The notes beneath the pieces are model-generated. The model did not search any database. It had not been told where the DNA came from and was given only the letters and a program-made list of their open reading frames with translations. From positions 1-64,000 of the forward strand of contig SKUB01000111.1 in the NCBI GenBank assembly GCA_007122315.1: a stretch of 64,000 nt of DNA. The letters run 5' to 3'. Origin of the DNA: Pseudomonadales bacterium (GTDB lineage: Bacteria > Pseudomonadota > Gammaproteobacteria > Pseudomonadales > Azotimanducaceae). The position numbers and the translations under genes were made by a program. Below, one piece after another: positions 1-64,000 of this stretch (the stretch's first letter is position 1; the number at the start of each line of letters is the position of its first letter).

Positions 1-429
1 CGCTGGTACATGTGGTTGCCCATGCTCGCCACGGGCCTCGCGACGCCGTTTTTCTTCGGCATCTTCCTGTCCCCGACTTATGGCATGGCATTCATCTACA
101 TGATGCTGCCGACCATGCTCACGAGCTTCTATCTCGGTCCGGTGTTCTCCATGACTCAGGGCCTGGTCCCGCCGGCCATGCGCGCCACCGCGGCCGCCGT
201 GCTGCTGTTCGTGATCAACATCATCGGGCTCGGCCTGGGCCCGCAGTTCGCCGGGATTCTGAGCGATCTGCTGCGGCCCACGTTCGGCGTCGAGTCGCTG
301 CGCTACGCGCTGCTGATCCTGTCCATGTTCACGCTCCTCGGTGCGGCGCTGTACTTCTTCGCCGCCCGTTGGCTGCGTGAGGATCTCGACCGCGTACAGG
401 CGTTCGTGGCGGCTCAGACGAAGCCGTGA
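1..429 (+). CDS. MFS transporter, C-terminal part (cut by window edge)
   Basis: The reading frame is open from base 1 and ends at a TGA at 427-429, so only the last 142 residues are visible. They contain several hydrophobic helices separated by short loops, with a central segment typical of helices 10-12 of major facilitator superfamily permeases (PPAMRATAAAVLLFVIN, then GLGPQFAGILSDLL). This resembles the spinster-like or aromatic-acid MFS groups, in which the last helices end in a short basic cytoplasmic tail, as here. The substrate cannot be told from this fragment. It converges on dnaE2. Confidence 0.75.
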   Translation, partial: RWYMWLPMLATGLATPFFFGIFLSPTYGMAFIYMMLPTMLTSFYLGPVFSMTQGLVPPAMRATAAAVLLFVINIIGLGLGPQFAGILSDLLRPTFGVESLRYALLILSMFTLLGAALYFFAARWLREDLDRVQAFVAAQTKP

Positions 430-435
430 CCTGCT

Positions 436-459
436 GCAGGCCGGCGTTGGCCGGTCTGC
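436..459. terminator. Hairpin between convergent MFS gene and dnaE2
   Basis: A 10-bp stem (436-445 with 450-459, one G-U pair) with a GTTG loop begins 7 nt after the MFS stop codon and lies 28 nt beyond the dnaE2 stop. No T-tract follows on either strand, so intrinsic termination is inferred from position and stability only. Confidence 0.45.
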
Positions 460-487
460 GGGTACGCTGCAAGCAGGGCAGGGCGGA

Positions 488-3400
488 TCAGTGAAAGTCG
501 CGGGAGTTCGCGCGCAGCTCGCCTAAGTGGTGGGAGTAGTCGGCCACGTGCCCGGCCACCACGTGGATCACCCGGCCCTCCCGCTCCAGAACGCCCTTCA
601 CCAGCAGCAGGCGGCCGCCGAGGATGGGGCCGCGAAAGCGCGCCAGAACGCTGTTCCAGATCACCACGTTGTGATTGCCGGTCTCGTCCTCCAGGGTGAG
701 GAACAGGACGCCGGAGGCTGAGCTCGGTCGTTGGCGGCCGGTGACGAGTCCCGCGATGCGCACGAAGCGGCCGTGATTGAGGGTGCCGAGTCCGCCGGCC
801 TGACGACAGCCACGAAAGGCAGGCAGCCGGCGGAGCAGGGCCATGGGGTGGGCGTTGAGCGTCAGACCGAGGCTGGCGTAGTCGGCCAGCACATCGGAGC
901 CGAGGGTGGGTGCCGGAAGTTCGACGCCTTCGTCATGCCCATCCCGGTGTCCTCCGCGATGCTGTTCATGATCGAGCGGCGCATCGGCAACTGCCGCCGA
1001 TGATGGCTCTACGTCGTGGCCCGCCTGCGAACCGGGCACGTTCTCAACTGCAGACGTATCACTCACCTCGCCGCCCGATGCCCTGGCCCACAACGGTGCA
1101 TCCGGCTTCACTGCGGCGGTTTCCCAGTGGCTCTGGTGGCGATGGCCGGCGAGGTGGCGCAGCGCATCCGCCTCGGCCAGACAGCGGAGTTCCCCGGCGT
1201 CGAGTCGGGCACGCCGGGCGAGATCTTCCACCGTTTCGAACGGACGCGCCTCCCGTGCCGCCACGATGCGTTCGCCCGCGGCCTGATTGAATCCCGTGAC
1301 CTGACGCAATCCGAGCCGGATGGCCCCCTGCTGGCGCCGGTAGTGGTAGCCACAGGGATCCGGGCCGGTGCCCGGTCCCGGACTTGCGTCGGAACGCTCC
1401 AGGCCGTGATCCCAATGGCTGGCGAGCACGTCCACGGGGCGGACCTCGACGCCATGACGACGGACGTCCTGGATGAGCTGAGAGGCGGAGTAGAAGCCCA
1501 TGGGCAGGCTGTTGAGCAGCCCGCAGCAGAACGCTGCCGGTTCATGACGCTTGAGCCAGGCGGAGACGTACACGAGCAGCGCGAAGCTGGCGGCGTGTGA
1601 CTCCGGAAAACCGTACTCACCGAAGCCGCAGATCTGGGCGAACAGGCGCTCGGCGAAGTCCGCATCGTGGCCCCGTTCGAGCATGCCGTTCACGAGTTTG
1701 TCCCGGAACGGTTCGAGGCCGCCGCGGCGGCGCCATGCGGCCATGGCCCGGCGCAGGGCGTCCGCCTCGCCGCCACTGAAGCCGGCGGCCACCATGGCGA
1801 GCTGGATCACCTGTTCCTGAAAGATCGGCACGCCGAGGGTGCGCTCGAGCACGCCGCGCACGGCCTCGTTCGGATAGGTCACTGGTTCGAGTCCCTGCCG
1901 GCGGCGCAGGTAGGGATGCACCATGTCGCCCTGGATCGGACCGGGCCGGACGATGGCCACTTCCACCACCAGATCGTAGAAGCAGGCAGGTTTCAGGCGC
2001 GGCAGCATGGCCATCTGAGCCCGGGATTCCACCTGGAAAACGCCGACTGAGTCCGCCTTCTGCAGCATGGCATAGGTCTCCGGATCCTCCGCCGGCACGT
2101 CCTCCATGGCCATGGGCGTGCCGCGAAAGTCACTGATCAGGGCGAGGCTGCGCGAGATGGCGCTCAGCATGCCGAGGGCGAGCACGTCCACCTTGAGCAG
2201 ACCCAAGGCTTCGAGGTCGTCCTTGTCCCACTGGATCAGGGTGCGTTCGGCCATGGCCGCGTTCTCGATGGGCACGAGCTGGGCTAAGGGGCCCTGGGAG
2301 ATGACGAAGCCACCCACGTGCTGGGAGAGATGGCGGGGGAAGCCGAGCAGTTCCCGGACCAGATGCAGGCAGCGGCGAATCACCGGACTGTCCGGATCGA
2401 CCCCGGCGGCGGCGAAGCGGTCTTTGAGCTCGTCCTGCTTTTCCCACCAGGCCATGGACTTGGCCAGCGCATCCACCAGAGTCGGGTCGAGACCGAGGGC
2501 CTTGCCCACGTCGCGGATGGCACTTTTCGGCCGATAGGTGATCAGGGTCGCAGCCAGGGCGGCGCGATCGCGGCCGTAGCGGCGATACAGGTACTGAATC
2601 ACCTCCTCCCGGCGCTGGTGCTCGAAATCCACGTCGATGTCCGGCGGTTCGTTGCGTTCCTTGGAGATGAAGCGTTCGAATAGAACGCTCATGCGGCCCG
2701 GGTCCACCTCGGTGATCCCGAGGCAGTAGCAGACCGCTGAGTTGGCGGCGGATCCCCGACCCTGGCAGAGAATGCCGCGGTCGCGGGCAAACGCCACCAC
2801 GTCGTGGACCGTGAGGAAGAAGTGTTCGTAGCCCAGCTCACGGATCAGCGCGAGTTCTTTTTCCACCAGTTCGCTGACGTGGGCCGGCATGCCTTCGGGC
2901 CAGCGGCGGCGGGCACCGGCCAGGGTGAGGGCGCGCAGGTGCCCACTGGCCGTGGTGCCCGGCGGGATCAGCTCCTCGGGGTACTCGTAGCGCAGCTCGT
3001 CGAGGCTGAACTGGCAGCGTTCGGCAATGGCGACACTCTCGGCGAGCAGTTCCGGAGGATGCCGCTGCCGCAGGCGTTCGATGGGCTGCAGGCAGCGCTC
3101 CCGGTTCGGTTGCATGGCGCGGCCGAGTTCCGCCACCGGTCGCTGCAGGCGAATGGCGGTGAGGATGTCCTGCAGCGGCTTGCGGGCAGGATCGTGCAGG
3201 TGGACGTCACCGGCGGCGGTCATCGGCAGATCGAGACGAATGGCCAGGGTCAGGAGTTCTGCCGTGCGGTCGAGGTCATCACCCTCGCAGAACAGCTCCA
3301 GAGCGATCCACAGCCGGTCCAGAAACGCGGCCTTCAGACGGCTGCCGAGATCGTCGTTGGCGTCCCGGGATTGATGCGGGTCGGGCAGCCAAAGGGCAAG

Positions 3401-3754
3401 GCAGGCGTCGAGACCGCGTTCGAGATCGGCAAGGGTGAGCTGATAGCGGCCCTTGGGGCTGCGACGACGCCCGAGGGTGATGAGGGTGCTGAGCTGGCCG
3501 TAGGCGCGTCGGTCCGGGGCCAGCAGGACCAGCTTGGGTCCATCCTCGAGCCGGAACTCACTGCCGACGATCAGCTTCAGACCGGCATCCCTGGCGGCGA
3601 GATGGGCCTTGACCACGCCAGCCACGGAGCATTCGTCGGTGAGGGCGAGGGCGCGATAGCCGAGCGCCGCGGCCCGGGCGACGAGCTCCTCTGGATGAGA
3701 GGCGCCGCGCAGAAAGCTGTAGTTGCTCAGGCAATGGAGTTCAGCGTAGTCCAT
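488..3754 (-). CDS. dnaE2: Error-prone DNA polymerase DnaE2 (ImuC)
   Basis: This 1,088-aa C-family polymerase is the catalytic subunit of the ImuA-ImuB-DnaE2 translesion mutasome. An N-terminal PHP domain opens with the DnaE2-typical HCLSNYSFLRGASHPEELV. The palm holds the metal-binding motif PPDIDVDF near residues 369-376, and CQGRGSAANSAVCYCLG lies upstream of it. The C-terminus carries an OB fold (VRIAGLVTGRQRP and following). A low-complexity stretch of about 70 residues rich in Gly, His and Asp lies between the helix-hairpin-helix region and the OB fold. It is the last gene of the cassette, 82 bp after imuB, in an unusually AT-rich spacer. The ATG has no clear Shine-Dalgarno close to it, but the N-terminus matches the family start. 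Confidence 0.95.
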   Translation of the reverse strand: MDYAELHCLSNYSFLRGASHPEELVARAAALGYRALALTDECSVAGVVKAHLAARDAGLKLIVGSEFRLEDGPKLVLLAPDRRAYGQLSTLITLGRRRSPKGRYQLTLADLERGLDACLALWLPDPHQSRDANDDLGSRLKAAFLDRLWIALELFCEGDDLDRTAELLTLAIRLDLPMTAAGDVHLHDPARKPLQDILTAIRLQRPVAELGRAMQPNRERCLQPIERLRQRHPPELLAESVAIAERCQFSLDELRYEYPEELIPPGTTASGHLRALTLAGARRRWPEGMPAHVSELVEKELALIRELGYEHFFLTVHDVVAFARDRGILCQGRGSAANSAVCYCLGITEVDPGRMSVLFERFISKERNEPPDIDVDFEHQRREEVIQYLYRRYGRDRAALAATLITYRPKSAIRDVGKALGLDPTLVDALAKSMAWWEKQDELKDRFAAAGVDPDSPVIRRCLHLVRELLGFPRHLSQHVGGFVISQGPLAQLVPIENAAMAERTLIQWDKDDLEALGLLKVDVLALGMLSAISRSLALISDFRGTPMAMEDVPAEDPETYAMLQKADSVGVFQVESRAQMAMLPRLKPACFYDLVVEVAIVRPGPIQGDMVHPYLRRRQGLEPVTYPNEAVRGVLERTLGVPIFQEQVIQLAMVAAGFSGGEADALRRAMAAWRRRGGLEPFRDKLVNGMLERGHDADFAERLFAQICGFGEYGFPESHAASFALLVYVSAWLKRHEPAAFCCGLLNSLPMGFYSASQLIQDVRRHGVEVRPVDVLASHWDHGLERSDASPGPGTGPDPCGYHYRRQQGAIRLGLRQVTGFNQAAGERIVAAREARPFETVEDLARRARLDAGELRCLAEADALRHLAGHRHQSHWETAAVKPDAPLWARASGGEVSDTSAVENVPGSQAGHDVEPSSAAVADAPLDHEQHRGGHRDGHDEGVELPAPTLGSDVLADYASLGLTLNAHPMALLRRLPAFRGCRQAGGLGTLNHGRFVRIAGLVTGRQRPSSASGVLFLTLEDETGNHNVVIWNSVLARFRGPILGGRLLLVKGVLEREGRVIHVVAGHVADYSHHLGELRANSRDFH

Positions 3755-3836
3755 AGTAATTTTTGGTTTAGGTATGCTTCCTATCTATATGTTTTTTATC
3801 GTTTCTAAAGCTTTTATGAATGCGTATGGAGCGGCT

Positions 3837-5402
3837 TTATGCGAACAGGCCATGGAGGAACCAGCGCTGGTCGGTGAGCGTCTGGAAGACCCAGCAGTGG
3901 CCTCCCTTGGGGTGTTGGGCCACCCAGTAGTCCCGGGGGCCTCGGCATGCTTCAGTCAGCCGTTCTTCCCCCCAGGGCATGAGATCGAGGCGCTCCGGCC
4001 CCCGCTGCAGGATCAGGGCACCGTGCCAGTGCGGTCGGCCCCCAGGGCTGGCCAGGGGCTGAGGTGGGTCCAGTAACCACAGCGGACGGGGTCCGGGGAT
4101 ACAGCCTTCCGGTGCCTCCGTGTTCCGCGCTGACAGCCCCGGTGGGACGAGACGCCAGGCCCACTCAGGGCGGTGGTCGTCCGCCGGCAGAATGCTCCGG
4201 CAGGCTTCACGGCCGAGGCGGGCATGCAGCAGATCGATCAGTGCTGCCGGGTCGCCATCTTCCTCACCTGGGAGGGGGAAAAGCGTGTCCGGTTGGCCGC
4301 CGTGCGCCTGCAGTTCCTCCACCCGCAGCGCGAGGGTCGCGACTTCGGGCAGGCCGCGGCTGCGTTCCAGCTGCAGCCGGCTCAGCTCCAGGAAGCGGAC
4401 CGGGTCCCGCTGGGCCCGGGCACAGCGCACCTCCAGGATGGACTCGCCATGGCGCGGGTGACTCAGGATCCAATCCAGCCGACTGCTGGCAAGCTGCCTC
4501 ACGCGCAGCCAGTCCGTCAGCTCACCGATCAGGCGACGCATGGGAAAGGCCAGTGCTCCGGTATGGGTCACGTCCTCCAGGAAGTGCAGCCGGGTATTGA
4601 ATACAGGTGCCGGCGTCAGGGCTTCCCGGGGATCCGGCCGGCGCCCGGTAAGGCGGTCCAGGTGCTCCAGCAACTGGCGTCCGAAACGGCGGCCGAGAGC
4701 GTTGCGCGGCAGGCGCAGCAGATCAGCCAGGGTTCGGAATCCCATGGCCGCCAGACGTTCCTGTTCTGCCATGGGACGTTCCAGGTGATGCAGGGGCAGG
4801 GCCGCCAGCAAGGGGCGCACACTGCTGGCCACCGCGTCACACCAGGCGCGTCGCAACCTGTCTTCCCCTGTGCTGTCGTACTCGATCTCGGCGGCGAGGC
4901 GTTCCGGATCAGGCGAACAGCCCGCCCGCGCCAGGGCCTGGGCCGCCAGCGGCGTGGGTGCGATGCCGGGTAGCCCGGAGTAACCGAGTTCGCGAATGCC
5001 GGCGAGGATCTGCTGCTGCAGGCGATCGAGTCCCCGGAACAGGCGCAGGCTGCCGGCTATTTCCAGCAGCAGGGCATCCGGAGGTGCAAGGCTGACCTGG
5101 GGTGTGAAACGCCATGCCCAGTCGGCCAGGTGACGCAGCGCGACCGCCTCCCGCTCCGGATCGCGCCAGCCCACGGCCAGATCCGGACAGATGCTCTGCG
5201 CGGTGGCGAGGCTCTGGCCGGGACGCAGACCCTGGGCCAGGGCGGCGGCATTGATCTGCACGAGACGGTGCTGCGCCACCAGGGCGCTCGGTCTTGCCGC
5301 AGCACCATCCTCCAGGCTGCGAGTGAACAATTCCAGACCCAGCCGCGGCAGGTACAGGCAGAACCAGAGCGAGCGTTCCTTGGCGTGACGACGTGTTTGC
5401 AT
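3837..5402 (-). CDS. imuB: ImuB, inactive Y-family polymerase-like protein
   Basis: This 521-aa protein is related to DinB polymerases. In known systems it is the hub of the mutasome, binding the beta clamp, ImuA and DnaE2. The N-terminus reads WFCLYLPRLGLELF, where active Y-family enzymes have the first catalytic aspartates. The second acidic cluster is replaced by LLLEIAGSLRLF, so the protein is expected to be catalytically dead, as usual for ImuB. A helix-hairpin-helix-like segment (GFRTLADLLRLPRNALGRRFG) and a little-finger-like region follow. The C-terminus ends in the conserved ImuB tail region with RDYWVAQHPKGGHCWVF. It starts 18 bp after the imuA stop. Confidence 0.93.
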   Translation of the reverse strand: MQTRRHAKERSLWFCLYLPRLGLELFTRSLEDGAAARPSALVAQHRLVQINAAALAQGLRPGQSLATAQSICPDLAVGWRDPEREAVALRHLADWAWRFTPQVSLAPPDALLLEIAGSLRLFRGLDRLQQQILAGIRELGYSGLPGIAPTPLAAQALARAGCSPDPERLAAEIEYDSTGEDRLRRAWCDAVASSVRPLLAALPLHHLERPMAEQERLAAMGFRTLADLLRLPRNALGRRFGRQLLEHLDRLTGRRPDPREALTPAPVFNTRLHFLEDVTHTGALAFPMRRLIGELTDWLRVRQLASSRLDWILSHPRHGESILEVRCARAQRDPVRFLELSRLQLERSRGLPEVATLALRVEELQAHGGQPDTLFPLPGEEDGDPAALIDLLHARLGREACRSILPADDHRPEWAWRLVPPGLSARNTEAPEGCIPGPRPLWLLDPPQPLASPGGRPHWHGALILQRGPERLDLMPWGEERLTEACRGPRDYWVAQHPKGGHCWVFQTLTDQRWFLHGLFA

Positions 5403-5420
5403 GCCAGGGCAGGGCGGCGC

Positions 5421-6227
5421 TCACGGATGCGCGCTCCGCTGGATGGGGGTCGCGCGCGGCAGCCTGGCTGCAGAGCGACGCAGGGTACGGGCCGGCTGGG
5501 TCGGGGCCGGTGGCGGTGACTGCCAGAGTGCGAGCTGGCGCAGGGCGGCGGTCTGTTCCGGACCGGCGAGGCGCCGGGTCAGGCAATCACCGAAGCGGAT
5601 CGGCAGGGCCTCGCTGGGCCACCCACCCCGGCGCTTGACCACCCGCAGCCTCAGCCCGGAGCCGTCCATGCACTCGGGTTCCGGTTCCAGCTGCAACCGC
5701 AGTTCGGCCGGTGATGTCTGTTCGGCCGCGGTGTCGGGGCGGAACATCACGCCCCAGCTGTCCCCTTCCCGGGCAGCAAGCTGCAGACGACGGAGATCCC
5801 CATGACGGAGATGGCGCGGGTCCGGCCAGCTCAGGACCGCACTGCAGGTGCCGGATTTCAAGGCCTGCTCGGTGGCCCAGAGCAGATCCTGATGATGCTT
5901 CGGATGGATCAGCAGCACGCGTCTCACGTCCACGCCAGCTGCGGCCAGGGCCGGTGCATAGGGCAGCCAGGGCGGTGCCACCCAGGCGATCCAGCGGGCC
6001 CGCCGCTGGCTGAGTTCGGCCAGCGCCGGCAACAACAGTCTCAATTCGCCCACGCCGGGGACGTCGCCGAGGATCTCGGTGAGTCCGTCTGTGGGCCAGC
6101 CGCCACCAGCAAGCAGGTCATCGAGCTGGGGGAAACCGGTGGCCAAGGTGCCGCGCTCAGTGTGCAGGCCGTCCGTGGCCCGCCACAGGTGCCGCTGCTG
6201 CAGGAGGTTCTCGATGGACTGGGTCAT
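5421..6227 (-). CDS. imuA: ImuA, RecA/SulA-like accessory mutagenesis protein
   Basis: The 268-aa product begins MTQSIENLLQQRHLWRA. I chose the ATG at 6227 because an in-frame extension upstream would run through the promoter and both LexA operators. The protein has the ImuA hallmark GGGWPTDGLTEILGD near residues 40-55, in place of a full RecA Walker A loop. A RecA-like beta-sheet core follows (RARWIAWVAPPWLPYAPAL and LLIHPKHHQDLLWATEQAL). The C-terminus is arginine-rich and proline-rich, the part that in other ImuA proteins contacts RecA and ImuB. It is the first gene of imuA-imuB-dnaE2 and should be expressed only during SOS induction. Confidence 0.93.
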   Translation of the reverse strand: MTQSIENLLQQRHLWRATDGLHTERGTLATGFPQLDDLLAGGGWPTDGLTEILGDVPGVGELRLLLPALAELSQRRARWIAWVAPPWLPYAPALAAAGVDVRRVLLIHPKHHQDLLWATEQALKSGTCSAVLSWPDPRHLRHGDLRRLQLAAREGDSWGVMFRPDTAAEQTSPAELRLQLEPEPECMDGSGLRLRVVKRRGGWPSEALPIRFGDCLTRRLAGPEQTAALRQLALWQSPPPAPTQPARTLRRSAARLPRATPIQRSAHP

Positions 6228-6242
6228 GATACAGGCCGCTGT

Positions 6243-6258
6243 CTGTCTGAATGTACAG
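6243..6258 (-). promoter_or_regulatory. LexA operator, proximal copy, imuA promoter
   Basis: The 16-bp site reads CTGT-N8-ACAG on the plus strand and is palindromic at its ends, matching the gammaproteobacterial LexA consensus. It lies 15 bp upstream of the imuA ATG, probably covering the transcription start or leader. Confidence 0.85.
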
Positions 6259-6261
6259 TAA

Positions 6262-6277
6262 CTGTATACTCGAACAG
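6262..6277 (-). promoter_or_regulatory. LexA operator, distal copy, imuA promoter
   Basis: The second 16-bp CTGT-N8-ACAG site has a TATACTCGA core. It is separated from the first by only 3 bp, so the centres are 19 bp apart, about two helical turns. It overlaps the predicted -10 hexamer of the imuA promoter. Confidence 0.9.
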
Positions 6278-6290
6278 CATGCGCTCGCAA
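6263..6290 (-). promoter_or_regulatory. Predicted sigma-70 promoter of imuA-imuB-dnaE2
   Basis: On the minus strand TTGCGA (6290-6285) and TATACA (6268-6263) are spaced by 16 bp. The -10 element lies inside the distal LexA box, the usual arrangement for SOS promoters. This predicts a short leader of about 30 nt. Confidence 0.55.
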
Positions 6291-6763
6291 GCGGGCGTGC
6301 GACAGGAATGGATGACCCGCAGATAGAAAACGGCCTGTATCCAGGAGTCGGGATGCAGACCAAGGGGATGGGGGTATCAGATAAGGGCGGTTGGGCCATC
6401 CATGGCCCGACCTGGAGACTGCCCGGCGATCCGTCACTGCAGCCTCGAGTTCAGGATACCGCGCCCGGCGACCTTGTGAAGTGGCAGGGTCCGATTTCCA
6501 AAAAAGTGAAAAAATGATTTATTACAGCGCTTTGCAGAATTATCCGTAGATAACCGGAGATAAAAAGATCGCATTTCGGGCCACTCGCATCGATCGGCGC
6601 ACCCCGGGAACCCTGACAGCAGCTGTGCAGACAGCCGCGCACGCCAGGGCGATCCCCCTTGCCATCATTCGCCGCGCGTGCAGGATTTCCATCGTATGCT
6701 ATCGCTATTCAGGTGACCCGATTGCATCCAGCCCGAGGTGGGCCCCAAGGCAAGGAACTGCGC
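6291..6763. other. Intergenic region without a supported gene
   Basis: This stretch of about 470 bp lies between the divergent imuA promoter and the flavoprotein gene. It contains short open frames on both strands but none with a recognisable protein or a good ribosome binding site. An AT-rich tract at about 6490-6570 stands out against the surroundings and could hold the promoter of the downstream flavoprotein. I cannot assign clear -35/-10 elements. Confidence 0.5.
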
Positions 6764-8302
6764 ATGACGTCCAGCAACCCGCCATCGCGCCCCCCGGTCA
6801 CCGTACTGGGTGGTGGTCTGGCCGGGATGGTCGCCGCCCTGGAGCTGGTGAAGCTGGGTTTTCCGGTGCAGCTTCACGAGGCTCTCGGCCGTCTGGGCGG
6901 TAAGGCCGGCAGCGATAGCGACCCGCCTCTGTACAACGCCTCCCTGGACCCGGATCCCAATCTGTCCCTGCCGCAGGGTGTGGCCAGCGATCACGGGTAT
7001 CACGTGTTCCCAGCCTGGTACACGACCATGCGGCGGCTGTGGCTGGAGATCGGCTTCGACCCGGAGCACGACGTCTATCCTGGCCGCATCTACTACAACC
7101 TGCCGCCGGCGCTGCAGGGTGTCCGTCAGCCCCATGTCCCCAAGCCGCCGCCGAGCATTCATCAGCTCGCGGCGATCTGCGAATTGATCCTGCAGACCGA
7201 CGACGAGGTGGACGACCTCACGCTGCAGGCCTTCCTGCGCTCGCGGGACTACGCTCCGCAGGGGCAGCCCATCAGCCTCAATGACTTCATCCTCAATGCG
7301 CTCACGATCGGCGACCGGGATGTCTCCGCCCGGGCCGTCCGCAACGTTTTCCGGCAGTGGCTGCCGGTCTTCGCCGAGTCCAATTGGGATGCGCTGCGCG
7401 GCAGTCTCGCGGAGAAGCTGATCGATCCACTCGAGCGGCGCATCGCGGCCGCGGCCCGGGAGGCGGGCGTCAGTTTCGAAGTCTTCCGGGGACATCGCGT
7501 GCTGGCGCTGGAACCGCTGCCGAATCATGGCCTGACGGTGCACATCAGCGATCGCCACGGACGTCAGCTCACCAAGCAGGCGCCACAGGTGGTCCTCGCA
7601 CTGCCGCCGGAAGTGCTGCGGCGCATGGATTCCACCGCCTTGTTCAAGCGCGATGCAGGGCTCTCCGAACTGTTCTACCTGCGCAGCAATCCGTTCTCGG
7701 CGCTGGATGTCTTCTGCACCACAAGGCTGCCGAACCTGCCCGTGGAGCACTTCACGCTCATCGGTTCACCCCACGGCATCACCGGGTTCGACATCTCCCG
7801 GCAATGGCCCCGGCTGGAGGTGCTCGGTCGCACCGTGCTGCAGTTCGTGGCGGCGGACTGTCGTGGCTTCGGCGGTCTCGACAATCGCGGTTTCCTGGAG
7901 GTCATGAGCAGGGAGATCTTCCGGCATCTGCCGGATCTCGAAGGCAACGTAGCCTTTTACGTGCCGCACCGGAACTCAGATGCGCCTCTGTTCGTGAATG
8001 ATGTCGGCACCTGGGCGCATCGTCCCGAACCTGCGTCGCGCTTGCCGGGGGTCTACTTCGCCGGGGACTACGTTCGCAACGCCACTGACGTCACCTCCAT
8101 GGAGGGCGCCGTGCGCTCCGGACTGCTCGCAGCTGAAGCCCTGCGGGCGGCTTGCGTCCCCTACGAACGGCCGGTTGCGATCGTCGACGAGGTCAGGCTG
8201 CCCGAGGACATCGAGGAACTGATCGAACTCTGGCCCCGGGACCCGATGGCGGCCCGGCTCAAGTGCCTGGCCTGGGTCCGCAGCTTCATGCCTGAGCGCT
8301 GA
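6764..8302 (+). CDS. FAD-dependent amine-oxidase/phytoene-desaturase-like oxidoreductase
   Basis: The 512-aa protein starts at the ATG preceding MTSSNPPSRPPVTVLGGG; the in-frame upstream extension is basic and looks non-coding. The N-terminus holds a dinucleotide-binding fold (VLGGGLAGMVAALELVKLGF), then a GRLGGKAGS motif that contacts FAD. The C-terminus has the second FAD signature, PGVYFAGDYVRNATDVTSMEGAV. The architecture fits the phytoene desaturase, zeta-carotene desaturase and hydroxysqualene dehydroxylase superfamily. No carotenoid or hopanoid genes are nearby, so the substrate is unknown. Its 3' end overlaps the convergent TPR gene by 17 bp. Confidence 0.82.
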   Translation: MTSSNPPSRPPVTVLGGGLAGMVAALELVKLGFPVQLHEALGRLGGKAGSDSDPPLYNASLDPDPNLSLPQGVASDHGYHVFPAWYTTMRRLWLEIGFDPEHDVYPGRIYYNLPPALQGVRQPHVPKPPPSIHQLAAICELILQTDDEVDDLTLQAFLRSRDYAPQGQPISLNDFILNALTIGDRDVSARAVRNVFRQWLPVFAESNWDALRGSLAEKLIDPLERRIAAAAREAGVSFEVFRGHRVLALEPLPNHGLTVHISDRHGRQLTKQAPQVVLALPPEVLRRMDSTALFKRDAGLSELFYLRSNPFSALDVFCTTRLPNLPVEHFTLIGSPHGITGFDISRQWPRLEVLGRTVLQFVAADCRGFGGLDNRGFLEVMSREIFRHLPDLEGNVAFYVPHRNSDAPLFVNDVGTWAHRPEPASRLPGVYFAGDYVRNATDVTSMEGAVRSGLLAAEALRAACVPYERPVAIVDEVRLPEDIEELIELWPRDPMAARLKCLAWVRSFMPER

Positions 8303-10283
8303 TGCCCGCCTGGGGCAGCAGGGCCAGGTAGGCCTCCTTGGCCGCTGTGGGGAGGCCGAGCCAGAGCGATTGCATCACAGCAAAACGGTAGAAACGGTAC
8401 GGGCGCGGGTGCTTGATCTGGCGCAGACAACCGAGCGCACGTCGCTGCTTGCCGAGCTGTGCGTAGGCGAATCCCATCATGATCCAGATGAAGTCGACTT
8501 CCGAGAAACGCCGGCAGCGGGCCATCACCTCGATGGCCTCCTCGTAACGGCCGCTGGCGATGCAGGCGTTGCCGAGCATGTAGCACAGGAACGGCTCGCG
8601 GGAATCCTTGGGCGACAGGCGCATGGCATAGCGGCAGCGGTCGAGCCCTTCTGCGCTGCGGCCGAGGTTGGCGATGAGATAGCCGCAGACACCCTGATAC
8701 ATGGCATTGCTCGGCTCGATCTGTACGGCCCTTTCCAGGTACTCCAGTGCCGGGGCCAGCCCACCGGGTTGCGTGAACGTGATCATACCCATGGCATACA
8801 AGGCCACCGGATGCTCGGGCAGGAGCTGAAAGGCACGCTCGGCATGGCGCTGGGCTATCGGCAGCACCTCGCGTCCGTCCCCGCCCCAGAGCAGGGAGGT
8901 GGACAGGCCGATGGCAATGCCGGCTTCCGCCAGACCGAAGTCCGGTTCCAGTTCCAGCGCCTGGCGGAAGCGCCTCAACGAACGCTCGGGTCTGGGTGCA
9001 GGGGCATCGACGAACAGCCAGTACCAGCCTTCCTGCCACAGCCGCCAGGCACTCTGATTGCCGCTGCGGGCACCGTAGGCCATATCGTCGAGGCGCAGCC
9101 GAGGTTCGAGCTGAGCGCAGATGGCCGCAGTCAGTTCGTCCTGGGTGGCAAAGGGCTCGACAAATACCCGATCAAATCGATGTGACCAGACCTCGGCACC
9201 GCTCTGAGCATCCACGAGTTGAGCGCTGATTCGAAGCTGATCCCCGGCACTGCGGATACTGCCCTCGAGCACGTAGCGCACGCCCAGCTGGCGGCGCACG
9301 GTCTGCGGGTCGGGGAGGGCATGGCGATAGATCCGGGTCGTCGCATGGGCAATCACGAAGAACTCGGGAATGCGCGCGAGGAGGGTGGTGAGGTCCTCGG
9401 TCATGCTGTCCGCAAGCAGCTCGTGGGCGTCGTTTCCCGTCAGGTTGACGAAGGGCAGAACAGCAATCGATGGTCGATCCGTGATCGGCTCCTGAGCCGC
9501 CCAGAACGCTCCGTTGTGTTGCGCGACGAGAGGCTCGTTGGCGACCGCGTTGAGGGCAGAGACAAGCCGTTGCTGGTAGCGGGGACCGAATCGCAGGGGC
9601 CGCGGAATCATGCGGTCGGACGCGAGGCCGCGTGGCGCGATGGTGTCAGCGTCACTGCTGATGAGCAGAGGGAGCTCCTGGGACAGCAGGTAGTCGAGGA
9701 TGCCGGAATCCCTGCGGGTGACGACACCGGGCGGCGCCAGGTGCCAGAGCACCACATGGCATTGCTGCAGGGCGCGTATCAGCGCGGTGTCCGATATCCG
9801 TGCCAGCGCGTGGGCATCATCCACCCGGCAGCCGAGGTCGGTCAGCCAGGCCCGCTCAGCCGCGATGAAGTCCTCCATGCCCTCAGGCGCGCAGTGGACC
9901 ATATGCAGATCAAGGCTCGCGTGAGCGCGCCTGCTGCACTGACTGCGACGGCGAGCAAAGCACCATTGGCGGAACTCGGCGTCGTCGCGCTGGAGGTCCT
10001 CCAGCTCGATGGCGAAGATCTGCAGCAGCGCTGGCCAGCGCTGCACCGGGACGGGGTAGCTGCGGCGGTGGTGGTCCACCGACGCACGTGGAATCGCATA
10101 GTTGGAATCGACGTGCTTGAACCAGGCATCGATGCCGTGGACAGAAATAGGCGCATCCGCCCGGCTCATGGCCTCGGCCAGAGCCTTGCGGCTGCAGACG
10201 GCTCCCCCCAGTCCGGAATCGAGCAGCGCCTTCAGTTTCTGTGTCGTCAGAATCCCTTCGCTCGAGTTTCTTGTCGTGGACAT
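8286..10283 (-). CDS. Multidomain protein: N-terminal HTH-like, TIR-like, TolB-N-like and TPR domains
   Basis: This 665-aa soluble protein has no signal peptide or obvious membrane helix. Residues about 10-95 resemble a small helix-turn-helix-type domain (SRKALAEAMSRADAPISVHG). Residues about 125-245 look like a TIR/SEFIR-type alpha-beta domain (MVHCAPEGMEDFIAAERAWL, then a VVLWHLAPPGVV strand). Residues about 268-370 match the TolB N-terminal-like module usually fused to adenylate-cyclase or winged-helix regulators (IAVLPFVNLTGNDAHELLAD and VRYVLEGSIRSAGDQLRISA). Residues about 395-650 form tetratricopeptide-like repeats. The last two modules are clear; the first two are fold-level inference. 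It probably acts as an intracellular sensor or scaffold, role unknown. Confidence 0.7.
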   Translation of the reverse strand: MSTTRNSSEGILTTQKLKALLDSGLGGAVCSRKALAEAMSRADAPISVHGIDAWFKHVDSNYAIPRASVDHHRRSYPVPVQRWPALLQIFAIELEDLQRDDAEFRQWCFARRRSQCSRRAHASLDLHMVHCAPEGMEDFIAAERAWLTDLGCRVDDAHALARISDTALIRALQQCHVVLWHLAPPGVVTRRDSGILDYLLSQELPLLISSDADTIAPRGLASDRMIPRPLRFGPRYQQRLVSALNAVANEPLVAQHNGAFWAAQEPITDRPSIAVLPFVNLTGNDAHELLADSMTEDLTTLLARIPEFFVIAHATTRIYRHALPDPQTVRRQLGVRYVLEGSIRSAGDQLRISAQLVDAQSGAEVWSHRFDRVFVEPFATQDELTAAICAQLEPRLRLDDMAYGARSGNQSAWRLWQEGWYWLFVDAPAPRPERSLRRFRQALELEPDFGLAEAGIAIGLSTSLLWGGDGREVLPIAQRHAERAFQLLPEHPVALYAMGMITFTQPGGLAPALEYLERAVQIEPSNAMYQGVCGYLIANLGRSAEGLDRCRYAMRLSPKDSREPFLCYMLGNACIASGRYEEAIEVMARCRRFSEVDFIWIMMGFAYAQLGKQRRALGCLRQIKHPRPYRFYRFAVMQSLWLGLPTAAKEAYLALLPQAGISAQA

Positions 10284-10409
10284 CGCGCCTTACGCCACCC
10301 TTTCATCGAACTGTAGCGGATCGTTGACAGAGGCAACAAGCGCTTGCAGCCTGCGCTCAGACGATCTGTCTGCACGGCCCGATGCGCTGCGCGGCCATTG
10401 CAGCGATGA

Positions 10410-10438
10410 TTGGTCCACCCCGTATACGACGCTATGCT
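10410..10438 (+). promoter_or_regulatory. Predicted sigma-70 promoter of dsbA-like gene
   Basis: TTGGTC (10410-10415) and TATGCT (10433-10438) are separated by exactly 17 bp and lie about 70 bp upstream of the dsbA-like start codon. Confidence 0.4.
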
Positions 10439-10509
10439 GCTCATGCCCGGTTCAGCCTGACCATGGCGCAATGGCGTCACCATTCCGAATACCAGGAGAT
10501 TTCACGTCC

Positions 10510-11118
10510 ATGATGTTGCTCAGACGAAGCCTGCTGTGTGCTTTGCTGCTTCTCCCGCTCGCTGCAGTCGCCCAGCAGGGAGGCTACCGCACCATCGGCT
10601 CAGAGACGCCGACGGTAGAGGGTCCGGTGGAGGTGCTGGAGTTCTTCTGGTACGGCTGTGGCGCCTGCTATCAGTTCGCGCCGCTGGTGGATGCATGGAA
10701 GGCCGACCTCGATGAAGGCGTAAAATTCACCCGGGTGCCCGCAGTGCTGAACCCGAACTGGCGCCATCACGGCAAGGCGTTCTATACGGCCGAGGCGCTG
10801 GGCGTCACGGATCGGGTGCACAACCAGATCTTCGACTCGATCCATCAGCAGCGCCGGTTCCTGGAGTCGGAAGCGGAGGTTCGTGAGCTGTTCGTCAGCA
10901 ACGGGGTCGACGGCGACGAGTTCGACGCGGCCTGGAATTCCTTTGCAGTGGACAGTCAGATCAGGCGTGCAGAGCGTCTCGCGCGGCAGTATCAGGTACG
11001 GGCGACGCCGAGCATGGTGGTGGCGGGGCACTACGTTTCAGACCCGCGCGCGGCGGGCGGCCTGAGAGAACTGCTCGATCTCACCGATCGGCTGACAGAG
11101 CAGCTGCGAGCGGATTGA
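10510..11118 (+). CDS. dsbA: DsbA-family periplasmic thiol:disulfide oxidoreductase
   Basis: The 202-aa precursor starts at ATG 10510 with AGGAG eleven bases upstream. A signal peptide (MMLLRRSLLCALLLLPLAAVA) precedes the mature protein. The redox motif is CGAC at residues 50 and 53, following the FFWYGCGACYQF strand-helix junction. Other DsbA proteins more often carry CPHC, so the two inner residues, which tune redox potential, differ here. The cis-proline loop is present as VRATPSMVV. The helical insertion of DsbA lies between these motifs. It should introduce disulfides into exported proteins, with DsbB expected elsewhere. Confidence 0.9.
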   Translation: MMLLRRSLLCALLLLPLAAVAQQGGYRTIGSETPTVEGPVEVLEFFWYGCGACYQFAPLVDAWKADLDEGVKFTRVPAVLNPNWRHHGKAFYTAEALGVTDRVHNQIFDSIHQQRRFLESEAEVRELFVSNGVDGDEFDAAWNSFAVDSQIRRAERLARQYQVRATPSMVVAGHYVSDPRAAGGLRELLDLTDRLTEQLRAD

Positions 11119-11124
11119 AACGAC

Positions 11125-11150
11125 TGCGGGCGCCGTCCCTGGCGCCCGCA
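11125..11150. terminator. Strong hairpin between dsbA and isocitrate lyase
   Basis: A perfect 10-bp GC-rich stem (11125-11134 with 11141-11150) and a 6-nt loop begin 6 nt after the dsbA stop and lie 34 nt beyond the convergent isocitrate lyase stop. It probably serves both genes, although T-tracts are weak. Confidence 0.65.
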
Positions 11151-11184
11151 TTGGGGAATTGATCAGCACTTCCCCAGCCGTGAA

Positions 11185-12786
11185 TCAGAACTGATTCATG
11201 GTGTTCGCGGTGCCGCCGGCGAGCAGGGCCTTCTCGCCGAGGAAGTACTCCTTGTGGTCGTCGCCGATGTTGGAGCCGGCGAGGTCCTGGTGCTTGACGG
11301 CAGCCAGGCCGCGGCGGATCTCGGCTCGCTGGACGTCACGAACGTAGGCGAGCATGCCCTTGTCACCGAAGTAACCTTCCGCCAGCACATCGGTGGACAG
11401 CGCCGCCGTGTGGTAGGTGGGCAGGGTGATCAGGTGATGGAAGATCCCCGCTTCGCGGGCAGCGTCCTTCTGGAAGCTCTGCACCTGCCGGTCGGCTTCG
11501 ATTCCAAGCTCGGAATCATCGAACTTGGCATCCATCAGGCCCTTGTCCACTTTCGCGGGATCGGGATAGGCAGACACGTCCTTGCCTTCCGCTTTCCAAT
11601 CCGCATAGACCTGCTCGCGGAACTTCAGGGTCCAGTTGAACGACGGCGAGTTGTTATAGACCAGCTTTGCTTCCGGACGCACCTTGCGAATGGCGTCCAC
11701 CATCTCCGCGATCTGGCCCACGTGAGGCCGCTCGGTTTCGATCCAGAGCAGGTCGGCGCCATGCTCGAGACTGGTGATGCAGTCGAGCACCACCCGATCG
11801 AAGCCGGTGTTCTCGCGGAAGGCATAGAGGCCGTTGTCGAGCCGCTTCGGCCGCGCGAGTTTGCCGTTCTGGTGAATGGTGACGTCACCGTCGCGCAACT
11901 GGCTGACGTCGTTCACCGGCTCAGCTTCGAGGAAGTCGAGGTACTTCTGGCCCAAGTCGCCGGGCTTCTGCGGCACCGGGATCTTCTGGGTCAGGCCGGC
12001 GCCGAGGGAGTCGGTGCGGGCGACGATGATGCCATTCTCGATGCCAAGTTCCAGGAAGGCGTAACGGACGGCATTGATCTTGGAGACGAAGTCCTCGTGC
12101 GGCACCGTCACCTTGCCTGCCTGGTGACCGCACTGCTTGGCATCGGAGACCTGGTTCTCGATCTGGATTGCGCAGGCACCTGCCTCGATCATGCGCTTGG
12201 CCAGCAGGTAGGTGGCCTCCTCATTGCCGAAACCGGCATCGATGTCGGCGATCATCGGCACCACATGGGTCTCGTAGTTGTCGATCCGGGCGATGATGTC
12301 GTCCGTGTTCTTGCCGGCGGCGCGGGCTTCGTCGAGCTCCACGAAGATGTGGCGCAACTCGCGGGCATCCGCCTGACGCAGGAAGGTATAGATCTCCTCG
12401 ATCAGGTCGGGGACCGTCGTCTTCTCGTGCATGGACTGATCAGGCAGGGGACCGAACTTCGACCGCAGGGCGGCCACCATCCAGCCGGACAGATAGATGT
12501 AGTTGCGGTCCGTGGTGTTACGGTGCTTCTTGATGGACATCATCACCTGCTGGGCGATGTACCCGTGCCAGCAGCCGAGGGACTGGGTGTACTTGCTGGA
12601 GTCGGCATCATAGGCAGCCATGTCCTGGCGCATGATGTCGGCGGTGTATTGGGCGATCTCGAGCCCATTCTTGAAGCGGTTCTGACGCCGCATCCGGACG
12701 GTGTACTCCGGGTTGATGGCGCGCCACTCGTCCTTCTGCTTGAGCAGAGCGGTGACTTCCTCGATTTCCTTCAGATACTCGGACAT
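11185..12786 (-). CDS. aceA: Isocitrate lyase
   Basis: The 533-aa enzyme cleaves isocitrate to succinate and glyoxylate in the glyoxylate shunt, needed for growth on acetate, fatty acids or alkanes. It belongs to the longer bacterial class typified by Pseudomonas (about 530 aa) rather than the 430-aa E. coli class. The active-site loop reads SDAKQCGHQAGKVTVPHEDF, with the catalytic Cys in QCGH. The substrate and metal regions AGFGNEEATYLLAKRMIEAG and NGIIVARTDSLGAG are intact. I placed the start at MSEYLKEIEEV because an AGGGGAG sequence precedes it and family members begin there. Malate synthase is not in the window. Confidence 0.95.
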   Translation of the reverse strand: MSEYLKEIEEVTALLKQKDEWRAINPEYTVRMRRQNRFKNGLEIAQYTADIMRQDMAAYDADSSKYTQSLGCWHGYIAQQVMMSIKKHRNTTDRNYIYLSGWMVAALRSKFGPLPDQSMHEKTTVPDLIEEIYTFLRQADARELRHIFVELDEARAAGKNTDDIIARIDNYETHVVPMIADIDAGFGNEEATYLLAKRMIEAGACAIQIENQVSDAKQCGHQAGKVTVPHEDFVSKINAVRYAFLELGIENGIIVARTDSLGAGLTQKIPVPQKPGDLGQKYLDFLEAEPVNDVSQLRDGDVTIHQNGKLARPKRLDNGLYAFRENTGFDRVVLDCITSLEHGADLLWIETERPHVGQIAEMVDAIRKVRPEAKLVYNNSPSFNWTLKFREQVYADWKAEGKDVSAYPDPAKVDKGLMDAKFDDSELGIEADRQVQSFQKDAAREAGIFHHLITLPTYHTAALSTDVLAEGYFGDKGMLAYVRDVQRAEIRRGLAAVKHQDLAGSNIGDDHKEYFLGEKALLAGGTANTMNQF

Positions 12787-13002
12787 GGGGCTCCCCTTGC
12801 TGGCGGTATGAACATCGCAGGGGCGCACCCTAACAGCGACGGCGCTCGGAACAAAGGGAATGCTGGGCAACTAATATATGCGAGATCTTCAGGTGTCGCG
12901 TTCGACGCTACCTGCGCCCAGGCAGGGCCGACCCGCCAGCGTCGGTCGTCGCGACCGGGGAGGGTACAATGCCGCGCTTGACCACATAGGGAGTGACACG
13001 CT

Positions 13003-13926
13003 TTGGCCATGCAGCACATCTTCTCCGGCAATCCTCTCGACCGCGCCGACGCCCTGCGCCGCGACAGCGACTGGCTGGAAGCTTCGGCAAAGTCGCCGGA
13101 CGCGCGCTACCTGCCTCTGTGGCAACTCAACGTCCTGGTGGACTCGCAGAGCTCCGGCTCTCCGGTGCTGGGCTGGCTGCGGCAGGCGGATGTCGCCAGA
13201 TTGGATGTGGGACTGCCACCGGTCTTCCTTGGGCTCAAGGACGGCTTGCCGCATTTCGCGCTGGACATCTCCGCAGTGCACGATCCCAACCATGAACTCA
13301 CCCTCGGCAATGGTTTCGCGTTTGCAGAGTCGCGGGCCGCGGCCATGACCCTGCCGCTGGCCGATACCGGGATTCTGGCGCAGGCCCGCGCGCAGATCGG
13401 CTGGCACAAGAGCCATCGCTACTGCAGTTGCTGTGGGCACCCCACGGAGCAGGAGAAGGGCGGCCATCTGCGCCGCTGTCCGGAATGCGGGGCGGAGCAT
13501 TTCCCGCGCACGGACCCGGTGGCGATCATGCTGGTGGTGGATGGCGACCACTGCCTGCTCGGCCAGTCGCATGGTCCGCTCATGCGCTTCGGCATGTTCT
13601 CGGCGCTGGCTGGATTCATCGATCAGGGCGAGTCCATCGAGGAGGCGGTGCGGCGTGAAATTCTGGAAGAGGCGGGCATCAGCGTGGGTGCGGTCCGCTA
13701 CCATTCTTCGCAGCCCTGGCCCTTCCCGTCATCGCTGATGATCGGCTGCCACGCCACCGCGCTGACCCGGGAGATCACCATCGACGAGGACGAGATGCAC
13801 GACGTCCGCTGGTTCACCCGCCACGAGGTCCTCGATGCCCTTGCCGGCGAGCACCCTGACCTGCGTCTTCCAGGTCCCATGGCCATCGCCCATCACCTGG
13901 TCAAGGATTGGGCGGAGGACCGGTGA
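13003..13926 (+). CDS. nudC: NAD+ diphosphatase / RNA deNADding hydrolase NudC
   Basis: This 307-aa Nudix hydrolase cleaves NAD(H) to NMN and AMP, and in E. coli NudC also removes NAD caps from RNA. A four-cysteine zinc ribbon (CSCCGHP, then CPECGAEHFPRTDPVAI) precedes the Nudix box GFIDQGESIEEAVRREILEE. The NudC-specific SQPWPFPSSLM motif follows. AGGGAG at 12988-12993 is 9 nt from a TTG at 13003 and 15 nt from an ATG at 13009, so the TTG start looks better spaced. The start is uncertain by two residues. It overlaps the next gene by 4 bp. Confidence 0.93.
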   Translation: MAMQHIFSGNPLDRADALRRDSDWLEASAKSPDARYLPLWQLNVLVDSQSSGSPVLGWLRQADVARLDVGLPPVFLGLKDGLPHFALDISAVHDPNHELTLGNGFAFAESRAAAMTLPLADTGILAQARAQIGWHKSHRYCSCCGHPTEQEKGGHLRRCPECGAEHFPRTDPVAIMLVVDGDHCLLGQSHGPLMRFGMFSALAGFIDQGESIEEAVRREILEEAGISVGAVRYHSSQPWPFPSSLMIGCHATALTREITIDEDEMHDVRWFTRHEVLDALAGEHPDLRLPGPMAIAHHLVKDWAEDR

Positions 13927-14555
13927 ACGACCTGCGGCTCCACTCGCCTGCCTTCCACCGCAATGTCGCCCCGATCACGGCGGCGTTCGCGCCATGGCTC
14001 GACGGCCGCAGCGGCGATGTTCTCGAGTTAGGCTCCGGAAGCGGCCAGCATGTCTTGGCATTCGCGAAAACCTGGCCTGCGTTGCGCTGGTGGCCGACGG
14101 ATCCGGAGGCCCCGCAGCGGGCAAGCATCGACGCTTGGCGAGCAGTCGAGGGAACTGCCAATGTCGAGACGCCGTTTGCCCTGGATGCAGCTGCGGATGA
14201 GTGGTCCCTCGACGCGCCCGGGCGCCCCCGCAGCGACGATCTGATCGCCATGGTGTGCCTGAACGTCGTGCACATCAGTCCCTGGAGCGTCACCGAGGGT
14301 CTGTTCGCAGGCGCGGGTCGCTACCTGGCCGGTGGCGGGTTGTTGCTGCTCTATGGACCCTACAACCGTGATGGCCGCCACACGGCGCCGAGCAATGCCC
14401 GTTTCGATGCCGACCTGCGGGCACGGAATCCGAGCTGGGGCATTCGCGATCTGGGCGCCGTGGAGCAGGTCGCCCGGGTCCACAAGCTCGAACTGGCCCA
14501 CATCGAAGCCATGCCGGCCAACAACTTCACGCTGGTGTTCCGGAAGGCGCCCTGA
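13923..14555 (+). CDS. DUF938-family SAM-dependent methyltransferase-like protein
   Basis: The 210-aa protein starts at a GTG overlapping the nudC stop (GTGA), with GGAGG just upstream, so it is translationally coupled to nudC. The SAM-binding glycine motif is VLELGSGSGQHVLAFAK, and a post-I acidic strand follows (RWWPTDPE). The motif MVCLNVVHISPWSVTEGLF and the tail NNFTLVFRK are typical of DUF938 proteins. The substrate is unknown in the family. Confidence 0.85.
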   Translation: MNDLRLHSPAFHRNVAPITAAFAPWLDGRSGDVLELGSGSGQHVLAFAKTWPALRWWPTDPEAPQRASIDAWRAVEGTANVETPFALDAAADEWSLDAPGRPRSDDLIAMVCLNVVHISPWSVTEGLFAGAGRYLAGGGLLLLYGPYNRDGRHTAPSNARFDADLRARNPSWGIRDLGAVEQVARVHKLELAHIEAMPANNFTLVFRKAP

Positions 14556-14570
14556 TCCCGTCCAGTGGCG

Positions 14571-16301
14571 TCAGGGACGTCCGACGCGCTCGACGACGCC
14601 TTCCCGACGCGGATCGGCTGCACCTTCGAGCTGGCCGCTGCGGATGACGATGCTGTGGATGCCGGAATTCTCGCCGCCGCGCTCGTTGAGAGGATAGCCA
14701 CGTTCCCGAAGTCCCTCGAGCAGGGCAGGGTCGGCGCGCTCCGATTCAACTTGAACCGGCAGCCTGCGGGCGATGACGTTCGGCAGATCGACAGCTGCCT
14801 GGGCGTCAAGCCCGAAGTCGATCACGCCGATCAGCGACTTGAGCGTGTAGGCGATGATGGAGTTCCCGCCCGGAGATCCGGTGACCATGAACAGGTGGCC
14901 ATCGGCATCGAATACCAGCACCGGTGTCATCGACGAACGTGGGCGCTTTCCCGGTTCCACCGCGTTGGCCACGGGGCGACCATCGACCGTGGGTGTGGCG
15001 GCGAAATCCGTGAGCTGATTGTTGAGCAGGAATCCAGAGGCCATGCGCTGACTGCCGAAGGCCATTTCCACCGATGCCGTGAACGCAACGGCGTTGCCCG
15101 CAGCGTCCACCACGGACAGGTGGGTGGTGCCGGTGACATCGCCGCTGCCGTCGAAGGCCCAGCGGCTGCGGATGGGCTCATCGTGCAGGACGGAGCCGGG
15201 ATCACCGGGCAGCACGTCCACATCGGGTGGGCTGCGTTCCGCCGCCCGCGCGGCGACATAGCCGGGATCGATCAAGTCGGCGCTGGGAACCGGTACGAAA
15301 TCCGCATCGGCGACGTAGTGGTCCCGGTCCGCGTAACCGAGTTTCATGGCATCGATGAAGGCAGCCCAGCCTGCCGGCGTATTGCTGACCCCATCCGGGG
15401 CAAGCTGCTCGAGCAGCCCGAGGATCTGCACCACCGCAGTGCCTGACGACGGTGGCGGCATGGAGCAGACACGAAAGCCGCGATAGGGTCCGCACACCGG
15501 CTCCCGCACCACCGGCCGGTAGGCTTCGAGATCGCTCAGAGTCAGGGTGCCCGGTCGCGGCGCCGCCGATGCTCCGGCGACGATGCTTGCGGCCACCGGT
15601 CCCGAATAGAAGCCTCGAGGGCCTTCCTCAGCGATACGACGCAGGGTCTCAGCATATTCAGGGTTGGTTCGCAGCGTGCCCACCGGCAGCGGTTCACCAC
15701 CAGGGAAGAAGTAACTCGCAGTCACGGGATCCTCATCGAGGCGGGTGACGCGCGCGATGCGTCCCAAGAGTTCGTGCAGGCGCGGAGAGACCTCGAAACC
15801 CTCCTCGGCCAGGGTGATGGCGGGCTCGAACAGGCTGTTCCAGGGCAGGGTGCCAAAGCGCTCATGCGCAGCATGGTAGAGGGCGACAACGCTGGGGACG
15901 CCAATGGCGTGGCCGCTCTGAATGCGCTCGAAGAACGGGAGTTCCTCACCATCCTCGTCGAGAAACATGTCGGCCTGTGCACCCTCCGGTGCCGTCTCGC
16001 GGCCGTCGAAAGCGAGCACGCTGCCGTCCTCCACGGCATAGGTGAGCATGAAGCCGCCGCCTCCGAGCCCCGAGCTCTGTGGCTCCACGAGGCCGAGCAC
16101 CGCGTGAGCTGCAATGGCGGCATCCACAGCCGACCCACCCTGACGCAGGATCTCGCCACCGGCTGCCGAAGCGTAGGGGTTCGCCGTCGTAATCATGGCC
16201 TCACTGGTGGCGCGCGGCGGATCCTCCTGCGTGGCCGCAGTCTCCATGTTCCCGTTGCAGCCAGTGAGGAACAGAACTCCGAAAAGGGTGAGCCAGCGCA
16301 T
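14571..16301 (-). CDS. ggt: Gamma-glutamyltransferase, predicted lipoprotein
   Basis: The 576-aa N-terminal-nucleophile hydrolase cleaves gamma-glutamyl bonds of glutathione and related compounds. The catalytic threonine that starts the small subunit after self-cleavage is in DVTGTTHLSVVDAAGN. The substrate-loop glycines (TGSPGGNSIIAYTL) and the LGGGGFML segment of the large subunit are present. The start at 16301 gives MRWLTLFGVLFLTGCNGN, a lipoprotein signal with lipobox LTGC; a GAGGAG lies upstream. Classical Ggt is a soluble periplasmic enzyme, so membrane anchoring is a variation. Confidence 0.93.
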   Translation of the reverse strand: MRWLTLFGVLFLTGCNGNMETAATQEDPPRATSEAMITTANPYASAAGGEILRQGGSAVDAAIAAHAVLGLVEPQSSGLGGGGFMLTYAVEDGSVLAFDGRETAPEGAQADMFLDEDGEELPFFERIQSGHAIGVPSVVALYHAAHERFGTLPWNSLFEPAITLAEEGFEVSPRLHELLGRIARVTRLDEDPVTASYFFPGGEPLPVGTLRTNPEYAETLRRIAEEGPRGFYSGPVAASIVAGASAAPRPGTLTLSDLEAYRPVVREPVCGPYRGFRVCSMPPPSSGTAVVQILGLLEQLAPDGVSNTPAGWAAFIDAMKLGYADRDHYVADADFVPVPSADLIDPGYVAARAAERSPPDVDVLPGDPGSVLHDEPIRSRWAFDGSGDVTGTTHLSVVDAAGNAVAFTASVEMAFGSQRMASGFLLNNQLTDFAATPTVDGRPVANAVEPGKRPRSSMTPVLVFDADGHLFMVTGSPGGNSIIAYTLKSLIGVIDFGLDAQAAVDLPNVIARRLPVQVESERADPALLEGLRERGYPLNERGGENSGIHSIVIRSGQLEGAADPRREGVVERVGRP

Positions 16302-16462
16302 CAATGAGATTCTCCTCGATGAAGGACGGACGACGATCCGCACTCTAGCATCTGCGGGCGCTTCATCCTGAGACGCAGTGCGGTACGCTTTCGATCTTGA
16401 CGGTCAGGTTGCTAGCAGAATTCGTACCCGATTCGGTCGGTTCTGCATGGACGGAGAGAAGC

Positions 16463-16858
16463 GTGTCGAAATCGAAACAGCTGCTGATCACCGCTGTGGT
16501 GGTTGGCTTGTCGGCAGTGTTGATCATCGGTCTGCTGCCCAAGGGTGGCTACAACAGTGACGTGTCCCGGGTCGGCCAGGGCCAGCCCGCCGTTGTGCTC
16601 GCGTTCGAGAACTACGCGCCGGCGAGTATGGACACGATGGCGCTGTTCGATCGGGTACGGCGGGATCATCGGGAGCAGGTGCTGTTCCTCGTGGCTGATC
16701 TCGGAACCCCGAGGGGGCGCACGTTTGCTGAACAGTACCGCGCATTCTCAGGGGTGGTCATGACCTTTGGTCCGGACGGCACGCTGTTAGGTCATGGTCT
16801 GATCGAATCCGGCGAGAGCGAGCTGCGGCAGCGCCTGTCCCAGGAACTCGGGCTGTGA
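16463..16858 (+). CDS. Small membrane-anchored protein with thioredoxin-like features, unknown function
   Basis: The 131-aa product starts at a GTG (VSKSKQLLITAVVVGL) with GGAGAGAA about 5 nt upstream. One N-terminal membrane helix is followed by a periplasmic domain of about 100 residues. The domain looks thioredoxin-like (QPAVVLAFENYAPASMDTMA, VLFLVADLGTPRGRTFAEQY, GVVMTFGPDGTLL), but there is no cysteine at all, so it cannot be a disulfide oxidoreductase. Function unknown. It converges on dacB with an 11-bp gap. Confidence 0.65.
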   Translation: MSKSKQLLITAVVVGLSAVLIIGLLPKGGYNSDVSRVGQGQPAVVLAFENYAPASMDTMALFDRVRRDHREQVLFLVADLGTPRGRTFAEQYRAFSGVVMTFGPDGTLLGHGLIESGESELRQRLSQELGL

Positions 16859-16869
16859 GGCATGGCCCA

Positions 16870-18363
16870 CTAGAACGTATGGCGGAAGACCCACGTCAGG
16901 AGGGCATCCTGGATTTCCTCGCCGGGCCCCCGGTGGGCATTCTCCGTGTTGACCAGGACCACCACGGCAAGGCGCCGGTTGTCTGGAGTCTGGACGTAGC
17001 CCGCCACGGCAGACACATGGTCCAGCGTCCCGGTCTTCAGATGCATACGGCCGGTCTCCGGACCGCCCTGGAAGCGGCGGCGCATGGTCCCATCGAGGCC
17101 GGCGAGCGCGAGCGACGACACGAACTCGGGCATGTAGGGCGCGTCCCAGGCCGCCTGCAGGAGCTGGCCGAGCTGTCGGGCGGAGAGCCGTGCGGTCCGG
17201 GAGAGTCCTGACGGGTTGTCGATGACCATGTCGCGGGTGTCGATGCCATGCGCGCGCAGCAGTTCCAGGGTCGCGGCACGCCCCTTTTCGGGTGTCGCCG
17301 GCGGTTCGAAGCGTTCCGCCCCGAGCGTCAGTTCCAGGTGGCGGGTCATGACGTTGTTGCTGTATTTGTTGACCATGCGCACCAGTTCGCCGAGCGGGCG
17401 CGAGTGGTGGACATGAAGCAATGCATCCGCTGCAGCATACGCTTCGCCACCGTTGTCGTTGCCGTCCAGCAGGTCATGGCTCATCCGCAGATGCGGCGGC
17501 AGGACACCCTGGCGCCAGCGACCGCTCAGATTGCCGCCGAGTTGCTCCCAGTACTTCTCGAACAGTCCGAAGGCATAAGACTCCGGCTGCAGCACGCTGC
17601 GGGTCATGGCATAGCGCTGACAGCCTGATGGAAAGGCGCCTTCCAGCATCACCCGGTCCCGGGTCGGCGGTTCGAGGACGTTCAGCGCGATGCCACGCTG
17701 ATAGCCACCACAGGCACCCGGCTGCACCCGCAGCCGATTGTGGACTTCGATGTTCCGAAGGACGGGGTCGGTCCTGACCCGGACCTGACGCTCCGCGGGT
17801 TCGAACTCGAAGCGCACCGCATTGAAGTTCACCAGCAGCGGGTGCGGCAGCAGGTTGTAGACCCGGTCGGGCTGCCCGTCGAAATCCCCCGGTGACTCGT
17901 CGGGAAGCTGGTAGTAGCTGCTGTCGAACACCAGATCACCGTCGATCCGGGCCAGGCCCTGCTGGCGGATGCCCTGGACCAGCTTCCAGAACTCTTCGCT
18001 CACCAGATACGGGTCGCCCTGGCCGCGCAGCAGGAGGTCACCCTTGAGCACGCCATTCTCGATAGGGCCGAGGGCATAGGCCTCGGTCTGCCAGCGATAG
18101 GCAGGGCCGAGCCCCTGCAGGGCGGCGAACGTGGTCACCAGCTTCATGGTGGAAGCCGGCGTGCGGGGCTGGTCGGGCAGGTGCGCCACCAGAGGTTCGG
18201 CCGCTCCGAGTTCCCGCACCCAGACGCTGATGTCGGCATGATCGACACCGAGGGCGGTGGCGATGCGCGCAACGGGTTCGGGAAGATTGGCCAGGGGTGC
18301 CCCGGCAAGCAGCAGCATGCAGCCAGCGAACAGGGCGGTACGGAGCGATGAAGTCGGGTTCAT
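16870..18363 (-). CDS. dacB: D-alanyl-D-alanine carboxypeptidase/endopeptidase, PBP4 family
   Basis: The 497-aa class C low-molecular-mass penicillin-binding protein trims peptidoglycan peptides in the periplasm. The three serine-transferase motifs are SxxK in TPASTMKLVTTF, SxN in NKYSNNVMTRHL and KTG in MHLKTGTLDHVSAVAGY. The large insertion between the first two motifs is typical of PBP4. The start at 18363 gives a signal peptide (MNPTSSLRTALFAGCMLLLAG). It lies 43 bp downstream of msrB and is probably cotranscribed with it. Confidence 0.93.
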   Translation of the reverse strand: MNPTSSLRTALFAGCMLLLAGAPLANLPEPVARIATALGVDHADISVWVRELGAAEPLVAHLPDQPRTPASTMKLVTTFAALQGLGPAYRWQTEAYALGPIENGVLKGDLLLRGQGDPYLVSEEFWKLVQGIRQQGLARIDGDLVFDSSYYQLPDESPGDFDGQPDRVYNLLPHPLLVNFNAVRFEFEPAERQVRVRTDPVLRNIEVHNRLRVQPGACGGYQRGIALNVLEPPTRDRVMLEGAFPSGCQRYAMTRSVLQPESYAFGLFEKYWEQLGGNLSGRWRQGVLPPHLRMSHDLLDGNDNGGEAYAAADALLHVHHSRPLGELVRMVNKYSNNVMTRHLELTLGAERFEPPATPEKGRAATLELLRAHGIDTRDMVIDNPSGLSRTARLSARQLGQLLQAAWDAPYMPEFVSSLALAGLDGTMRRRFQGGPETGRMHLKTGTLDHVSAVAGYVQTPDNRRLAVVVLVNTENAHRGPGEEIQDALLTWVFRHTF

Positions 18364-18406
18364 GAGGGATGAATCTGCCAGAGCGCCGGGCGGCTTGCCA
18401 GCGCCT

Positions 18407-18916
18407 TCACCCGCGCAGCTCGGGGAAGGGTTCGCCCTCGGCAACGAACAGCAGGGCAAGTCCGTTGTTGCACCAGCGTTCGCCCCGCGGCGGTGGCCCA
18501 TCATTGAAGACGTGGCCCTGATGACCGCCACAGCGGTTGCAGTGGTACTCGGTACGTCGCATCAGCAGTTTGTAGTCGGCCTTGGTGCCCATCGTGTCCG
18601 CGATCGGCTGGGTGAAGCTCGGCCAGCCGGTCCCGCTGTCGTACTTGTGGCGACTCTCGAACAGGGGTTGATGACAGGCTGCGCAGATGTAGGTGCCAGG
18701 GCGCTCTTCGTCGTTCAGCGGACTGCTCCAGGGCCGTTCCGTTGCTTCCTCGAACAACACTGCGAAGCGGTCCGCAGGCAGAATGTCACGCCACTCGCTG
18801 CGGGAGATGGCGAGGGTCGGATTCGTCCCGTTGCCACGGGTGGCCGGAGTGCATGCAGCCAAGAGGGGGAGAGCGCCCGCGGCGAGCAGTGCTTCGATCA
18901 TGCGGCGACGCTTCAT
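18407..18916 (-). CDS. msrB: Peptide-methionine (R)-S-oxide reductase, exported
   Basis: The 169-aa MsrB repairs methionine-R-sulfoxide. Zinc cysteines are CAAC and CNRC, and the catalytic cysteine lies in GERWCNNGLALLFV. The core motifs YDSGTGWPSFTQPI and GHQGHVFNDGPPPRG are intact. The N-terminus MKRRRMIEALLAAGALPLLAAC combines an arginine-rich start with a lipobox (LAAC). The enzyme is therefore predicted to be a lipoprotein, possibly Tat-exported, acting in the periplasm. It would need a reductant such as a Dsb or thioredoxin-like partner there. Confidence 0.93.
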   Translation of the reverse strand: MKRRRMIEALLAAGALPLLAACTPATRGNGTNPTLAISRSEWRDILPADRFAVLFEEATERPWSSPLNDEERPGTYICAACHQPLFESRHKYDSGTGWPSFTQPIADTMGTKADYKLLMRRTEYHCNRCGGHQGHVFNDGPPPRGERWCNNGLALLFVAEGEPFPELRG

Positions 18917-19002
18917 GTCATGGTCTCCATTGGTCCAGGCCAGCTTCGCCCCGAGGCGGGATCCGGCGTACGCTATGGTCGGGAATCAAGGGAGCCCGAC
19001 GC

Positions 19003-22000
19003 ATGACCTCGAGTACCTTCGATCGCAGGGCGGAATGCTTCGCCCGAATCGACGCTGTCATCAACCGCCACTTGCCGGCTGAGCAGGGGGCGGAACTGGC
19101 GAGCTTCGTCCGGCGTTTTCATGCCCAGACCGCCCTCGAGGATCTCGAGGAGCGCAACCCGGAGGATCTCTACGGCGCCATCATCGGGATCAAGAGCGTC
19201 CTCGAAAGACGCCTCGACCGCAAGCCGCTGATCCAGGTCTTCAATCCCCAGCTCGAAGAGCATGGCTGGTTGTCGGGACACACCATCGCCCAGATCCATC
19301 ACCCGGACATGCCCTTCATCGTCGATTCCTTCCTGATGGCGCTGGCGCGACACGATCTCATCCTGCACTGCATGCATAACGTGGTGCTTCCAGTAGTCCG
19401 GGATGATGCGGGGCGCTTCCTCGAACTGGCTGACGGAGCCGGCAGCAAGGAGGTGATCATCCATGCAGAGATCGACCGCCTCGATCGCACGGAGTTCCCG
19501 GGATTCGTCGCCGACCTCGAGGCCACCCTGGCGGACGTGCGGGCGGCAGTAGACGACTTCGACGCGATGCGCCAACGCGTCGAGGAGATGATCGTGACCC
19601 TTGACCGGGCATCGCCGCCGCGACCACTCGAAGAAGTGGAGGAGGCCCGTACCTTCCTGCGCTGGCTGCTCGATGACAACTTCTGCTTCCTTGGCGCCCG
19701 CAGCTTCGAGATCGTGGATACGCAGGAAGGCCGCACCGTGCGCCAGGTCGAGGGTTCCGAGCTCGGCATCACCCGCAATCGGCTCGGACCGTCGCGACCG
19801 CGGCTGCTCGAGGGCCTCAAGTCCACCACCCGGGACTACCTGCTCGAGGCCCGGGTTCTGCAGTTTGCCAAGAGCGGGACGCGCTCGAGGGTCCATCGAC
19901 CAGCGTATCCTGACTACATCGCCCTCAAGCATTTCGACGCCGAGGGCAACGTGATAGGCGAATCCGGCATCCTCGGTCTGTACACGTCCGTGGTCTACCA
20001 GGAGCCACCGCAGCGGATTCCCATTCTGCGCCAGCGGGTCGCGCAGGTCCTCGAGTGGTCGGGCTATGACCTTTCTGGCTTCGACGGCAAGGTCCTAAAG
20101 CAGGTTCTGGCTACCTATCCGCGGGACGAACTGTTCCAGACCGAGGCGGACGAGCTGTTCCATACCGCGCTCGGCATCACGCGCAATCACGAGCGGAACC
20201 AGGTCCAGGTGTTCGTGCGTCAGGACCGCTACGGGATGTTCTTTTCCTGTCTCGTCTACACCCCGAGAGAGATTTACAACACCGCCTTGAGAGAACAGAT
20301 CCAGGACGTGCTCACGGAGGAGTTGCAGGCACTGGATGCGGAGTTCACTTCCTATTTCTCCGAATCGGTTCTGATCCGTACCCACTTCATGCTTCGCGTC
20401 GACCCCAACGTAAGCGTGGCCTGGGATGGGCAGCGCATCGAGCAGCGCATTCGGGCGCTGGCCAGGAACTGGGATGACGCGCTGCGTGACGCGCTTATCC
20501 AGGAGGTAGGCGAGTCCACCATGCGCACGTTTCAGATGCGCTACGGCAGGGCTTTTCCATCAGCCTACCGCGAAGCCTTCGACGCGCGCATGGCCGTCTA
20601 CGATATTCGTCACATGGAGAAGCTGACGCGCCCGGGTGATCTCGTCATGAGACTGTACCGGCGCCTGGAAGATCCGCCCGAGCAGCTACGCCTGAAGGTC
20701 TTCTATTGCGGCCCATTTCTGCCGCTCTCGGATACACTGCCTTTGCTGGAGAATCTCGGCGTTCGCGTTCAGGAGCAGTATCCCTATCCCATAGCCCGTG
20801 ATGACGGTCGCCGCGAGCCCCTTGCGGTGACCATCTATGACTTCGCTCTGCGCTACGAACAAAAGCTCGATCTGAATCAGGTCGGCGACCTGTTCGAGGA
20901 GACCTTCGTCCGTACCTGGCGCGGCGACAATGACAACGATCGCTTGAATCGCCTGGTACTGGCTGCCGGTATTCCTTGGCGTGACGTCTTCATGCTGCGG
21001 GCTTACGGGCGCTACATGAAGCAGATCCGCTTCCCTTTCAGTCAGGACTTCATCGCCGACACCCTGGTGCGCCACGCAGATGTGACGACGCTGCTCGTCG
21101 ACTACTTCTACGCCATGCACGATCCGGAGCGGGAGGGCTATACGGAGTCTCTGCGCGGCGAGATCCTCGAGGGCCTCGACGCCATCCCGTCGCTGACCGA
21201 AGACCGGGTACTGCGACGCTATCTCGATCTCGTTGATGCGACCTTGAGAACGAACTTTTTCCAGTTCGATGCCGAGGGACAGCCGAAGCGGCACCTCAGT
21301 TTCAAGCTGCGCTCCGCGAGCATACCCGACATGCCGAAGCCGGAGCTGCCATTCGAAATCTACGTGTTTGCGCCTGAGGTGGAGGGTGTGCACCTGCGTT
21401 CCGGACCCATCGCGCGGGGCGGCCTGCGCTGGTCCGACCGACAGGAGGACTATCGAACGGAAGTGCTCGGGCTGGTCAAGGCACAGCAGGTCAAGAATGC
21501 GGTCATCGTTCCGGAGGGTGCGAAAGGCGGCTTCGTCATCCGCCAGTCCACAGAGGGACTGGATCGCGACAGCCTGCAGAAGCTCGGCATCGCCTGTTAC
21601 TCGAGCTTTGTCCGCGGTCTGCTGGACATCAGCGACAACAGAATCGAAGGGCGTGTCGTGGCGCCCACCCGTGTCAGGCGTCACGACGGTGACGACCCCT
21701 ACCTGGTGGTCGCGGCCGACAAGGGCACGGCGACCTTCTCGGACATCGCCAACGGGATCGCAGCGGAATACGACTTCTGGCTCGGTGATGCCTTCGCATC
21801 AGGCGGCAGTCAGGGCTATGACCACAAGAAGATGGGGATCACAGCCCGGGGGGCCTGGGTGTCGGTGCAGCGTCACTTCCTAGAGCGTGGCGTGGATGTG
21901 CAGCGTGAGCCGGTGACGGTGCTCGGAATCGGTGACATGTCCGGGGACGTATTCGGTAATGGCCTGCTGCTCTCCGAAAGCATCCAGCTGGTGGCGGCCT

Positions 22001-23799
22001 TCAATCATCAGCATATATTCATCGATCCGGACCCGGATCCGTCGACGTCGTTTGCAGAGCGCCAGCGGCTGTTCGCACTGCCGCGATCCAGCTGGGCCGA
22101 CTATGACGCGAGCCTCATCTCCCCAGGCGGTGGAGTTTTCCCCAGACAGCAGAAATCCATTGCCTTGAGTCCGGCCATGCGTGCCCGATTCGAACTGTCC
22201 GAGGAACGCATGGCGCCGGATGAATTGATCCATGCGTTGCTGAAGGCTCCAGTGGATCTGATCTGGAACGGCGGCATCGGCACCTACGTCAAGGCGAGCA
22301 CCGAATCCCATGCCGACGTGGGCGACAAAGCGAACGACGGCCTGCGGATCAACGGCGCCGAGCTTCGCTGCAAAGTGGTCGGTGAGGGCGGCAATCTCGG
22401 CCTGACGCAGCTGGCGCGGGTCGAGGCGGCGCTGGGCGGGGTCAGTCTGAATACGGATTTCATCGACAATGCGGGCGGGGTCGATTGTTCGGATCACGAA
22501 GTCAACATCAAGATCCTGCTGGCAGAGATCATGGCGTCCGGCGATCTGACTCTCAAGCAGCGCAATCACCTGCTCGAGAAGATGACGGATGCCGTTGCTG
22601 AACTGGTGTTGCGGAACAATGCCCGCCAGACCCAGGCCATCTCGATCGCGCAGCGCCACAGTACCGACCGACTGAGCGAGTATCTGCGATTCCTCAGCCG
22701 CATGGAGCGGGAGCAGGACCTCGACCGCGCTCAGGAGCAACTGCCGACCGACACCGAACTGGCGGACCGCCAGCGTACCGGGAGCACCTTCACTCGCCCT
22801 GAACTTGCGGTTCTGCTGTCCTATGCGAAGACGTTCATCAAGGAAAGGCTGGTGGACTCCGGTATCGCTCACGATCCTGAAGTGGCGCGATTCGTGGAGC
22901 AGCAGTTTCCCGAAACCTTCAACCAATCGTTCCGGGGCCAGCTGTCCCGGCACTATCTGTACGAACACATCATCGCGACTCAGGTGGCGAACGAGCTGGT
23001 GGATCATCTCGGCATCACCTGCGTCACCCACCTGCAGGAGTACATCGGCGGGGACACCACCGAGGTCGTCCGCGCATTGCTGATCGTGCGGGAAGTGTTC
23101 GGGATCGCCGATTTGTTCGAACGCCTGGACTCGCAGCGAACACAACTCTCCATGACCCTGCAGTTGGACCTCATGGTGGAGTTGATGCGTCTGGGCCGAC
23201 GTGGCGGCCGCTGGTTTCTTCGGCATCGGCGTGGCCGACTCGCAGTCGGGGAGCAGATCGCGTTCTATGGCCCGCGTATCGCCGAGCTGCGCAGTATGCG
23301 GACAACGCTGCAGTCACTGCATGCCTTTGCGGGTGAAGCAGAAATCATGGAGCGGCTGAGGACGGCGGGCGTACCTGAGGATCTGGTCATGATCGCCGCC
23401 CACTCCAACCGGGCGGTAGAGGATCTCTCCATTATCGATGCGGCAGAACGCGCTTCACGATCCGTGACGACGACCGCGGAGGTTTATGCCCGGCTTGCTT
23501 CAAGGCTGGATCAGGCGGCTGTGACCGGAGCGCTCATTCGGGTGCAGCCCCAGAACCTCTGGCAGGCCATGGAGCGGGACGCTTTGCTCGATGATCTGGT
23601 GACCCACACCTGCATGCTGGCCGGACATGTGCTGGCTGACGATGCGGAACCGGATCCTGATGCCTGGCTCGATGGCCGGCCTGGGCTCGAACACAGCTGG
23701 GGTCAGATCGTCGCTGAGCTGCTGCGGGACGGGCAGAGCGACTTCTCGATGTACGCCATGGCCGTGCGCAAGCTCGGAGATCTACTGCGAACGCTCTAG
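19003..23799 (+). CDS. gdhB: NAD-specific glutamate dehydrogenase, large (GDH-1600) type
   Basis: The 1,598-aa enzyme deaminates glutamate to 2-oxoglutarate with NAD+, normally a catabolic step. The start at 19003 follows AAGGGAG. The N-terminal half of the protein holds the regulatory ACT-like and helical regions of this class. The catalytic core carries the substrate lysine segment GPIARGGLRWSDRQEDYRTE and VKAQQVKNAVIVPEGAKGG. The NAD-binding fold follows (VLGIGDMSGDVFGNG). Domain content and length match the Pseudomonas-type enzyme. It is transcribed alone and converges directly on the next gene. Confidence 0.95.
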   Translation: MTSSTFDRRAECFARIDAVINRHLPAEQGAELASFVRRFHAQTALEDLEERNPEDLYGAIIGIKSVLERRLDRKPLIQVFNPQLEEHGWLSGHTIAQIHHPDMPFIVDSFLMALARHDLILHCMHNVVLPVVRDDAGRFLELADGAGSKEVIIHAEIDRLDRTEFPGFVADLEATLADVRAAVDDFDAMRQRVEEMIVTLDRASPPRPLEEVEEARTFLRWLLDDNFCFLGARSFEIVDTQEGRTVRQVEGSELGITRNRLGPSRPRLLEGLKSTTRDYLLEARVLQFAKSGTRSRVHRPAYPDYIALKHFDAEGNVIGESGILGLYTSVVYQEPPQRIPILRQRVAQVLEWSGYDLSGFDGKVLKQVLATYPRDELFQTEADELFHTALGITRNHERNQVQVFVRQDRYGMFFSCLVYTPREIYNTALREQIQDVLTEELQALDAEFTSYFSESVLIRTHFMLRVDPNVSVAWDGQRIEQRIRALARNWDDALRDALIQEVGESTMRTFQMRYGRAFPSAYREAFDARMAVYDIRHMEKLTRPGDLVMRLYRRLEDPPEQLRLKVFYCGPFLPLSDTLPLLENLGVRVQEQYPYPIARDDGRREPLAVTIYDFALRYEQKLDLNQVGDLFEETFVRTWRGDNDNDRLNRLVLAAGIPWRDVFMLRAYGRYMKQIRFPFSQDFIADTLVRHADVTTLLVDYFYAMHDPEREGYTESLRGEILEGLDAIPSLTEDRVLRRYLDLVDATLRTNFFQFDAEGQPKRHLSFKLRSASIPDMPKPELPFEIYVFAPEVEGVHLRSGPIARGGLRWSDRQEDYRTEVLGLVKAQQVKNAVIVPEGAKGGFVIRQSTEGLDRDSLQKLGIACYSSFVRGLLDISDNRIEGRVVAPTRVRRHDGDDPYLVVAADKGTATFSDIANGIAAEYDFWLGDAFASGGSQGYDHKKMGITARGAWVSVQRHFLERGVDVQREPVTVLGIGDMSGDVFGNGLLLSESIQLVAAFNHQHIFIDPDPDPSTSFAERQRLFALPRSSWADYDASLISPGGGVFPRQQKSIALSPAMRARFELSEERMAPDELIHALLKAPVDLIWNGGIGTYVKASTESHADVGDKANDGLRINGAELRCKVVGEGGNLGLTQLARVEAALGGVSLNTDFIDNAGGVDCSDHEVNIKILLAEIMASGDLTLKQRNHLLEKMTDAVAELVLRNNARQTQAISIAQRHSTDRLSEYLRFLSRMEREQDLDRAQEQLPTDTELADRQRTGSTFTRPELAVLLSYAKTFIKERLVDSGIAHDPEVARFVEQQFPETFNQSFRGQLSRHYLYEHIIATQVANELVDHLGITCVTHLQEYIGGDTTEVVRALLIVREVFGIADLFERLDSQRTQLSMTLQLDLMVELMRLGRRGGRWFLRHRRGRLAVGEQIAFYGPRIAELRSMRTTLQSLHAFAGEAEIMERLRTAGVPEDLVMIAAHSNRAVEDLSIIDAAERASRSVTTTAEVYARLASRLDQAAVTGALIRVQPQNLWQAMERDALLDDLVTHTCMLAGHVLADDAEPDPDAWLDGRPGLEHSWGQIVAELLRDGQSDFSMYAMAVRKLGDLLRTL

Positions 23800-24879
23800 T
23801 CAGTTCTCGCGTTGCGCCTGGACGATCTCGTGGACGAGCCGCAGTTTGGCCACCGGTTCCGGTGTGAGCACGAACGGATAGAGGTCGCGAAGGCCCATGC
23901 TGCGGTTGAGGTTGTTCAAGGCGTGGGTGAGCGGCAGCCAGGCATCGATCAGGGCATCGAAGTCAGCTTCCCGATAAGGGTCACGGACGTTCTTGAAACT
24001 CACGCCCTCTGCGCCCTCCACCTGCGGCTTGACCCGCATTCCGAACTGCCACGCGGTCTCCAGGGTGTCGACGATGTGCAGCAGGTGGGCCCAGCTCTCA
24101 GCCCAGTCCTCCCAGGGGTGGCTGCTGGCGTACTTGCTGACGAAGTGGTCGGACCAGTCAGGAGGTGGGCCGTTCTCATAGTGCTGATTCAGGGCCGCGC
24201 CGTAACCGAGCTGGTCGTCTCCGAAGCATGCCCTGACAGGTTCGAGCCAGCTGCTGTCGCGGACCAGACGGTCCCAGTAGTAGTGACCGGATTCGTGGCG
24301 AAAGTGCCCGAGGATGGTGCGGTAAGGTTCCGCCATCTCCTGCCGCATGCGCTCCCTCACTGCATGGTCGGCCTCAGCGACGTTGAGTGTGATCAAGCCG
24401 TCAGCATGGCCGGTGATGACCCCCGGTCCCTCCCGGAACTCAGGCTCCGCATCGGCCAGGAAGTCGAACGCGAGACCGTGCTCGGGATCCTCGGTCTTGC
24501 TCAACAGCGGCAGTCCGAGTCGCAACAGGCCATAAACCAGCCGCCGCTTCTCGCCTTCAAGGCGCTTCCAGAGAACCAGATTGTTGCCCGTCGACAGGTC
24601 CGGGATGGTGCGGTTGAGGCGGCAGGCGTGGCATAACGGATCGTCATCTTCCGCGGCCACCATCCAGTTGCAGGCATCATGAGTGAGTCCGTTCGCACAG
24701 CGTCGATAGTGGGATCCATCAGGCTGGCCGACGCAGTACCACAGGTCCCCATCTGCCGGTTCCAGGGCAGCGAGCTCGAGCCGACCAGGCAGAAAACCGA
24801 GCATGGCATTGCAGCGCAGGCAGGCAACGTTGTCGAAATACAGGGTGTGATCACAGCCTGCACAGTTCCAGATCTGCAT
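23800..24879 (-). CDS. Putative zinc-binding metallopeptidase-like protein (Peptidase_Mx type)
   Basis: The 359-aa protein starts MQIWNCAGCDHTLYFDNVACLRC, a zinc ribbon with two CxxC pairs. The middle holds an HExxH motif (LGHFRHESGHYYWDRLV, around residue 200), typical of gluzincin peptidases. A downstream SWAHLLHIVDTLETA segment may supply the third ligand. GAGGAA precedes the ATG. No signal peptide is seen, so it is cytoplasmic. The family is conserved but its substrate is unknown. Confidence 0.8.
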   Translation of the reverse strand: MQIWNCAGCDHTLYFDNVACLRCNAMLGFLPGRLELAALEPADGDLWYCVGQPDGSHYRRCANGLTHDACNWMVAAEDDDPLCHACRLNRTIPDLSTGNNLVLWKRLEGEKRRLVYGLLRLGLPLLSKTEDPEHGLAFDFLADAEPEFREGPGVITGHADGLITLNVAEADHAVRERMRQEMAEPYRTILGHFRHESGHYYWDRLVRDSSWLEPVRACFGDDQLGYGAALNQHYENGPPPDWSDHFVSKYASSHPWEDWAESWAHLLHIVDTLETAWQFGMRVKPQVEGAEGVSFKNVRDPYREADFDALIDAWLPLTHALNNLNRSMGLRDLYPFVLTPEPVAKLRLVHEIVQAQREN

Positions 24880-25026
24880 GGCCGTTCCTCGGGCAGTAGA
24901 CAAGGCAAGGCTAGGTTGGCCGGGGGGGCATTGTCCATCAGTAGTGCGCGGATACCAGCCTGGGTGCGTTCTGCGAGCTGGAGTGCTTCAATACCGGCCC
25001 TGTACGTAACCGCGGGAGCGCCTGCC

Positions 25027-26433
25027 GTGTCTGACTACAAGCTGCTGATCAATGGAGAACTGGTTGTCGGCGATCAATCCATGGACGTCCTGAACCCGGC
25101 CACAGAGGCTGTACTCGCCAGCTGTCCCAGGGCATCCGAGAACCAGCTCAACGCCGCAGTTGCAGCAGCCAAGGCTGCGTTTCCTGCCTGGAGCGTGACT
25201 TCCATCGACGAGCGCAAGCGCGTCGTGAACACCATCGCAGACGTCATCGAGGCGAACGCCGCGGAACTGGCCCAGTTGCTCACCCAGGAACAGGGTAAAC
25301 CGCTGGCGGATGCCACCGGTGAGGTGTACGGCATGGCCGCCTTCTGCCGCTACTTCACCAGTCTGGACCTGCCGGTGGAGGTGCTCGAGGACAGTGATGG
25401 CAAGCGCGTCGAGGCCCATCGCAAGCCCCTCGGCGTCGTGGCCGCCATCGTGCCCTGGAACTTCCCGCTGATCCTGATGGCGTTCAAGCTGCCGCCAGCG
25501 CTGATCGCCGGCAACACCCTCATCGTCAAGCCGGCTCCGACCACCCCGCTGACCACGCTCCGGCTCGGTGAACTGATCCGGGAAGTCGTTCCTGCAGGGG
25601 TGGTGAACATCATCACCGACGCCAATGATCTCGGGGCGGCGCTTACGGCTCACCCGGACGTGCGCAAGGTGTCCTTTACCGGATCCACGGCTACCGGAAG
25701 CAAGGTGATGGCAGGCGCGGCAGGCCTGCTCAAGCGCATCACGCTGGAGCTCGGTGGCAATGATGCCGGCATCGTGCTCGACGATGTCGATCCGAAGGAA
25801 GTCGCACCGAAACTGTTTCAGAGTGCGTTCCAGAACAGCGGGCAGGTCTGCATCGCCATGAAACGTCTCTACGTCCATGAGTCCATCTACGATGAGATCT
25901 GCGATGAACTCACGGCCATTGCCAACGACACCGTGGTCGGCGACGGCCTGCAGCAGGGGACACGGCTCGGCCCGCTGCAGAACCGGATGCAGTACGAGAA
26001 GGTCAAAGAGCTCATCGAGGATGCAGCTCAGCACGGCCGCATCATCGCCGGCGGCGAAGTGCTTGATCAGCCGGGCTACTTCATCCGTCCGACCATTGTC
26101 CGTGACATCGTCGATGGCACGCGTCTGGTGGACGAGGAACAGTTCGGCCCGGTGCTGCCGGTGATCAGCTACAGCGACTTCGAGGACGTGGTCGCGCGTG
26201 CGAATGCGTCACCTTACGGACTCGGCGGGTCGGTGTGGGGGAAGGATCTCGAGCGGGCCTACGCCGTGGCCGACAAGATGGATGCGGGAACGATCTGGAT
26301 CAATCAGCACGCCGATCTGAATCCCGCGATTCCCTTCGGGGGCTCAAAGCAGTCCGGTCTCGGCACTGAGCTCGGCGCCGACGGCCTCGCTGAGTTCACC
26401 CAGCTGAAGATCATCAACATGGCACTTCCCTAA
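25027..26433 (+). CDS. NAD(P)-dependent aldehyde dehydrogenase
   Basis: The 468-aa enzyme starts at a GTG with GGGAG 8 nt upstream. Catalytic residues are the Glu in TLELGGNDAGIVL and the Cys in SGQVCIAMKRLYV. The cofactor segment VPWNFPLILMAFKLPPALIA and the Rossmann motif SFTGSTATGSKV are intact. The class oxidises aliphatic or betaine-type aldehydes to acids. Given the CYP153 operon downstream on the opposite strand, a role in fatty-aldehyde oxidation after terminal alkane hydroxylation is plausible but not shown. Confidence 0.92.
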   Translation: MSDYKLLINGELVVGDQSMDVLNPATEAVLASCPRASENQLNAAVAAAKAAFPAWSVTSIDERKRVVNTIADVIEANAAELAQLLTQEQGKPLADATGEVYGMAAFCRYFTSLDLPVEVLEDSDGKRVEAHRKPLGVVAAIVPWNFPLILMAFKLPPALIAGNTLIVKPAPTTPLTTLRLGELIREVVPAGVVNIITDANDLGAALTAHPDVRKVSFTGSTATGSKVMAGAAGLLKRITLELGGNDAGIVLDDVDPKEVAPKLFQSAFQNSGQVCIAMKRLYVHESIYDEICDELTAIANDTVVGDGLQQGTRLGPLQNRMQYEKVKELIEDAAQHGRIIAGGEVLDQPGYFIRPTIVRDIVDGTRLVDEEQFGPVLPVISYSDFEDVVARANASPYGLGGSVWGKDLERAYAVADKMDAGTIWINQHADLNPAIPFGGSKQSGLGTELGADGLAEFTQLKIINMALP

Positions 26434-26434
26434 C

Positions 26435-26507
26435 GCGCGGCTTCCGTCTGGCCTGTGGGAAGGTCCAGGCCGCGCGCCAGCGCGGACGGACCGAGCCTTT
26501 TCCGCGC
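26435..26507. terminator. Two successive GC hairpins between convergent ALDH and CYP153 genes
   Basis: One imperfect hairpin (GCGCGG 26435-26440 with CCGCGC 26470-26475, plus an inner CTGG/CCAG stem) starts directly after the aldehyde dehydrogenase stop. A second follows (26480-26486 with 26501-26507). There is no T-tract, so a terminator role is inferred from position. Confidence 0.4.
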
Positions 26508-26602
26508 TAAGCTCCAGCATGGAGCAGTCCGCGATCGCGACGCCGGCCTGTCGGCCGACGTCAGCTCCCACTGACGTAACGCAGGGCTCTGGTGAGTCGG
26601 CG

Positions 26603-27844
26603 TCAGTGCGGATGCACCTGTACGGGCAGGTCCGCGATACCGCGGATGAAGTTGTTCGGCACCCGAACCGGCTCGCCGACCACCTCCACGAGCTTGAAGC
26701 GGGCGTGGATCTCCTCCCAAAGCACACGGAGCTGTAGTTCCGCCAGGCGGTTGCCCATGCAGCGATGCAGTCCGTAGCCGAAGGCGACGTGGGCACGGGC
26801 GTTGGGGCGGTCGACGATGAGGGTGTCGGCATCCTCGAACACCTCTTCGTCACGGTTTCCCGATAGATACCACATGACCACCTTGTCCCCGGCGCGGATG
26901 GTCTTGCCGCGCATTTCCACGTCCTCGACCGCCGTTCGGCGCATGTGAATCACAGGCGTCTGCCAGCGAATCATCTCGGCCACGGCATTGGGAATCAGGT
27001 CCGGGCGCTCCCGCAGCTTCGCGTACTGGTCGGGAAAGCGATTGAGGGCCAGGACGCCGCCACTGATGGAATTGCGCGTGGTGTCATTGCCCCCGACGAT
27101 CAACAGCAGGATATTGCCGAGAAACTCCTTCGGCCGAGTCATCATGTCCCGGGTCGACTCGCCGTGGGCGAGCATGGATATCAGGTCGTCACCCGGCTCC
27201 CTGGCGGCGCGCTCCTGCCACAGCTCGGTAAACGCACGCACGCAATCCGTGAGCTCCTCGGCGCGCTGCGCCGCTGGCATGCCGGCTTCGCCCATGAGCT
27301 GGGGCGACGCCGTGGTCACATCCGACCAATGGATCAGCTTGTGACGATCCTCGTAGGGAAAATCGAACAGCGTCGCCAGCATGCGGGCGGTCAGCTCCAC
27401 CGACACATGCCGAACCCAGTTGAACGTTTCACCCACCGGCAGATGGTCGAGGATGTCGGCCGCCCGCTCCCGGATCACCGGCTCCAGACGGGCCAGATTC
27501 GTAGGCGCGACGGAGGGCGCGACGGTCTTGCGCTGCTCGTCATGGCGGGGTGGGTCCATCGCGATGAAGTTCTCGAGCTCCACCTCTGGTTCGGCATCAC
27601 GGTCGGCGATGGTGATGCCGCCCACCTCGGAGGAGAACAGCTTGTGGTTGATATCCACGTACTTGATGTCATCGAAGCGGGTGATGGACCAGTACGGCCC
27701 GTTGCTGCTGTCCCGGCAGAAGTGGACAGGATCTTCGCGGCGCAGGCGCGCGAACAGTTTGCCGACGCTGTCATTGCCGTAGAGTTCGGAGCGGCTGACG
27801 TCGACGTCCTCGATACGATCGTTGATCTGCGGTGCCTCGCTCAT
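26603..27844 (-). CDS. Cytochrome P450, CYP153 family (alkane omega-hydroxylase type)
   Basis: The 413-aa soluble P450 has the haem-binding loop HVAFGYGLHRCMGNRLAE with its cysteine ligand. The I-helix oxygen-activation motif is LLIVGGNDTTRNSISGG. The MWYLSGNRDEEVF and RWQTPVIHMRRTA segments are characteristic of CYP153 alkane and fatty-acid terminal hydroxylases. It follows the BVMO gene by 21 bp, with GGGAGAG before its ATG, so the two form an operon. CYP153 enzymes need a ferredoxin and ferredoxin reductase; neither is adjacent. Confidence 0.9.
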   Translation of the reverse strand: MSEAPQINDRIEDVDVSRSELYGNDSVGKLFARLRREDPVHFCRDSSNGPYWSITRFDDIKYVDINHKLFSSEVGGITIADRDAEPEVELENFIAMDPPRHDEQRKTVAPSVAPTNLARLEPVIRERAADILDHLPVGETFNWVRHVSVELTARMLATLFDFPYEDRHKLIHWSDVTTASPQLMGEAGMPAAQRAEELTDCVRAFTELWQERAAREPGDDLISMLAHGESTRDMMTRPKEFLGNILLLIVGGNDTTRNSISGGVLALNRFPDQYAKLRERPDLIPNAVAEMIRWQTPVIHMRRTAVEDVEMRGKTIRAGDKVVMWYLSGNRDEEVFEDADTLIVDRPNARAHVAFGYGLHRCMGNRLAELQLRVLWEEIHARFKLVEVVGEPVRVPNNFIRGIADLPVQVHPH

Positions 27845-27865
27845 GGCGGTCTCTCCCGTTGTCGC

Positions 27866-29332
27866 TCAGCTCCCGGTTTTCAGCTCGCTGCGCTTCGGGC
27901 GCAGGAATTCCGCGCAGAAGCGCAGTGCCGAGTAGGGCCAGAGCGTGAAGTTGTGATCGTTCTCGTCGGTGTACCAGGCCTGGCACCCGCCACTGAAAAC
28001 CATTTGCTTCATGTCGCGCTGGATGCGCGCATTGAAGCGGTCCGTGGCATCGGCCGTGGGCTCGACGTGACGTGCACCGTGCCTGGCTAACAGGCGCATG
28101 CATCGGGTGACGAATCGGGCCTGGGCCTCGATCATGATCAGGGCAGACGTGTGCCCGGTGGCGCTGTTGGGACCGAGGAGCATGAAAAAGTTCGGAAAGC
28201 CGGGTGCCATCACGGTGCGGTACGACTCCACGCGGTGGCGCCACTGCTCCTGCAGGCTGCGCCCGTTGCGACCACGAATGTCCACATACTCGTGGATGTC
28301 GAAAGGTTTGAAGCCGGTGGCCTCGATGATCGTGTCCACTTCATGCAGCTGCCCGCTGGCGTCGCGGATTCCGTTGGGTTCGATCTGCGTGATGGCATCG
28401 GTCACCAGATGGACGTTGTCGCGGTTGAATGCGGCCAGGTAATCGTCGGAAATGCAGCGCCGTTTGCAGCCGGCCGTGTAGTCGGGTGTCAGCTTGCGCC
28501 GGGTCTCAGGATCGTGGACCTCACGTTCGAGAAACTCCAGTGCAGCGCGCTCGATGCGGCGATTGAGCCAGCTGCCGCGGCGCAGTGACAGCGTGCCGAG
28601 GACGTCCATGGCCAGCCAGATGGACCAGCGGTGGAGGCGCATGAGGGCCGGGAAGCGCCGATAGCGTGCGCGCCGTTCCGGCGGTATGTCCTTGGCCATG
28701 CGCGGGAACACCCATGCCGCCGAGCGCTGAAACACGGTGACCTGGTCCACCTCCGGCGCGATGCTGGGCAGCACCTGGGCGGCGCTGGCGCCGGTACCGA
28801 TGATGGCGACGCGGCGGCCGCTGAGATCATGGCCATGGTCCCACTTTGCAGTATGAAACATGCGCCCTTTGAAGCTCTCCCGTCCCTCGATGCGGGCGTG
28901 TTGCGGTTGGTGCAGACCGCCAAGACCGCTCACCACCAGGTCCGCGCTCAGCGTACGGCCATCGGCGAGGCCGATCTGCCAGCGGTCGCCGTCGAAACTC
29001 AGCTGCCGGATCTCTGCACCGAACTCAAGATGTGGAGCCAGTCCATAGGTCTCGACGCAGCGCTCGCAGTAGGACCTGATCTCCTCGCCGCCGGAGAAGG
29101 CATGACTCCAGTCCGGGTTCAGCTCGAATGAAAACGAGTAGACGTGAGAGGGAACATCGCAGGCAACGCCTGGATAGGTGTTTTCGCGCCATGTTCCGCC
29201 TACACCATCCGCTTTTTCGAGGATGACGAAGTCGCCTACGCCCTGTTTCCGCAGCTGAACGCCCATGCACAGGCCCGACATGCCGGCTCCGAGAACGGCG
29301 ACGCGATAATGGGAGCCATTGGCCGTAAGCAT
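27866..29332 (-). CDS. Flavin-containing / Baeyer-Villiger-type monooxygenase
   Basis: The 488-aa class B flavoprotein has an N-terminal FAD fold (VAVLGAGMSGLCMGVQL) and the GVGGTWRENTYPGVACDVPS segment. The Baeyer-Villiger fingerprint FxGxxxHxxxW(P/D) appears as FKGRMFHTAKWDHG. The NADPH fold is VAIIGTGASAAQVLPSI. Such enzymes insert oxygen next to ketones. Coupled to CYP153, it could take part in subterminal or terpenoid oxidation, but the substrate is unknown. It is the first gene of the two-gene operon. Confidence 0.9.
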   Translation of the reverse strand: MLTANGSHYRVAVLGAGMSGLCMGVQLRKQGVGDFVILEKADGVGGTWRENTYPGVACDVPSHVYSFSFELNPDWSHAFSGGEEIRSYCERCVETYGLAPHLEFGAEIRQLSFDGDRWQIGLADGRTLSADLVVSGLGGLHQPQHARIEGRESFKGRMFHTAKWDHGHDLSGRRVAIIGTGASAAQVLPSIAPEVDQVTVFQRSAAWVFPRMAKDIPPERRARYRRFPALMRLHRWSIWLAMDVLGTLSLRRGSWLNRRIERAALEFLEREVHDPETRRKLTPDYTAGCKRRCISDDYLAAFNRDNVHLVTDAITQIEPNGIRDASGQLHEVDTIIEATGFKPFDIHEYVDIRGRNGRSLQEQWRHRVESYRTVMAPGFPNFFMLLGPNSATGHTSALIMIEAQARFVTRCMRLLARHGARHVEPTADATDRFNARIQRDMKQMVFSGGCQAWYTDENDHNFTLWPYSALRFCAEFLRPKRSELKTGS

Positions 29333-29482
29333 GGCGTATCGACCTCCTGTCTGATGAGAGTGGACCTACGCTACCGGAAGGCCAATGCGTCCGGAAGGGG
29401 TATTGTCAAGGCCAGTCTCTGGGCCATGATCGGACTGTCGACAGTCTGGTAGGCTGTTGGGCACCAGCCGGGAATGGGGCAC

Positions 29483-30757
29483 ATGGCAGACGCTGTGGGG
29501 GAACTGATTGCCTGTCACGAGTGCGATCGACTGCATTGGCAGGCAGCGTTGCCTCCGGGCGGTCGCGCCGACTGCAACAATTGTGGCGCGCTCCTCTATC
29601 GGGACATTCCCGACTCCCTGAACCGCGCTCTTGCCCTTTACCTCACCGCGTTGCTGCTGTTCATCATTGCCAACAGCTTTCCTTTTCTCGCGCTCGAGTT
29701 CGGCGGCCGAGTCGAAAGCAATCTGCTCATCAGCGGTGGCTGGGCGCTGTATGAGATGGGCATGGGCGAGCTCGGTCTGCTGGTCTTTCTCACCAGCATC
29801 GTGTTTCCGCTGCTCACCATGCTCGGGATGCTCTATCTGCTCATCCCCCTGCGTTTCGGCGAGAGGCCTCCAGCGATGGGTCTTGTATGGCGCCTGGTGA
29901 ACGGACTCCTGCCCTGGAGTCTGCTGGGAGTGTTCCTGCTCGGCACCCTGGTTGCCGTGATCAAACTGCAGGACCTGGCCAACGTGATTCCCGGCGTGGC
30001 CCTGTTCGCATTCGCCGCCTCCATGTTCGCCTACGCGGCAGCACGCGCGAACTTCGATCCGCGAAAGCTCTGGGTCGGCTCGCCGATTCGTCAACTCACG
30101 GCGGACGCGGCCCGGGCCGGCGCGCCACTGCACACCTGCCATGGCTGCGGTCTGCTCCGGCCTTTGAGCGACGGGCTGCACCACTGCCCGCGCTGCGGCT
30201 CGCGGCTGCACTACCGGAAGACGGACAGCGTGAACCGCACCTGGGCGTTGCTGATCGCTGCAGCGTTGCTGTTCATCCCGGCCAATGTGTTTCCGATCAT
30301 GGAGGTCATCCAGTTCGGTCAGGGCGAGCCCGACACCATCATCAGCGGTGTCATCAAGCTGATCGGGGCCGGCTTCTGGGGCCTGGGTCTGCTGGTCTTC
30401 TTCGTCAGCATCGTGGTGCCGGTGGCCAAGCTGGTGAGCCTTGCCTGGTTGCTCAAGACCGTGCAGAAGCGCTCATCGTGGCGTCCGCGGGACCGGACAC
30501 GCCTCTACCGTGTGACTGAGGTGGTGGGGTCCTGGTCCATGGTGGACGTGTTTCTGGTGGGGCTGCTCACCGGACTGGTGAGCCTCGACGTGCTTGCGAC
30601 GGTCCGGCCAGGGATCGGTGCCACATTCTTTGCATCCGTCGTGATCCTGACCATGTTCGCAGCGATGAGCTTCGACTCGCGCCTGATCTGGGACACCTGC
30701 GATGAGGATGGGGAGACGGACGAGCATGTCCAAGGTAGCAGTGAGGTTCCGGCATGA
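29483..30757 (+). CDS. pqiA: PqiA-like integral membrane protein
   Basis: The protein is about 424 aa (427 if ATG 29474 is used; both are possible and neither has a strong ribosome binding site). It has two repeats, each a cytoplasmic zinc ribbon followed by a membrane block. The ribbons are CHECDRLHW with CNNCGALLY, and CHGCGLLRP with CPRCGSRLHY. Each block has four hydrophobic helices. E. coli PqiA is the inner-membrane partner of PqiB in lipid movement across the envelope. It is the first gene of a five-gene overlapping operon and overlaps pqiB by 4 bp. Confidence 0.9.
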   Translation: MADAVGELIACHECDRLHWQAALPPGGRADCNNCGALLYRDIPDSLNRALALYLTALLLFIIANSFPFLALEFGGRVESNLLISGGWALYEMGMGELGLLVFLTSIVFPLLTMLGMLYLLIPLRFGERPPAMGLVWRLVNGLLPWSLLGVFLLGTLVAVIKLQDLANVIPGVALFAFAASMFAYAAARANFDPRKLWVGSPIRQLTADAARAGAPLHTCHGCGLLRPLSDGLHHCPRCGSRLHYRKTDSVNRTWALLIAAALLFIPANVFPIMEVIQFGQGEPDTIISGVIKLIGAGFWGLGLLVFFVSIVVPVAKLVSLAWLLKTVQKRSSWRPRDRTRLYRVTEVVGSWSMVDVFLVGLLTGLVSLDVLATVRPGIGATFFASVVILTMFAAMSFDSRLIWDTCDEDGETDEHVQGSSEVPA

Positions 30758-32400
30758 GTGAGCCGCGTATCGACCAGCCGGAGGTGCACGGGCGCTCCGG
30801 CCCGTCCGTGGTCTGGTTGATTCCGATCCTCACGCTGCTCATCGGTGGCTGGCTTATCTTCCGCACCCTCGCCGACCAGGGGCCGGAGGTGACCATCGAG
30901 TTCCGCACTGCGGCGGGCATCGAGGCAGGCCGAACCCGGATCAAATACAAGAGCGTGGACATCGGTGTGGTCGAGCAGGTGCGGTTCGCCGAGGACTTCG
31001 GCAGCATCACGGTACGGGCGCGATTCGACCCTGGCATGGAGCATCTTCTGCGCCGCAACACCCGTTTCTGGGTGGTGCGCCCTGAGTTCAGCCTGCGCGG
31101 AGCCTCCGGCCTCGAGACCCTGATCTCAGGGGCCTACATTCAGATCGACCCAGGACCGGGATCACCCCAGCGACATTTCGTCGGCCTGGAGCAGCAGCCG
31201 CTGATCACGGCGGACGAACCGGGCAAGACCGTCACCCTGGTCACCGAACGTCTCGGCGGTATCGATGTAGGGTCGCCCATCTATTATCGCGGCATTCTGG
31301 CGGGGGAGGTGCTCGGGCACGAGCTGGCAAGTGATCGTCGCAGCATCTACATCTCGGCGTTCGTTCGCGATCCCTTCGACCAGCTCGTGCGCGGCAACAG
31401 TCGTTTCTGGAACGTGAGCGGAGTCGAAGTGGGCTTCGGTGCAGAAGGCCCGGAAGTCCGTATGGAGTCGCTGCAATCGCTGGTGTTCGGGGGCATTGCT
31501 TTCGAGACGTCGCTTCAGGCAGAGCAGATGACAGCCGACGTCTCAGATCTCCTGTTTACCCTGCACGACAGCTATCGGGAGATCCAGGAGCGGGCCTACA
31601 TCCGCAAGCTCAATTACGTCCTGTTCTTCGATGGCTCAGTGCGGGGTCTGGCCGCCGGTGCACCGGTCGAATTCCGCGGTATCCGGGTCGGGTCCGTTCG
31701 CGACGTCAGCCTGGAGCTGAACCCCGAGACCCTCGATTTCCGCCTGCCGGTGGTGATCGAGATCGAACCGGAGCGGATCATGGATGTGAATGCCGGACCT
31801 CCTCCCGAGCAGGTCCTCGAGTCCCTCGTGGAGCGCGGCATGCGCGCCCGTCTGCAGACCGGCAGCCTCATTACCGGCACGCTGTTCGTGGAGTTGAACA
31901 TGTATCCGGATACCGAGCTGGTCCGGCGCGGCGAGGGCCAGCTGCCTTATCCTGAGCTGCCGACGGTGCCTGGTGCCGTCGAGACCATCACCGCGTCCAT
32001 CGAGAAACTGGTCGCGCAGCTCGATGACGTGGCCTTGGACAAAATCGCCGCGAACCTGCTCGGTACTCTCGAAGGAACCAACGCGCTGCTGAACGCGCCG
32101 GAGGTCGCGCGCATGCTGGGCGACGTCGAAGGTTCGATGCGGGCATTCCGTGGCATCCTCGAACAGATGGAAGCCTCCGACATGGAGGCCACCCTGGTGG
32201 CGGCTCAGGGTGTGCTGCGCAACCTGGAGGAGACGCTGGCGGGTGCCACAGCGGCACTCGATCCGCAGTCGCCGCTGCACTACAACCTGGTGCGGATGCT
32301 GTCGGAGCTGGAAGAAGCGGCACGCTCGATCCGGGCTCTGGTCGAGGTGCTGGAGCGTGAACCCCAAGCCGTCATCTTCGGTCGCGGCGGAGACGAATGA
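30754..32400 (+). CDS. pqiB: PqiB-like MCE protein with three MCE domains
   Basis: The 548-aa protein has one N-terminal membrane helix (VVWLIPILTLLIGGWLIF) and a periplasmic part with three MCE/MlaD domains at about residues 43-135, 160-250 and 285-390. Each has the GxxxxYxGxxxGxV-type core, for example IYYRGILAGEVLG and VEFRGIRVGSVRD. The last 150 residues are helical, fitting the needle-like coiled tail that spans the periplasm in E. coli PqiB. ATG overlaps the pqiA stop (ATGA). Confidence 0.93.
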   Translation: MSEPRIDQPEVHGRSGPSVVWLIPILTLLIGGWLIFRTLADQGPEVTIEFRTAAGIEAGRTRIKYKSVDIGVVEQVRFAEDFGSITVRARFDPGMEHLLRRNTRFWVVRPEFSLRGASGLETLISGAYIQIDPGPGSPQRHFVGLEQQPLITADEPGKTVTLVTERLGGIDVGSPIYYRGILAGEVLGHELASDRRSIYISAFVRDPFDQLVRGNSRFWNVSGVEVGFGAEGPEVRMESLQSLVFGGIAFETSLQAEQMTADVSDLLFTLHDSYREIQERAYIRKLNYVLFFDGSVRGLAAGAPVEFRGIRVGSVRDVSLELNPETLDFRLPVVIEIEPERIMDVNAGPPPEQVLESLVERGMRARLQTGSLITGTLFVELNMYPDTELVRRGEGQLPYPELPTVPGAVETITASIEKLVAQLDDVALDKIAANLLGTLEGTNALLNAPEVARMLGDVEGSMRAFRGILEQMEASDMEATLVAAQGVLRNLEETLAGATAALDPQSPLHYNLVRMLSELEEAARSIRALVEVLEREPQAVIFGRGGDE

Positions 32401-33002
32401 TGCGTGTCTTTCTGGCTCTCACCTTCGCAAGCCTGCTCATCGCCTGCTCCGGCGGGACTCAGATCCGACACTATCTGGTCGACCCACAGCCCGGACCCAG
32501 GCTTGCGGAGCCCGATGCCCCGGCATTGGTGGTAGAGATCGTCGACGTCGAGCTGCCGCGCTACCTGGACCGGTACCCCATCGTCCGTCGCGGCGCGGAC
32601 GGTCAGCTCACCCTGTCAGGCGGCCATCAGTGGGGCGAGAGTCTGCGTCTGAACCTGCTGCGCACGCTGTCGATCAATCTCGGGGAGCAGCTTGGCAGCG
32701 TGAACGTCGCGACCCCGCGTATGCGTAGCCCAACTGCCCCGGATTACCGCGTGCTGGTGTTCATCGAGGCTTTCGAGGCTGATGCCTCCGGCGCAGTGCG
32801 GCTGGATGCCCGCTGGCAGCTCCTGGCGGGCCGCGACAATGCGACGCTGCACACGGCGCAGAGCCGACTGCGCCATGAACGCAACATCGGTCAGCGCGAC
32901 TATGCGGGCCAGGTTGCTGCCATGGCGGCACTGTTCGGTCAGTTGAGTGCGGAAATCGCCACCGCGCTATTGGCTGATGTCGAGTCGGGGCAGGGCAGCT
33001 GA
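32397..33002 (+). CDS. pqiC: PqiC-like outer-membrane lipoprotein
   Basis: The 201-aa lipoprotein (FASLLIACSGG, lipobox LIAC) belongs to the ABC-type transport auxiliary lipoprotein family of PqiC/YmbA. It has RHYLVDPQPG near the N-terminus and VVEIVDVELPRYLDRYPIV. In E. coli, PqiC anchors the PqiB tube at the outer membrane. It overlaps pqiB by 4 bp and the next gene by 1 bp (TGATG). Confidence 0.88.
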   Translation: MMRVFLALTFASLLIACSGGTQIRHYLVDPQPGPRLAEPDAPALVVEIVDVELPRYLDRYPIVRRGADGQLTLSGGHQWGESLRLNLLRTLSINLGEQLGSVNVATPRMRSPTAPDYRVLVFIEAFEADASGAVRLDARWQLLAGRDNATLHTAQSRLRHERNIGQRDYAGQVAAMAALFGQLSAEIATALLADVESGQGS

Positions 33003-33859
33003 TGAGCTTGTTTCTGTCACGCCTTGCCGGTCTGCTCTTTGCACTGCTCGTTGCTGCGGCCCAGGTCTGGGCCGAAGGCAGTTTCGATGAAGCGTCGGGT
33101 GAAGAGATCATGCGCGCGGTGCATGAACGGCATCAGCAGTATCCGTACGTGTACGAAGAGCAGGTGATGGTTCTCGTCGATCGCCTGGGCCATCGGGAAA
33201 CCCGCCGGCAGCGTCGCTTCACCCGTGTCGAAGCCGACGGCACGGTGCGCTTCCTGCTGTTGTTCGATGCCCCGAGCGACGTTCTCGGCGTGGCGCTGAT
33301 GGCGATCCGGGATCCCAGCGGCAGCACCCGCCAGTCCTTCTATCTGCCAGCGCTTGGTCCCGACATGATCGAAGGCGCGGCGGACTCGGGCGACGGGCAT
33401 TTTCTCGGCAGCGATTTCACCGTCGAGAGCGTCACCGGAGAGGTTCTGGACGACTACCGTTACGTACGCCGCCGGGACCTGCGTATCGATGGAGAGACCC
33501 ACTACCGGGTGGATGTGCACCGGCGCGGGGACGATCCGGAGACCCAGCCGCCGCTGCGGAGCCACTTCGTACAGCCGGATATCCTGTTCATCGTGCGCAC
33601 GGATCACCTGGACGATCGCGGCCGCGTCCTGCGGCGACAGACCCATCACGACCTGGTTCCGGTTGGCGGCGGCATCTGGAGACCCAACCTGCTGCGCATG
33701 GACAACCTGCGTGACGGTCATCAGAGCCTGCTGCGGATCGAACGGCGGATTTTCTCCTCCGACCGCGTACCTGCCGAACTCTTCACCACTGAATGGATCC
33801 AGTCGAATCAGCCGCCCTTGCCGCGGCCTCTACCAGACGACCCGGAGGAGGAGGCGTGA
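33002..33859 (+). CDS. LolA-like outer-membrane lipoprotein-sorting family protein
   Basis: The 285-aa secreted protein has a signal peptide ending VAAAQVWA and a beta-rich LolA/LolB-like domain. Recognisable parts are FDAPSDVLGVALMAIRD, the FYLPALG segment and LGSDFTVESV, the typical pattern of the family annotated as outer membrane lipoprotein-sorting protein. Such proteins are often encoded next to RND/MMPL exporters, as here, and are thought to carry hydrophobic cargo through the periplasm. Start and stop codons overlap both neighbours, so translation is coupled. Confidence 0.85.
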   Translation: MSLFLSRLAGLLFALLVAAAQVWAEGSFDEASGEEIMRAVHERHQQYPYVYEEQVMVLVDRLGHRETRRQRRFTRVEADGTVRFLLLFDAPSDVLGVALMAIRDPSGSTRQSFYLPALGPDMIEGAADSGDGHFLGSDFTVESVTGEVLDDYRYVRRRDLRIDGETHYRVDVHRRGDDPETQPPLRSHFVQPDILFIVRTDHLDDRGRVLRRQTHHDLVPVGGGIWRPNLLRMDNLRDGHQSLLRIERRIFSSDRVPAELFTTEWIQSNQPPLPRPLPDDPEEEA

Positions 33860-36594
33860 TTTCCCAGCTCTTCCTCCTCGGCGTACGGCATCAGGCCCTC
33901 GTGCTGTTTGCACTGATTCTGATCACCCTGGCCGCCGCTTCCGGCATTGCACGGCTGCAAGTGGACACCAGCTTCGACAGCCTGATTCCCGCCGACGATC
34001 CGGCACGGGCCGTCTATCAGCGCATCGCCAACGAGTTTGGTTCCGACAACCGCACGCTGATCTACGTCCGCGATGCGAATCTCTGGACCCCCGAACGCTT
34101 GCGCAATCTGGAAGCCATGCAGCGGGGTTTGCGGGAAGTCGATCATGTGGCTCGCGTGGATGGACTTTTCAATCTGCGCACCGTGGAGGGGCGCCGGGGC
34201 AGGGTGGATGCCCAGCTGCTGCTCGAAGGGGTTCCGGAAACCCGTGACCAAGCATTGGCTGCACGCGACCGCGCGTTGGCGAATCCGATGTATCGCCAGA
34301 ATTTCTTCTCCGCTGACGGGCAGGTCACGGCCCTGGTGGTCACCCTGGAGGAGATCGAGGAACAGCCCGGCGCTGCCGCTCGCGTGTTCGAGGGCATCGA
34401 GGAGGTGCTTGCAGCCCACGGCGGAGAGTTCGAGCGTGTGTTCCAGGTCGGGCCGCCGCGCATCAGCGTCGAGCTGACCCGGAGCCTGTTCGCCGACATG
34501 GTGCTGCTCGGTCCGCTTGCGGCGCTGGTCCTGATTGCGGCCATCGTGCTGTTCCTGCGCAGTGCCATGGCTGCCCTGCTGCCGGTGATCACGTCGGCGC
34601 TGGCGGTGATCTGGACACTCGGCCTGCTGGGCTGGACCGGCGTTCCGCTGAACATCTTGAGCGCCATGATCCCGGCGCTGATCATCGTCATCGGCTCGAC
34701 CGAGGATACGCATATTGTCGCCGCGTACTTTCGCGGCCTGGCGGAGGGCGAAGCCGCCGAGCATCCGCGCCTGAACGCGGTGTACTTCATGACCCGGCAC
34801 ATGGGCCTGCCGCTGGTGCTCACGGTCCTGACCACGACCCTGGGCTTTGCCTCGAATCTCTTCAGCGATATCGGACTGATTCAACAGTTCGCCATTGCAT
34901 CGACGTTCGCGATGATCGCCAATGGTGTGATTACGCTGCTGCTGGTGCCGATGCTCCTCGCTCAGTTCGGGCCGTCAGAGCCGCCGCCGCGCTTCGATGA
35001 AGTCGAACGCCCCGGAATCCCTCAACGCATCGTGCGTGTGTTCCGCGTATCCCAGGATCGCTTCCCCACCAACACACTGGCCATCACCGGCGCCTTGTGC
35101 CTGTTTTTCATCTGGCAGGCATCCAAGATCTACGTCACCAATGACCCGTTGTCGTATTTCCCGGAGGACCGGCCGCTGATTCAGGACACCCATCGCATCG
35201 CCGAAGACCTGGCGGGGGTGAAGTTCTTCTACATCACGCTCAAGGGAGAGCACGACCGGGCCTTTCAGGAACCGCCCAACATTGCACGCCTGGCCGAAAT
35301 TCAGCGCTTCATACAGCGTCAAGGTGCCTTCGACTCGAGCCTTTCCATCGCCGACCACCTGGCGTTCGTGCATCGTGAATTCGGCGGCCGCTTCTCGGAG
35401 CTGGCGCTACCCGAGACCAGGCAACTGATTGCCCAGTACCTGCTGTTCTTTCATCGCTCCGACCTGGAAAGCTACGTCAGTCACGATTACCGGCGGGCGA
35501 ACATCGTCGTTCGCCACAATATCAATGACTCCTACGTGCTGAATCAGCGCATCCGCGAACTCGAGGACGTGATCAATCATGTGGCTTCGCCGGAACTGGG
35601 AGTGACGATCACCGGCGAGAATCTGCTGGTCAATCGCGCTGCCGAAAGCCTGCTTCGCGGCCAGGTAAGGGCGTTAGCGATACTGCTTGCCCTGATTTTT
35701 CTGATCATGTCGGCCATGTTCACGTCGTTCAAGGGCGGTGCCATTGCCCTGATTCCGGCAGTGATTCCGATAGCCCTGATGTTCGGAATCATGGGGCTGC
35801 TTGGCATACCGCTCAATCCAGGCACCGCCATGGTGGCCGTCATCGCGGTGGGCATCGCAGTCGACGGCACGATCCACTTGCTCGCGCGTTACAACGAACT
35901 CTGTCGGCGCACGTCGGACTACGTGGGTGCGGTGCATCAGGCGGTTGAGGAAGAGGCTACTCCACTCATCGTGTCGAGCCTCGCGCTTGCGCTGGGTTTC
36001 GGGGTGTTGCTGTTCTCGAATTTCACGGTGGTCGCACAATTTGGTGCCCTGGCAGCTGCGACCATGCTGTTCTCCATTCTGGCCAACCTTCTGATCACGC
36101 CCATCGTGATGGCCCGCGTTCGTCTCGTAGGGCTATATCAGATCCTGGCGATGACTACGAACCAGGAAGTTCTGCAGAAAAGTCCGCTGTTCGCTGGCAT
36201 GAGCGAGTATCAGCGGCGCAAGGCGATTCTGATTTCGGAAACCAACGAGTTCGACACCGGCGAGCTGCTCATCGAACAGGGCACACGGGGACGCAGCATG
36301 TTTCTGATTCTCGATGGCGAAGCCGAAGTGGTGCGCCGGGACCCGGAAGGCGAACGGGTGCTCGCGACACTTGGCCCGGGCGAGGTGTTCGGCGAGATCG
36401 GCTACATCCGCTCGGTGGAGCGGACCGCAGACGTGCGGGCATCGAAGCCGGTCTCGGCGCTGCGCTTCGACTATGAGCGGATGCAGAAGGACCTGAAATT
36501 CTTCCCCAACATCGTTGCTCGCCTGAACTTCAATATCAGCACCATTCTCGGTGAGCGCCTTGCCGATATGGTGGGGACTAATCCTCGCTCGTAA
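33856..36594 (+). CDS. RND/MMPL-superfamily transporter with C-terminal cyclic-nucleotide-binding domain
   Basis: The 912-aa protein starts at a GTG in the 4-bp overlap with the LolA-like gene, preceded by a run of GGAGGAGG. Residues about 10-760 form two RND halves, each with one helix, a periplasmic loop and a five-helix bundle; an IPALIIVIGSTEDTHIVAAY segment marks the first bundle and VIAVGIAVDGTIHLLARYNE the second. This is the HpnN/MmpL-like group that moves lipids. Residues about 772-900 add a cytoplasmic cNMP-binding domain: LQKSPLFAGMS, EQGTRGRSMFLILDGEAEVV, then the cassette GPGEVFGEIGYIRSVERTAD. The arginine of the phosphate cassette appears as ERTADVRA. Confidence 0.9.
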   Translation: MISQLFLLGVRHQALVLFALILITLAAASGIARLQVDTSFDSLIPADDPARAVYQRIANEFGSDNRTLIYVRDANLWTPERLRNLEAMQRGLREVDHVARVDGLFNLRTVEGRRGRVDAQLLLEGVPETRDQALAARDRALANPMYRQNFFSADGQVTALVVTLEEIEEQPGAAARVFEGIEEVLAAHGGEFERVFQVGPPRISVELTRSLFADMVLLGPLAALVLIAAIVLFLRSAMAALLPVITSALAVIWTLGLLGWTGVPLNILSAMIPALIIVIGSTEDTHIVAAYFRGLAEGEAAEHPRLNAVYFMTRHMGLPLVLTVLTTTLGFASNLFSDIGLIQQFAIASTFAMIANGVITLLLVPMLLAQFGPSEPPPRFDEVERPGIPQRIVRVFRVSQDRFPTNTLAITGALCLFFIWQASKIYVTNDPLSYFPEDRPLIQDTHRIAEDLAGVKFFYITLKGEHDRAFQEPPNIARLAEIQRFIQRQGAFDSSLSIADHLAFVHREFGGRFSELALPETRQLIAQYLLFFHRSDLESYVSHDYRRANIVVRHNINDSYVLNQRIRELEDVINHVASPELGVTITGENLLVNRAAESLLRGQVRALAILLALIFLIMSAMFTSFKGGAIALIPAVIPIALMFGIMGLLGIPLNPGTAMVAVIAVGIAVDGTIHLLARYNELCRRTSDYVGAVHQAVEEEATPLIVSSLALALGFGVLLFSNFTVVAQFGALAAATMLFSILANLLITPIVMARVRLVGLYQILAMTTNQEVLQKSPLFAGMSEYQRRKAILISETNEFDTGELLIEQGTRGRSMFLILDGEAEVVRRDPEGERVLATLGPGEVFGEIGYIRSVERTADVRASKPVSALRFDYERMQKDLKFFPNIVARLNFNISTILGERLADMVGTNPRS

Positions 36595-37174
36595 CCTCTT
36601 TCAGCCAGGCGACGAGTTCATTGATTGCCTCGTCGGCAACAGCGGGGAGGCCGGACACGGCACCTCGAACCTCGGAGTCCACCGATTGGACGACGCGAAC
36701 GTTGCGCCGCAATGTTCGCCCCTCACCGCGACGCTCATGCAGCGATGCGCGCAGACTGATTTCCGCCCGGGCGCGATCCTCGCTCTCAAAGACCTGTTCG
36801 AAGGTGAGCAGATCGATTTCGAGCAGCCACCCGCCGGACCCTCGGGGAGTCGCTGCGAGTTGATGCTCCAGCCGCTGTCGCAGCAGCTCTGTCGGCGCCG
36901 CGACCCAGCTGTGTCGGGCGTAGTACTGCACCGCTTCGGGCTGCCGATGAAGCTGCCGGTAGGGAATGCGCGGCCCCGTCAGCCAGGTCGGTGCGCGCAG
37001 TGCCTGCAGCTGCACGGCAGGTGCATCGTCTGCTTCGACAGCCGTCGGTAATGGCCCGAAATCAAACAGGGCCGGAGGTGACGGCGGTTCGGGCAACAGC
37101 GGATTGCAGCCGGCGACCAGCAGGGTCAACGAGGCCAGAAACAACCGGGTGCTGGAGACGACAGGCATGTTCAT
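36578..37174 (-). CDS. ABC-type transport auxiliary lipoprotein of the Mla-like operon
   Basis: The 198-aa lipoprotein (LTLLVAGCNPLL, lipobox VAGC) resembles the PqiC/LptE-like auxiliary lipoproteins that end MCE operons. It has a PALFDFGPLP start, then a YYARHSWVAAPTELLRQRLE segment characteristic of the group. It overlaps mlaD by 4 bp. Its 3' end overlaps the convergent RND transporter gene by 17 bp, so transcripts of the two operons collide. Confidence 0.82.
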   Translation of the reverse strand: MNMPVVSSTRLFLASLTLLVAGCNPLLPEPPSPPALFDFGPLPTAVEADDAPAVQLQALRAPTWLTGPRIPYRQLHRQPEAVQYYARHSWVAAPTELLRQRLEHQLAATPRGSGGWLLEIDLLTFEQVFESEDRARAEISLRASLHERRGEGRTLRRNVRVVQSVDSEVRGAVSGLPAVADEAINELVAWLKEVTSED

Positions 37175-38082
37175 TCCTTGCGGTAGCCGGGCTCGCCAGG
37201 TCCGGGCTGCGAGGCCTGAGGACCGCGCAGGAGGCTTTGGGGCTCTTCCTGGAGGCGGCGGGCAAGACGTTGCAGTTCGACACCGGTCTGGGCGAGTTCA
37301 TCGAGCGCTTCCTTGAGCGCCGGAGTCAACTCGGCGTGCAGCTCTTCGCCTATGCGGCGGCCGGTGCTGGACAGTTCCCGAGCATCCCGGGTCAGCGCCT
37401 GCAGCTCCGGGGGCAGTGATTCAAGCCCACCCATGAGGTTGCGCAGCTCCTGCAATAGCAGCAGGGCCTCGTCTGTGAGTCGTGGCAAACCATCAAGTAC
37501 CGGATCGAGGCGGCGATCGAAGGTTGCGAGCCGTTCCGTTGCCGCCTCCACGTTCTCGAGGATGCTGTCGACGCGGGCCACGTTCTCCCCGCTGACGAGG
37601 CCCTCGAGGTTGCTGCTCATGCGTTCGACGCTGCCGATGATCCGGTCGCCGCTGGTCGTGAACCGGTCGAGAATTCCCGGCCGCATCGGAATGCGGGCGG
37701 GATCCTCCGGACGGCTGACGAGACGCACCGGGTCGGCCCCTTCGTCGTGCAGCGCGAGCTGAGCGAGTCCAGTGACGCCCTGCGGCCGCAGGGTGGCCCA
37801 GGTGCCTTCGGTTATGGGCAGCGAGGCATCGACCTCGATGTCGATGAGAATTTCGCGCACGTCGTCAGGATTGAAACGGATCGCGAGGACGCGCCCGGCG
37901 CGAACCCCACGGTAGAACACCACGGACGCATCATTGAGCCCGGAGACGTCGGTCTCACTGACCACGACGTAGGGCAGACGCTGGGTCTGACCACCGGACA
38001 TCCACCAGCCCGCCACCCCGATGGCTGTGCCAAGGGCGAGAACGAACAGCCCAGTGAGCAGGGCGTAACTTCGGTTACCCAT
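37171..38082 (-). CDS. mlaD: MlaD-family MCE substrate-binding protein
   Basis: The 303-aa protein starts MGNRSYALLTGLFVLAL, a membrane anchor, and carries a single MCE domain (residues about 38-115: VSGLNDASVVFYRGVRAGRV). A long helical C-terminus follows, rich in Leu, Glu and Arg and likely coiled-coil. One MCE domain with a long helical tail distinguishes it from the three-domain PqiB in the facing operon. It overlaps mlaF by 8 bp. Confidence 0.88.
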   Translation of the reverse strand: MGNRSYALLTGLFVLALGTAIGVAGWWMSGGQTQRLPYVVVSETDVSGLNDASVVFYRGVRAGRVLAIRFNPDDVREILIDIEVDASLPITEGTWATLRPQGVTGLAQLALHDEGADPVRLVSRPEDPARIPMRPGILDRFTTSGDRIIGSVERMSSNLEGLVSGENVARVDSILENVEAATERLATFDRRLDPVLDGLPRLTDEALLLLQELRNLMGGLESLPPELQALTRDARELSSTGRRIGEELHAELTPALKEALDELAQTGVELQRLARRLQEEPQSLLRGPQASQPGPGEPGYRKE

Positions 38083-38857
38083 CAGCGTCTGTTCCGGTGT
38101 CGAGTACGCGGGCGGCGCGGCGACCGCACAGCATGTCCTGCACGAAAGGATGGTCGCTCTGACGCACTTGTGCCAGTGAGCCATGCGCGACCAGCTTGCG
38201 GTCTGCGAGCACCGCCACGGTGTCGCAGAGGTCGCGCAACGTGTGCAGGTCGTGGGTGATCATGACCATGCTGAAGGCGAGGTCGCGATGCAAGCTCTGC
38301 AGCAGATCCACGAAGCGCTCAGACGAAACCGGGTCGAGTCCTGAAGTCGGTTCGTCCAGGAACAGCAGTTCCGGTTCCAGTGCCAGCGCACGGGCCAGTC
38401 CCACGCGCTTGATCATGCCGCCGGACAGTTCCGACGGTCTGAGCTCTGCGACTTCGAGCTCGAGGCCCACCATCTTGATCTTCATCCAGACCAGCTCGGC
38501 GATGAGGACCTCCGACAGCTCATTGAGCTCTCTGAGGGGCAGCGCGATGTTGTCGTAGACACTGAGATCGCTGAAAAGTGCCCCCTGTTGAAACAGGACC
38601 CCGCAGCGGTTGCGCAAGCGTTGCAGATCGGGCGCGCTGATGTCGTCGAGACGCTCACCGAATATCTCGACATAGCCCGAGCTTGGGCGGTGGAGCCGGA
38701 TCATTTCGCGCATGAGCACGGTCTTGCCACTGCCCGAGCCGCCGAGCAGACCAAGGCGTTCGCCCCGGCGCAGCTGCAGGTCGATATTGTCGTGCACCAC
38801 CATGTCGCCGAAGCGGGTGCTGATGCCATGCATTTCGACGACGACGTCGGGTTCCAT
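38075..38857 (-). CDS. mlaF: MlaF-family ABC transporter ATPase
   Basis: The 260-aa ATPase has Walker A GGSGSGKTVLMREM, Q-loop LFQQGALFSDLSVYDNI, signature ELSGGMIKRVGLARAL, Walker B PELLFLDEPTSGLDP and the switch histidine in VMITHDL. The VGL in the signature region and the ALFSDLSVYDNIALPLRE segment are typical of Mla/Ttg2A ATPases. It powers lipid movement between the membranes through MlaE. It overlaps mlaE by 1 bp (TGATG). Confidence 0.93.
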   Translation of the reverse strand: MEPDVVVEMHGISTRFGDMVVHDNIDLQLRRGERLGLLGGSGSGKTVLMREMIRLHRPSSGYVEIFGERLDDISAPDLQRLRNRCGVLFQQGALFSDLSVYDNIALPLRELNELSEVLIAELVWMKIKMVGLELEVAELRPSELSGGMIKRVGLARALALEPELLFLDEPTSGLDPVSSERFVDLLQSLHRDLAFSMVMITHDLHTLRDLCDTVAVLADRKLVAHGSLAQVRQSDHPFVQDMLCGRRAARVLDTGTDADG

Positions 38858-39981
38858 CAGCTCCAGCCCACCTCGCGAAAGATCACCGAGAAGATCGCAT
38901 CAAGCACGATGACCAGCGTGATCGCTGTCACCACCGAGCGCGTGGTCTCCGCCGCCAGGCTCTGTGTGTTCGGCTTCACCCGTAAGCCGAAGTAGGCGGA
39001 GGTGAGACCGATCAGCGTGCCGAACACGGCGGCCTTGCCCAGCCCGATCCAAAGATTCACCAGCGGCATGGTGTCGGGCAGGGCGCGAATGAACTGCCGG
39101 TATGGCATGTCCAGCGCGATGTTTGCCGCGAACATGCCGCCGAGGATGGCGAGGACGATGGTCCACATGGTCAGCAGGGGCAGGGCGATGGTCAGACCCA
39201 CGACCTTGGGGAACACCAGGCGCTGGCTGACCGAAATGCCGAGTACGGTCATGGCATCGAGTTCCTGGTTCAGACGCATGACGCCCAGCTGTGCGGTCAT
39301 GGACGAACCGGAGCGTCCGGCCACGAGAATCGCCGCCAGGATGGGACCCAGCTCCCGGGTCACACTGAAGGCAAGAATATTGACGATGAAGATCTCGCCG
39401 CCGTAAAGCCTGAGTTGCATGGCGGATTGATAGGCGATGACGATACCGATCAGTACACCCACAATCGCGGTGATGCCCAGCGCCTTGGCCCCGGCATGAA
39501 AAATGGTGCTCGACATCTCGCGCCACGGTATGCGCCGCGGATGACTGGCTAGCACCAGGAAGTCGAGTACGAACTGACCCAGCACCTGCAGGCCGCCCCG
39601 AAGGTGGTCGAGCGCCGCGCGGCTGAATCGTGCCAGCCATGCCAGCGCACGCCTGGACAATGGCTTCCGCGGTGGACGGTGCTCGAGAGGTTGCTCCGTC
39701 CACTTGTCGAACAGAGGCCGGTGCTCGTCGCGGATCTGCAGCTGATCCGGGAAGCGACGTCCCCAGGTGCGCCAGAGCAGCAATGCTCCGGTGCTGTCCA
39801 GGTTGTCGACGTCGCACAGGTTCCACTGCAGCTGATCCGAGTCGGCGGTCACCGCCTCGAGCTCATCGCAGAGATCGTCCAGATGCGGGGCGAGGGCGCC
39901 GAGGACCCAGGCACCGCGCAGAACACACTGGTCACCATCTTCGATGCGACTGACTTCGATGGCAGGCTGGGCGGTGGTCAC
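38857..39981 (-). CDS. mlaE: MlaE-family permease with N-terminal STAS domain
   Basis: The 374-aa protein joins a STAS domain (residues about 1-100, with LCDVDNLDSTGALLLWRTW) to an MlaE permease. The STAS part corresponds to the separate MlaB protein of E. coli. The permease has the hallmark ITAIVGVLIGIVIAYQSAMQ, VTRELGPILAAILVAGRSGS and the AELGVMR-like AQLGVMRLNQELDAM. It begins 5 bp after the acyl-CoA dehydrogenase stop, so the operon includes that gene. Confidence 0.93.
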   Translation of the reverse strand: MTTAQPAIEVSRIEDGDQCVLRGAWVLGALAPHLDDLCDELEAVTADSDQLQWNLCDVDNLDSTGALLLWRTWGRRFPDQLQIRDEHRPLFDKWTEQPLEHRPPRKPLSRRALAWLARFSRAALDHLRGGLQVLGQFVLDFLVLASHPRRIPWREMSSTIFHAGAKALGITAIVGVLIGIVIAYQSAMQLRLYGGEIFIVNILAFSVTRELGPILAAILVAGRSGSSMTAQLGVMRLNQELDAMTVLGISVSQRLVFPKVVGLTIALPLLTMWTIVLAILGGMFAANIALDMPYRQFIRALPDTMPLVNLWIGLGKAAVFGTLIGLTSAYFGLRVKPNTQSLAAETTRSVVTAITLVIVLDAIFSVIFREVGWS

Positions 39982-39986
39982 TGGGG

Positions 39987-41153
39987 TCAGCGCTTGAGTC
40001 CGAGAAGATCACGGGCCACCACCCACCGGTGGACTTCGGTCGGACCATCGTAGATGCGCATCGTGCGCACCTGGGAGGCCATGAGCTGCAGCGGCAGCTC
40101 CTTGGTCATGCCCATGGCGCCGAAGGTCTGCATGGCATGGTCGAGGACCTCCCAGGCCATCTCTGTGGCATACGCCTTGGCCATGGAGACGTCGGTGCGG
40201 ACATCCTGCCCCTGATCGAGCTTCCATGCGGTCTCGTAAGCGAGCAGGCGCGCTGCGCGGATGCGGGTGGCCGCATCCGCGACCCACCACTGGATGGTCT
40301 GACGCTCGGCCAGCGGAGAGCCGAAGGTCACGCGCTCCGGCGCATACTCGCACATCATCTCCAGTGCCCGTTCGGCCATGCCGATACACCACGCCACCAT
40401 CTGCAGACGCCGGGTAGACAGGCGGACCTGCATCGGTGCGAAGCCCTTGCCCTCGCTTCCCAGCAGGTTGGCGTGGGGAACCCGGCAATCCTCCAGCGCC
40501 ACCTCATAGGTGAACGTGCCGCCGATCATCGGAATGCGGCGCAGGACGTTGAAGCCGGGCGTATCGCGATCGATGAGGAATGCGGAGATGCCGCCGCGGG
40601 CACCCTTGGCCTTGTCCGTGACCGCCATGAGAATGGTGAAGTCAGCATCGGCGGCACGGCTGATCCAGATCTTGCGGCCATTGATGACCCAGTCATCGCC
40701 ATCCCGCACGGCTCGCGTGACCATGGCCGCCGGATCCGAGCCGGCTCCCGGCTCGGAGATGCCGATCGCGGAGATCAGACCTCCCTGGACGTAAGGGGCA
40801 AGATAACGTTCCCGCTGATCTTCGTTCGCCGCGACCATGAGCATGCGCAGGTTCGGCGAGTCCGGCGGCAAGGTGTAGGGCGTAATCGTGCGGCCCATGT
40901 GGATGTTGACGCCGATCATGGCCTCGGTGGGCAGATCAGTGCCGCCAACCTCCTCGGGTGCATCGAGCCCCCACAGGCCAAGCTCCTTGGCCCGCGCGTC
41001 GATGGGGGCCTTCTCCTCAGTCGTGAGATGCGCGCCCTGGCCGGCAGCCTCACGTTCGAGAACCCTCGCTTCCAGCGGCATGAGTTCGTCCTGGACGAAC
41101 CTCGCCACCAGATCCTCGAGCATGCGGTGTTCTTCGGAGAGGCTGAAGTCCAT
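39987..41153 (-). CDS. Acyl-CoA dehydrogenase, ACAD10/11-like
   Basis: The 388-aa flavoprotein starts MDFSLSEEHRMLEDLVARFV. FAD and substrate motifs ISEPGAGSDPAAMVTRA and GTFTYEVALEDCRVP are intact. The C-terminal DGPTEVHRWVVARDLLG has the DGPxEVH form seen in ACAD10/11-like enzymes, which act on unusual acyl chains. It should oxidise an acyl-CoA to the enoyl-CoA with an electron-transfer flavoprotein as acceptor. It is joined to the mlaEFD operon by a 5-bp gap, and 69 bp separate it from tenA upstream. Confidence 0.92.
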   Translation of the reverse strand: MDFSLSEEHRMLEDLVARFVQDELMPLEARVLEREAAGQGAHLTTEEKAPIDARAKELGLWGLDAPEEVGGTDLPTEAMIGVNIHMGRTITPYTLPPDSPNLRMLMVAANEDQRERYLAPYVQGGLISAIGISEPGAGSDPAAMVTRAVRDGDDWVINGRKIWISRAADADFTILMAVTDKAKGARGGISAFLIDRDTPGFNVLRRIPMIGGTFTYEVALEDCRVPHANLLGSEGKGFAPMQVRLSTRRLQMVAWCIGMAERALEMMCEYAPERVTFGSPLAERQTIQWWVADAATRIRAARLLAYETAWKLDQGQDVRTDVSMAKAYATEMAWEVLDHAMQTFGAMGMTKELPLQLMASQVRTMRIYDGPTEVHRWVVARDLLGLKR

Positions 41154-41222
41154 GTGGATTCCTGATGCACAAAGGTTCCTCATCCTGCCCAACGCGACCG
41201 GCACCGGCAAGGCGATCGCCGT

Positions 41223-41921
41223 TCAGACGGGCCAGGTCTGCTGCTGCCAGGCCTGCTCCCAGAACGCCCACTCGTAGCGGGCGCTGGCATGGAAGGCGAC
41301 CAGCGCACGACTGCGGGCGGCATTGTCGGCAGCGTCCGCCGCCCGTTGCAGCAGCTCCAGCAGGCGCTGCATGTAGTCACTGAAGTCGGCGCTGGAGTAG
41401 AGCGCGAGCCAGTCCGCGTAGGGATGGTCTGCGGGAATGCTGCCGATGCGCTGCAATACGTGCTGACCGAGGTCCGTATACAGCCATGGACACGGGGTCA
41501 GCGCAGCCACCGCTTCCACCAGCGTGCCGGTCTGCGCGGCCACGAGCATGTGGTCCCGATAGGCCCGGGTCACCGGACCGAGCTCCATGGTTGCAATGTC
41601 CTCCGGTGTGTAGCCGAGCCTGCGTCCATAGCCGGCGTGCAGTTCGCCTTCCACCACCAGCGCCATGCGCGCCGCGTCGATGAACCAGAGCTTGTCGCTG
41701 GGGTCGGGACAACGTAACGAGATCTGCGCAGCTGCGTCCGAGAAACCTTCCAGGTAGCGGGCATCCTGCATCTGGTAGTAGCGGAAGCGCTCCGCGCTGA
41801 GGCTGCCGTCCGCGAGGGCGAGTACGAAGGGATGCTCGAAGGACGCACCCCAACTGTTGCCCGCTGCCTCGATGCAGGTCCTGGCGAAGGCGGGGATGTC
41901 GAAGCGTTCACTGAGTGTCAT
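41223..41921 (-). CDS. tenA: TenA-family aminopyrimidine aminohydrolase / thiaminase II
   Basis: The 232-aa all-helical enzyme salvages thiamine breakdown products by hydrolysing aminopyrimidines to hydroxymethylpyrimidine. The active-site cysteine lies in the family motif ALTPCPWLYTDLGQ. An acidic residue pair (MALVVEGELHAGYGRRLG) and the tail glutamate in RYEWAFWEQAWQ complete the site. It overlaps the tenI-like gene by 4 bp and ends the thiamine part of the operon. Confidence 0.92.
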   Translation of the reverse strand: MTLSERFDIPAFARTCIEAAGNSWGASFEHPFVLALADGSLSAERFRYYQMQDARYLEGFSDAAAQISLRCPDPSDKLWFIDAARMALVVEGELHAGYGRRLGYTPEDIATMELGPVTRAYRDHMLVAAQTGTLVEAVAALTPCPWLYTDLGQHVLQRIGSIPADHPYADWLALYSSADFSDYMQRLLELLQRAADAADNAARSRALVAFHASARYEWAFWEQAWQQQTWPV

Positions 41922-42522
41922 CTGGACAACTCCTGGAGAAACTGCCGAGTGGCTGCGGATGGATCAGGGGCCACGAGAATGGCGCCACACACGGCAACGC
42001 CGTGGGCACCGGCCCCCGTGACTGCCACCACCCTTGCAGGGCTGATCCCACCGATGCCGAACACGGGCAGCGGTTCGACCAGTCGGACCAGCCGTTCGAA
42101 GGCGGCGAGGCCGAGGGGCATGCGGCCGGGTTTCGAGGCGCTCGCGAACAGGGTGCCGACGATCAGGTAGTCGATGCCGTCGTCCAGGGCCCGCAGGGCT
42201 TCATCCTGGTCGTGGACCGATCGCCCCGTGAAAACGATGCTCGTGCGGTCCACGGGCGGATGATCGGCAGGCAGATGCAGCCCGAGGCCCAGCCTGCGGG
42301 CCAGTTCCGGCTGACCGTTGATGCAGACGAGGGGGGCGGCGTGCGCGTCGCCAGGCCGGGTGCCGGGGAGCGCCGCGATGCGTTCTGCAACCGCGTCGGG
42401 CCCCAGGTCCTTCTCCCGTATCTGCACGAACCCTGCGCCGGCGCGGATGGCTGCTTCAAGCGCGCCTTCTCGCTCCCGTTTGCGGTCACTGACCAGCAGG
42501 AGTCGCGGCAGGTTCATCGGCA

Positions 42523-42523
<1 letters not shown>
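41918..42523 (-). CDS. tenI: TenI/ThiE-like protein, probable thiazole tautomerase
   Basis: The 201-aa TIM-barrel protein has GAGFVQIREKDL, the TenI-like LHLPADHPP, FTGRSVHDQDEALRA and YLIVGTLFASASKPG. The INDR motif of true thiamine-phosphate synthases is replaced by INGQ. This and the SVH histidine fit TenI, which aromatises the thiazole phosphate made by ThiG. A separate ThiE is encoded two genes nearer the promoter, supporting the split. It shares one base with the thiG stop (TGATG). Confidence 0.8.
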
Positions 42524-43515
<992 letters not shown>

Positions 43516-43534
<19 letters not shown>

Positions 43535-44655
43535 GCCTGGATCTCGAATCGCCGCGGTGAAAAGGGGGCCAGCGCAGCATCGGTCCGCTCGAGGTGGATG
43601 GCGTCCGCCAGCAGCGCGGCGCTGGCTGGAGCAAGCAGCACACCGTTGCGGAAATGACCGCCGCACAGGAACAGACCCCGGATGGCCGTAGCGCCTATGA
43701 CCGGAAGATGATCCCGGGTCGCGGGTCTGAAACCGACGGAGATCTCTTCGAGTTCGAGTTCCGCGATCTCCGGTACGGCGGCAATGGCGTGGCGAAGCAG
43801 ATCATGGGTGGCGCCGGCGCTGTTGCGGCCATCGAAACCGCGTTCTTCGGAGCTGGCACCCACGATCAACCGCCCATCCGCTCGTGGCACCAGGTATACG
43901 TCGGGCGTGCGGATCACATGCTGCAGCAGCACGGGACCCGCCAGCCGAAGCACCTGTCCCCGGACCGGCCGCACTCCACAGTCAGGCAGCGCGCCGTCGA
44001 AGTCGTGCCCGAGCCAGGCGCCGTTTGCCAGGACGACTCGCGTGCAGGGCAGTACTTCTCGCCGCTCACCGTAGGCCACCCGGAGGCCTGCCAGCGCGCC
44101 GGCCCGAAGCTCGAGTCCCACTGCGCGGCAGCCGGATTCAAGCTCTGCACCTCGCCTGTCGAGGGCTTCGAGCAGGGCGAGACGGAGGGCTCTGGGGTCC
44201 ACCTGATGATCAGCGGGAATGCGGTAGCCGCCCACCGCCCGCGGAGACAGCCCGGGTTCGAGCCGACGCAGACTGCGAGCATCCAGGCGTTCGGCCGACA
44301 GGCCGCGATGGTCCATGAACGTGAGCAGGTGTTCGAGCTCGGCACGGTGATCACGATGCAGAGCGACCCAGAGGGTGCCTTCGCTGCGATAGCCGCACGG
44401 TCTACCAGAAGCGGCCTGTACCCGGGCGACGAAGTCCGGATAGCGGGTCAGGCTGTCGAGCGCCAGCGGCACCAGGTGTAAGTGTTCGACGTCCGCCTCC
44501 GACACCGGGGCCAGCATGCCGGCGGCGGTCAACGTGGCCGTGCCGGCCTCGTCCTCGGGCATCAGGATCTTCACCCGCTCACCACGCTCCTGCAGTTCGA
44601 ATGCCAGCGCCAGGCCGATGATGCCGGCGCCTGCGATCACCACCTGATCCTTCAC
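43516..44655 (-). CDS. thiO: Glycine oxidase ThiO
   Basis: The 379-aa flavoprotein oxidises glycine to dehydroglycine for ThiG, replacing the anaerobic ThiH. The FAD fold is VVIAGAGIIGLALAFELQERG, followed by GTATLTAAGMLAPVSEA. The C-terminal motif GFRPATRDHLPVIGA, then LFLCGGHFRNGVLLAPASA, matches the DAO family. Using ThiO implies aerobic thiamine synthesis. It overlaps thiE by 4 bp. Confidence 0.93.
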
Positions 44656-45299
44656 GCTGTCCTCCGGGACAATGCAGCATCGAGCGCTTCCCGGCAGCGC
44701 GCGGTGGCCGCCCCGGGATCTGGGTCCATGACGACGGCGGAAAGCACTGCAACCCCATGAGCACCGGTGCCCATGACATCGGCGATGCGCTCGGGCGTGA
44801 TGCTGCCGATTGCGACTACCGGTACGTCGACGGCGTCGACGATGGCCGCCAGGGTTTCCAGCCCCATCTCCGGCGCGGGATTGGCCTTGCTGCGGGTACC
44901 GAAGATCGGCCCCACACCCAGGTAGTCGACGCCGCTGCGGGCGACGGTGACGGCCTCGGCCAGACTGTTGGCGGTGCCGCCGATGATCACATCAGGCCCG
45001 AGGACGCGGCGGGCGAGGGTGGCGGGCAGGTCATCGCGACCGAGGTGGACGCCAGCGCCGCATGCAAGCGCCACGTCGACCCGGTCGTCGACGATCAGGT
45101 TACATGCATGCGTCGCCAACGCATCCATGATGGCGCCAGCCTGCTCGATCAGCGCACGCGTGGTGTGGAGCTGCTTGTCCCGGAACTGCACTACGTCGGC
45201 GCCACCGGCAGCGGCCCGTCGCGCCAGTTCCAGATGATCGAAACGCTGTTGCGTGACGACGTCGGTGAGGACGTGCAGCCGGCCTGTCGTGGGTTTCAT
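44652..45299 (-). CDS. thiE: Thiamine-phosphate synthase ThiE
   Basis: The 215-aa TIM barrel joins the pyrimidine and thiazole moieties. Motifs are GADVVQFRDKQL, NLIVDDRVDVA, GVHLGRDDLP and LGVGPIFGTRSK. The pyrophosphate loop, normally GxSxH, reads GGTANSLAEA, a departure from the common form. The pair VQ-RDK and DDR favour true synthase activity. It overlaps thiD and thiO by 4 bp each. Confidence 0.88.
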   Translation of the reverse strand: MKPTTGRLHVLTDVVTQQRFDHLELARRAAAGGADVVQFRDKQLHTTRALIEQAGAIMDALATHACNLIVDDRVDVALACGAGVHLGRDDLPATLARRVLGPDVIIGGTANSLAEAVTVARSGVDYLGVGPIFGTRSKANPAPEMGLETLAAIVDAVDVPVVAIGSITPERIADVMGTGAHGVAVLSAVVMDPDPGAATARCREALDAALSRRTA

Positions 45300-46150
45300 G
45301 CGCCACCCGTTTCGCGCAGCTCGGCCAGCTGCCGGGCCCAGTCAGATGCCGTTTCCGGTGAGGACAGGAACCAGAACGGATCTGTCGGACCGATACCGCC
45401 TCCGACCTCGAGACCGTTACGGATCGCTTCCGTCAGGAAACGTTTGGCGCCTCGGATCGCCTGCTCGAGCTCGGCGCCGTGGCCCAGCCAGGTGGCAATG
45501 GCCGCAGCGAACGTGCACCCGGTACCGTGGGTGTGGGACACCCGTAGGCGCGGCGCGGAGAACGCCTCGGTGCGTTCCGGCGTCACCAGGAGATCGACTG
45601 CTTCCGGATGATCGAGATGCCCGCCTTTGACGAGCACGGCGCGGGCGCCACTGGCAAGAATGCGCCGTCCAGCGCGTTCCGCCTCGTCGAGATCCCTGAT
45701 CGGTGCCATCCCGGAAAGTGCCCGTGCTTCGTGAACGTTAGGCGTGACCAGAGTCGCCAGCGGCAGCAGGTGATCGATCAGTGCGCTCACGCTCTCAGCG
45801 GGAATCAGCTCGAAGCCGCTCTTGGAGATCATTACCGGATCGAGGACGTAAGTGGCCGGCCGATGCTCACGCAGCGCGTGGGAGACACGGGTGATGATCT
45901 CAGGCGTCGGCAGCATTCCGGTCTTTACGGCGCGAACGTGCAGGTCATCGAACACAGCAGCGAGCTGCGCGTCGAGCATGGGCAGAGACACGGGCTCTGC
46001 GAGACTGACGCCGCGGGTGTTCTGGGCGGTCAGCGCGGTGATCACCGAGGCTCCGTAGCCACCGTTGGCGGCAATGGCCTTGAGATCCGCCTGTATGCCG
46101 GCGCCCCCGGAGGAATCCGAGCCGGCGATCGTGAGCGTGGTGGCGATCAT
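45296..46150 (-). CDS. thiD: Hydroxymethylpyrimidine/phosphomethylpyrimidine kinase ThiD
   Basis: The 284-aa ribokinase-family enzyme phosphorylates HMP twice. Motifs are TIAGSDSSGGAGIQADLKAI, VLDPVMISKSG and the C-terminal anion hole HTHGTGCTFAAAIATWLG. It is the first gene under the TPP riboswitch, with GAGG 8 nt from its ATG. The HMP-forming ThiC is not in this window. Confidence 0.95.
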   Translation of the reverse strand: MIATTLTIAGSDSSGGAGIQADLKAIAANGGYGASVITALTAQNTRGVSLAEPVSLPMLDAQLAAVFDDLHVRAVKTGMLPTPEIITRVSHALREHRPATYVLDPVMISKSGFELIPAESVSALIDHLLPLATLVTPNVHEARALSGMAPIRDLDEAERAGRRILASGARAVLVKGGHLDHPEAVDLLVTPERTEAFSAPRLRVSHTHGTGCTFAAAIATWLGHGAELEQAIRGAKRFLTEAIRNGLEVGGGIGPTDPFWFLSSPETASDWARQLAELRETGGA

Positions 46151-46152
46151 GA

Positions 46153-46181
46153 GTGACCTCGCGACAGCTGAACGCGGTCAC
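46153..46181 (-). promoter_or_regulatory. Candidate Shine-Dalgarno sequestering hairpin before thiD
   Basis: In the mRNA GUGACC (46181-46176) can pair with GGUCAC (46158-46153) across a 17-nt loop. The 3' arm adjoins or contains the GAGG ribosome binding site of thiD. This fits translational control by the riboswitch above it; no intrinsic terminator is visible in the leader. Confidence 0.45.
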
Positions 46182-46217
46182 GGAGCGAAGGCTGTGAGAT
46201 CGGTGCGCCAAGCGAAC

Positions 46218-46320
46218 GTTGCTCCCTGCGCCGGCATTATCCGGGTCAGGTTCGCGGGTGTGATCTCAGGTCCCCTGTAACCTCGCCCTGGCGTCGGTCA
46301 CAAAGGCCACCCCGGCTCCG
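46218..46320 (-). promoter_or_regulatory. TPP riboswitch (THI element)
   Basis: The minus strand carries the conserved blocks CTGAGA, CGAACCTGA and GGATAATGCCGGCGCAGGGA in the right order. GGGGTG (from 46313) pairs with ACCC to form helix P2. CCTTTGTGACC pairs over 11 bp (with G-U pairs) with GGTTACAGGGG to form an extended P3. The element lies about 70 nt upstream of thiD and should repress the thi operon when thiamine pyrophosphate is abundant. Confidence 0.93.
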
Positions 46321-46370
46321 TGCAGGTTTCAGACTACGCGTGATGCTGCGGGAATGCATCCGTGCCCGTC

Positions 46371-47438
46371 TCAGGCGCCGGGCAGTTCACAGAACAGGTC
46401 CATGTCGATTTTGACGCTGACCGCGCGATTGCGATGGGGCCCGGCGCACCAGGACGGCATCACCATGGAGTACAGGCCGCTGCCTCCCGCCATCAGCACC
46501 AGGATGTCCTCCGGTCCCTGGAAGCAATGGCGGATCTTGCTGTCGTCGTCACCACGGGCGAATGCCGGAGCTACCCGCTTCAGGGTACCCACGGAATGGG
46601 CGCACAGGGCATGCAGCCGCGTCTGGATGGCGGCGCGATCGAGTCCCGCAGCCACCAGGGTCTGGGCATGATCGGGATTGAGCACGACCACGGCAGCGCC
46701 GCCAGTGAGAATGGCGTTGTTGCCGCCGAGATGGGCGAGGGCCGCCGCAAGCGCGTGCAGGAGTCCGTCGGCATCCGCGTCCGCGTCACCAGTGGCGCTG
46801 AAGATGACCGAGTGGGGCGCTTCGGCACCGATTACGGTGACGACGCTGTCTTCGGCCTCGAAGCCGAGGCTGACGTGCAGCGGCGGCAGCGGTGAATGCT
46901 CCTCGTCCTCGGCGAGGCAGTAGGTGAACTTGCCGGGATGACCGAGCAGGGCCATGTCGGAGCTCCCTGGCCGGCCGCCACCGATGTTGATCATGGCCAG
47001 TCGCAGCGCGCGGCCGATGCTGGCGTTGGCACGAAATCCGGGCCCGAGGGCACCGAATCCGGACGCGATGGGGCCGCAGTCGTGGCGGGCCGGGCCATTG
47101 ACCAGGATCAACGGCGCCGTGCAGTGGGTGGTCGCCTGCATCTCGGTCAGATCGAAGCGCGGATCGATGACCGCTTTCACCGCGGCCACCACCACCGGCA
47201 TGTAGTCAGGCAGGCAGCCCGCCATGACGGCCGCGATGGCGACATGGCGCGCGCTGGCCGCACCGCCGCCCGGCCCCATTTCGCCGAGCAGCAGATCGGC
47301 CTCGAGGCCACTGGCAAGCAGCATGCGTTCCACCCGTTCCGGCGTCGGCACCACCACGGGCAGCCCGTCCGTGCAGCCCGTGGCATGCAGATGCTCGAGG
47401 GCCGCTTCTTCACTTTCCGCGTTCAGCAACGTCGTCAC
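46371..47438 (-). CDS. Conserved 355-aa protein coupled to the UGSC selenoprotein, function unknown
   Basis: The protein starts at a GTG overlapping the selenoprotein stop (GTGA). No signal peptide or membrane helix is seen. It contains TDGLPVVVPTPERVERML, the cysteine-bearing segments MQATTHCTAPLILVNGPA and RHDCGPIASGFGALG, then NIGGGRPGSSDMALLGHPGK. The C-terminal half has LMAGGSGLYSMVM and SWCAGPHRNRAV. Conserved-looking cysteines and a glycine-rich core suggest a redox or substrate-binding partner of the UxxC protein, which is inference from coupling only. I do not recognise a characterised family. Confidence 0.75.
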   Translation of the reverse strand: MTTLLNAESEEAALEHLHATGCTDGLPVVVPTPERVERMLLASGLEADLLLGEMGPGGGAASARHVAIAAVMAGCLPDYMPVVVAAVKAVIDPRFDLTEMQATTHCTAPLILVNGPARHDCGPIASGFGALGPGFRANASIGRALRLAMINIGGGRPGSSDMALLGHPGKFTYCLAEDEEHSPLPPLHVSLGFEAEDSVVTVIGAEAPHSVIFSATGDADADADGLLHALAAALAHLGGNNAILTGGAAVVVLNPDHAQTLVAAGLDRAAIQTRLHALCAHSVGTLKRVAPAFARGDDDSKIRHCFQGPEDILVLMAGGSGLYSMVMPSWCAGPHRNRAVSVKIDMDLFCELPGA

Positions 47439-47968
47439 GAGCGCCCCTCCAGCGCATCGATGATGGCGTCGGCGACGGCTTCCGCCACCTGCTTCAGGTT
47501 CGCGGCTCCCGTGCCGGCGACGGGGTGAGGCAGGCGCACCCGCGGCACGTCGGGCATACCGAGGGACTGGGCGACGAAGTCGCCCTGGGGCCAGAAATCA
47601 TCGGTCACGAGCGCCACTGCGGGAACGCCGAGCCGGGCTGCTGCGATGCCGTCACGCACGGTGCCGGTGGTGCAGCTGCCTCAGTGGCCGTAGGCGGCGA
47701 CCAGAGCCTGACAGCCGTCGGAAATCTCGTCGAGCATGTCCGCCGGCGCGGGAATCGACGCGTTGCCCTTGTTCCAGAAAGCAGGCGTCATGCCGGGAAG
47801 GCGGGTCTGCATGGCGTTTGCAACCTGCTCGAGAAAGGCTTCGGAGTCCGGAAAGCCGTTGGCGAGGAATCCGACGCGGCACCGGTTGCTGCCGCGCAAC
47901 TCGGTGTGCAGGCCGTAGGGCGTCAGGGGCGTGGCCGAGGGTGCCCGTGGGTCGTGGTAGCTGATCAT
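47435..47968 (-). CDS. UGSC-family selenoprotein (in-frame UGA read as selenocysteine)
   Basis: The frame from ATG 47968 runs to TGA 47437-47435 with one internal TGA at 47683-47681, codon 96. Reading it as selenocysteine gives AAYGH-U-GSCTTGTVRDG, exactly the U-G-S-C motif that names this family, and a 177-aa product without frameshift. Upstream the protein has CRVGFLANGFPDSEAFLEQV and FWNKGNASIPAP; downstream it continues with VPAVALVTDDFWPQGDFVAQ, so both halves look under selection. UxxC is a redox-type motif. It is coupled to the 355-aa protein and lies 26 bp after the 2OG oxygenase. An ordinary gene caller would report two broken fragments. SelA, SelB and tRNA-Sec must lie elsewhere in the genome. 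Confidence 0.88.
47636..47683 (-). promoter_or_regulatory. Candidate bacterial SECIS element
   Basis: Immediately after the UGA the RNA can fold as GGC/GCC, an A-A mismatch, GCUGC/GCAGC, a 4x4 internal loop, CCG/CGG, a G-A mismatch and CAC/GUG, closed by a 5-nt loop CGUGC (47660-47656). The apical loop starts 21 nt after the UGA and has G at its second position followed by U, in line with described bacterial SECIS rules. Folding was done by eye. Confidence 0.6.
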
Positions 47969-47994
47969 GGTGGTGCTCCCGTGGGTATTGGAGG

Positions 47995-48714
47995 CTACAT
48001 GCCTGCCGGCCGGTGGATCATGCGCAGCAGGCGACTCGTCAGGTTCTGTGCGTTGATGACGACGATGAAGACCTTGCGCAGACGACCTTCCGGGCATGCC
48101 AGAGGCTTGACCCCGTGCCAGGAATCGCCGCGCCGATAGAACAGCAAGGAACGGTTACCGAGGGCATCCGCCTGCCACACCCGCTCGAAGTCGTCGAAAT
48201 CCGGCGCGCTTTTGCGACTGAAGCGCCCGCCGTCATCCAGAATCAGGGTCTCGCCGCCCCAGTCCGGATCCCAGTCTTCGGCTGTATTGAAGTAGAAGAT
48301 GTGTGAGCCGAGCTTGCGTTTGCTGTCGCAGTGCGGCGACACGGAGCAGCCGCGCGGCGTGTAGTGCCAGTGGTAGGACAGTTGAAAATCGTCATTGCCG
48401 AACAGGCGTGCCAACCAGGCCTGATAGATCGGTCCTTCGAGTTCTGCCACGAACTGGTGCCAGACGTCGGCCACAGGCAGGTCGGACCGATATTCGAGCG
48501 CGTAACGATCGTGGGGTGACTGGCCATGGGCACGCCGGCGGCCGAAGCTCTGTTTCATCACCTCCAGGGGGGGCATCTGGGTCCGCAGGCGCTCGAACGC
48601 CTCGTTGGTGAGCAGGCCCTCGGGATTCAGCCAGGGATAAGGTTCCGCTGTCTGGAACGCCGTGGCCGGAATGGCCTCGAGACGTTCAAAGTCGAGCAGG
48701 CGGGCAGTGGTCAA
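47995..48714 (-). CDS. 2-oxoglutarate/Fe(II)-dependent oxygenase
   Basis: The 239-aa double-stranded beta-helix protein has the iron ligands HxD in SVSPHCDSKRKLGSHIFYF and the distal His in GDSWHGVKPL, with the 2OG-binding Arg in LRKVFIVVIN. The middle segment WDPDWGGETLILDD is typical of prolyl-hydroxylase-like and small-molecule 2OG oxygenases. It starts at a TTG in a 4-bp overlap (TTGA) with the upstream glycosyltransferase gene, preceded by GGAGG, so the two are translationally coupled. Substrate unknown. Confidence 0.85.
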   Translation of the reverse strand: MTTARLLDFERLEAIPATAFQTAEPYPWLNPEGLLTNEAFERLRTQMPPLEVMKQSFGRRRAHGQSPHDRYALEYRSDLPVADVWHQFVAELEGPIYQAWLARLFGNDDFQLSYHWHYTPRGCSVSPHCDSKRKLGSHIFYFNTAEDWDPDWGGETLILDDGGRFSRKSAPDFDDFERVWQADALGNRSLLFYRRGDSWHGVKPLACPEGRLRKVFIVVINAQNLTSRLLRMIHRPAGM

Positions 48715-51023
48715 GCGGGACCTCCCTGGGACGCAAGGTCTACGGCCGGTTCAAAGGCTGGAAGATCGGGTGTGGACATGAAGTGCTCCTTGTAGCCGGC
48801 GTTCGTGTTCGGGTGCGTGTCGAGCGAGAGGCCGGCGACGATGCGTTCCACCACCGGCAGCAGTTCGGCGAACGCACGCTCCGATTGCACCATGGGCTGA
48901 CCGAAAGCCGTCGCGAGCCCCTGATCGATCAGCGCCTGATGCATCGCTTCCAGGTTGCGCGGCGGCAGCACCCAGCTGCGTTCCACGAGGCGCGCGCAAA
49001 GATAACGCAGTCCCTGCTGTGGTCGAATGCTGCCACGTTCATTGTAGGACTTAGCCGATGCTGTCTTCGTGACCCAGCGTACCAGCTTCTGCCAGGGGTG
49101 AGCCGAGCGCGGCTCCAGGGGCCAGATCTGCAGTGGCACCTGTGCGCACACGGCATCGGCGAGCATGGATTCGCTCTCGCCGGTGACGACGATGGCGTGA
49201 GCATGGGCGAGTGCCAGGCCGTAGGGGTTGCTGGGGTCATCCGGATGCCACGTGTGCAGCAGGTCATCGGCGCCGAGACCCGCGTGCAGCCCAGCCATGG
49301 CAGGTGCAGTGCGGCGACTGGTCACCACCAGCAGTCGAGCGTCCTGGCCGCGAGCCCAGGCTGAGACATCGCGTGCCAGCCGTGCCGGCTCTCGCAGCAT
49401 ATGCGCATGGGTATCTCCGCCCACCAGCAGCGCCACGCGCCGGGGGGCATCGAGCCAGGCCTGCCAAGGGCTGTGATCGGACGCCGGGGCCGTCAAGCCT
49501 GCGTTCATGGGCAACAGAGCACGGATCCGCCGCGGGTGCGGCGGCAGATCGAAATGATGACACTGGATGAGTAAGCCGCCATGTTCTGGCGCCGCGCCGG
49601 CCTTGCGGCCGAGCAGTACCAGGCGCAGGTCGCGCCCGGGACCACGGGCAGCCAGCCGCGCCACGCGGGTTGGCAACCAGCCCGCTGCGACGACGACGCG
49701 GGTGTGGGCAGGCAACGCCGGCAACCCACAGCGACCGAGCAGGCGCCGACCCAGGAACGCTGTGGCAGTCCAGGGAATGGGTATCTCCAGAAGCGGCCGT
49801 TCGGTGCGTTGCGACAGCGCGCGCGCCACGGCGAGCGCGTTGTTGTTGTGGCCGGGTTTGCGGTGCGTCAGCACCACCAGGGGGCCCGGCCCTGAAGGAC
49901 CGCCTGCAAGCCACTGCACCTCACGGCCGCAGCGGCGATAAAAGTCCCAGCGGGTAGCCGGATGCCGGGCAGCCGCCAGCTCCAGGTGCTGCTGCCAGAA
50001 CCAAGAACTGCGCCGGGCTCGATCCGCGCGGGCGATCCGTGGTTCCCGCACCCTTAGATGCAGGTTCGTCGCGGCCCTGAAAAGACGCTCCAGCACCCAG
50101 CCCAGATCGTTGTCCGGAACCTGCTCGAGCACATCGTCGACCACCAGGGTCGGCTGCAGCGCCGGGGAAGGCTCGGCCTGAAGGATCCTGCGCAACCGCG
50201 ACCCTTGCGGATGCCGATCGAGGCGTTGCAAACAGGAGGGCCACAGTGCCGATGGCTGCGACGCCGTGAACGGCAGGTAGCCGGCCGCATTGCATTCGTC
50301 TTCGAGATCCGGCCAGAGGGAACCGGTGGGATTGTCGTGATACACGTACTGATCCGGGAATGGGCGCCAGGGCTGGGTGTGCAACGTGGTGAAGTGCACG
50401 AGCCTGGAACGGCCGGGATCGTATTCGCTGTCGCGGGCGTTCCAGCCCGCGTCCAGGTGGCCCCAGAGTCCCGCATTGCGCGCGGTCGCCTCCAGCCGTT
50501 TGCGGCGCTCCCGGCGAACCGCCTCGGAACTCCAGCATGGCGCCATGCGCGCACAGTCCAACAGCATCACCGAGGTGTCGTGGTCGTTGATCGAAAGGAA
50601 CCCCGCAGTGCCCATCTCGAGATCGAACAACCTGGCCGGATCGGTCAGATAGATCTGATCCGTGTCGTTGTAGATGGCCCGTCCCTGGAATTCACAGAGT
50701 TCAGGAACTACGAAACGGTAATTGGTGAACCCGGTCAGCCAGTAGCCGCGCTGGAAACCCGCCAGTTCCCGCAGCAAATGGATCTCATAGCGCCGCCCGG
50801 GATCGCGGTGCTTGAGTACCGACCACAGAAACACGCGTTCGGCCCGGAACTGTCCGCGTTCGGTGCCGAGGAAGATGCGCACTGTCGGCAGCGCAGCGGG
50901 GCTCACCCCGGTCTCGGGCGGCAGCACGATACACTCAGGCCTGTGCTGCCAGGCCGGAGGCCGATGGGGATCCATCGCCGGCGGCAGCAAGGTACGGGCC
51001 AGGCGCTCGAGGAGAAAGGCCAC
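48711..51023 (-). CDS. GT8-like glycosyltransferase fused to an ELM1/GtrOC1-type domain
   Basis: The 770-aa protein has an N-terminal glycosyltransferase-like domain (residues about 45-240) with a DxD motif in AIYNDTDQIYLTDPARLF at residues 120-122. A middle segment reads VLEQVPDNDLGWVLERLF, like the helix after motif II of some methyltransferases, but no SAM loop is visible. Residues about 380-740 match the mitochondrial-fission ELM1/GtrOC1 family: VVLTHRKPGHNNNALAVARA, RRVALLVGGDTHAHML, ARLLVVTSRRTAPAM and IVVTGESESMLADAV, the last being GT-B-like. It likely glycosylates a surface or lipid substrate; a bifunctional role is inferred. Confidence 0.75.
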   Translation of the reverse strand: MAFLLERLARTLLPPAMDPHRPPAWQHRPECIVLPPETGVSPAALPTVRIFLGTERGQFRAERVFLWSVLKHRDPGRRYEIHLLRELAGFQRGYWLTGFTNYRFVVPELCEFQGRAIYNDTDQIYLTDPARLFDLEMGTAGFLSINDHDTSVMLLDCARMAPCWSSEAVRRERRKRLEATARNAGLWGHLDAGWNARDSEYDPGRSRLVHFTTLHTQPWRPFPDQYVYHDNPTGSLWPDLEDECNAAGYLPFTASQPSALWPSCLQRLDRHPQGSRLRRILQAEPSPALQPTLVVDDVLEQVPDNDLGWVLERLFRAATNLHLRVREPRIARADRARRSSWFWQQHLELAAARHPATRWDFYRRCGREVQWLAGGPSGPGPLVVLTHRKPGHNNNALAVARALSQRTERPLLEIPIPWTATAFLGRRLLGRCGLPALPAHTRVVVAAGWLPTRVARLAARGPGRDLRLVLLGRKAGAAPEHGGLLIQCHHFDLPPHPRRIRALLPMNAGLTAPASDHSPWQAWLDAPRRVALLVGGDTHAHMLREPARLARDVSAWARGQDARLLVVTSRRTAPAMAGLHAGLGADDLLHTWHPDDPSNPYGLALAHAHAIVVTGESESMLADAVCAQVPLQIWPLEPRSAHPWQKLVRWVTKTASAKSYNERGSIRPQQGLRYLCARLVERSWVLPPRNLEAMHQALIDQGLATAFGQPMVQSERAFAELLPVVERIVAGLSLDTHPNTNAGYKEHFMSTPDLPAFEPAVDLASQGGPA

Positions 51024-51052
51024 GGCTCAGCTCGATGAACCGGAACGCATCT

Positions 51053-52450
51053 TCACTCCTCCGGCAGCGCCGCGTAGCGCTCCCGGATACGTTCCAGCTC
51101 CGTATCGAGAAACCCACGGTCCAGCCAGCGTCCGCGGACCATGACGCCATCGATGCTGCGCGTGTTGCGGATATCCTCGAGGGGATCCTCCCGCAACAGG
51201 ATCAGATCCGCATCGGCACCGGGGACGATGCTTCCGTAGCGACCCTCCGCCCCGTAGAAACGCGCCGGCGCTATGGTGCCTGACGCCAGTGCTGCAACAG
51301 GGCTCAGGCCGGATGCGACCATGGCCTCGAGTTCCCGATGCGTGGCAAAGCCCGGAACATTCATGATCTGCGGCGAATCAGCACCAAGCAGTATCGGCAC
51401 TCCGGCACGATGCAAGGCACCCGTGATCTCCTTGCGCAGTGCCAGGAAGTCTCCGAGGCTGTCGCCCAAGGCACCGACATCCTCCAGACGTGCCAGGTAA
51501 GCCGCTTTGAGCGCCGGCGGCAGGTACGCGTTTTCCGGTCGCTCCCGCAGGGCGTCCATATCCTCCACCGCAGCGAGGAAGTTCTCGAACAGGGTCTCCG
51601 TGGGCACGACCGCAGCACCGCTGTTGCGGGTCTCGACAGCCACTGCGGCGATGGCATCGCGATCGGCGTGGGGGGTGAGGGCGGCGCCGAAGAACGAGCG
51701 GGCGGCAACCTCGTGCTCGTGGAGATCGCGCACCAGCACGTGAATGTAACCATCGAGATGATCTATGGTCTCCTGCCCGGCCTGCAGCGCGCGCGGCAAT
51801 CCCACGTCGACGGGGACGTGACCGGCGAGCCGAATGTCGGCAGCATCCGCAGCTTCGACGATACCGTCGTATTGCTCCCGGCTGAGACCTGGATGAATCT
51901 TCAGGAAGTCGTAGCCCGCCTCCGCCTGGGCGGCGACCCTGCGCACCGCGGCCTCGACATCATCGACCGACTGACCGCTGAATGAAGGTCCCGACGTGAT
52001 CAGGCGGGGTCCGAGGATCTCGTGGCGTTCGAGTTGATCACGCAGATCCAGGTGCGTCGGATGGCCGAGCATGCCCCGCGCCAGGGTCACGCCATTCGCA
52101 ACCCAGAGCATGAGCACGTCCTGGACATAGCCGGGTGGCTGGTTCGGACCCTGAGGTACGGGGACGTGGGCATGCATCTCCGCCAGTCCCGGCATCAGCG
52201 TTCGTCCCCCGGCGTCGATCACCCGGTCGTCAGAGCCCGGGGGTAACTCCGTGCCGGGCCCGATGGCATGGATGCGCCCATCGCGGACGATGACCGTTTG
52301 CCCGTCGAGCGCTCCCGGCTCGCTCATGGTCAGGACACGCGCATTGGTGAACGCGATGTCCTCCGCCGCCGGTGGTTCGACCGCCGCCGCAGCTGCCGTC
52401 ACGAGGAGAAATATCAGGCTCACAGAGTTGTACAGGCGTCGCATCAGCAT
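51053..52450 (-). CDS. Exported amidohydrolase (imidazolonepropionase-like)
   Basis: The 465-aa metal-dependent hydrolase starts at ATG 52450, with GAGG nine bases upstream. A signal peptide (MLMRRLYNSVSLIFLLVTAA) directs it out of the cytoplasm. Metal ligands are HxH in GLAEMHAHVPVP, Lys in YDFLKIHPGLS, His in RLAGHVPVDV and TIDHLDGY, and the final Asp in ILLGADSPQIM. The C-terminal strand returns to the N-terminal beta-sandwich (GADADLILLREDPLEDI). Family members are often dipeptidases or act on cyclic amides; the substrate here is unknown. It ends 29 bp before the glycosyltransferase gene. Confidence 0.88.
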   Translation of the reverse strand: MLMRRLYNSVSLIFLLVTAAAAAVEPPAAEDIAFTNARVLTMSEPGALDGQTVIVRDGRIHAIGPGTELPPGSDDRVIDAGGRTLMPGLAEMHAHVPVPQGPNQPPGYVQDVLMLWVANGVTLARGMLGHPTHLDLRDQLERHEILGPRLITSGPSFSGQSVDDVEAAVRRVAAQAEAGYDFLKIHPGLSREQYDGIVEAADAADIRLAGHVPVDVGLPRALQAGQETIDHLDGYIHVLVRDLHEHEVAARSFFGAALTPHADRDAIAAVAVETRNSGAAVVPTETLFENFLAAVEDMDALRERPENAYLPPALKAAYLARLEDVGALGDSLGDFLALRKEITGALHRAGVPILLGADSPQIMNVPGFATHRELEAMVASGLSPVAALASGTIAPARFYGAEGRYGSIVPGADADLILLREDPLEDIRNTRSIDGVMVRGRWLDRGFLDTELERIRERYAALPEE

Positions 52451-52516
52451 GGCGTGTGGCCTCATGTCGCCGATTCACGGCATCAGAATACCGTGAATGG
52501 GCAGGCCCCTGCCCGA

Positions 52517-53215
52517 TCAGGTCAGCTGGCTGTCGCCGGGGACGATGGTTTCCGCTAGATGAGCGCAGTCATTGAAACTGCGCACCATGATGCGGTCCTC
52601 GAGCAGCACGATATGGCTGATGGACCCGTTCGCCGCACCCGTGAAGGCGAAGGGCCGGGAGCCGGTGGCCATGTGCAGGATGTTGGCGATGACACCGCCG
52701 TGAACGAACGCTGCGATTCGCGCATCAGGATGCGCACGGCGCATGCGTTCGAGGGCGGCTACGAGCCGGGCCGACAGTGCGTCGTTCGACTCGCCGTTGG
52801 GAATCACGTCCCAGCGTTCCTCCGCCTGCATGCGCAGGTAGATCGGGTCACCTTCGTGGGCCTTGATCCGGAACAGACCGCCTTCCCAGTCGCCGAGACA
52901 GACCTCCCGCAGGTCGGGATCGATGCGGGCTTGAAGTCCAAGCTGGCGGCACAGCGGTGCGGCCGTCTCGCTGGTGCGGCGCAGGTTCGACACGTAGATC
53001 GCTGCCAGAGGTTCAACGCATAGCCGTTGTGCCACCAGCTCCGCCTGGGCGCGGCCATTCGGATGCAGCTCCGGGTCGCCATGACCGTCCACCAGGGGAA
53101 AGGGATTGTCCGGGGTCGCAGCCCGGGACTCGCCGTGACGTACCAGCAACACCTCGGTTGCGCCGGGGGGCGGTGCGAACCTCGGTTGGCGATACTCCTG
53201 CTGATTCGAGGACAC
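52517..53215 (-). CDS. Histidine phosphatase family protein
   Basis: The 232-aa protein of the phosphoglycerate mutase-like superfamily has the catalytic RHG in EVLLVRHGESRAA, a second catalytic His in IAAFVHGGVIANILHM and the phosphate-binding arginine in YVSNLRRTSETAAPL. It starts at a GTG. The substrate could be a sugar phosphate or small phosphoester. It lies 66 bp upstream of the amidohydrolase and may head this long minus-strand run. Confidence 0.88.
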   Translation of the reverse strand: MSSNQQEYRQPRFAPPPGATEVLLVRHGESRAATPDNPFPLVDGHGDPELHPNGRAQAELVAQRLCVEPLAAIYVSNLRRTSETAAPLCRQLGLQARIDPDLREVCLGDWEGGLFRIKAHEGDPIYLRMQAEERWDVIPNGESNDALSARLVAALERMRRAHPDARIAAFVHGGVIANILHMATGSRPFAFTGAANGSISHIVLLEDRIMVRSFNDCAHLAETIVPGDSQLT

Positions 53216-53403
53216 GGTTCAGGCCCGTCCCGAATCGGCGTGGATCTGACGGGCGGAACGATGCAGGCCGGACATGAACGATTCCCCAGGGTGATCACGA
53301 AGTCGGGAACATACCGGCACCAGACGGGCCCGGCAATCACGACACAGCGGGCGGGGCATCGTGCTAACGTAGCGATTCATCATCCCTATCGGAGATATCG
53401 TCG

Positions 53404-54321
53404 ATGCGTTTGCGTGACCTGCTACTGCCGCTTCTGGCTGTCGTCATGACCGCCTGTGGCCCATCCGAATCCCCGCAACCTGCGCCGACCACCGAACCGG
53501 AAGCAAGCCCGGAACGGAGCGAGCCTGAGCGGTCCGGACGTCCTGCGCAGGACATCCGCAGCCTGCTGCAGGAAGCGACGATGGGCGAGCACCGCTCGGA
53601 GGCCAATCAAGCCCGAGACCGCTACCGCAATCCGGTGTCGACGCTGGCCTTCTTCGGCCTCGAACCCGATCACAAGGTGGTCGAGATCTGGCCAGGCGCT
53701 GGCTGGTACACGGAAATCCTGGCACCCGTGCTGCGTGATCAGGGCCAGCTGGTGGTGGCCAACTTCACCACCGACCCCGAGGCCGGAGGGGTGGCCCGCA
53801 TGGGGCAGGCGCTGGTGGACAAGCTGGAGGCGGAACCAGATGTCTACGGCCGCGTGGAAGTCGTCACGTTTGCTCCTCCGAACCAGATGAGCCTGGGTGA
53901 AGCCGGCAGTGCCGATCTCGTGCTGCTCTCCAGACACTTCCATAACCTGCTGGCCCGCGACATTCACGGTGACGTGCTGGCTGCCGCGTTCGAGGTGCTC
54001 AGATCCGGCGGCGTGCTGGGGGTGATCCAGCATCGATTGCCGGCGGAGCGGGATTTCGATCCGGGTCAACGCACCGGCTACATCCCGGAGGCGTTCGTGA
54101 TCGAAGCTGCCGAGGGTGCGGGCTTCGAGCTCGAAGGGCGCAGTGAGATCAACGCCAACCCCCTGGACAGCGCCGACCACGAACATGGCGTGTGGACCCT
54201 GCCGCCGAATTTTCGCGCCTGCGCCGACATCGAGGATGAAGCGGAGCAGGAGCAGTGCCGGCGGGAGTATCAGGCCATCGGCGAGTCCGATCGCATGACG
54301 CTCAAGTTCGTGAAGCCCTGA
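53404..54321 (+). CDS. Exported methyltransferase-like lipoprotein
   Basis: The 305-aa protein begins MRLRDLLLPLLAVVMTACGP, a lipoprotein signal with lipobox MTAC, then a Pro/Glu/Ser-rich linker of about 30 residues. The rest is a class I methyltransferase fold: VVEIWPGAGWYTEILAPVL as SAM loop, then ADLVLLSRHFHNLLARD and VLRSGGVLGVIQHRLP. A methyltransferase outside the cytoplasm has no obvious SAM supply, so it may bind another ligand. It ends flush against the convergent thioesterase gene. Confidence 0.82.
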   Translation: MRLRDLLLPLLAVVMTACGPSESPQPAPTTEPEASPERSEPERSGRPAQDIRSLLQEATMGEHRSEANQARDRYRNPVSTLAFFGLEPDHKVVEIWPGAGWYTEILAPVLRDQGQLVVANFTTDPEAGGVARMGQALVDKLEAEPDVYGRVEVVTFAPPNQMSLGEAGSADLVLLSRHFHNLLARDIHGDVLAAAFEVLRSGGVLGVIQHRLPAERDFDPGQRTGYIPEAFVIEAAEGAGFELEGRSEINANPLDSADHEHGVWTLPPNFRACADIEDEAEQEQCRREYQAIGESDRMTLKFVKP

Positions 54322-55137
54322 TCAGCTGACGGACACCGGACCATCCGGCACCCGCACGATCATGGACTGACTCGCGGTGGCCATCAGGACCCCGGCATCG
54401 CTCCAGAGATGGACGGTGCCGTGGCCGAAGCCATTGCCGAGATACTCCACGTAGTTGTCACACAGCACCCACTCGGTCGGCTGGATCTGGCCAAAGCGAA
54501 TGGTGTTGTCGAGGCTGGTGGAGTAGGCCAGGGTTCCCAGCGCGTTGCCGAGGGCGGAAGGCATGTAGTCGGCGATGATGGCGAGCGCGCCCGCATCGTG
54601 CTCGATGCGCGGCATCCGCGCCCACAGCAACGAGCGGCCATCGTCCGTCGGCGTGCCGAACCCGGTGAAGCCGAAGCTGCCGCGGGCGAGGCGCAGTTCC
54701 ACTTCATCATGAATGGTTGCGGCCTCGTGGGGGCGGTCCACCTCCGGGCAGGACTCCGGTGGCGGCGCCTGCGGACACCTCACCCAGCAGCCCTCCGCAT
54801 CCGAAGGGCGTTCGCCGGCAGCACCGAGAATGGTGATGATCTCCTTCTCGCCGACATGGCCGACGACCCGTCCCTGGGTGACGCTTCGTCCCACGGCAGG
54901 CAATACCACCTCCAGATCGATGGTGACCGGCTGCTGCGTGAGGGCGAGGTACTGTCCTGTCGCCCAGATCACAGGTTTGCCCGTCGCCTGCTCGAGGGCG
55001 ACGATGCCGGCCGCGAGCCCCACGCCGCCGAAAAGCGAGCCACGGCCTCCGGTCTGCGCAGGCGTCACGGGCAACGCCCAGCGCAGCGTATCCACAGGAT
55101 GAACGAGGGACAGAAAGGCACTGGACGACTGCTTCAT
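54322..55137 (-). CDS. Acyl-CoA thioesterase family protein (double hotdog)
   Basis: The 271-aa protein, start MKQSSSAFLSLVHPVD, consists of two hotdog repeats. The first has GGRGSLFGGVGLAAGIVALE, and PVTIDLEVVLPAVGRSVTQG; the second has GTLAYSTSLDNTIRFGQIQP and the tail GVLMATASQSMIVR, typical of TesB-like thioesterases. It would release free acids from acyl-CoA. It is divergent from the BVMO remnant. The frame stays open upstream but that part looks non-coding. Confidence 0.82.
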   Translation of the reverse strand: MKQSSSAFLSLVHPVDTLRWALPVTPAQTGGRGSLFGGVGLAAGIVALEQATGKPVIWATGQYLALTQQPVTIDLEVVLPAVGRSVTQGRVVGHVGEKEIITILGAAGERPSDAEGCWVRCPQAPPPESCPEVDRPHEAATIHDEVELRLARGSFGFTGFGTPTDDGRSLLWARMPRIEHDAGALAIIADYMPSALGNALGTLAYSTSLDNTIRFGQIQPTEWVLCDNYVEYLGNGFGHGTVHLWSDAGVLMATASQSMIVRVPDGPVSVS

Positions 55138-55151
55138 GCGGGCTCCATTGA

Positions 55152-55720
<569 letters not shown>

Positions 55721-55755
55721 AGCCACACCCTTGCATCCCACCCGGAGCCCAATTG

Positions 55756-56637
55756 ATGAGCAAGTCTGACCTGCAGTCCATCGTCGCGATCCTGGTCACG
55801 CTTCTGATCGGAGCCGGTGTCGCCTGGGCCGGCAGTCAGGGCGGCGTACGTATCAACGGCATGCCGCTGTTCGCGCTCTGTGCAGTAGTGGCGTTCGTGG
55901 TGCAATGGCTCGTCTTCATTCCTGCCTGGTTCGCCCAGACGGAACACTACTTCGACCTCACCGGCAGCCTGACCTACCTGACCCTGGTGTTCATGGCGTT
56001 CTTCCTGGCCGATATCGGCGACACCCGCTCGTTGCTGCTGCTGGCCCTGATCAGCGTCTGGGCGCTGCGTCTTGGATCCTTCCTGTTCATGCGGGTGAAG
56101 CAGGATGGATCCGACGGCCGCTTCGATGCCATCAAGCCCAAGTTCTGGCGCTTCCTGATGACCTGGACGCTGCAGGGCCTGTGGGTGTTCCTGACGCTGT
56201 CTGCCGCTCTTGCGGCCATGACCTCCGGCGCACCGGGCCCGCTGGAACCTGTGGCCCTCATCGGGGTGGTGGTGTTCGCAGTGGGGTTCGTGATCGAAGT
56301 GGTGGCCGATCGCCAGAAACGCAGCTTCCGCAACGATCCGGCGAACGCCGGACGTTTCATCCGCGGCGGCCTCTGGGCCTGGTCCCGGCATCCGAATTAC
56401 TTCGGCGAGATCACGCTGTGGATCGGGGTCTTCCTGATTGCCGCACCGGCGCTGGTGGGCTGGCAGTGGGTGACTATCCTGTCGCCTCTGTTCGTGATCG
56501 TCCTGCTCACCAAGGTCAGCGGCATTCCCATGCTGGAGGCGCGCGGCCGCAAGCGCTGGGGCGACGACCCCGAGTATCGTGCCTACATCGACCGCACCTC
56601 AGTGCTGATCCCCTTGCCACCAAAGTCAGCGACCTGA
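55756..56637 (+). CDS. DUF1295 / steroid 5-alpha-reductase-like membrane protein
   Basis: The 293-aa protein has six or seven membrane helices and the DUF1295 signature near the C-terminus: GGLWAWSRHPNYFGEITLWIG, then a KVSGIPMLEARGRKRWGDD segment. This domain is related to steroid 5-alpha reductases and isoprenylcysteine methyltransferases. GGAG precedes ATG 55756. It lies 35 bp after the BVMO remnant, so the pair may have been one operon. Function is unproven. Confidence 0.85.
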   Translation: MSKSDLQSIVAILVTLLIGAGVAWAGSQGGVRINGMPLFALCAVVAFVVQWLVFIPAWFAQTEHYFDLTGSLTYLTLVFMAFFLADIGDTRSLLLLALISVWALRLGSFLFMRVKQDGSDGRFDAIKPKFWRFLMTWTLQGLWVFLTLSAALAAMTSGAPGPLEPVALIGVVVFAVGFVIEVVADRQKRSFRNDPANAGRFIRGGLWAWSRHPNYFGEITLWIGVFLIAAPALVGWQWVTILSPLFVIVLLTKVSGIPMLEARGRKRWGDDPEYRAYIDRTSVLIPLPPKSAT

Positions 56638-56641
56638 CCCG

Positions 56642-57898
56642 TCACGCACGCTCGAGGACGACCGGGAGTTCTGAGTAACCGTTGATGAAGTTGGATCGAA
56701 TGCGCACTGGTTCACCGACGACTTCGATGCGCTTGAAGCGGGGCAGAAGCTCCTCCCACAGTACGCGCAGCTGCATTTCGGCGAGCCGATTGCCCATGCA
56801 GCGGTGAATGCCATAGCCGAACGCAACGTGGTGTCGTGCGTTCGAGCGGTCGACCTTCAGCACCTCGGGATCATCGAAAACATCCTCGTCGCGGTTGCCG
56901 GAGTAGTACCACATCGCCACCTTGTCCCCCTCGCGAATCAGCTTGCCGCCGACTTCCACGTCTTCGGTGGCTGTTCGGCGCATGTAGGCGAGCGGGGTCT
57001 GCCAGCGGATGATCTCGGCCACCAGGTTGCGGATCAGCCCCGGATTCGCTCGCAATTTCGCGAACTCATCCGGGAACCGGTTCAGTGCAAGCACCCCACC
57101 GCTGATGGAATTGCGGGTGGTATCGTTGCCACCGACGATGAGCAGAATGAGGTTGCCGAGGTATTCCATGGGCGGCATGTTCCGGGTCGACGGGCCGTGG
57201 GCCAGCATCGACACCAGGTCCGGCGCGGGTGGGCGTTTGGCGCGTTCCTCGCGCAGCGCGGTGAAGACCTCGAGGCACTCCTGAAGCTCTGCGCGTGCCT
57301 GCTCGCGGCTGGACACCACCCCGGTTTCCGGTCCGCCCGTGGCGACATCGGACCAGCGCGTCAGCTTGCGCCGCTGCTCGAAAGGGAAGTCGAACAGCGT
57401 CGCCAGCATCTGGGTCGTGAGCTCGATGGAGACGGCGTCTACCCAGTTGAACGGCTCACCCTCCGGGAGCCCATCGAGAATGTTCACCACCCGCTCGCGC
57501 AGCGTGGCTTCCAGCGCGGCGAGGTTGCGCGGTGCCACCACCGGCGCCACCGTGTTGCGTTGCTCGTCATGGCGCGGCGGATCCATGGCGATGAACTGGG
57601 CCAGAGGGAAATCCTCCGGCTGATCGAGCAGCACGATGCTGCCCTCAGACGAGAACTGCTTATGGTGGGTATCCACATGCATGATGTCGGCATGGCGGGT
57701 GATGGACCAGAACGGGCCGTTGTGACTGTGCCGATGGAAATGCACCGGGTCCTCGGCCCGCAGGCGTTCGAAGTAGGGGCCGGCGACACCGTTCTCCCAC
57801 AGGTCCCAGTGCGTGACATTGATGTCCTCGATGGGCATCGACCAGGCCTGCTCGCGCGCGGCTTCGAGGGTCTCGACTCCGGGGGATGGGATGCGCAT
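56642..57898 (-). CDS. Cytochrome P450, CYP153 family, second copy
   Basis: The 418-aa P450 closely resembles the other copy at 26.6 kb: haem loop HVAFGYGIHRCMGNRLAE, I-helix LLIVGGNDTTRNSISGG and MWYYSGNRDEDVF. It begins MRIPSPGVETLEAAREQAWS with GAGGAG upstream. The N-terminal extension and the WDLWENGVAGPYFERLR segment distinguish it. It probably hydroxylates alkanes or fatty acids terminally with an unlinked ferredoxin system. It converges on the DUF1295 gene. Confidence 0.9.
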   Translation of the reverse strand: MRIPSPGVETLEAAREQAWSMPIEDINVTHWDLWENGVAGPYFERLRAEDPVHFHRHSHNGPFWSITRHADIMHVDTHHKQFSSEGSIVLLDQPEDFPLAQFIAMDPPRHDEQRNTVAPVVAPRNLAALEATLRERVVNILDGLPEGEPFNWVDAVSIELTTQMLATLFDFPFEQRRKLTRWSDVATGGPETGVVSSREQARAELQECLEVFTALREERAKRPPAPDLVSMLAHGPSTRNMPPMEYLGNLILLIVGGNDTTRNSISGGVLALNRFPDEFAKLRANPGLIRNLVAEIIRWQTPLAYMRRTATEDVEVGGKLIREGDKVAMWYYSGNRDEDVFDDPEVLKVDRSNARHHVAFGYGIHRCMGNRLAEMQLRVLWEELLPRFKRIEVVGEPVRIRSNFINGYSELPVVLERA

Positions 57899-57980
57899 GG
57901 GTTGCTCTCCTCGCGTGCTGCGTCGTCTGTGATGATGCACGGATTGGCGCCTCTTGCGCGAGCCGGGGCCTGCTGAACCG

Positions 57981-58370
57981 ATGGATGCGACCACCGCGAT
58001 CTGGGTTCTCGTGGGCAGCGCCGCCGGAGGTGCGGCACGCTATGCCGTCTCGGAGTGGATCGCGCGCCGCCTCGAAGAACAGTTCCCCTGGGGAACCCTG
58101 GTGGTGAACTTGAGCGGTGCCGCGGCCATCGGCCTCTGGCTCGGCGCAGCGCCCTCGGGAGGTGTTGGCTATACCGTCTTCGTACTGGGATTCCTAGGCA
58201 GCTACACCACGGTTTCGACCTTCGCGCTGCAGAGCCTGTTCCTCAGTCAGGAACAACGTTGGGGTGCCGTGTTCAGTTATGTGGCGCTGTCGGCACTGGG
58301 TTGCCTGACGGCTGCAGGCGCGGGCGTCCTGATCGCCCGGGCCGTGAGCGGCGGTAACGGTGTCGGTTGA
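57981..58370 (+). CDS. crcB: CrcB/Fluc fluoride channel, first copy
   Basis: The 129-aa membrane protein has four helices and the Fluc motifs GSAAGGAARYAVSEW, WGTLVVNLSGA and GFLGSYTTVSTFALQS, where the conserved phenylalanine and threonine line the pore. Fluc channels are antiparallel dimers. A second copy follows with an 11-bp overlap, suggesting a heterodimer. I see no convincing fluoride riboswitch upstream. Confidence 0.9.
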   Translation: MDATTAIWVLVGSAAGGAARYAVSEWIARRLEEQFPWGTLVVNLSGAAAIGLWLGAAPSGGVGYTVFVLGFLGSYTTVSTFALQSLFLSQEQRWGAVFSYVALSALGCLTAAGAGVLIARAVSGGNGVG

Positions 58371-58764
58371 TCGCTGGCGGACGGAACTTGCCGCTGCGGG
58401 CGCCATTGCGGCCGGCAGTGCGCTGGGCGGGACGTCCCGGGTCGCCATCGCGATGCTGCTCCCCCATGCTCCCTGGCTGGCGACGGCTCTGGTCAATGTC
58501 ACCGGCGCCTTTCTGATCGGCCTGCTGCATGCGCTGACGCTGCCGGGCGGCCGTCTGCCTCTGGGGGTGCGCTGGCGGCAGGCGATGCTGGGTGGCTATC
58601 TGGGTGGCTTCACCACGTTCTCGATCCTCAGCGCAGAGACGCTTGCGTTGATCGACGCCGGCCAGCTTGGCGCTGCCACAGCAAACCTGGCGGGGGGCCT
58701 GACTCTGGCGTTGCTGGCGGTGACGCTCGGCCATGCGCTTGGTGCGCGCTGGAAGGCGGCCTGA
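58360..58764 (+). CDS. crcB: CrcB/Fluc fluoride channel, second copy
   Basis: The 134-aa protein starts at a GTG inside the first crcB (11-bp overlap), giving VSVDRWRTELAAAGAIAAG. Motifs are GSALGGTSRVAIAM, WLATALVNVTGAFLIG and GGYLGGFTTFSILSAETLAL. Tandem crcB genes of this kind encode the two halves of a heterodimeric fluoride exporter in other bacteria. It ends 3 bp before the convergent small gene. Confidence 0.9.
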   Translation: MSVDRWRTELAAAGAIAAGSALGGTSRVAIAMLLPHAPWLATALVNVTGAFLIGLLHALTLPGGRLPLGVRWRQAMLGGYLGGFTTFSILSAETLALIDAGQLGAATANLAGGLTLALLAVTLGHALGARWKAA

Positions 58765-58767
58765 GCA

Positions 58768-58992
58768 TCAGCAGAAAATCCGCCCTCCGAGCACGAGCAG
58801 CAGACCCCAGGTGGAGAAGAGGGTGACCATACCGCTGCCCAGCGCAAACAGGGTGCGCGTCAAGTGCCGCTCGGGACGACGGGAGCGGAGCAGCAGGGTG
58901 AACACCGCCGCCGCCGCAGCCAGGCTCGGGAGCCAGGTGATCAACATCAGAAGGTTGCGGGTACTCTCCTCGATAGCGACTGCACACTCCAT
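58768..58992 (-). CDS. Small two-helix membrane protein, unknown
   Basis: The frame encodes 74 aa from ATG 58992 (GAGG four bases upstream) or 79 aa from a TTG at 59007. Two clear hydrophobic helices (LLMLITWLPSLAAAAAVFTL and MVTLFSTWGLLLVLGG) are joined by a basic loop RSRRPERH. No family recognised. Its coding status rests on the two helices, the ribosome binding site and the AT-rich divergent promoter region upstream. Confidence 0.5.
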   Translation of the reverse strand: MECAVAIEESTRNLLMLITWLPSLAAAAAVFTLLLRSRRPERHLTRTLFALGSGMVTLFSTWGLLLVLGGRIFC

Positions 58993-59167
58993 GAGGCCTC
59001 GACTCAATCTATAAATATCGTTTAACTAAATGATTTATATGACTAACTTTCGGCAAATTCTGCTGGACAGCGGAAGCGAAAGCAGTTGTGGCCCCCATCA
59101 TTGCAGGGCATGCTCGCCACTTCATGTCCATGCAGTAAGCAACGACGCCGGTCGGGGAGGTGTCGGA

Positions 59168-60409
59168 ATGCAACGATCTGCCACGGGCCCGCCGCCCAAC
59201 GGCCGCGGCGAACACCATCTGATTCTGAAGTTGCGTATCGCAGCCTGGGTCTGCTGGATACTCGCTGGGCTCATCCTGGTGGCGGTGCTGGGCTGGGCGT
59301 TCTACCGGGAGCAGTCGCCCGCCATCGCCGGCATCGTACACGCCATCGTCTTCGCTCTGGTCGGAGTAGTGCTGCAGCGCGGGACGGCAGTATTCGCCAA
59401 TCCCCAGGTTCCCGACATGGGACTTGCCGGCTATCTGGCCTTCGGCAGCGCCGGACTCGCCATGGTGGCGGGCGGAATTGCACTCGCCTTCGTCGAACCT
59501 GGTGGACTCGCGCTGGTGGCGTTCGGCCTGGTGTTTCTCGGCGTCGCCCACCTGTCCCGGCGCATCTTTGCTCCCCCGCCGGGGAAACGCCGAATCGTCG
59601 TCGAATCCGCCGGGGTCGCCAACGCCGAGGCCGGCGGAGCGTCAGAGCAACACCGCCAGGGCGTCACGATCGAGGTGCCGGAGCATGCGGACGAAGCGGA
59701 GATCGCAGCAGCACGACGGGCCTGGTTCGAAGACAAGTGGGCAGGGCAGTCCGGCTGGGCGAGCGGGCGCATTCCCGAAGATCCGCACACGATCAGCGGC
59801 ATGCTGCCTCGTGATGTCCTGATCGGCATGACCGTGATCGGCCTCATCGGCGTCGCCTGTGCGTGGTGGGTCCATCCTCTGTTCCTGTTCCTGACGGCCT
59901 ACTGCGTGGTCGGTGCCGGAGTGGCCATCCATGGCGCGATGCGCAGCCAGGCACAGGGGCGGCTGTTCGGCCCCAGCATGCTGCTGCTGGACGTCACGCC
60001 GGTGCACCCGGGCGAACGTCTGCGCGGACGTGTGGAGACCGGGGTTCGTCCCGCGGACGCACCGGCGCAGGGATTCGAGGTCGAAGTGATCTGCTGCTAC
60101 CGCTGGGAGGAAACGGATATCAGCGGCAGTCGGCGCATCACGAGGCTGCGGACGGAAACGCTCTGGGCCACCCAGCTGCTCGCGCCGGGCAACCCCGCCC
60201 CATCGGGAACCCATCTCGTCGTCGATCTCGACCTTCCATTGCCCGGCGACAGACCTGGCGCGTCGCTGGCCGGACGGCGCAGCGGCGTGCATTGGCAACT
60301 CGCAGTGCGGGCAGAAGTGCCGGACCTGGACTACCGCGCGACGTTTCCACTGCCGGTGCTCGCCAGCGATGTACCCATCCCGCAGGCGCGAGTCGCATCA
60401 GGCTGTTGA
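59168..60409 (+). CDS. Polytopic membrane protein with C-terminal beta-rich domain, unknown
   Basis: The 413-aa product starts MQRSATGPPPNGRGEHHL with GGAGG seven bases upstream. Six predicted helices occur, four in the first 150 residues and two after residue 215, split by a charged cytoplasmic segment (VPEHADEAEIAAARRAWF). The last 130 residues look like a soluble beta-sandwich (VHPGERLRGRVETG, VEVICCYRWEETD, VHWQLAVRAEVP), reminiscent of arrestin-like folds. I do not recognise the family. An AT-rich stretch at 59010-59045 probably carries its promoter and that of the divergent small gene. Confidence 0.7.
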   Translation: MQRSATGPPPNGRGEHHLILKLRIAAWVCWILAGLILVAVLGWAFYREQSPAIAGIVHAIVFALVGVVLQRGTAVFANPQVPDMGLAGYLAFGSAGLAMVAGGIALAFVEPGGLALVAFGLVFLGVAHLSRRIFAPPPGKRRIVVESAGVANAEAGGASEQHRQGVTIEVPEHADEAEIAAARRAWFEDKWAGQSGWASGRIPEDPHTISGMLPRDVLIGMTVIGLIGVACAWWVHPLFLFLTAYCVVGAGVAIHGAMRSQAQGRLFGPSMLLLDVTPVHPGERLRGRVETGVRPADAPAQGFEVEVICCYRWEETDISGSRRITRLRTETLWATQLLAPGNPAPSGTHLVVDLDLPLPGDRPGASLAGRRSGVHWQLAVRAEVPDLDYRATFPLPVLASDVPIPQARVASGC

Positions 60410-60429
60410 TCTCCATGGATCCTGTCCAT

Positions 60430-60445
60430 TCCCGCGGTAGCGGGA
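60430..60445. terminator. Short hairpin between two convergent genes
   Basis: TCCCGC (60430-60435) pairs with GCGGGA (60440-60445) around a GGTA loop, 20 nt after the stop of the unknown membrane protein and 45 nt beyond the TPP-enzyme stop. No T-tract follows, so the role is uncertain. Confidence 0.3.
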
Positions 60446-60490
60446 CACGGATGAAACGGTCGCCCACGCGAGCGCTTGACCCAGACCAGA

Positions 60491-62038
60491 TCAGATCACG
60501 GCTTCGATCAGGCGGGGACCGCGATGCCGCAACGCGCTTTCGATCTGGGTGTTGAACTCGGCCACCGTGCTGGCACGGGAGGCCTCCATACCCATGCCCT
60601 GGGCGATCTGGACCCAGTTCAGTTCAGGATTGGACAGATCGAGCATGCTCATGGCCTTGGGCCCAGGGTTGTGCGCGCCAACGCGCATGAACTCGACCTG
60701 GAGGATGGCGTACTTGCGATTGGAGAAGATCACCACGGTGACGTCCAGCTGCTCCCGCACCATCGTCCACAGTGCCTGCACCGTATACATCCCGGACCCG
60801 TCCGCCTCCAGGCTCAGCACTTTGCGATCGGGGCAGGCCACAGCTGCGCCGACGGCTGCCGGCAGGCCCTGACCAATCGAGCCCCCGGTGAGGCCGAGCC
60901 AGTCATGGGGTGGGCAGCCGGCCGTGGCCGCCGGAAGACCGAAACCGCTGGTCGCGGCTTCATCGACGACGATGGCACCTTCAGGCATCCAGGCTCCGAT
61001 GGCCTGGGCGATGGACTGCGGGTCCAGCGCACCGTCCCGGGCCGGCTGCGGCCGTTGGCTGACAGCGGTTTCACCTTGGGCAGGTGCGCCCACAGCTTCC
61101 GCAAGTGCCTCGAGCGCGCCGGCGAAATCGCCCTCGGCACTCAGCAGGGAATGCACCTCGCAGCCCGGCGGGACGAGATCGCTGGGCTTGCCCGGATAGG
61201 CGAAGAAAGACACCGGCGGGCGCGTGCCGACGAGAATCATGTGGCGCACACCCGCCAGGGCTTCCTCCACCTGTTCGGCGAAGTAAGGCAGACGGGCAAC
61301 CGGTACGATCCCGGCGCCACGTTCGACCCGGGCAGCAAAGGTATCCGAGTACAGGCGGGCACCCGTGGCCGCAGCGATGCGCCCGGCACGGGCGAGGTTG
61401 TCTTTGCGCAACGCGGCACCGTTCATGAGCAGGACGGCCGGTTCGCCTGAGCGCAGCGCGGCTGCGGCTGCAGCAACCGCATCCGTCTGCACCGGAGCTG
61501 GAGCCGGAATGGGCAAAGGTGCGGCTGCGCCTTCAGGAGCGGGATTCCAGGCGGTATCCGCCGGCAGAATCAGGGTCGCGATCTGCCCGGGCGGCGCCAT
61601 GGCAGCTCGCACCGCTTCAGCGCCATCACGAGCGACTTCGGCCGCAAACCGGGACGTCCTGACCCAGTGCGACATGGGCCGTGCCACACCTTCCACGTCC
61701 GCAGTAAGCGGTGCGTCGTACTGACGATGATAGGTGGCGTGTTCCCCCACCACGTTGACCATGGGGCTGCGCGCCCGCCGGGCGTTGTGCAGGTTGGCGA
61801 GCCCGTTGCCAAGACCCGGGCCGAGATGCAGCAGCGTCGCGGCGGGACGTTCTGCCATCCGTGCGTAGCCGTCTGCCGCGCCCGTGACGACGCCTTCGAA
61901 CAGTCCAAGCACGCAGCGCATATCGGGATTGTCGTCGAGGGCCGCAACGAAATGCATTTCCGAGGTTCCCGGATTCGCGAAGCACACATCGACGCCCGCA
62001 GCCACCAGCGTCCTCACCAGACTCTCTGCACCATTCAT
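60491..62038 (-). CDS. Thiamine-pyrophosphate-dependent acetolactate-synthase/benzoylformate-decarboxylase-like enzyme
   Basis: The 515-aa enzyme has the three TPP-family domains. The catalytic glutamate is in CVLGLFEGVVTGAADGYARM, and the FANPGTSEMHFVAAL start is typical of benzoylformate-decarboxylase-like members. The central domain is degenerate for FAD. The cofactor motif, usually GDGS, reads SLEADGSGMYTVQALWTMV, a variant seen in this subgroup. It acts on a 2-oxo acid; valine/isoleucine synthesis is unlikely because no small ilvN subunit is adjacent. It is divergent from the alcohol dehydrogenase. Confidence 0.85.
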   Translation of the reverse strand: MNGAESLVRTLVAAGVDVCFANPGTSEMHFVAALDDNPDMRCVLGLFEGVVTGAADGYARMAERPAATLLHLGPGLGNGLANLHNARRARSPMVNVVGEHATYHRQYDAPLTADVEGVARPMSHWVRTSRFAAEVARDGAEAVRAAMAPPGQIATLILPADTAWNPAPEGAAAPLPIPAPAPVQTDAVAAAAAALRSGEPAVLLMNGAALRKDNLARAGRIAAATGARLYSDTFAARVERGAGIVPVARLPYFAEQVEEALAGVRHMILVGTRPPVSFFAYPGKPSDLVPPGCEVHSLLSAEGDFAGALEALAEAVGAPAQGETAVSQRPQPARDGALDPQSIAQAIGAWMPEGAIVVDEAATSGFGLPAATAGCPPHDWLGLTGGSIGQGLPAAVGAAVACPDRKVLSLEADGSGMYTVQALWTMVREQLDVTVVIFSNRKYAILQVEFMRVGAHNPGPKAMSMLDLSNPELNWVQIAQGMGMEASRASTVAEFNTQIESALRHRGPRLIEAVI

Positions 62039-62218
62039 GTTCCGTATCCCCTCAGTCGATGTGTCATAGGAGTGCAGTGTCCCTCAATGGAACTGCGCGC
62101 GCATCTCCAGGGATGTCCAGGCGGCCCGGCCAAGGTCCGCTGCGTCCAACGCGCACATCTTGCAAAGAACGGGGAAGGCTATAGCCTGCAGCGGTCAGTC
62201 ACCATCACGGAGTCATCC

Positions 62219-63262
62219 ATGAAGCAATACCAGACCACCGGGGCAGGTGCCCCGCTCGAGCTCGTCGAGAGCAGCACACCGGAGCCCGTAGGCTCTGAGG
62301 TCCTCCTGCGGACCCGGGCCTGCGGCGTATGTCACTCGGACGTGCATCTGCACGACGGCGAGTTCGATCTCGGTGGCGGCCGCAAGCTGCCTGTGGGCCA
62401 GCCCGGCATGACGCTCGGCCACGAGATCATGGGTGAAGTGATCGCGCTCGGACCCGACGCGGAAGGTGTGGCGGTGGGTGATCTGCGCGTCGTCTACCCC
62501 TGGATCGGCTGCGGCCAGTGCAACACCTGCCGTCGCGGTGACGAGCATCTTTGCCTGGCACCGAAAGTGCTCGGGATCCATCAGGGTGGCGGCTTCGGCG
62601 ACCACGTCGTCGTGCCCCACAGCCGTTACCTGTTCGACTTCGGCGCGGCGGACCCCGCTCTCGCTGCGACTTACGCCTGCTCGGGTCTTACCGCTTACAG
62701 TGCCTTGCAGCGGATCGGTACCCTGGCCCCGGGCGATGCGGTGGTGATCATCGGCGCCGGAGGCCTCGGTCAGATGGCGCAACAGATCGGCCATGCGGCC
62801 TTTGATCTCGCACCCATCGTGGTGGACATCGACCCGGACAAACTCGAGGCGGCGAAGGCCCAGGGTGCGGCCGCCGTGGTCAACTCCAAGGACGCCGATG
62901 CGGCGGAGCAGATCAAGAAGCTCACCGATGGGGGTGCCGTGGCCGCCCTCGATTTCGTAGGTTCCGAGCTGTCCGCAAATTTCGGTCTGTCGGTGCTGCG
63001 CAAGGGCGGCAAGCTGATCGTGGTCGGGCTCTACGGCGGCCAGCTTTCCTTCCCGCTGCCGTTCTTCCCGATGATGGCACGGGTGATCGAAGGCAACTAC
63101 GTGGGCAGCCTCAGTGATATGGACGCGCTCATGAAACTGGTGCGGGAGGGGGCGGTGAAACCGATCCGCATCGACCGGCGTCCCGCGGCGGACGCCGAAA
63201 ACATCCTCGCCGAACTGAAGGCCGGCCGCGTTCAGGGTCGCGCCGTGCTCGTCTACGACTGA
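62219..63262 (+). CDS. Zinc-dependent alcohol dehydrogenase
   Basis: The 347-aa MDR-family enzyme begins [17 protein letters not shown] with CGGAG upstream. The catalytic zinc ligands are in [16 protein letters not shown] and LGHEIMGEV. Four cysteines of the structural zinc are in [19 protein letters not shown]. The NAD fold is [20 protein letters not shown], with [13 protein letters not shown] after it. Alcohol oxidation would feed the aldehyde dehydrogenase in the alkane route, though the two are not linked. It is 11 bp from the glutathione reductase start. Confidence 0.93.
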
Positions 63263-63273
63263 GGAGTCCTGCT

Positions 63274-64000
63274 TTGGCTGATTTCGACTATGACCTGTTC
63301 GTGATCGGCGCCGGTTCCGGTGGCGTTCGTGCCAGCCGCATGGCCGCGAGCTATGGCGCGAGGGTGGGCATCGCGGAAGAGCGCTACCTCGGCGGAACCT
63401 GCGTCAACGTCGGCTGCGTACCGAAGAAGCTGTTCGTCTACGCCGCCCACTACCGGGAAGACTTTCATGACGCCGAGGCCTACGGCTGGGATGCCGTCAC
63501 GCCGGGATTCACCTGGCAGCGCCTGCGGGACAACAAGGATGCCGAGATCCAGCGGCTGAACGGGGTCTACGGTCGTCTGCTCGGGGATGCCGGCGTGAGC
63601 CTGCACGAGGGCAGGGCGCGTTTGCTCGACCCCCACACAGTCGCCATCGGCAACGCCGAGGTGCGCGCCCGCCACATCCTCATCGCCACCGGCAGCTGGC
63701 CATTCGTACCCGACATTCCCGGCGCCGAATTCGCCGTCACCTCCAACGAGATGTTCCACCTTGATGCACTGCCGGAACGGGCCGCAGTCGTAGGCGGCGG
63801 CTACATCGCCGTGGAGTTCGCGGGCATACTCGCCGGCCTCGGCGTCGAGACCAGCCTGATTTACCGCGGTCCGCTCTTCCTGCGTGGCTTCGACGACGGC
63901 GTGCGCGCCTTCGTGGCCGAAGAAATCAGCAAAAAGGGCGTCAAGCTGCTGTTCGACACGGACGTTAAACGCATCGAGCAGCGCGCCCCGGGTGACCTTC
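63274..64000 (+). CDS. gor: Glutathione-disulfide reductase, N-terminal part (cut by window edge)
   Basis: The frame starts at a TTG at 63274, with GAGGAG seven bases upstream, and stays open to the end of the window (242 codons). It begins with an FAD fold ([20 protein letters not shown]) and the redox-active disulfide [37 protein letters not shown] and the NADPH fold [20 protein letters not shown] follow. The pattern [10 protein letters not shown] and the missing lipoamide-type residues favour glutathione reductase over lipoamide dehydrogenase. It reduces oxidised glutathione with NADPH in the cytoplasm. Confidence 0.93.

Follow-up and report, generated by a model that had tools for sequence, protein, structure and literature searches.

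A gene of the UGSC selenoprotein family with a constant partner gene and a probable distant kinship to the selenocysteine domain of GrdB and PrdB

We found that a 64,000-nucleotide stretch of bacterial DNA (hereafter the window) carries a new member of the already described UGSC selenoprotein family, whose frame contains one in-frame TGA. Judged by sequence, the gene almost certainly encodes a true selenoprotein, and insertion of selenocysteine (Sec) at codon 96 is strongly supported. The sequence, the partner gene and the neighbouring genes suggest a small relative of the glycine and proline reductases that draws its electrons from thioredoxin. The account that we favour on balance combines these points: a Sec-decoded UGSC domain, kin to GrdB and PrdB, would work with the partner and be fed by thioredoxin. 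New here are the GrdB/PrdB link, the constancy of the partner and the linkage to thioredoxin-type genes, which together turn a long-unexplained redox protein into a testable two-component reductase.

The UGSC gene is split into two in the table-11 list of open reading frames, and the sequence-only reading had proposed instead one continuous frame with a single TGA at codon 96 (47683-47681), a product with U-G-S-C followed by TTGTVRDG, UGSC family membership, and a downstream gene coupled to the true stop. We could confirm each of these points: with the TGA taken as Sec the frame gives 177 residues, reading AYGH-U-GSCTTGTVRDG around codon 96, and the GTG of the downstream gene, at 47438, overlaps the stop by 4 nt (GTGA). 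The interval 47435-47968 was correct as the position of the gene, but the strand had been left unstated; the gene lies on the minus strand, and the plus-strand frame is not the gene. The motif is present as claimed, although to call it defining is slightly too strict, as fused members carry U-S-[ST]-C or U-S-L-C. The reading as a whole is supported. What it overlooked, besides the strand, is a paralogue, the constancy of the partner gene and the GrdB/PrdB link.

Table 1 Positions of the UGSC gene, its partner gene and associated features in the window.
Feature	Position	Strand	Details
UGSC-family selenoprotein gene	47435..47968	minus	177 residues, predicted Sec at residue 96
ATG start of the UGSC gene	47968	minus	
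True stop (TGA) of the UGSC gene	47437-47435	minus	
UGA codon 96, predicted Sec	47681..47683	minus	aligned TGA in 20/26 and Cys in 6/26 distinct loci
TGC, Cys99, resolving Cys of U-x-x-C	47672..47674	minus	Cys in 21/21 aligned rows
SECIS-like hairpin	47649..47667	minus	6 pairs, apical loop CGUGC, GU at nt 25-26 from the U of UGA
Partner gene	46371..47438	minus	355 residues; GTG start shares 4 nt with the end of the UGSC gene (GTGA)

The Pfam UGSC model (PF24696; gathering score, 25 bits) matches the window protein with 146.7 bits (E 9.7e-43) and aligns residues 24-174 with profile positions 21-171 of 172. The NCBIfam UGSC equivalog model NF041046 gives 100.6 bits, under its 125-bit cut-off, which was passed by two of the ten scanned proteins, nine of them UGSC domains (L018, 153.2; L028, 139.9). 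The protein is therefore placed in the Pfam UGSC family, outside the NF041046 equivalog. Both columns of the U-x-x-C motif hold Cys or Sec in all 21 aligned UGSC domains. Searches with UGSC led to 16 places among 369 genomes from the class, to six loci in the named genome collection and, among 398 genomes from the phylum, to five more genes; L071, the sixth new row there, belongs to the L068 gene as a fragment and was not counted separately. After removal of L029, a duplicate of L021, 26 distinct UGSC loci remained, which are not independent of each other, 9 of the 20 loci with TGA being copies within one genome, G332.

Among the 21 UGSC domains, eight matched the NCBIfam GrdB model TIGR01917 (best 4.3e-6, L028), and other Grd/Prd models were matched by seven (GrdF), five (TIGR01918), four (PrdB) and three (GrdH) of them, each remaining NCBIfam family except UGSC being matched by one domain only. 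These GrdB-type scores, 10-26 bits, are far under the cut-offs of 65-800. The window's own protein gave no GrdB-type match and hit only the UGSC model in NCBIfam, and none of the 21 domains matched Pfam GRDB (PF07355) even at E 10. When the UGSC profile of 21 rows was compared with five PrdB-like domains, one of them from the window's own genome, the profile-profile score was 37.7-37.9, and U96 and C99 were aligned with the UxxC of PrdB. None of 600 column shuffles (three kinds, 200 each, including sets in which the UxxC columns were kept) reached this score, the best being 22.6; the reversed control gave 14.8, and the unrelated partner profile 21.2. The aligned region comprises residues of about 74-151, around U-x-x-C. 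Sec95 of L028 falls near position 349 of the TIGR01917 profile, if the alignment is ungapped, and Sec is placed at 350 in Clostridium sticklandii GrdB in the accessible part of PMC3091704. From these profile comparisons we consider it probable that UGSC is distantly homologous to the Sec domain of GrdB/PrdB, and by this kinship its selenol would be a nucleophile of the GrdB/PrdB type. The accessible parts of the literature examined, including PMC1088965, PMC3091704, PMC10838667 and PMC13188914, contained no mention of such a link, which is likely to be new.

By sequence, the PDB gave no convincing match for the UGSC, partner or PrdB-like profiles, and a coat protein (0.0019, partner) and a designed protein (0.0067, PrdB-like) were taken as chance hits. 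Because no GrdB/PrdB structure was found in the PDB in this way, UGSC may offer a small handle on that fold. A PrdB-like gene of the window's own genome (L061, G000:C299:5547-5918) has an in-frame TGA and the motif U-P-L-C, and scores 39.1 bits against GRDB and 8e-25 against the NCBIfam PrdB model; it is likely to be another selenoprotein of this genome.

The partner gene adjoins or is fused with UGSC in all 26 distinct loci, as two genes in 15 and as a single protein in 11 (L030, L031, L032, L034-L041). Searched separately, UGSC and the partner matched the same 6 of 369 genomes. A 4-nt stop/start overlap is found in six of the seven compared loci of the window's arrangement (the window, L019-L023), and the junction of L024 differs from it. 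That UGSC and the partner form one functional unit is strongly supported. A UGSC/Unknown_1 fusion was already reported in the accessible part of PMC2398784, and, since the fusion is shared, our partner presumably corresponds to Unknown_1. Genome G332 harbors at least 11 UGSC-partner fusion genes, all with TGA (L030, L034-L041, L050, L056), and several of them begin with a hydrophobic N-terminus that looks, by eye, like a signal peptide.

The partner itself matched no Pfam or NCBIfam family. Alignment of 21 partner sequences revealed invariant polar residues, including D24, T32, N138, R143, N151 and E177, and no conserved Cys column. We considered the partner as a pyruvoyl subunit like GrdE/PrdA, but the 21 sequences matched none of the Grd/Prd models of NCBIfam or Pfam, and this candidate was set aside, though a distant kinship may exist. 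Its predicted structure (pLDDT 79.5, pTM 0.82) has fumarate hydratase 7xky_A as the best Foldseek match (E 7.2e-4, TM 0.28/0.33), and the best VIA Z is 5.5 over 87 residues; because the best structural matches have poor TM-scores and low Z, we claim no fold for the partner. Its role may be that of a substrate-binding subunit.

At L018, L033, L067 and L069, four of the 15 two-gene loci, the N-terminus of the partner is a thioredoxin-like domain with C-x-T-C. As a profile, this domain matches PDB thioredoxins (best 9.2e-6) and thioredoxin domains of the window's own genome (probability 95.8), its single-sequence Pfam scores being under the cut-off. Directly upstream of UGSC at two loci in different genomes there is a Pyr_redox_2 flavoprotein with C-A-x-C-D-G; the thioredoxin-reductase-like gene lies 15 nt upstream in L086 (G332) and 12 nt upstream in L070/L091 (G491). 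Similar reductase genes a few kb off in L089 and L092 could be housekeeping genes. Thioredoxin-type genes thus accompany part of the family, and none is linked to UGSC in the window. In glycine reduction, as given in the accessible part of PMC3091704, electrons pass from NADPH through thioredoxin reductase, thioredoxin and GrdA to GrdB; this precedent and the part of the family just described suggest that UGSC may likewise be reduced by NADPH and thioredoxin.

Clustering of the 26 neighbourhoods, in which L021 and L079 overlap, showed acyl-CoA dehydrogenases at four loci and enoyl-CoA hydratases at four, and a CoA-transferase, a thiolase, a P450 and a flavin monooxygenase at single loci. The proteobacterial UGSC carriers found here also hold oxygenase and acyl-CoA genes, and the acyl-CoA-type neighbours hint at a catabolic setting, weakly so in the window. 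Only the partner recurs in all ten loci compared; thiamine genes recur just in the close relatives L019 and L020. We also looked to the operon neighbours in the window (2OG-Fe oxygenase, Elm1-like and thiamine genes) for clues to function, and rejected them as not recurrent across the ten loci. Upstream of UGSC on the minus strand (47995-51023), the 2OG-Fe(II) oxygenase gene overlaps a gene for a 770-aa protein with an Elm1-like domain by 4 nt, and neither of the two stands beside UGSC in the ten loci, save for a 48-aa match in L019. On the plus strand, a 176-aa open reading frame at 55185-55715 with a flavin/NAD-binding start (NAD_binding_8) is possibly the truncated front of a longer flavin monooxygenase.

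The mechanism that we propose is as follows. The UGA at codon 96 would be decoded as Sec by the genome's own SelA/SelB/SelC/SelD, a short downstream hairpin helping, and the product would be a 177-residue flavodoxin-like domain with its selenol at a helix start, facing Cys99. The translationally coupled 355-residue partner would act as the substrate-binding half. The selenolate may then attack a carbon or heteroatom, electrophilic or oxidised, in the substrate that the partner holds, Cys99 would resolve the intermediate as a selenenylsulfide, and electrons presumably flow from NADPH through the thioredoxin-reductase-like flavoprotein to thioredoxin, which would restore the selenol. As for the functional core of this scheme, in which thioredoxin feeds a reductase and the partner is its substrate subunit, we see the chances as even.

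The strongest alternative, which we regard as unlikely, is that UGSC serves general redox defence, as a Sec-dependent peroxidase or disulfide reductase, and is not specific to a substrate, the partner being a mere scaffold or stabiliser. Such a role would suit both the UxxC chemistry and the thioredoxin-type neighbours, and PMC3091704, in its accessible part, cites a work titled on a peroxidase activity of GrdB stabilised by GrdE. However, the pairing with a large conserved partner is strictly one-to-one across the 26 loci, the partner keeps its polar D24, N138, R143, N151 and E177 invariant, and the divergent copies in G332, at least 11, fit substrate diversity better than general defence. 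If the partner-assisted reductase is taken further, UGSC and the partner might represent a third branch, one that has drawn little notice, of the glycine/D-proline reductase selenoenzymes, compact, two-part and often fused, with its own thioredoxin/thioredoxin-reductase-like charging, and copy-diversified for different organic substrates, possibly acting on C-N, C-halogen or C-S bonds; we offer this broader view tentatively and would not count on it.

The thioredoxin fold is characterized by a strand-helix order that closes in a strand hairpin. The AlphaFold model of UGSC, built with seven sequences (mean pLDDT 92.3, pTM 0.88), consists of five repeats of a strand and a helix, of parallel type (E30-36 H42-56 E60-66 H76-85 E88-94 H97-112 E117-122 H123-135 E143-146 H155-174), with Sec96 placed after strand three and ahead of the helix that follows it, and has no C-terminal strand hairpin. 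The structural neighbours listed for the model are flavodoxin-, CheY-, PurE-, LarB- and B12-domain-like, though absence from this listing excludes no family. The best VIA Z, 11.2 (3.2 A over 125 residues), was obtained with a designed protein; one chain from the activation complex of methyl-CoM reductase gave Z 10.4 (3.3 A over 132). By query length the TM-scores of the 50 matches listed are 0.33 to 0.53; as they are modest, "flavodoxin-like" describes the topology and not kinship. In the profile comparison, UGSC scored 15.3 over seven columns against four thioredoxin-family domains of the window's own genome, while the thioredoxin-like domain of the partner scored 52.1 in the same test. UGSC is predicted by the model to be a flavodoxin-like parallel sheet rather than a thioredoxin fold. 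A thioredoxin fold, which the UxxC motif would fit, was suggested for UGSC in the accessible part of PMC2398784, and UGSC is listed beside Trx-like selenoproteins in that of PMC13188914; with the model and the profile score against it, we judge this fold to be quite improbable, and the published suggestion is put in question.

In the 26 distinct UGSC loci the codon aligned with codon 96 is always TGA (20 loci) or Cys (six loci: L022, L023, L024, L032, L068, L069); of the latter, L023 belongs to Sphingobium subterraneum, which can be cultivated. The TGA is kept in L019 (90% protein identity) and L020 (82%), which come from two separate assemblies. Compared with L019, dN/dS (NG86) is 0.078/0.477 before the TGA and 0.023/0.225 after it, and compared with L020, 0.163/1.224 and 0.110/0.735. 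Nonsynonymous change is low relative to synonymous change before as well as after the TGA, so that the two parts both evolve as protein, in keeping with the sequence-only reading, which had called them coherent. The window's own genome has a second UGSC gene with TGA on contig C232 (L018/L076), preceded by a partner whose N-terminal thioredoxin-like domain reads CPTC.

All four genes of the Sec machinery were found in the window's own genome, whose assembly is 93% complete in 396 contigs: selA (545 bits) and selB (365 bits) adjoin on C275, and selD (211 bits) and tRNA-Sec (62.5 bits) are on C15. ARAGORN calls the latter SeC with the anticodon tca, a UCA tRNA-Sec. The selD gene (L026, C15:37050-37964) lies within a 766-aa open frame, which may join it to a second domain; PMC2398784, in its accessible part, describes fusions of the Ndh-SelD kind. 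The window itself contains no tRNA by ARAGORN, and nothing in it matches Rfam at the gathering threshold.

Six of the seven genomes with TGA-type UGSC (the window's own, G091, G135, G314, G332, G491 and G660) have selB over the cut-off. The exception is G135, where UGSC lies on a 3.1-kb contig (C55, L031/L051), no selB exceeds the cut-off and the best tRNA-Sec match is a tRNA-Ser by ARAGORN, so that the genome is without tRNA-Sec; this locus may lie on a stray contig or may be a genuine counter-example, and the tally of tRNA-Sec over the cut-off in five of five genomes is partly false, as it includes that tRNA-Ser. Of the three genomes with Cys-type UGSC, G495 and G627 are without selB over the cut-off, and in G337 there is a tRNA-Sec along with a selB that is partial (229.9 bits). 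UGSC genes also lie close to the Sec machinery: in G332 a fused UGSC gene is flanked by selB and selA, and a different UGSC gene adjoins tRNA-Sec; in G660, UGSC, the partner, selB and selA are neighbours; and in G314, selA, selB and tRNA-Sec are on the same contig as both UGSC genes.

A short hairpin follows the UGA, and in the window it sits within a longer predicted stem (47680-47636). We defined a rule of at least six pairs, an apical loop of 3-6 nt with GU, and a distance of 20-28 nt between the U of UGA and the G. Among 22 TGA loci, comprising the 20 from the UGSC searches and L050 and L056 from the partner search, 19 have such a hairpin, with the G always at nt 22-25, and L040, L050 and L056 have none; one of six Cys loci has it, and so do 152 of the 4252 other codon positions in the same genes. 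As the rule was set after the folds had been viewed and the loci are related, the binomial tail of these counts is not to be taken at face value. The mean fold-energy z was -1.33 for 17 TGA genes and -0.13 for four Cys genes, and the window hairpin stretch is ordinary in this respect (z -0.69, and -0.77 against synonymous shuffles), so that fold energy is weak as proof of a SECIS in the window gene.

A pseudogene or a sequencing error, in which a Cys or Trp codon turned into a stop, is not without example in this family, as the Cys-type gene of G627 (L068/L093) looks decayed, its match running over two frames with a TGA at a Trp position. For the window gene, however, the TGA shared by separate assemblies and by 20 of the 26 loci, the purifying selection past the TGA and the Sec machinery in the genome make this very improbable. 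That the UGA is decoded otherwise, by Trp readthrough or a reassigned code, has the open frame in its favor and nothing further that we found, and is scarcely credible given Cys at all six non-TGA loci and TGA as the stop of the window's other scanned genes and of the UGSC gene itself.

UGSC proteins are among the most numerous selenoproteins of the Global Ocean Sampling (255 sequences, PMC2398784), make up 8.2% of selenoprotein genes in PMC9402790, and are mentioned, by their motif, for genomes whose tRNA-Sec has the anticodon CUA (PMC5330540), according to the accessible parts of these sources. They are named with selenoproteins also in those of PMC9312934, PMC5029168, PMC7539508 and PMC7435645, and the accessible literature names no function for them. 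The window gene resembles this family (PF24696, NF041046, PMC2398784) in its profile match, its U-x-x-C, the exchange of Sec and Cys, and the association or fusion with a second domain, and differs in scoring under the NF041046 cut-off and in being arranged as two separate, coupled genes. It differs from the family as published also in that we find a GrdB/PrdB link here instead of a Trx fold. The models PF07355, TIGR01917, TIGR01918 and TIGR04483 represent GrdB/GrdF/GrdH and PrdB, the Sec subunits of the glycine, sarcosine, betaine and D-proline reductases. UGSC is like them in that the U-x-x-C region aligns, a second subunit is present and thioredoxin-type genes accompany some loci. Unlike them, UGSC has no PF07355 match and stays far under the NCBIfam cut-offs, its partner is unrelated to GrdE/PrdA as far as profiles show, and it is found here in proteobacterial genomes, with oxygenases among the neighbouring genes. 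FarB/FarE of Cloacibacillus porcorum, a GrdB/GrdE-like fluoroacetate reductase for which C-F cleavage is proposed in the accessible part of PMC10838667, provides a precedent, likened to UGSC here by its description, for relatives of GrdB that act on other substrates.
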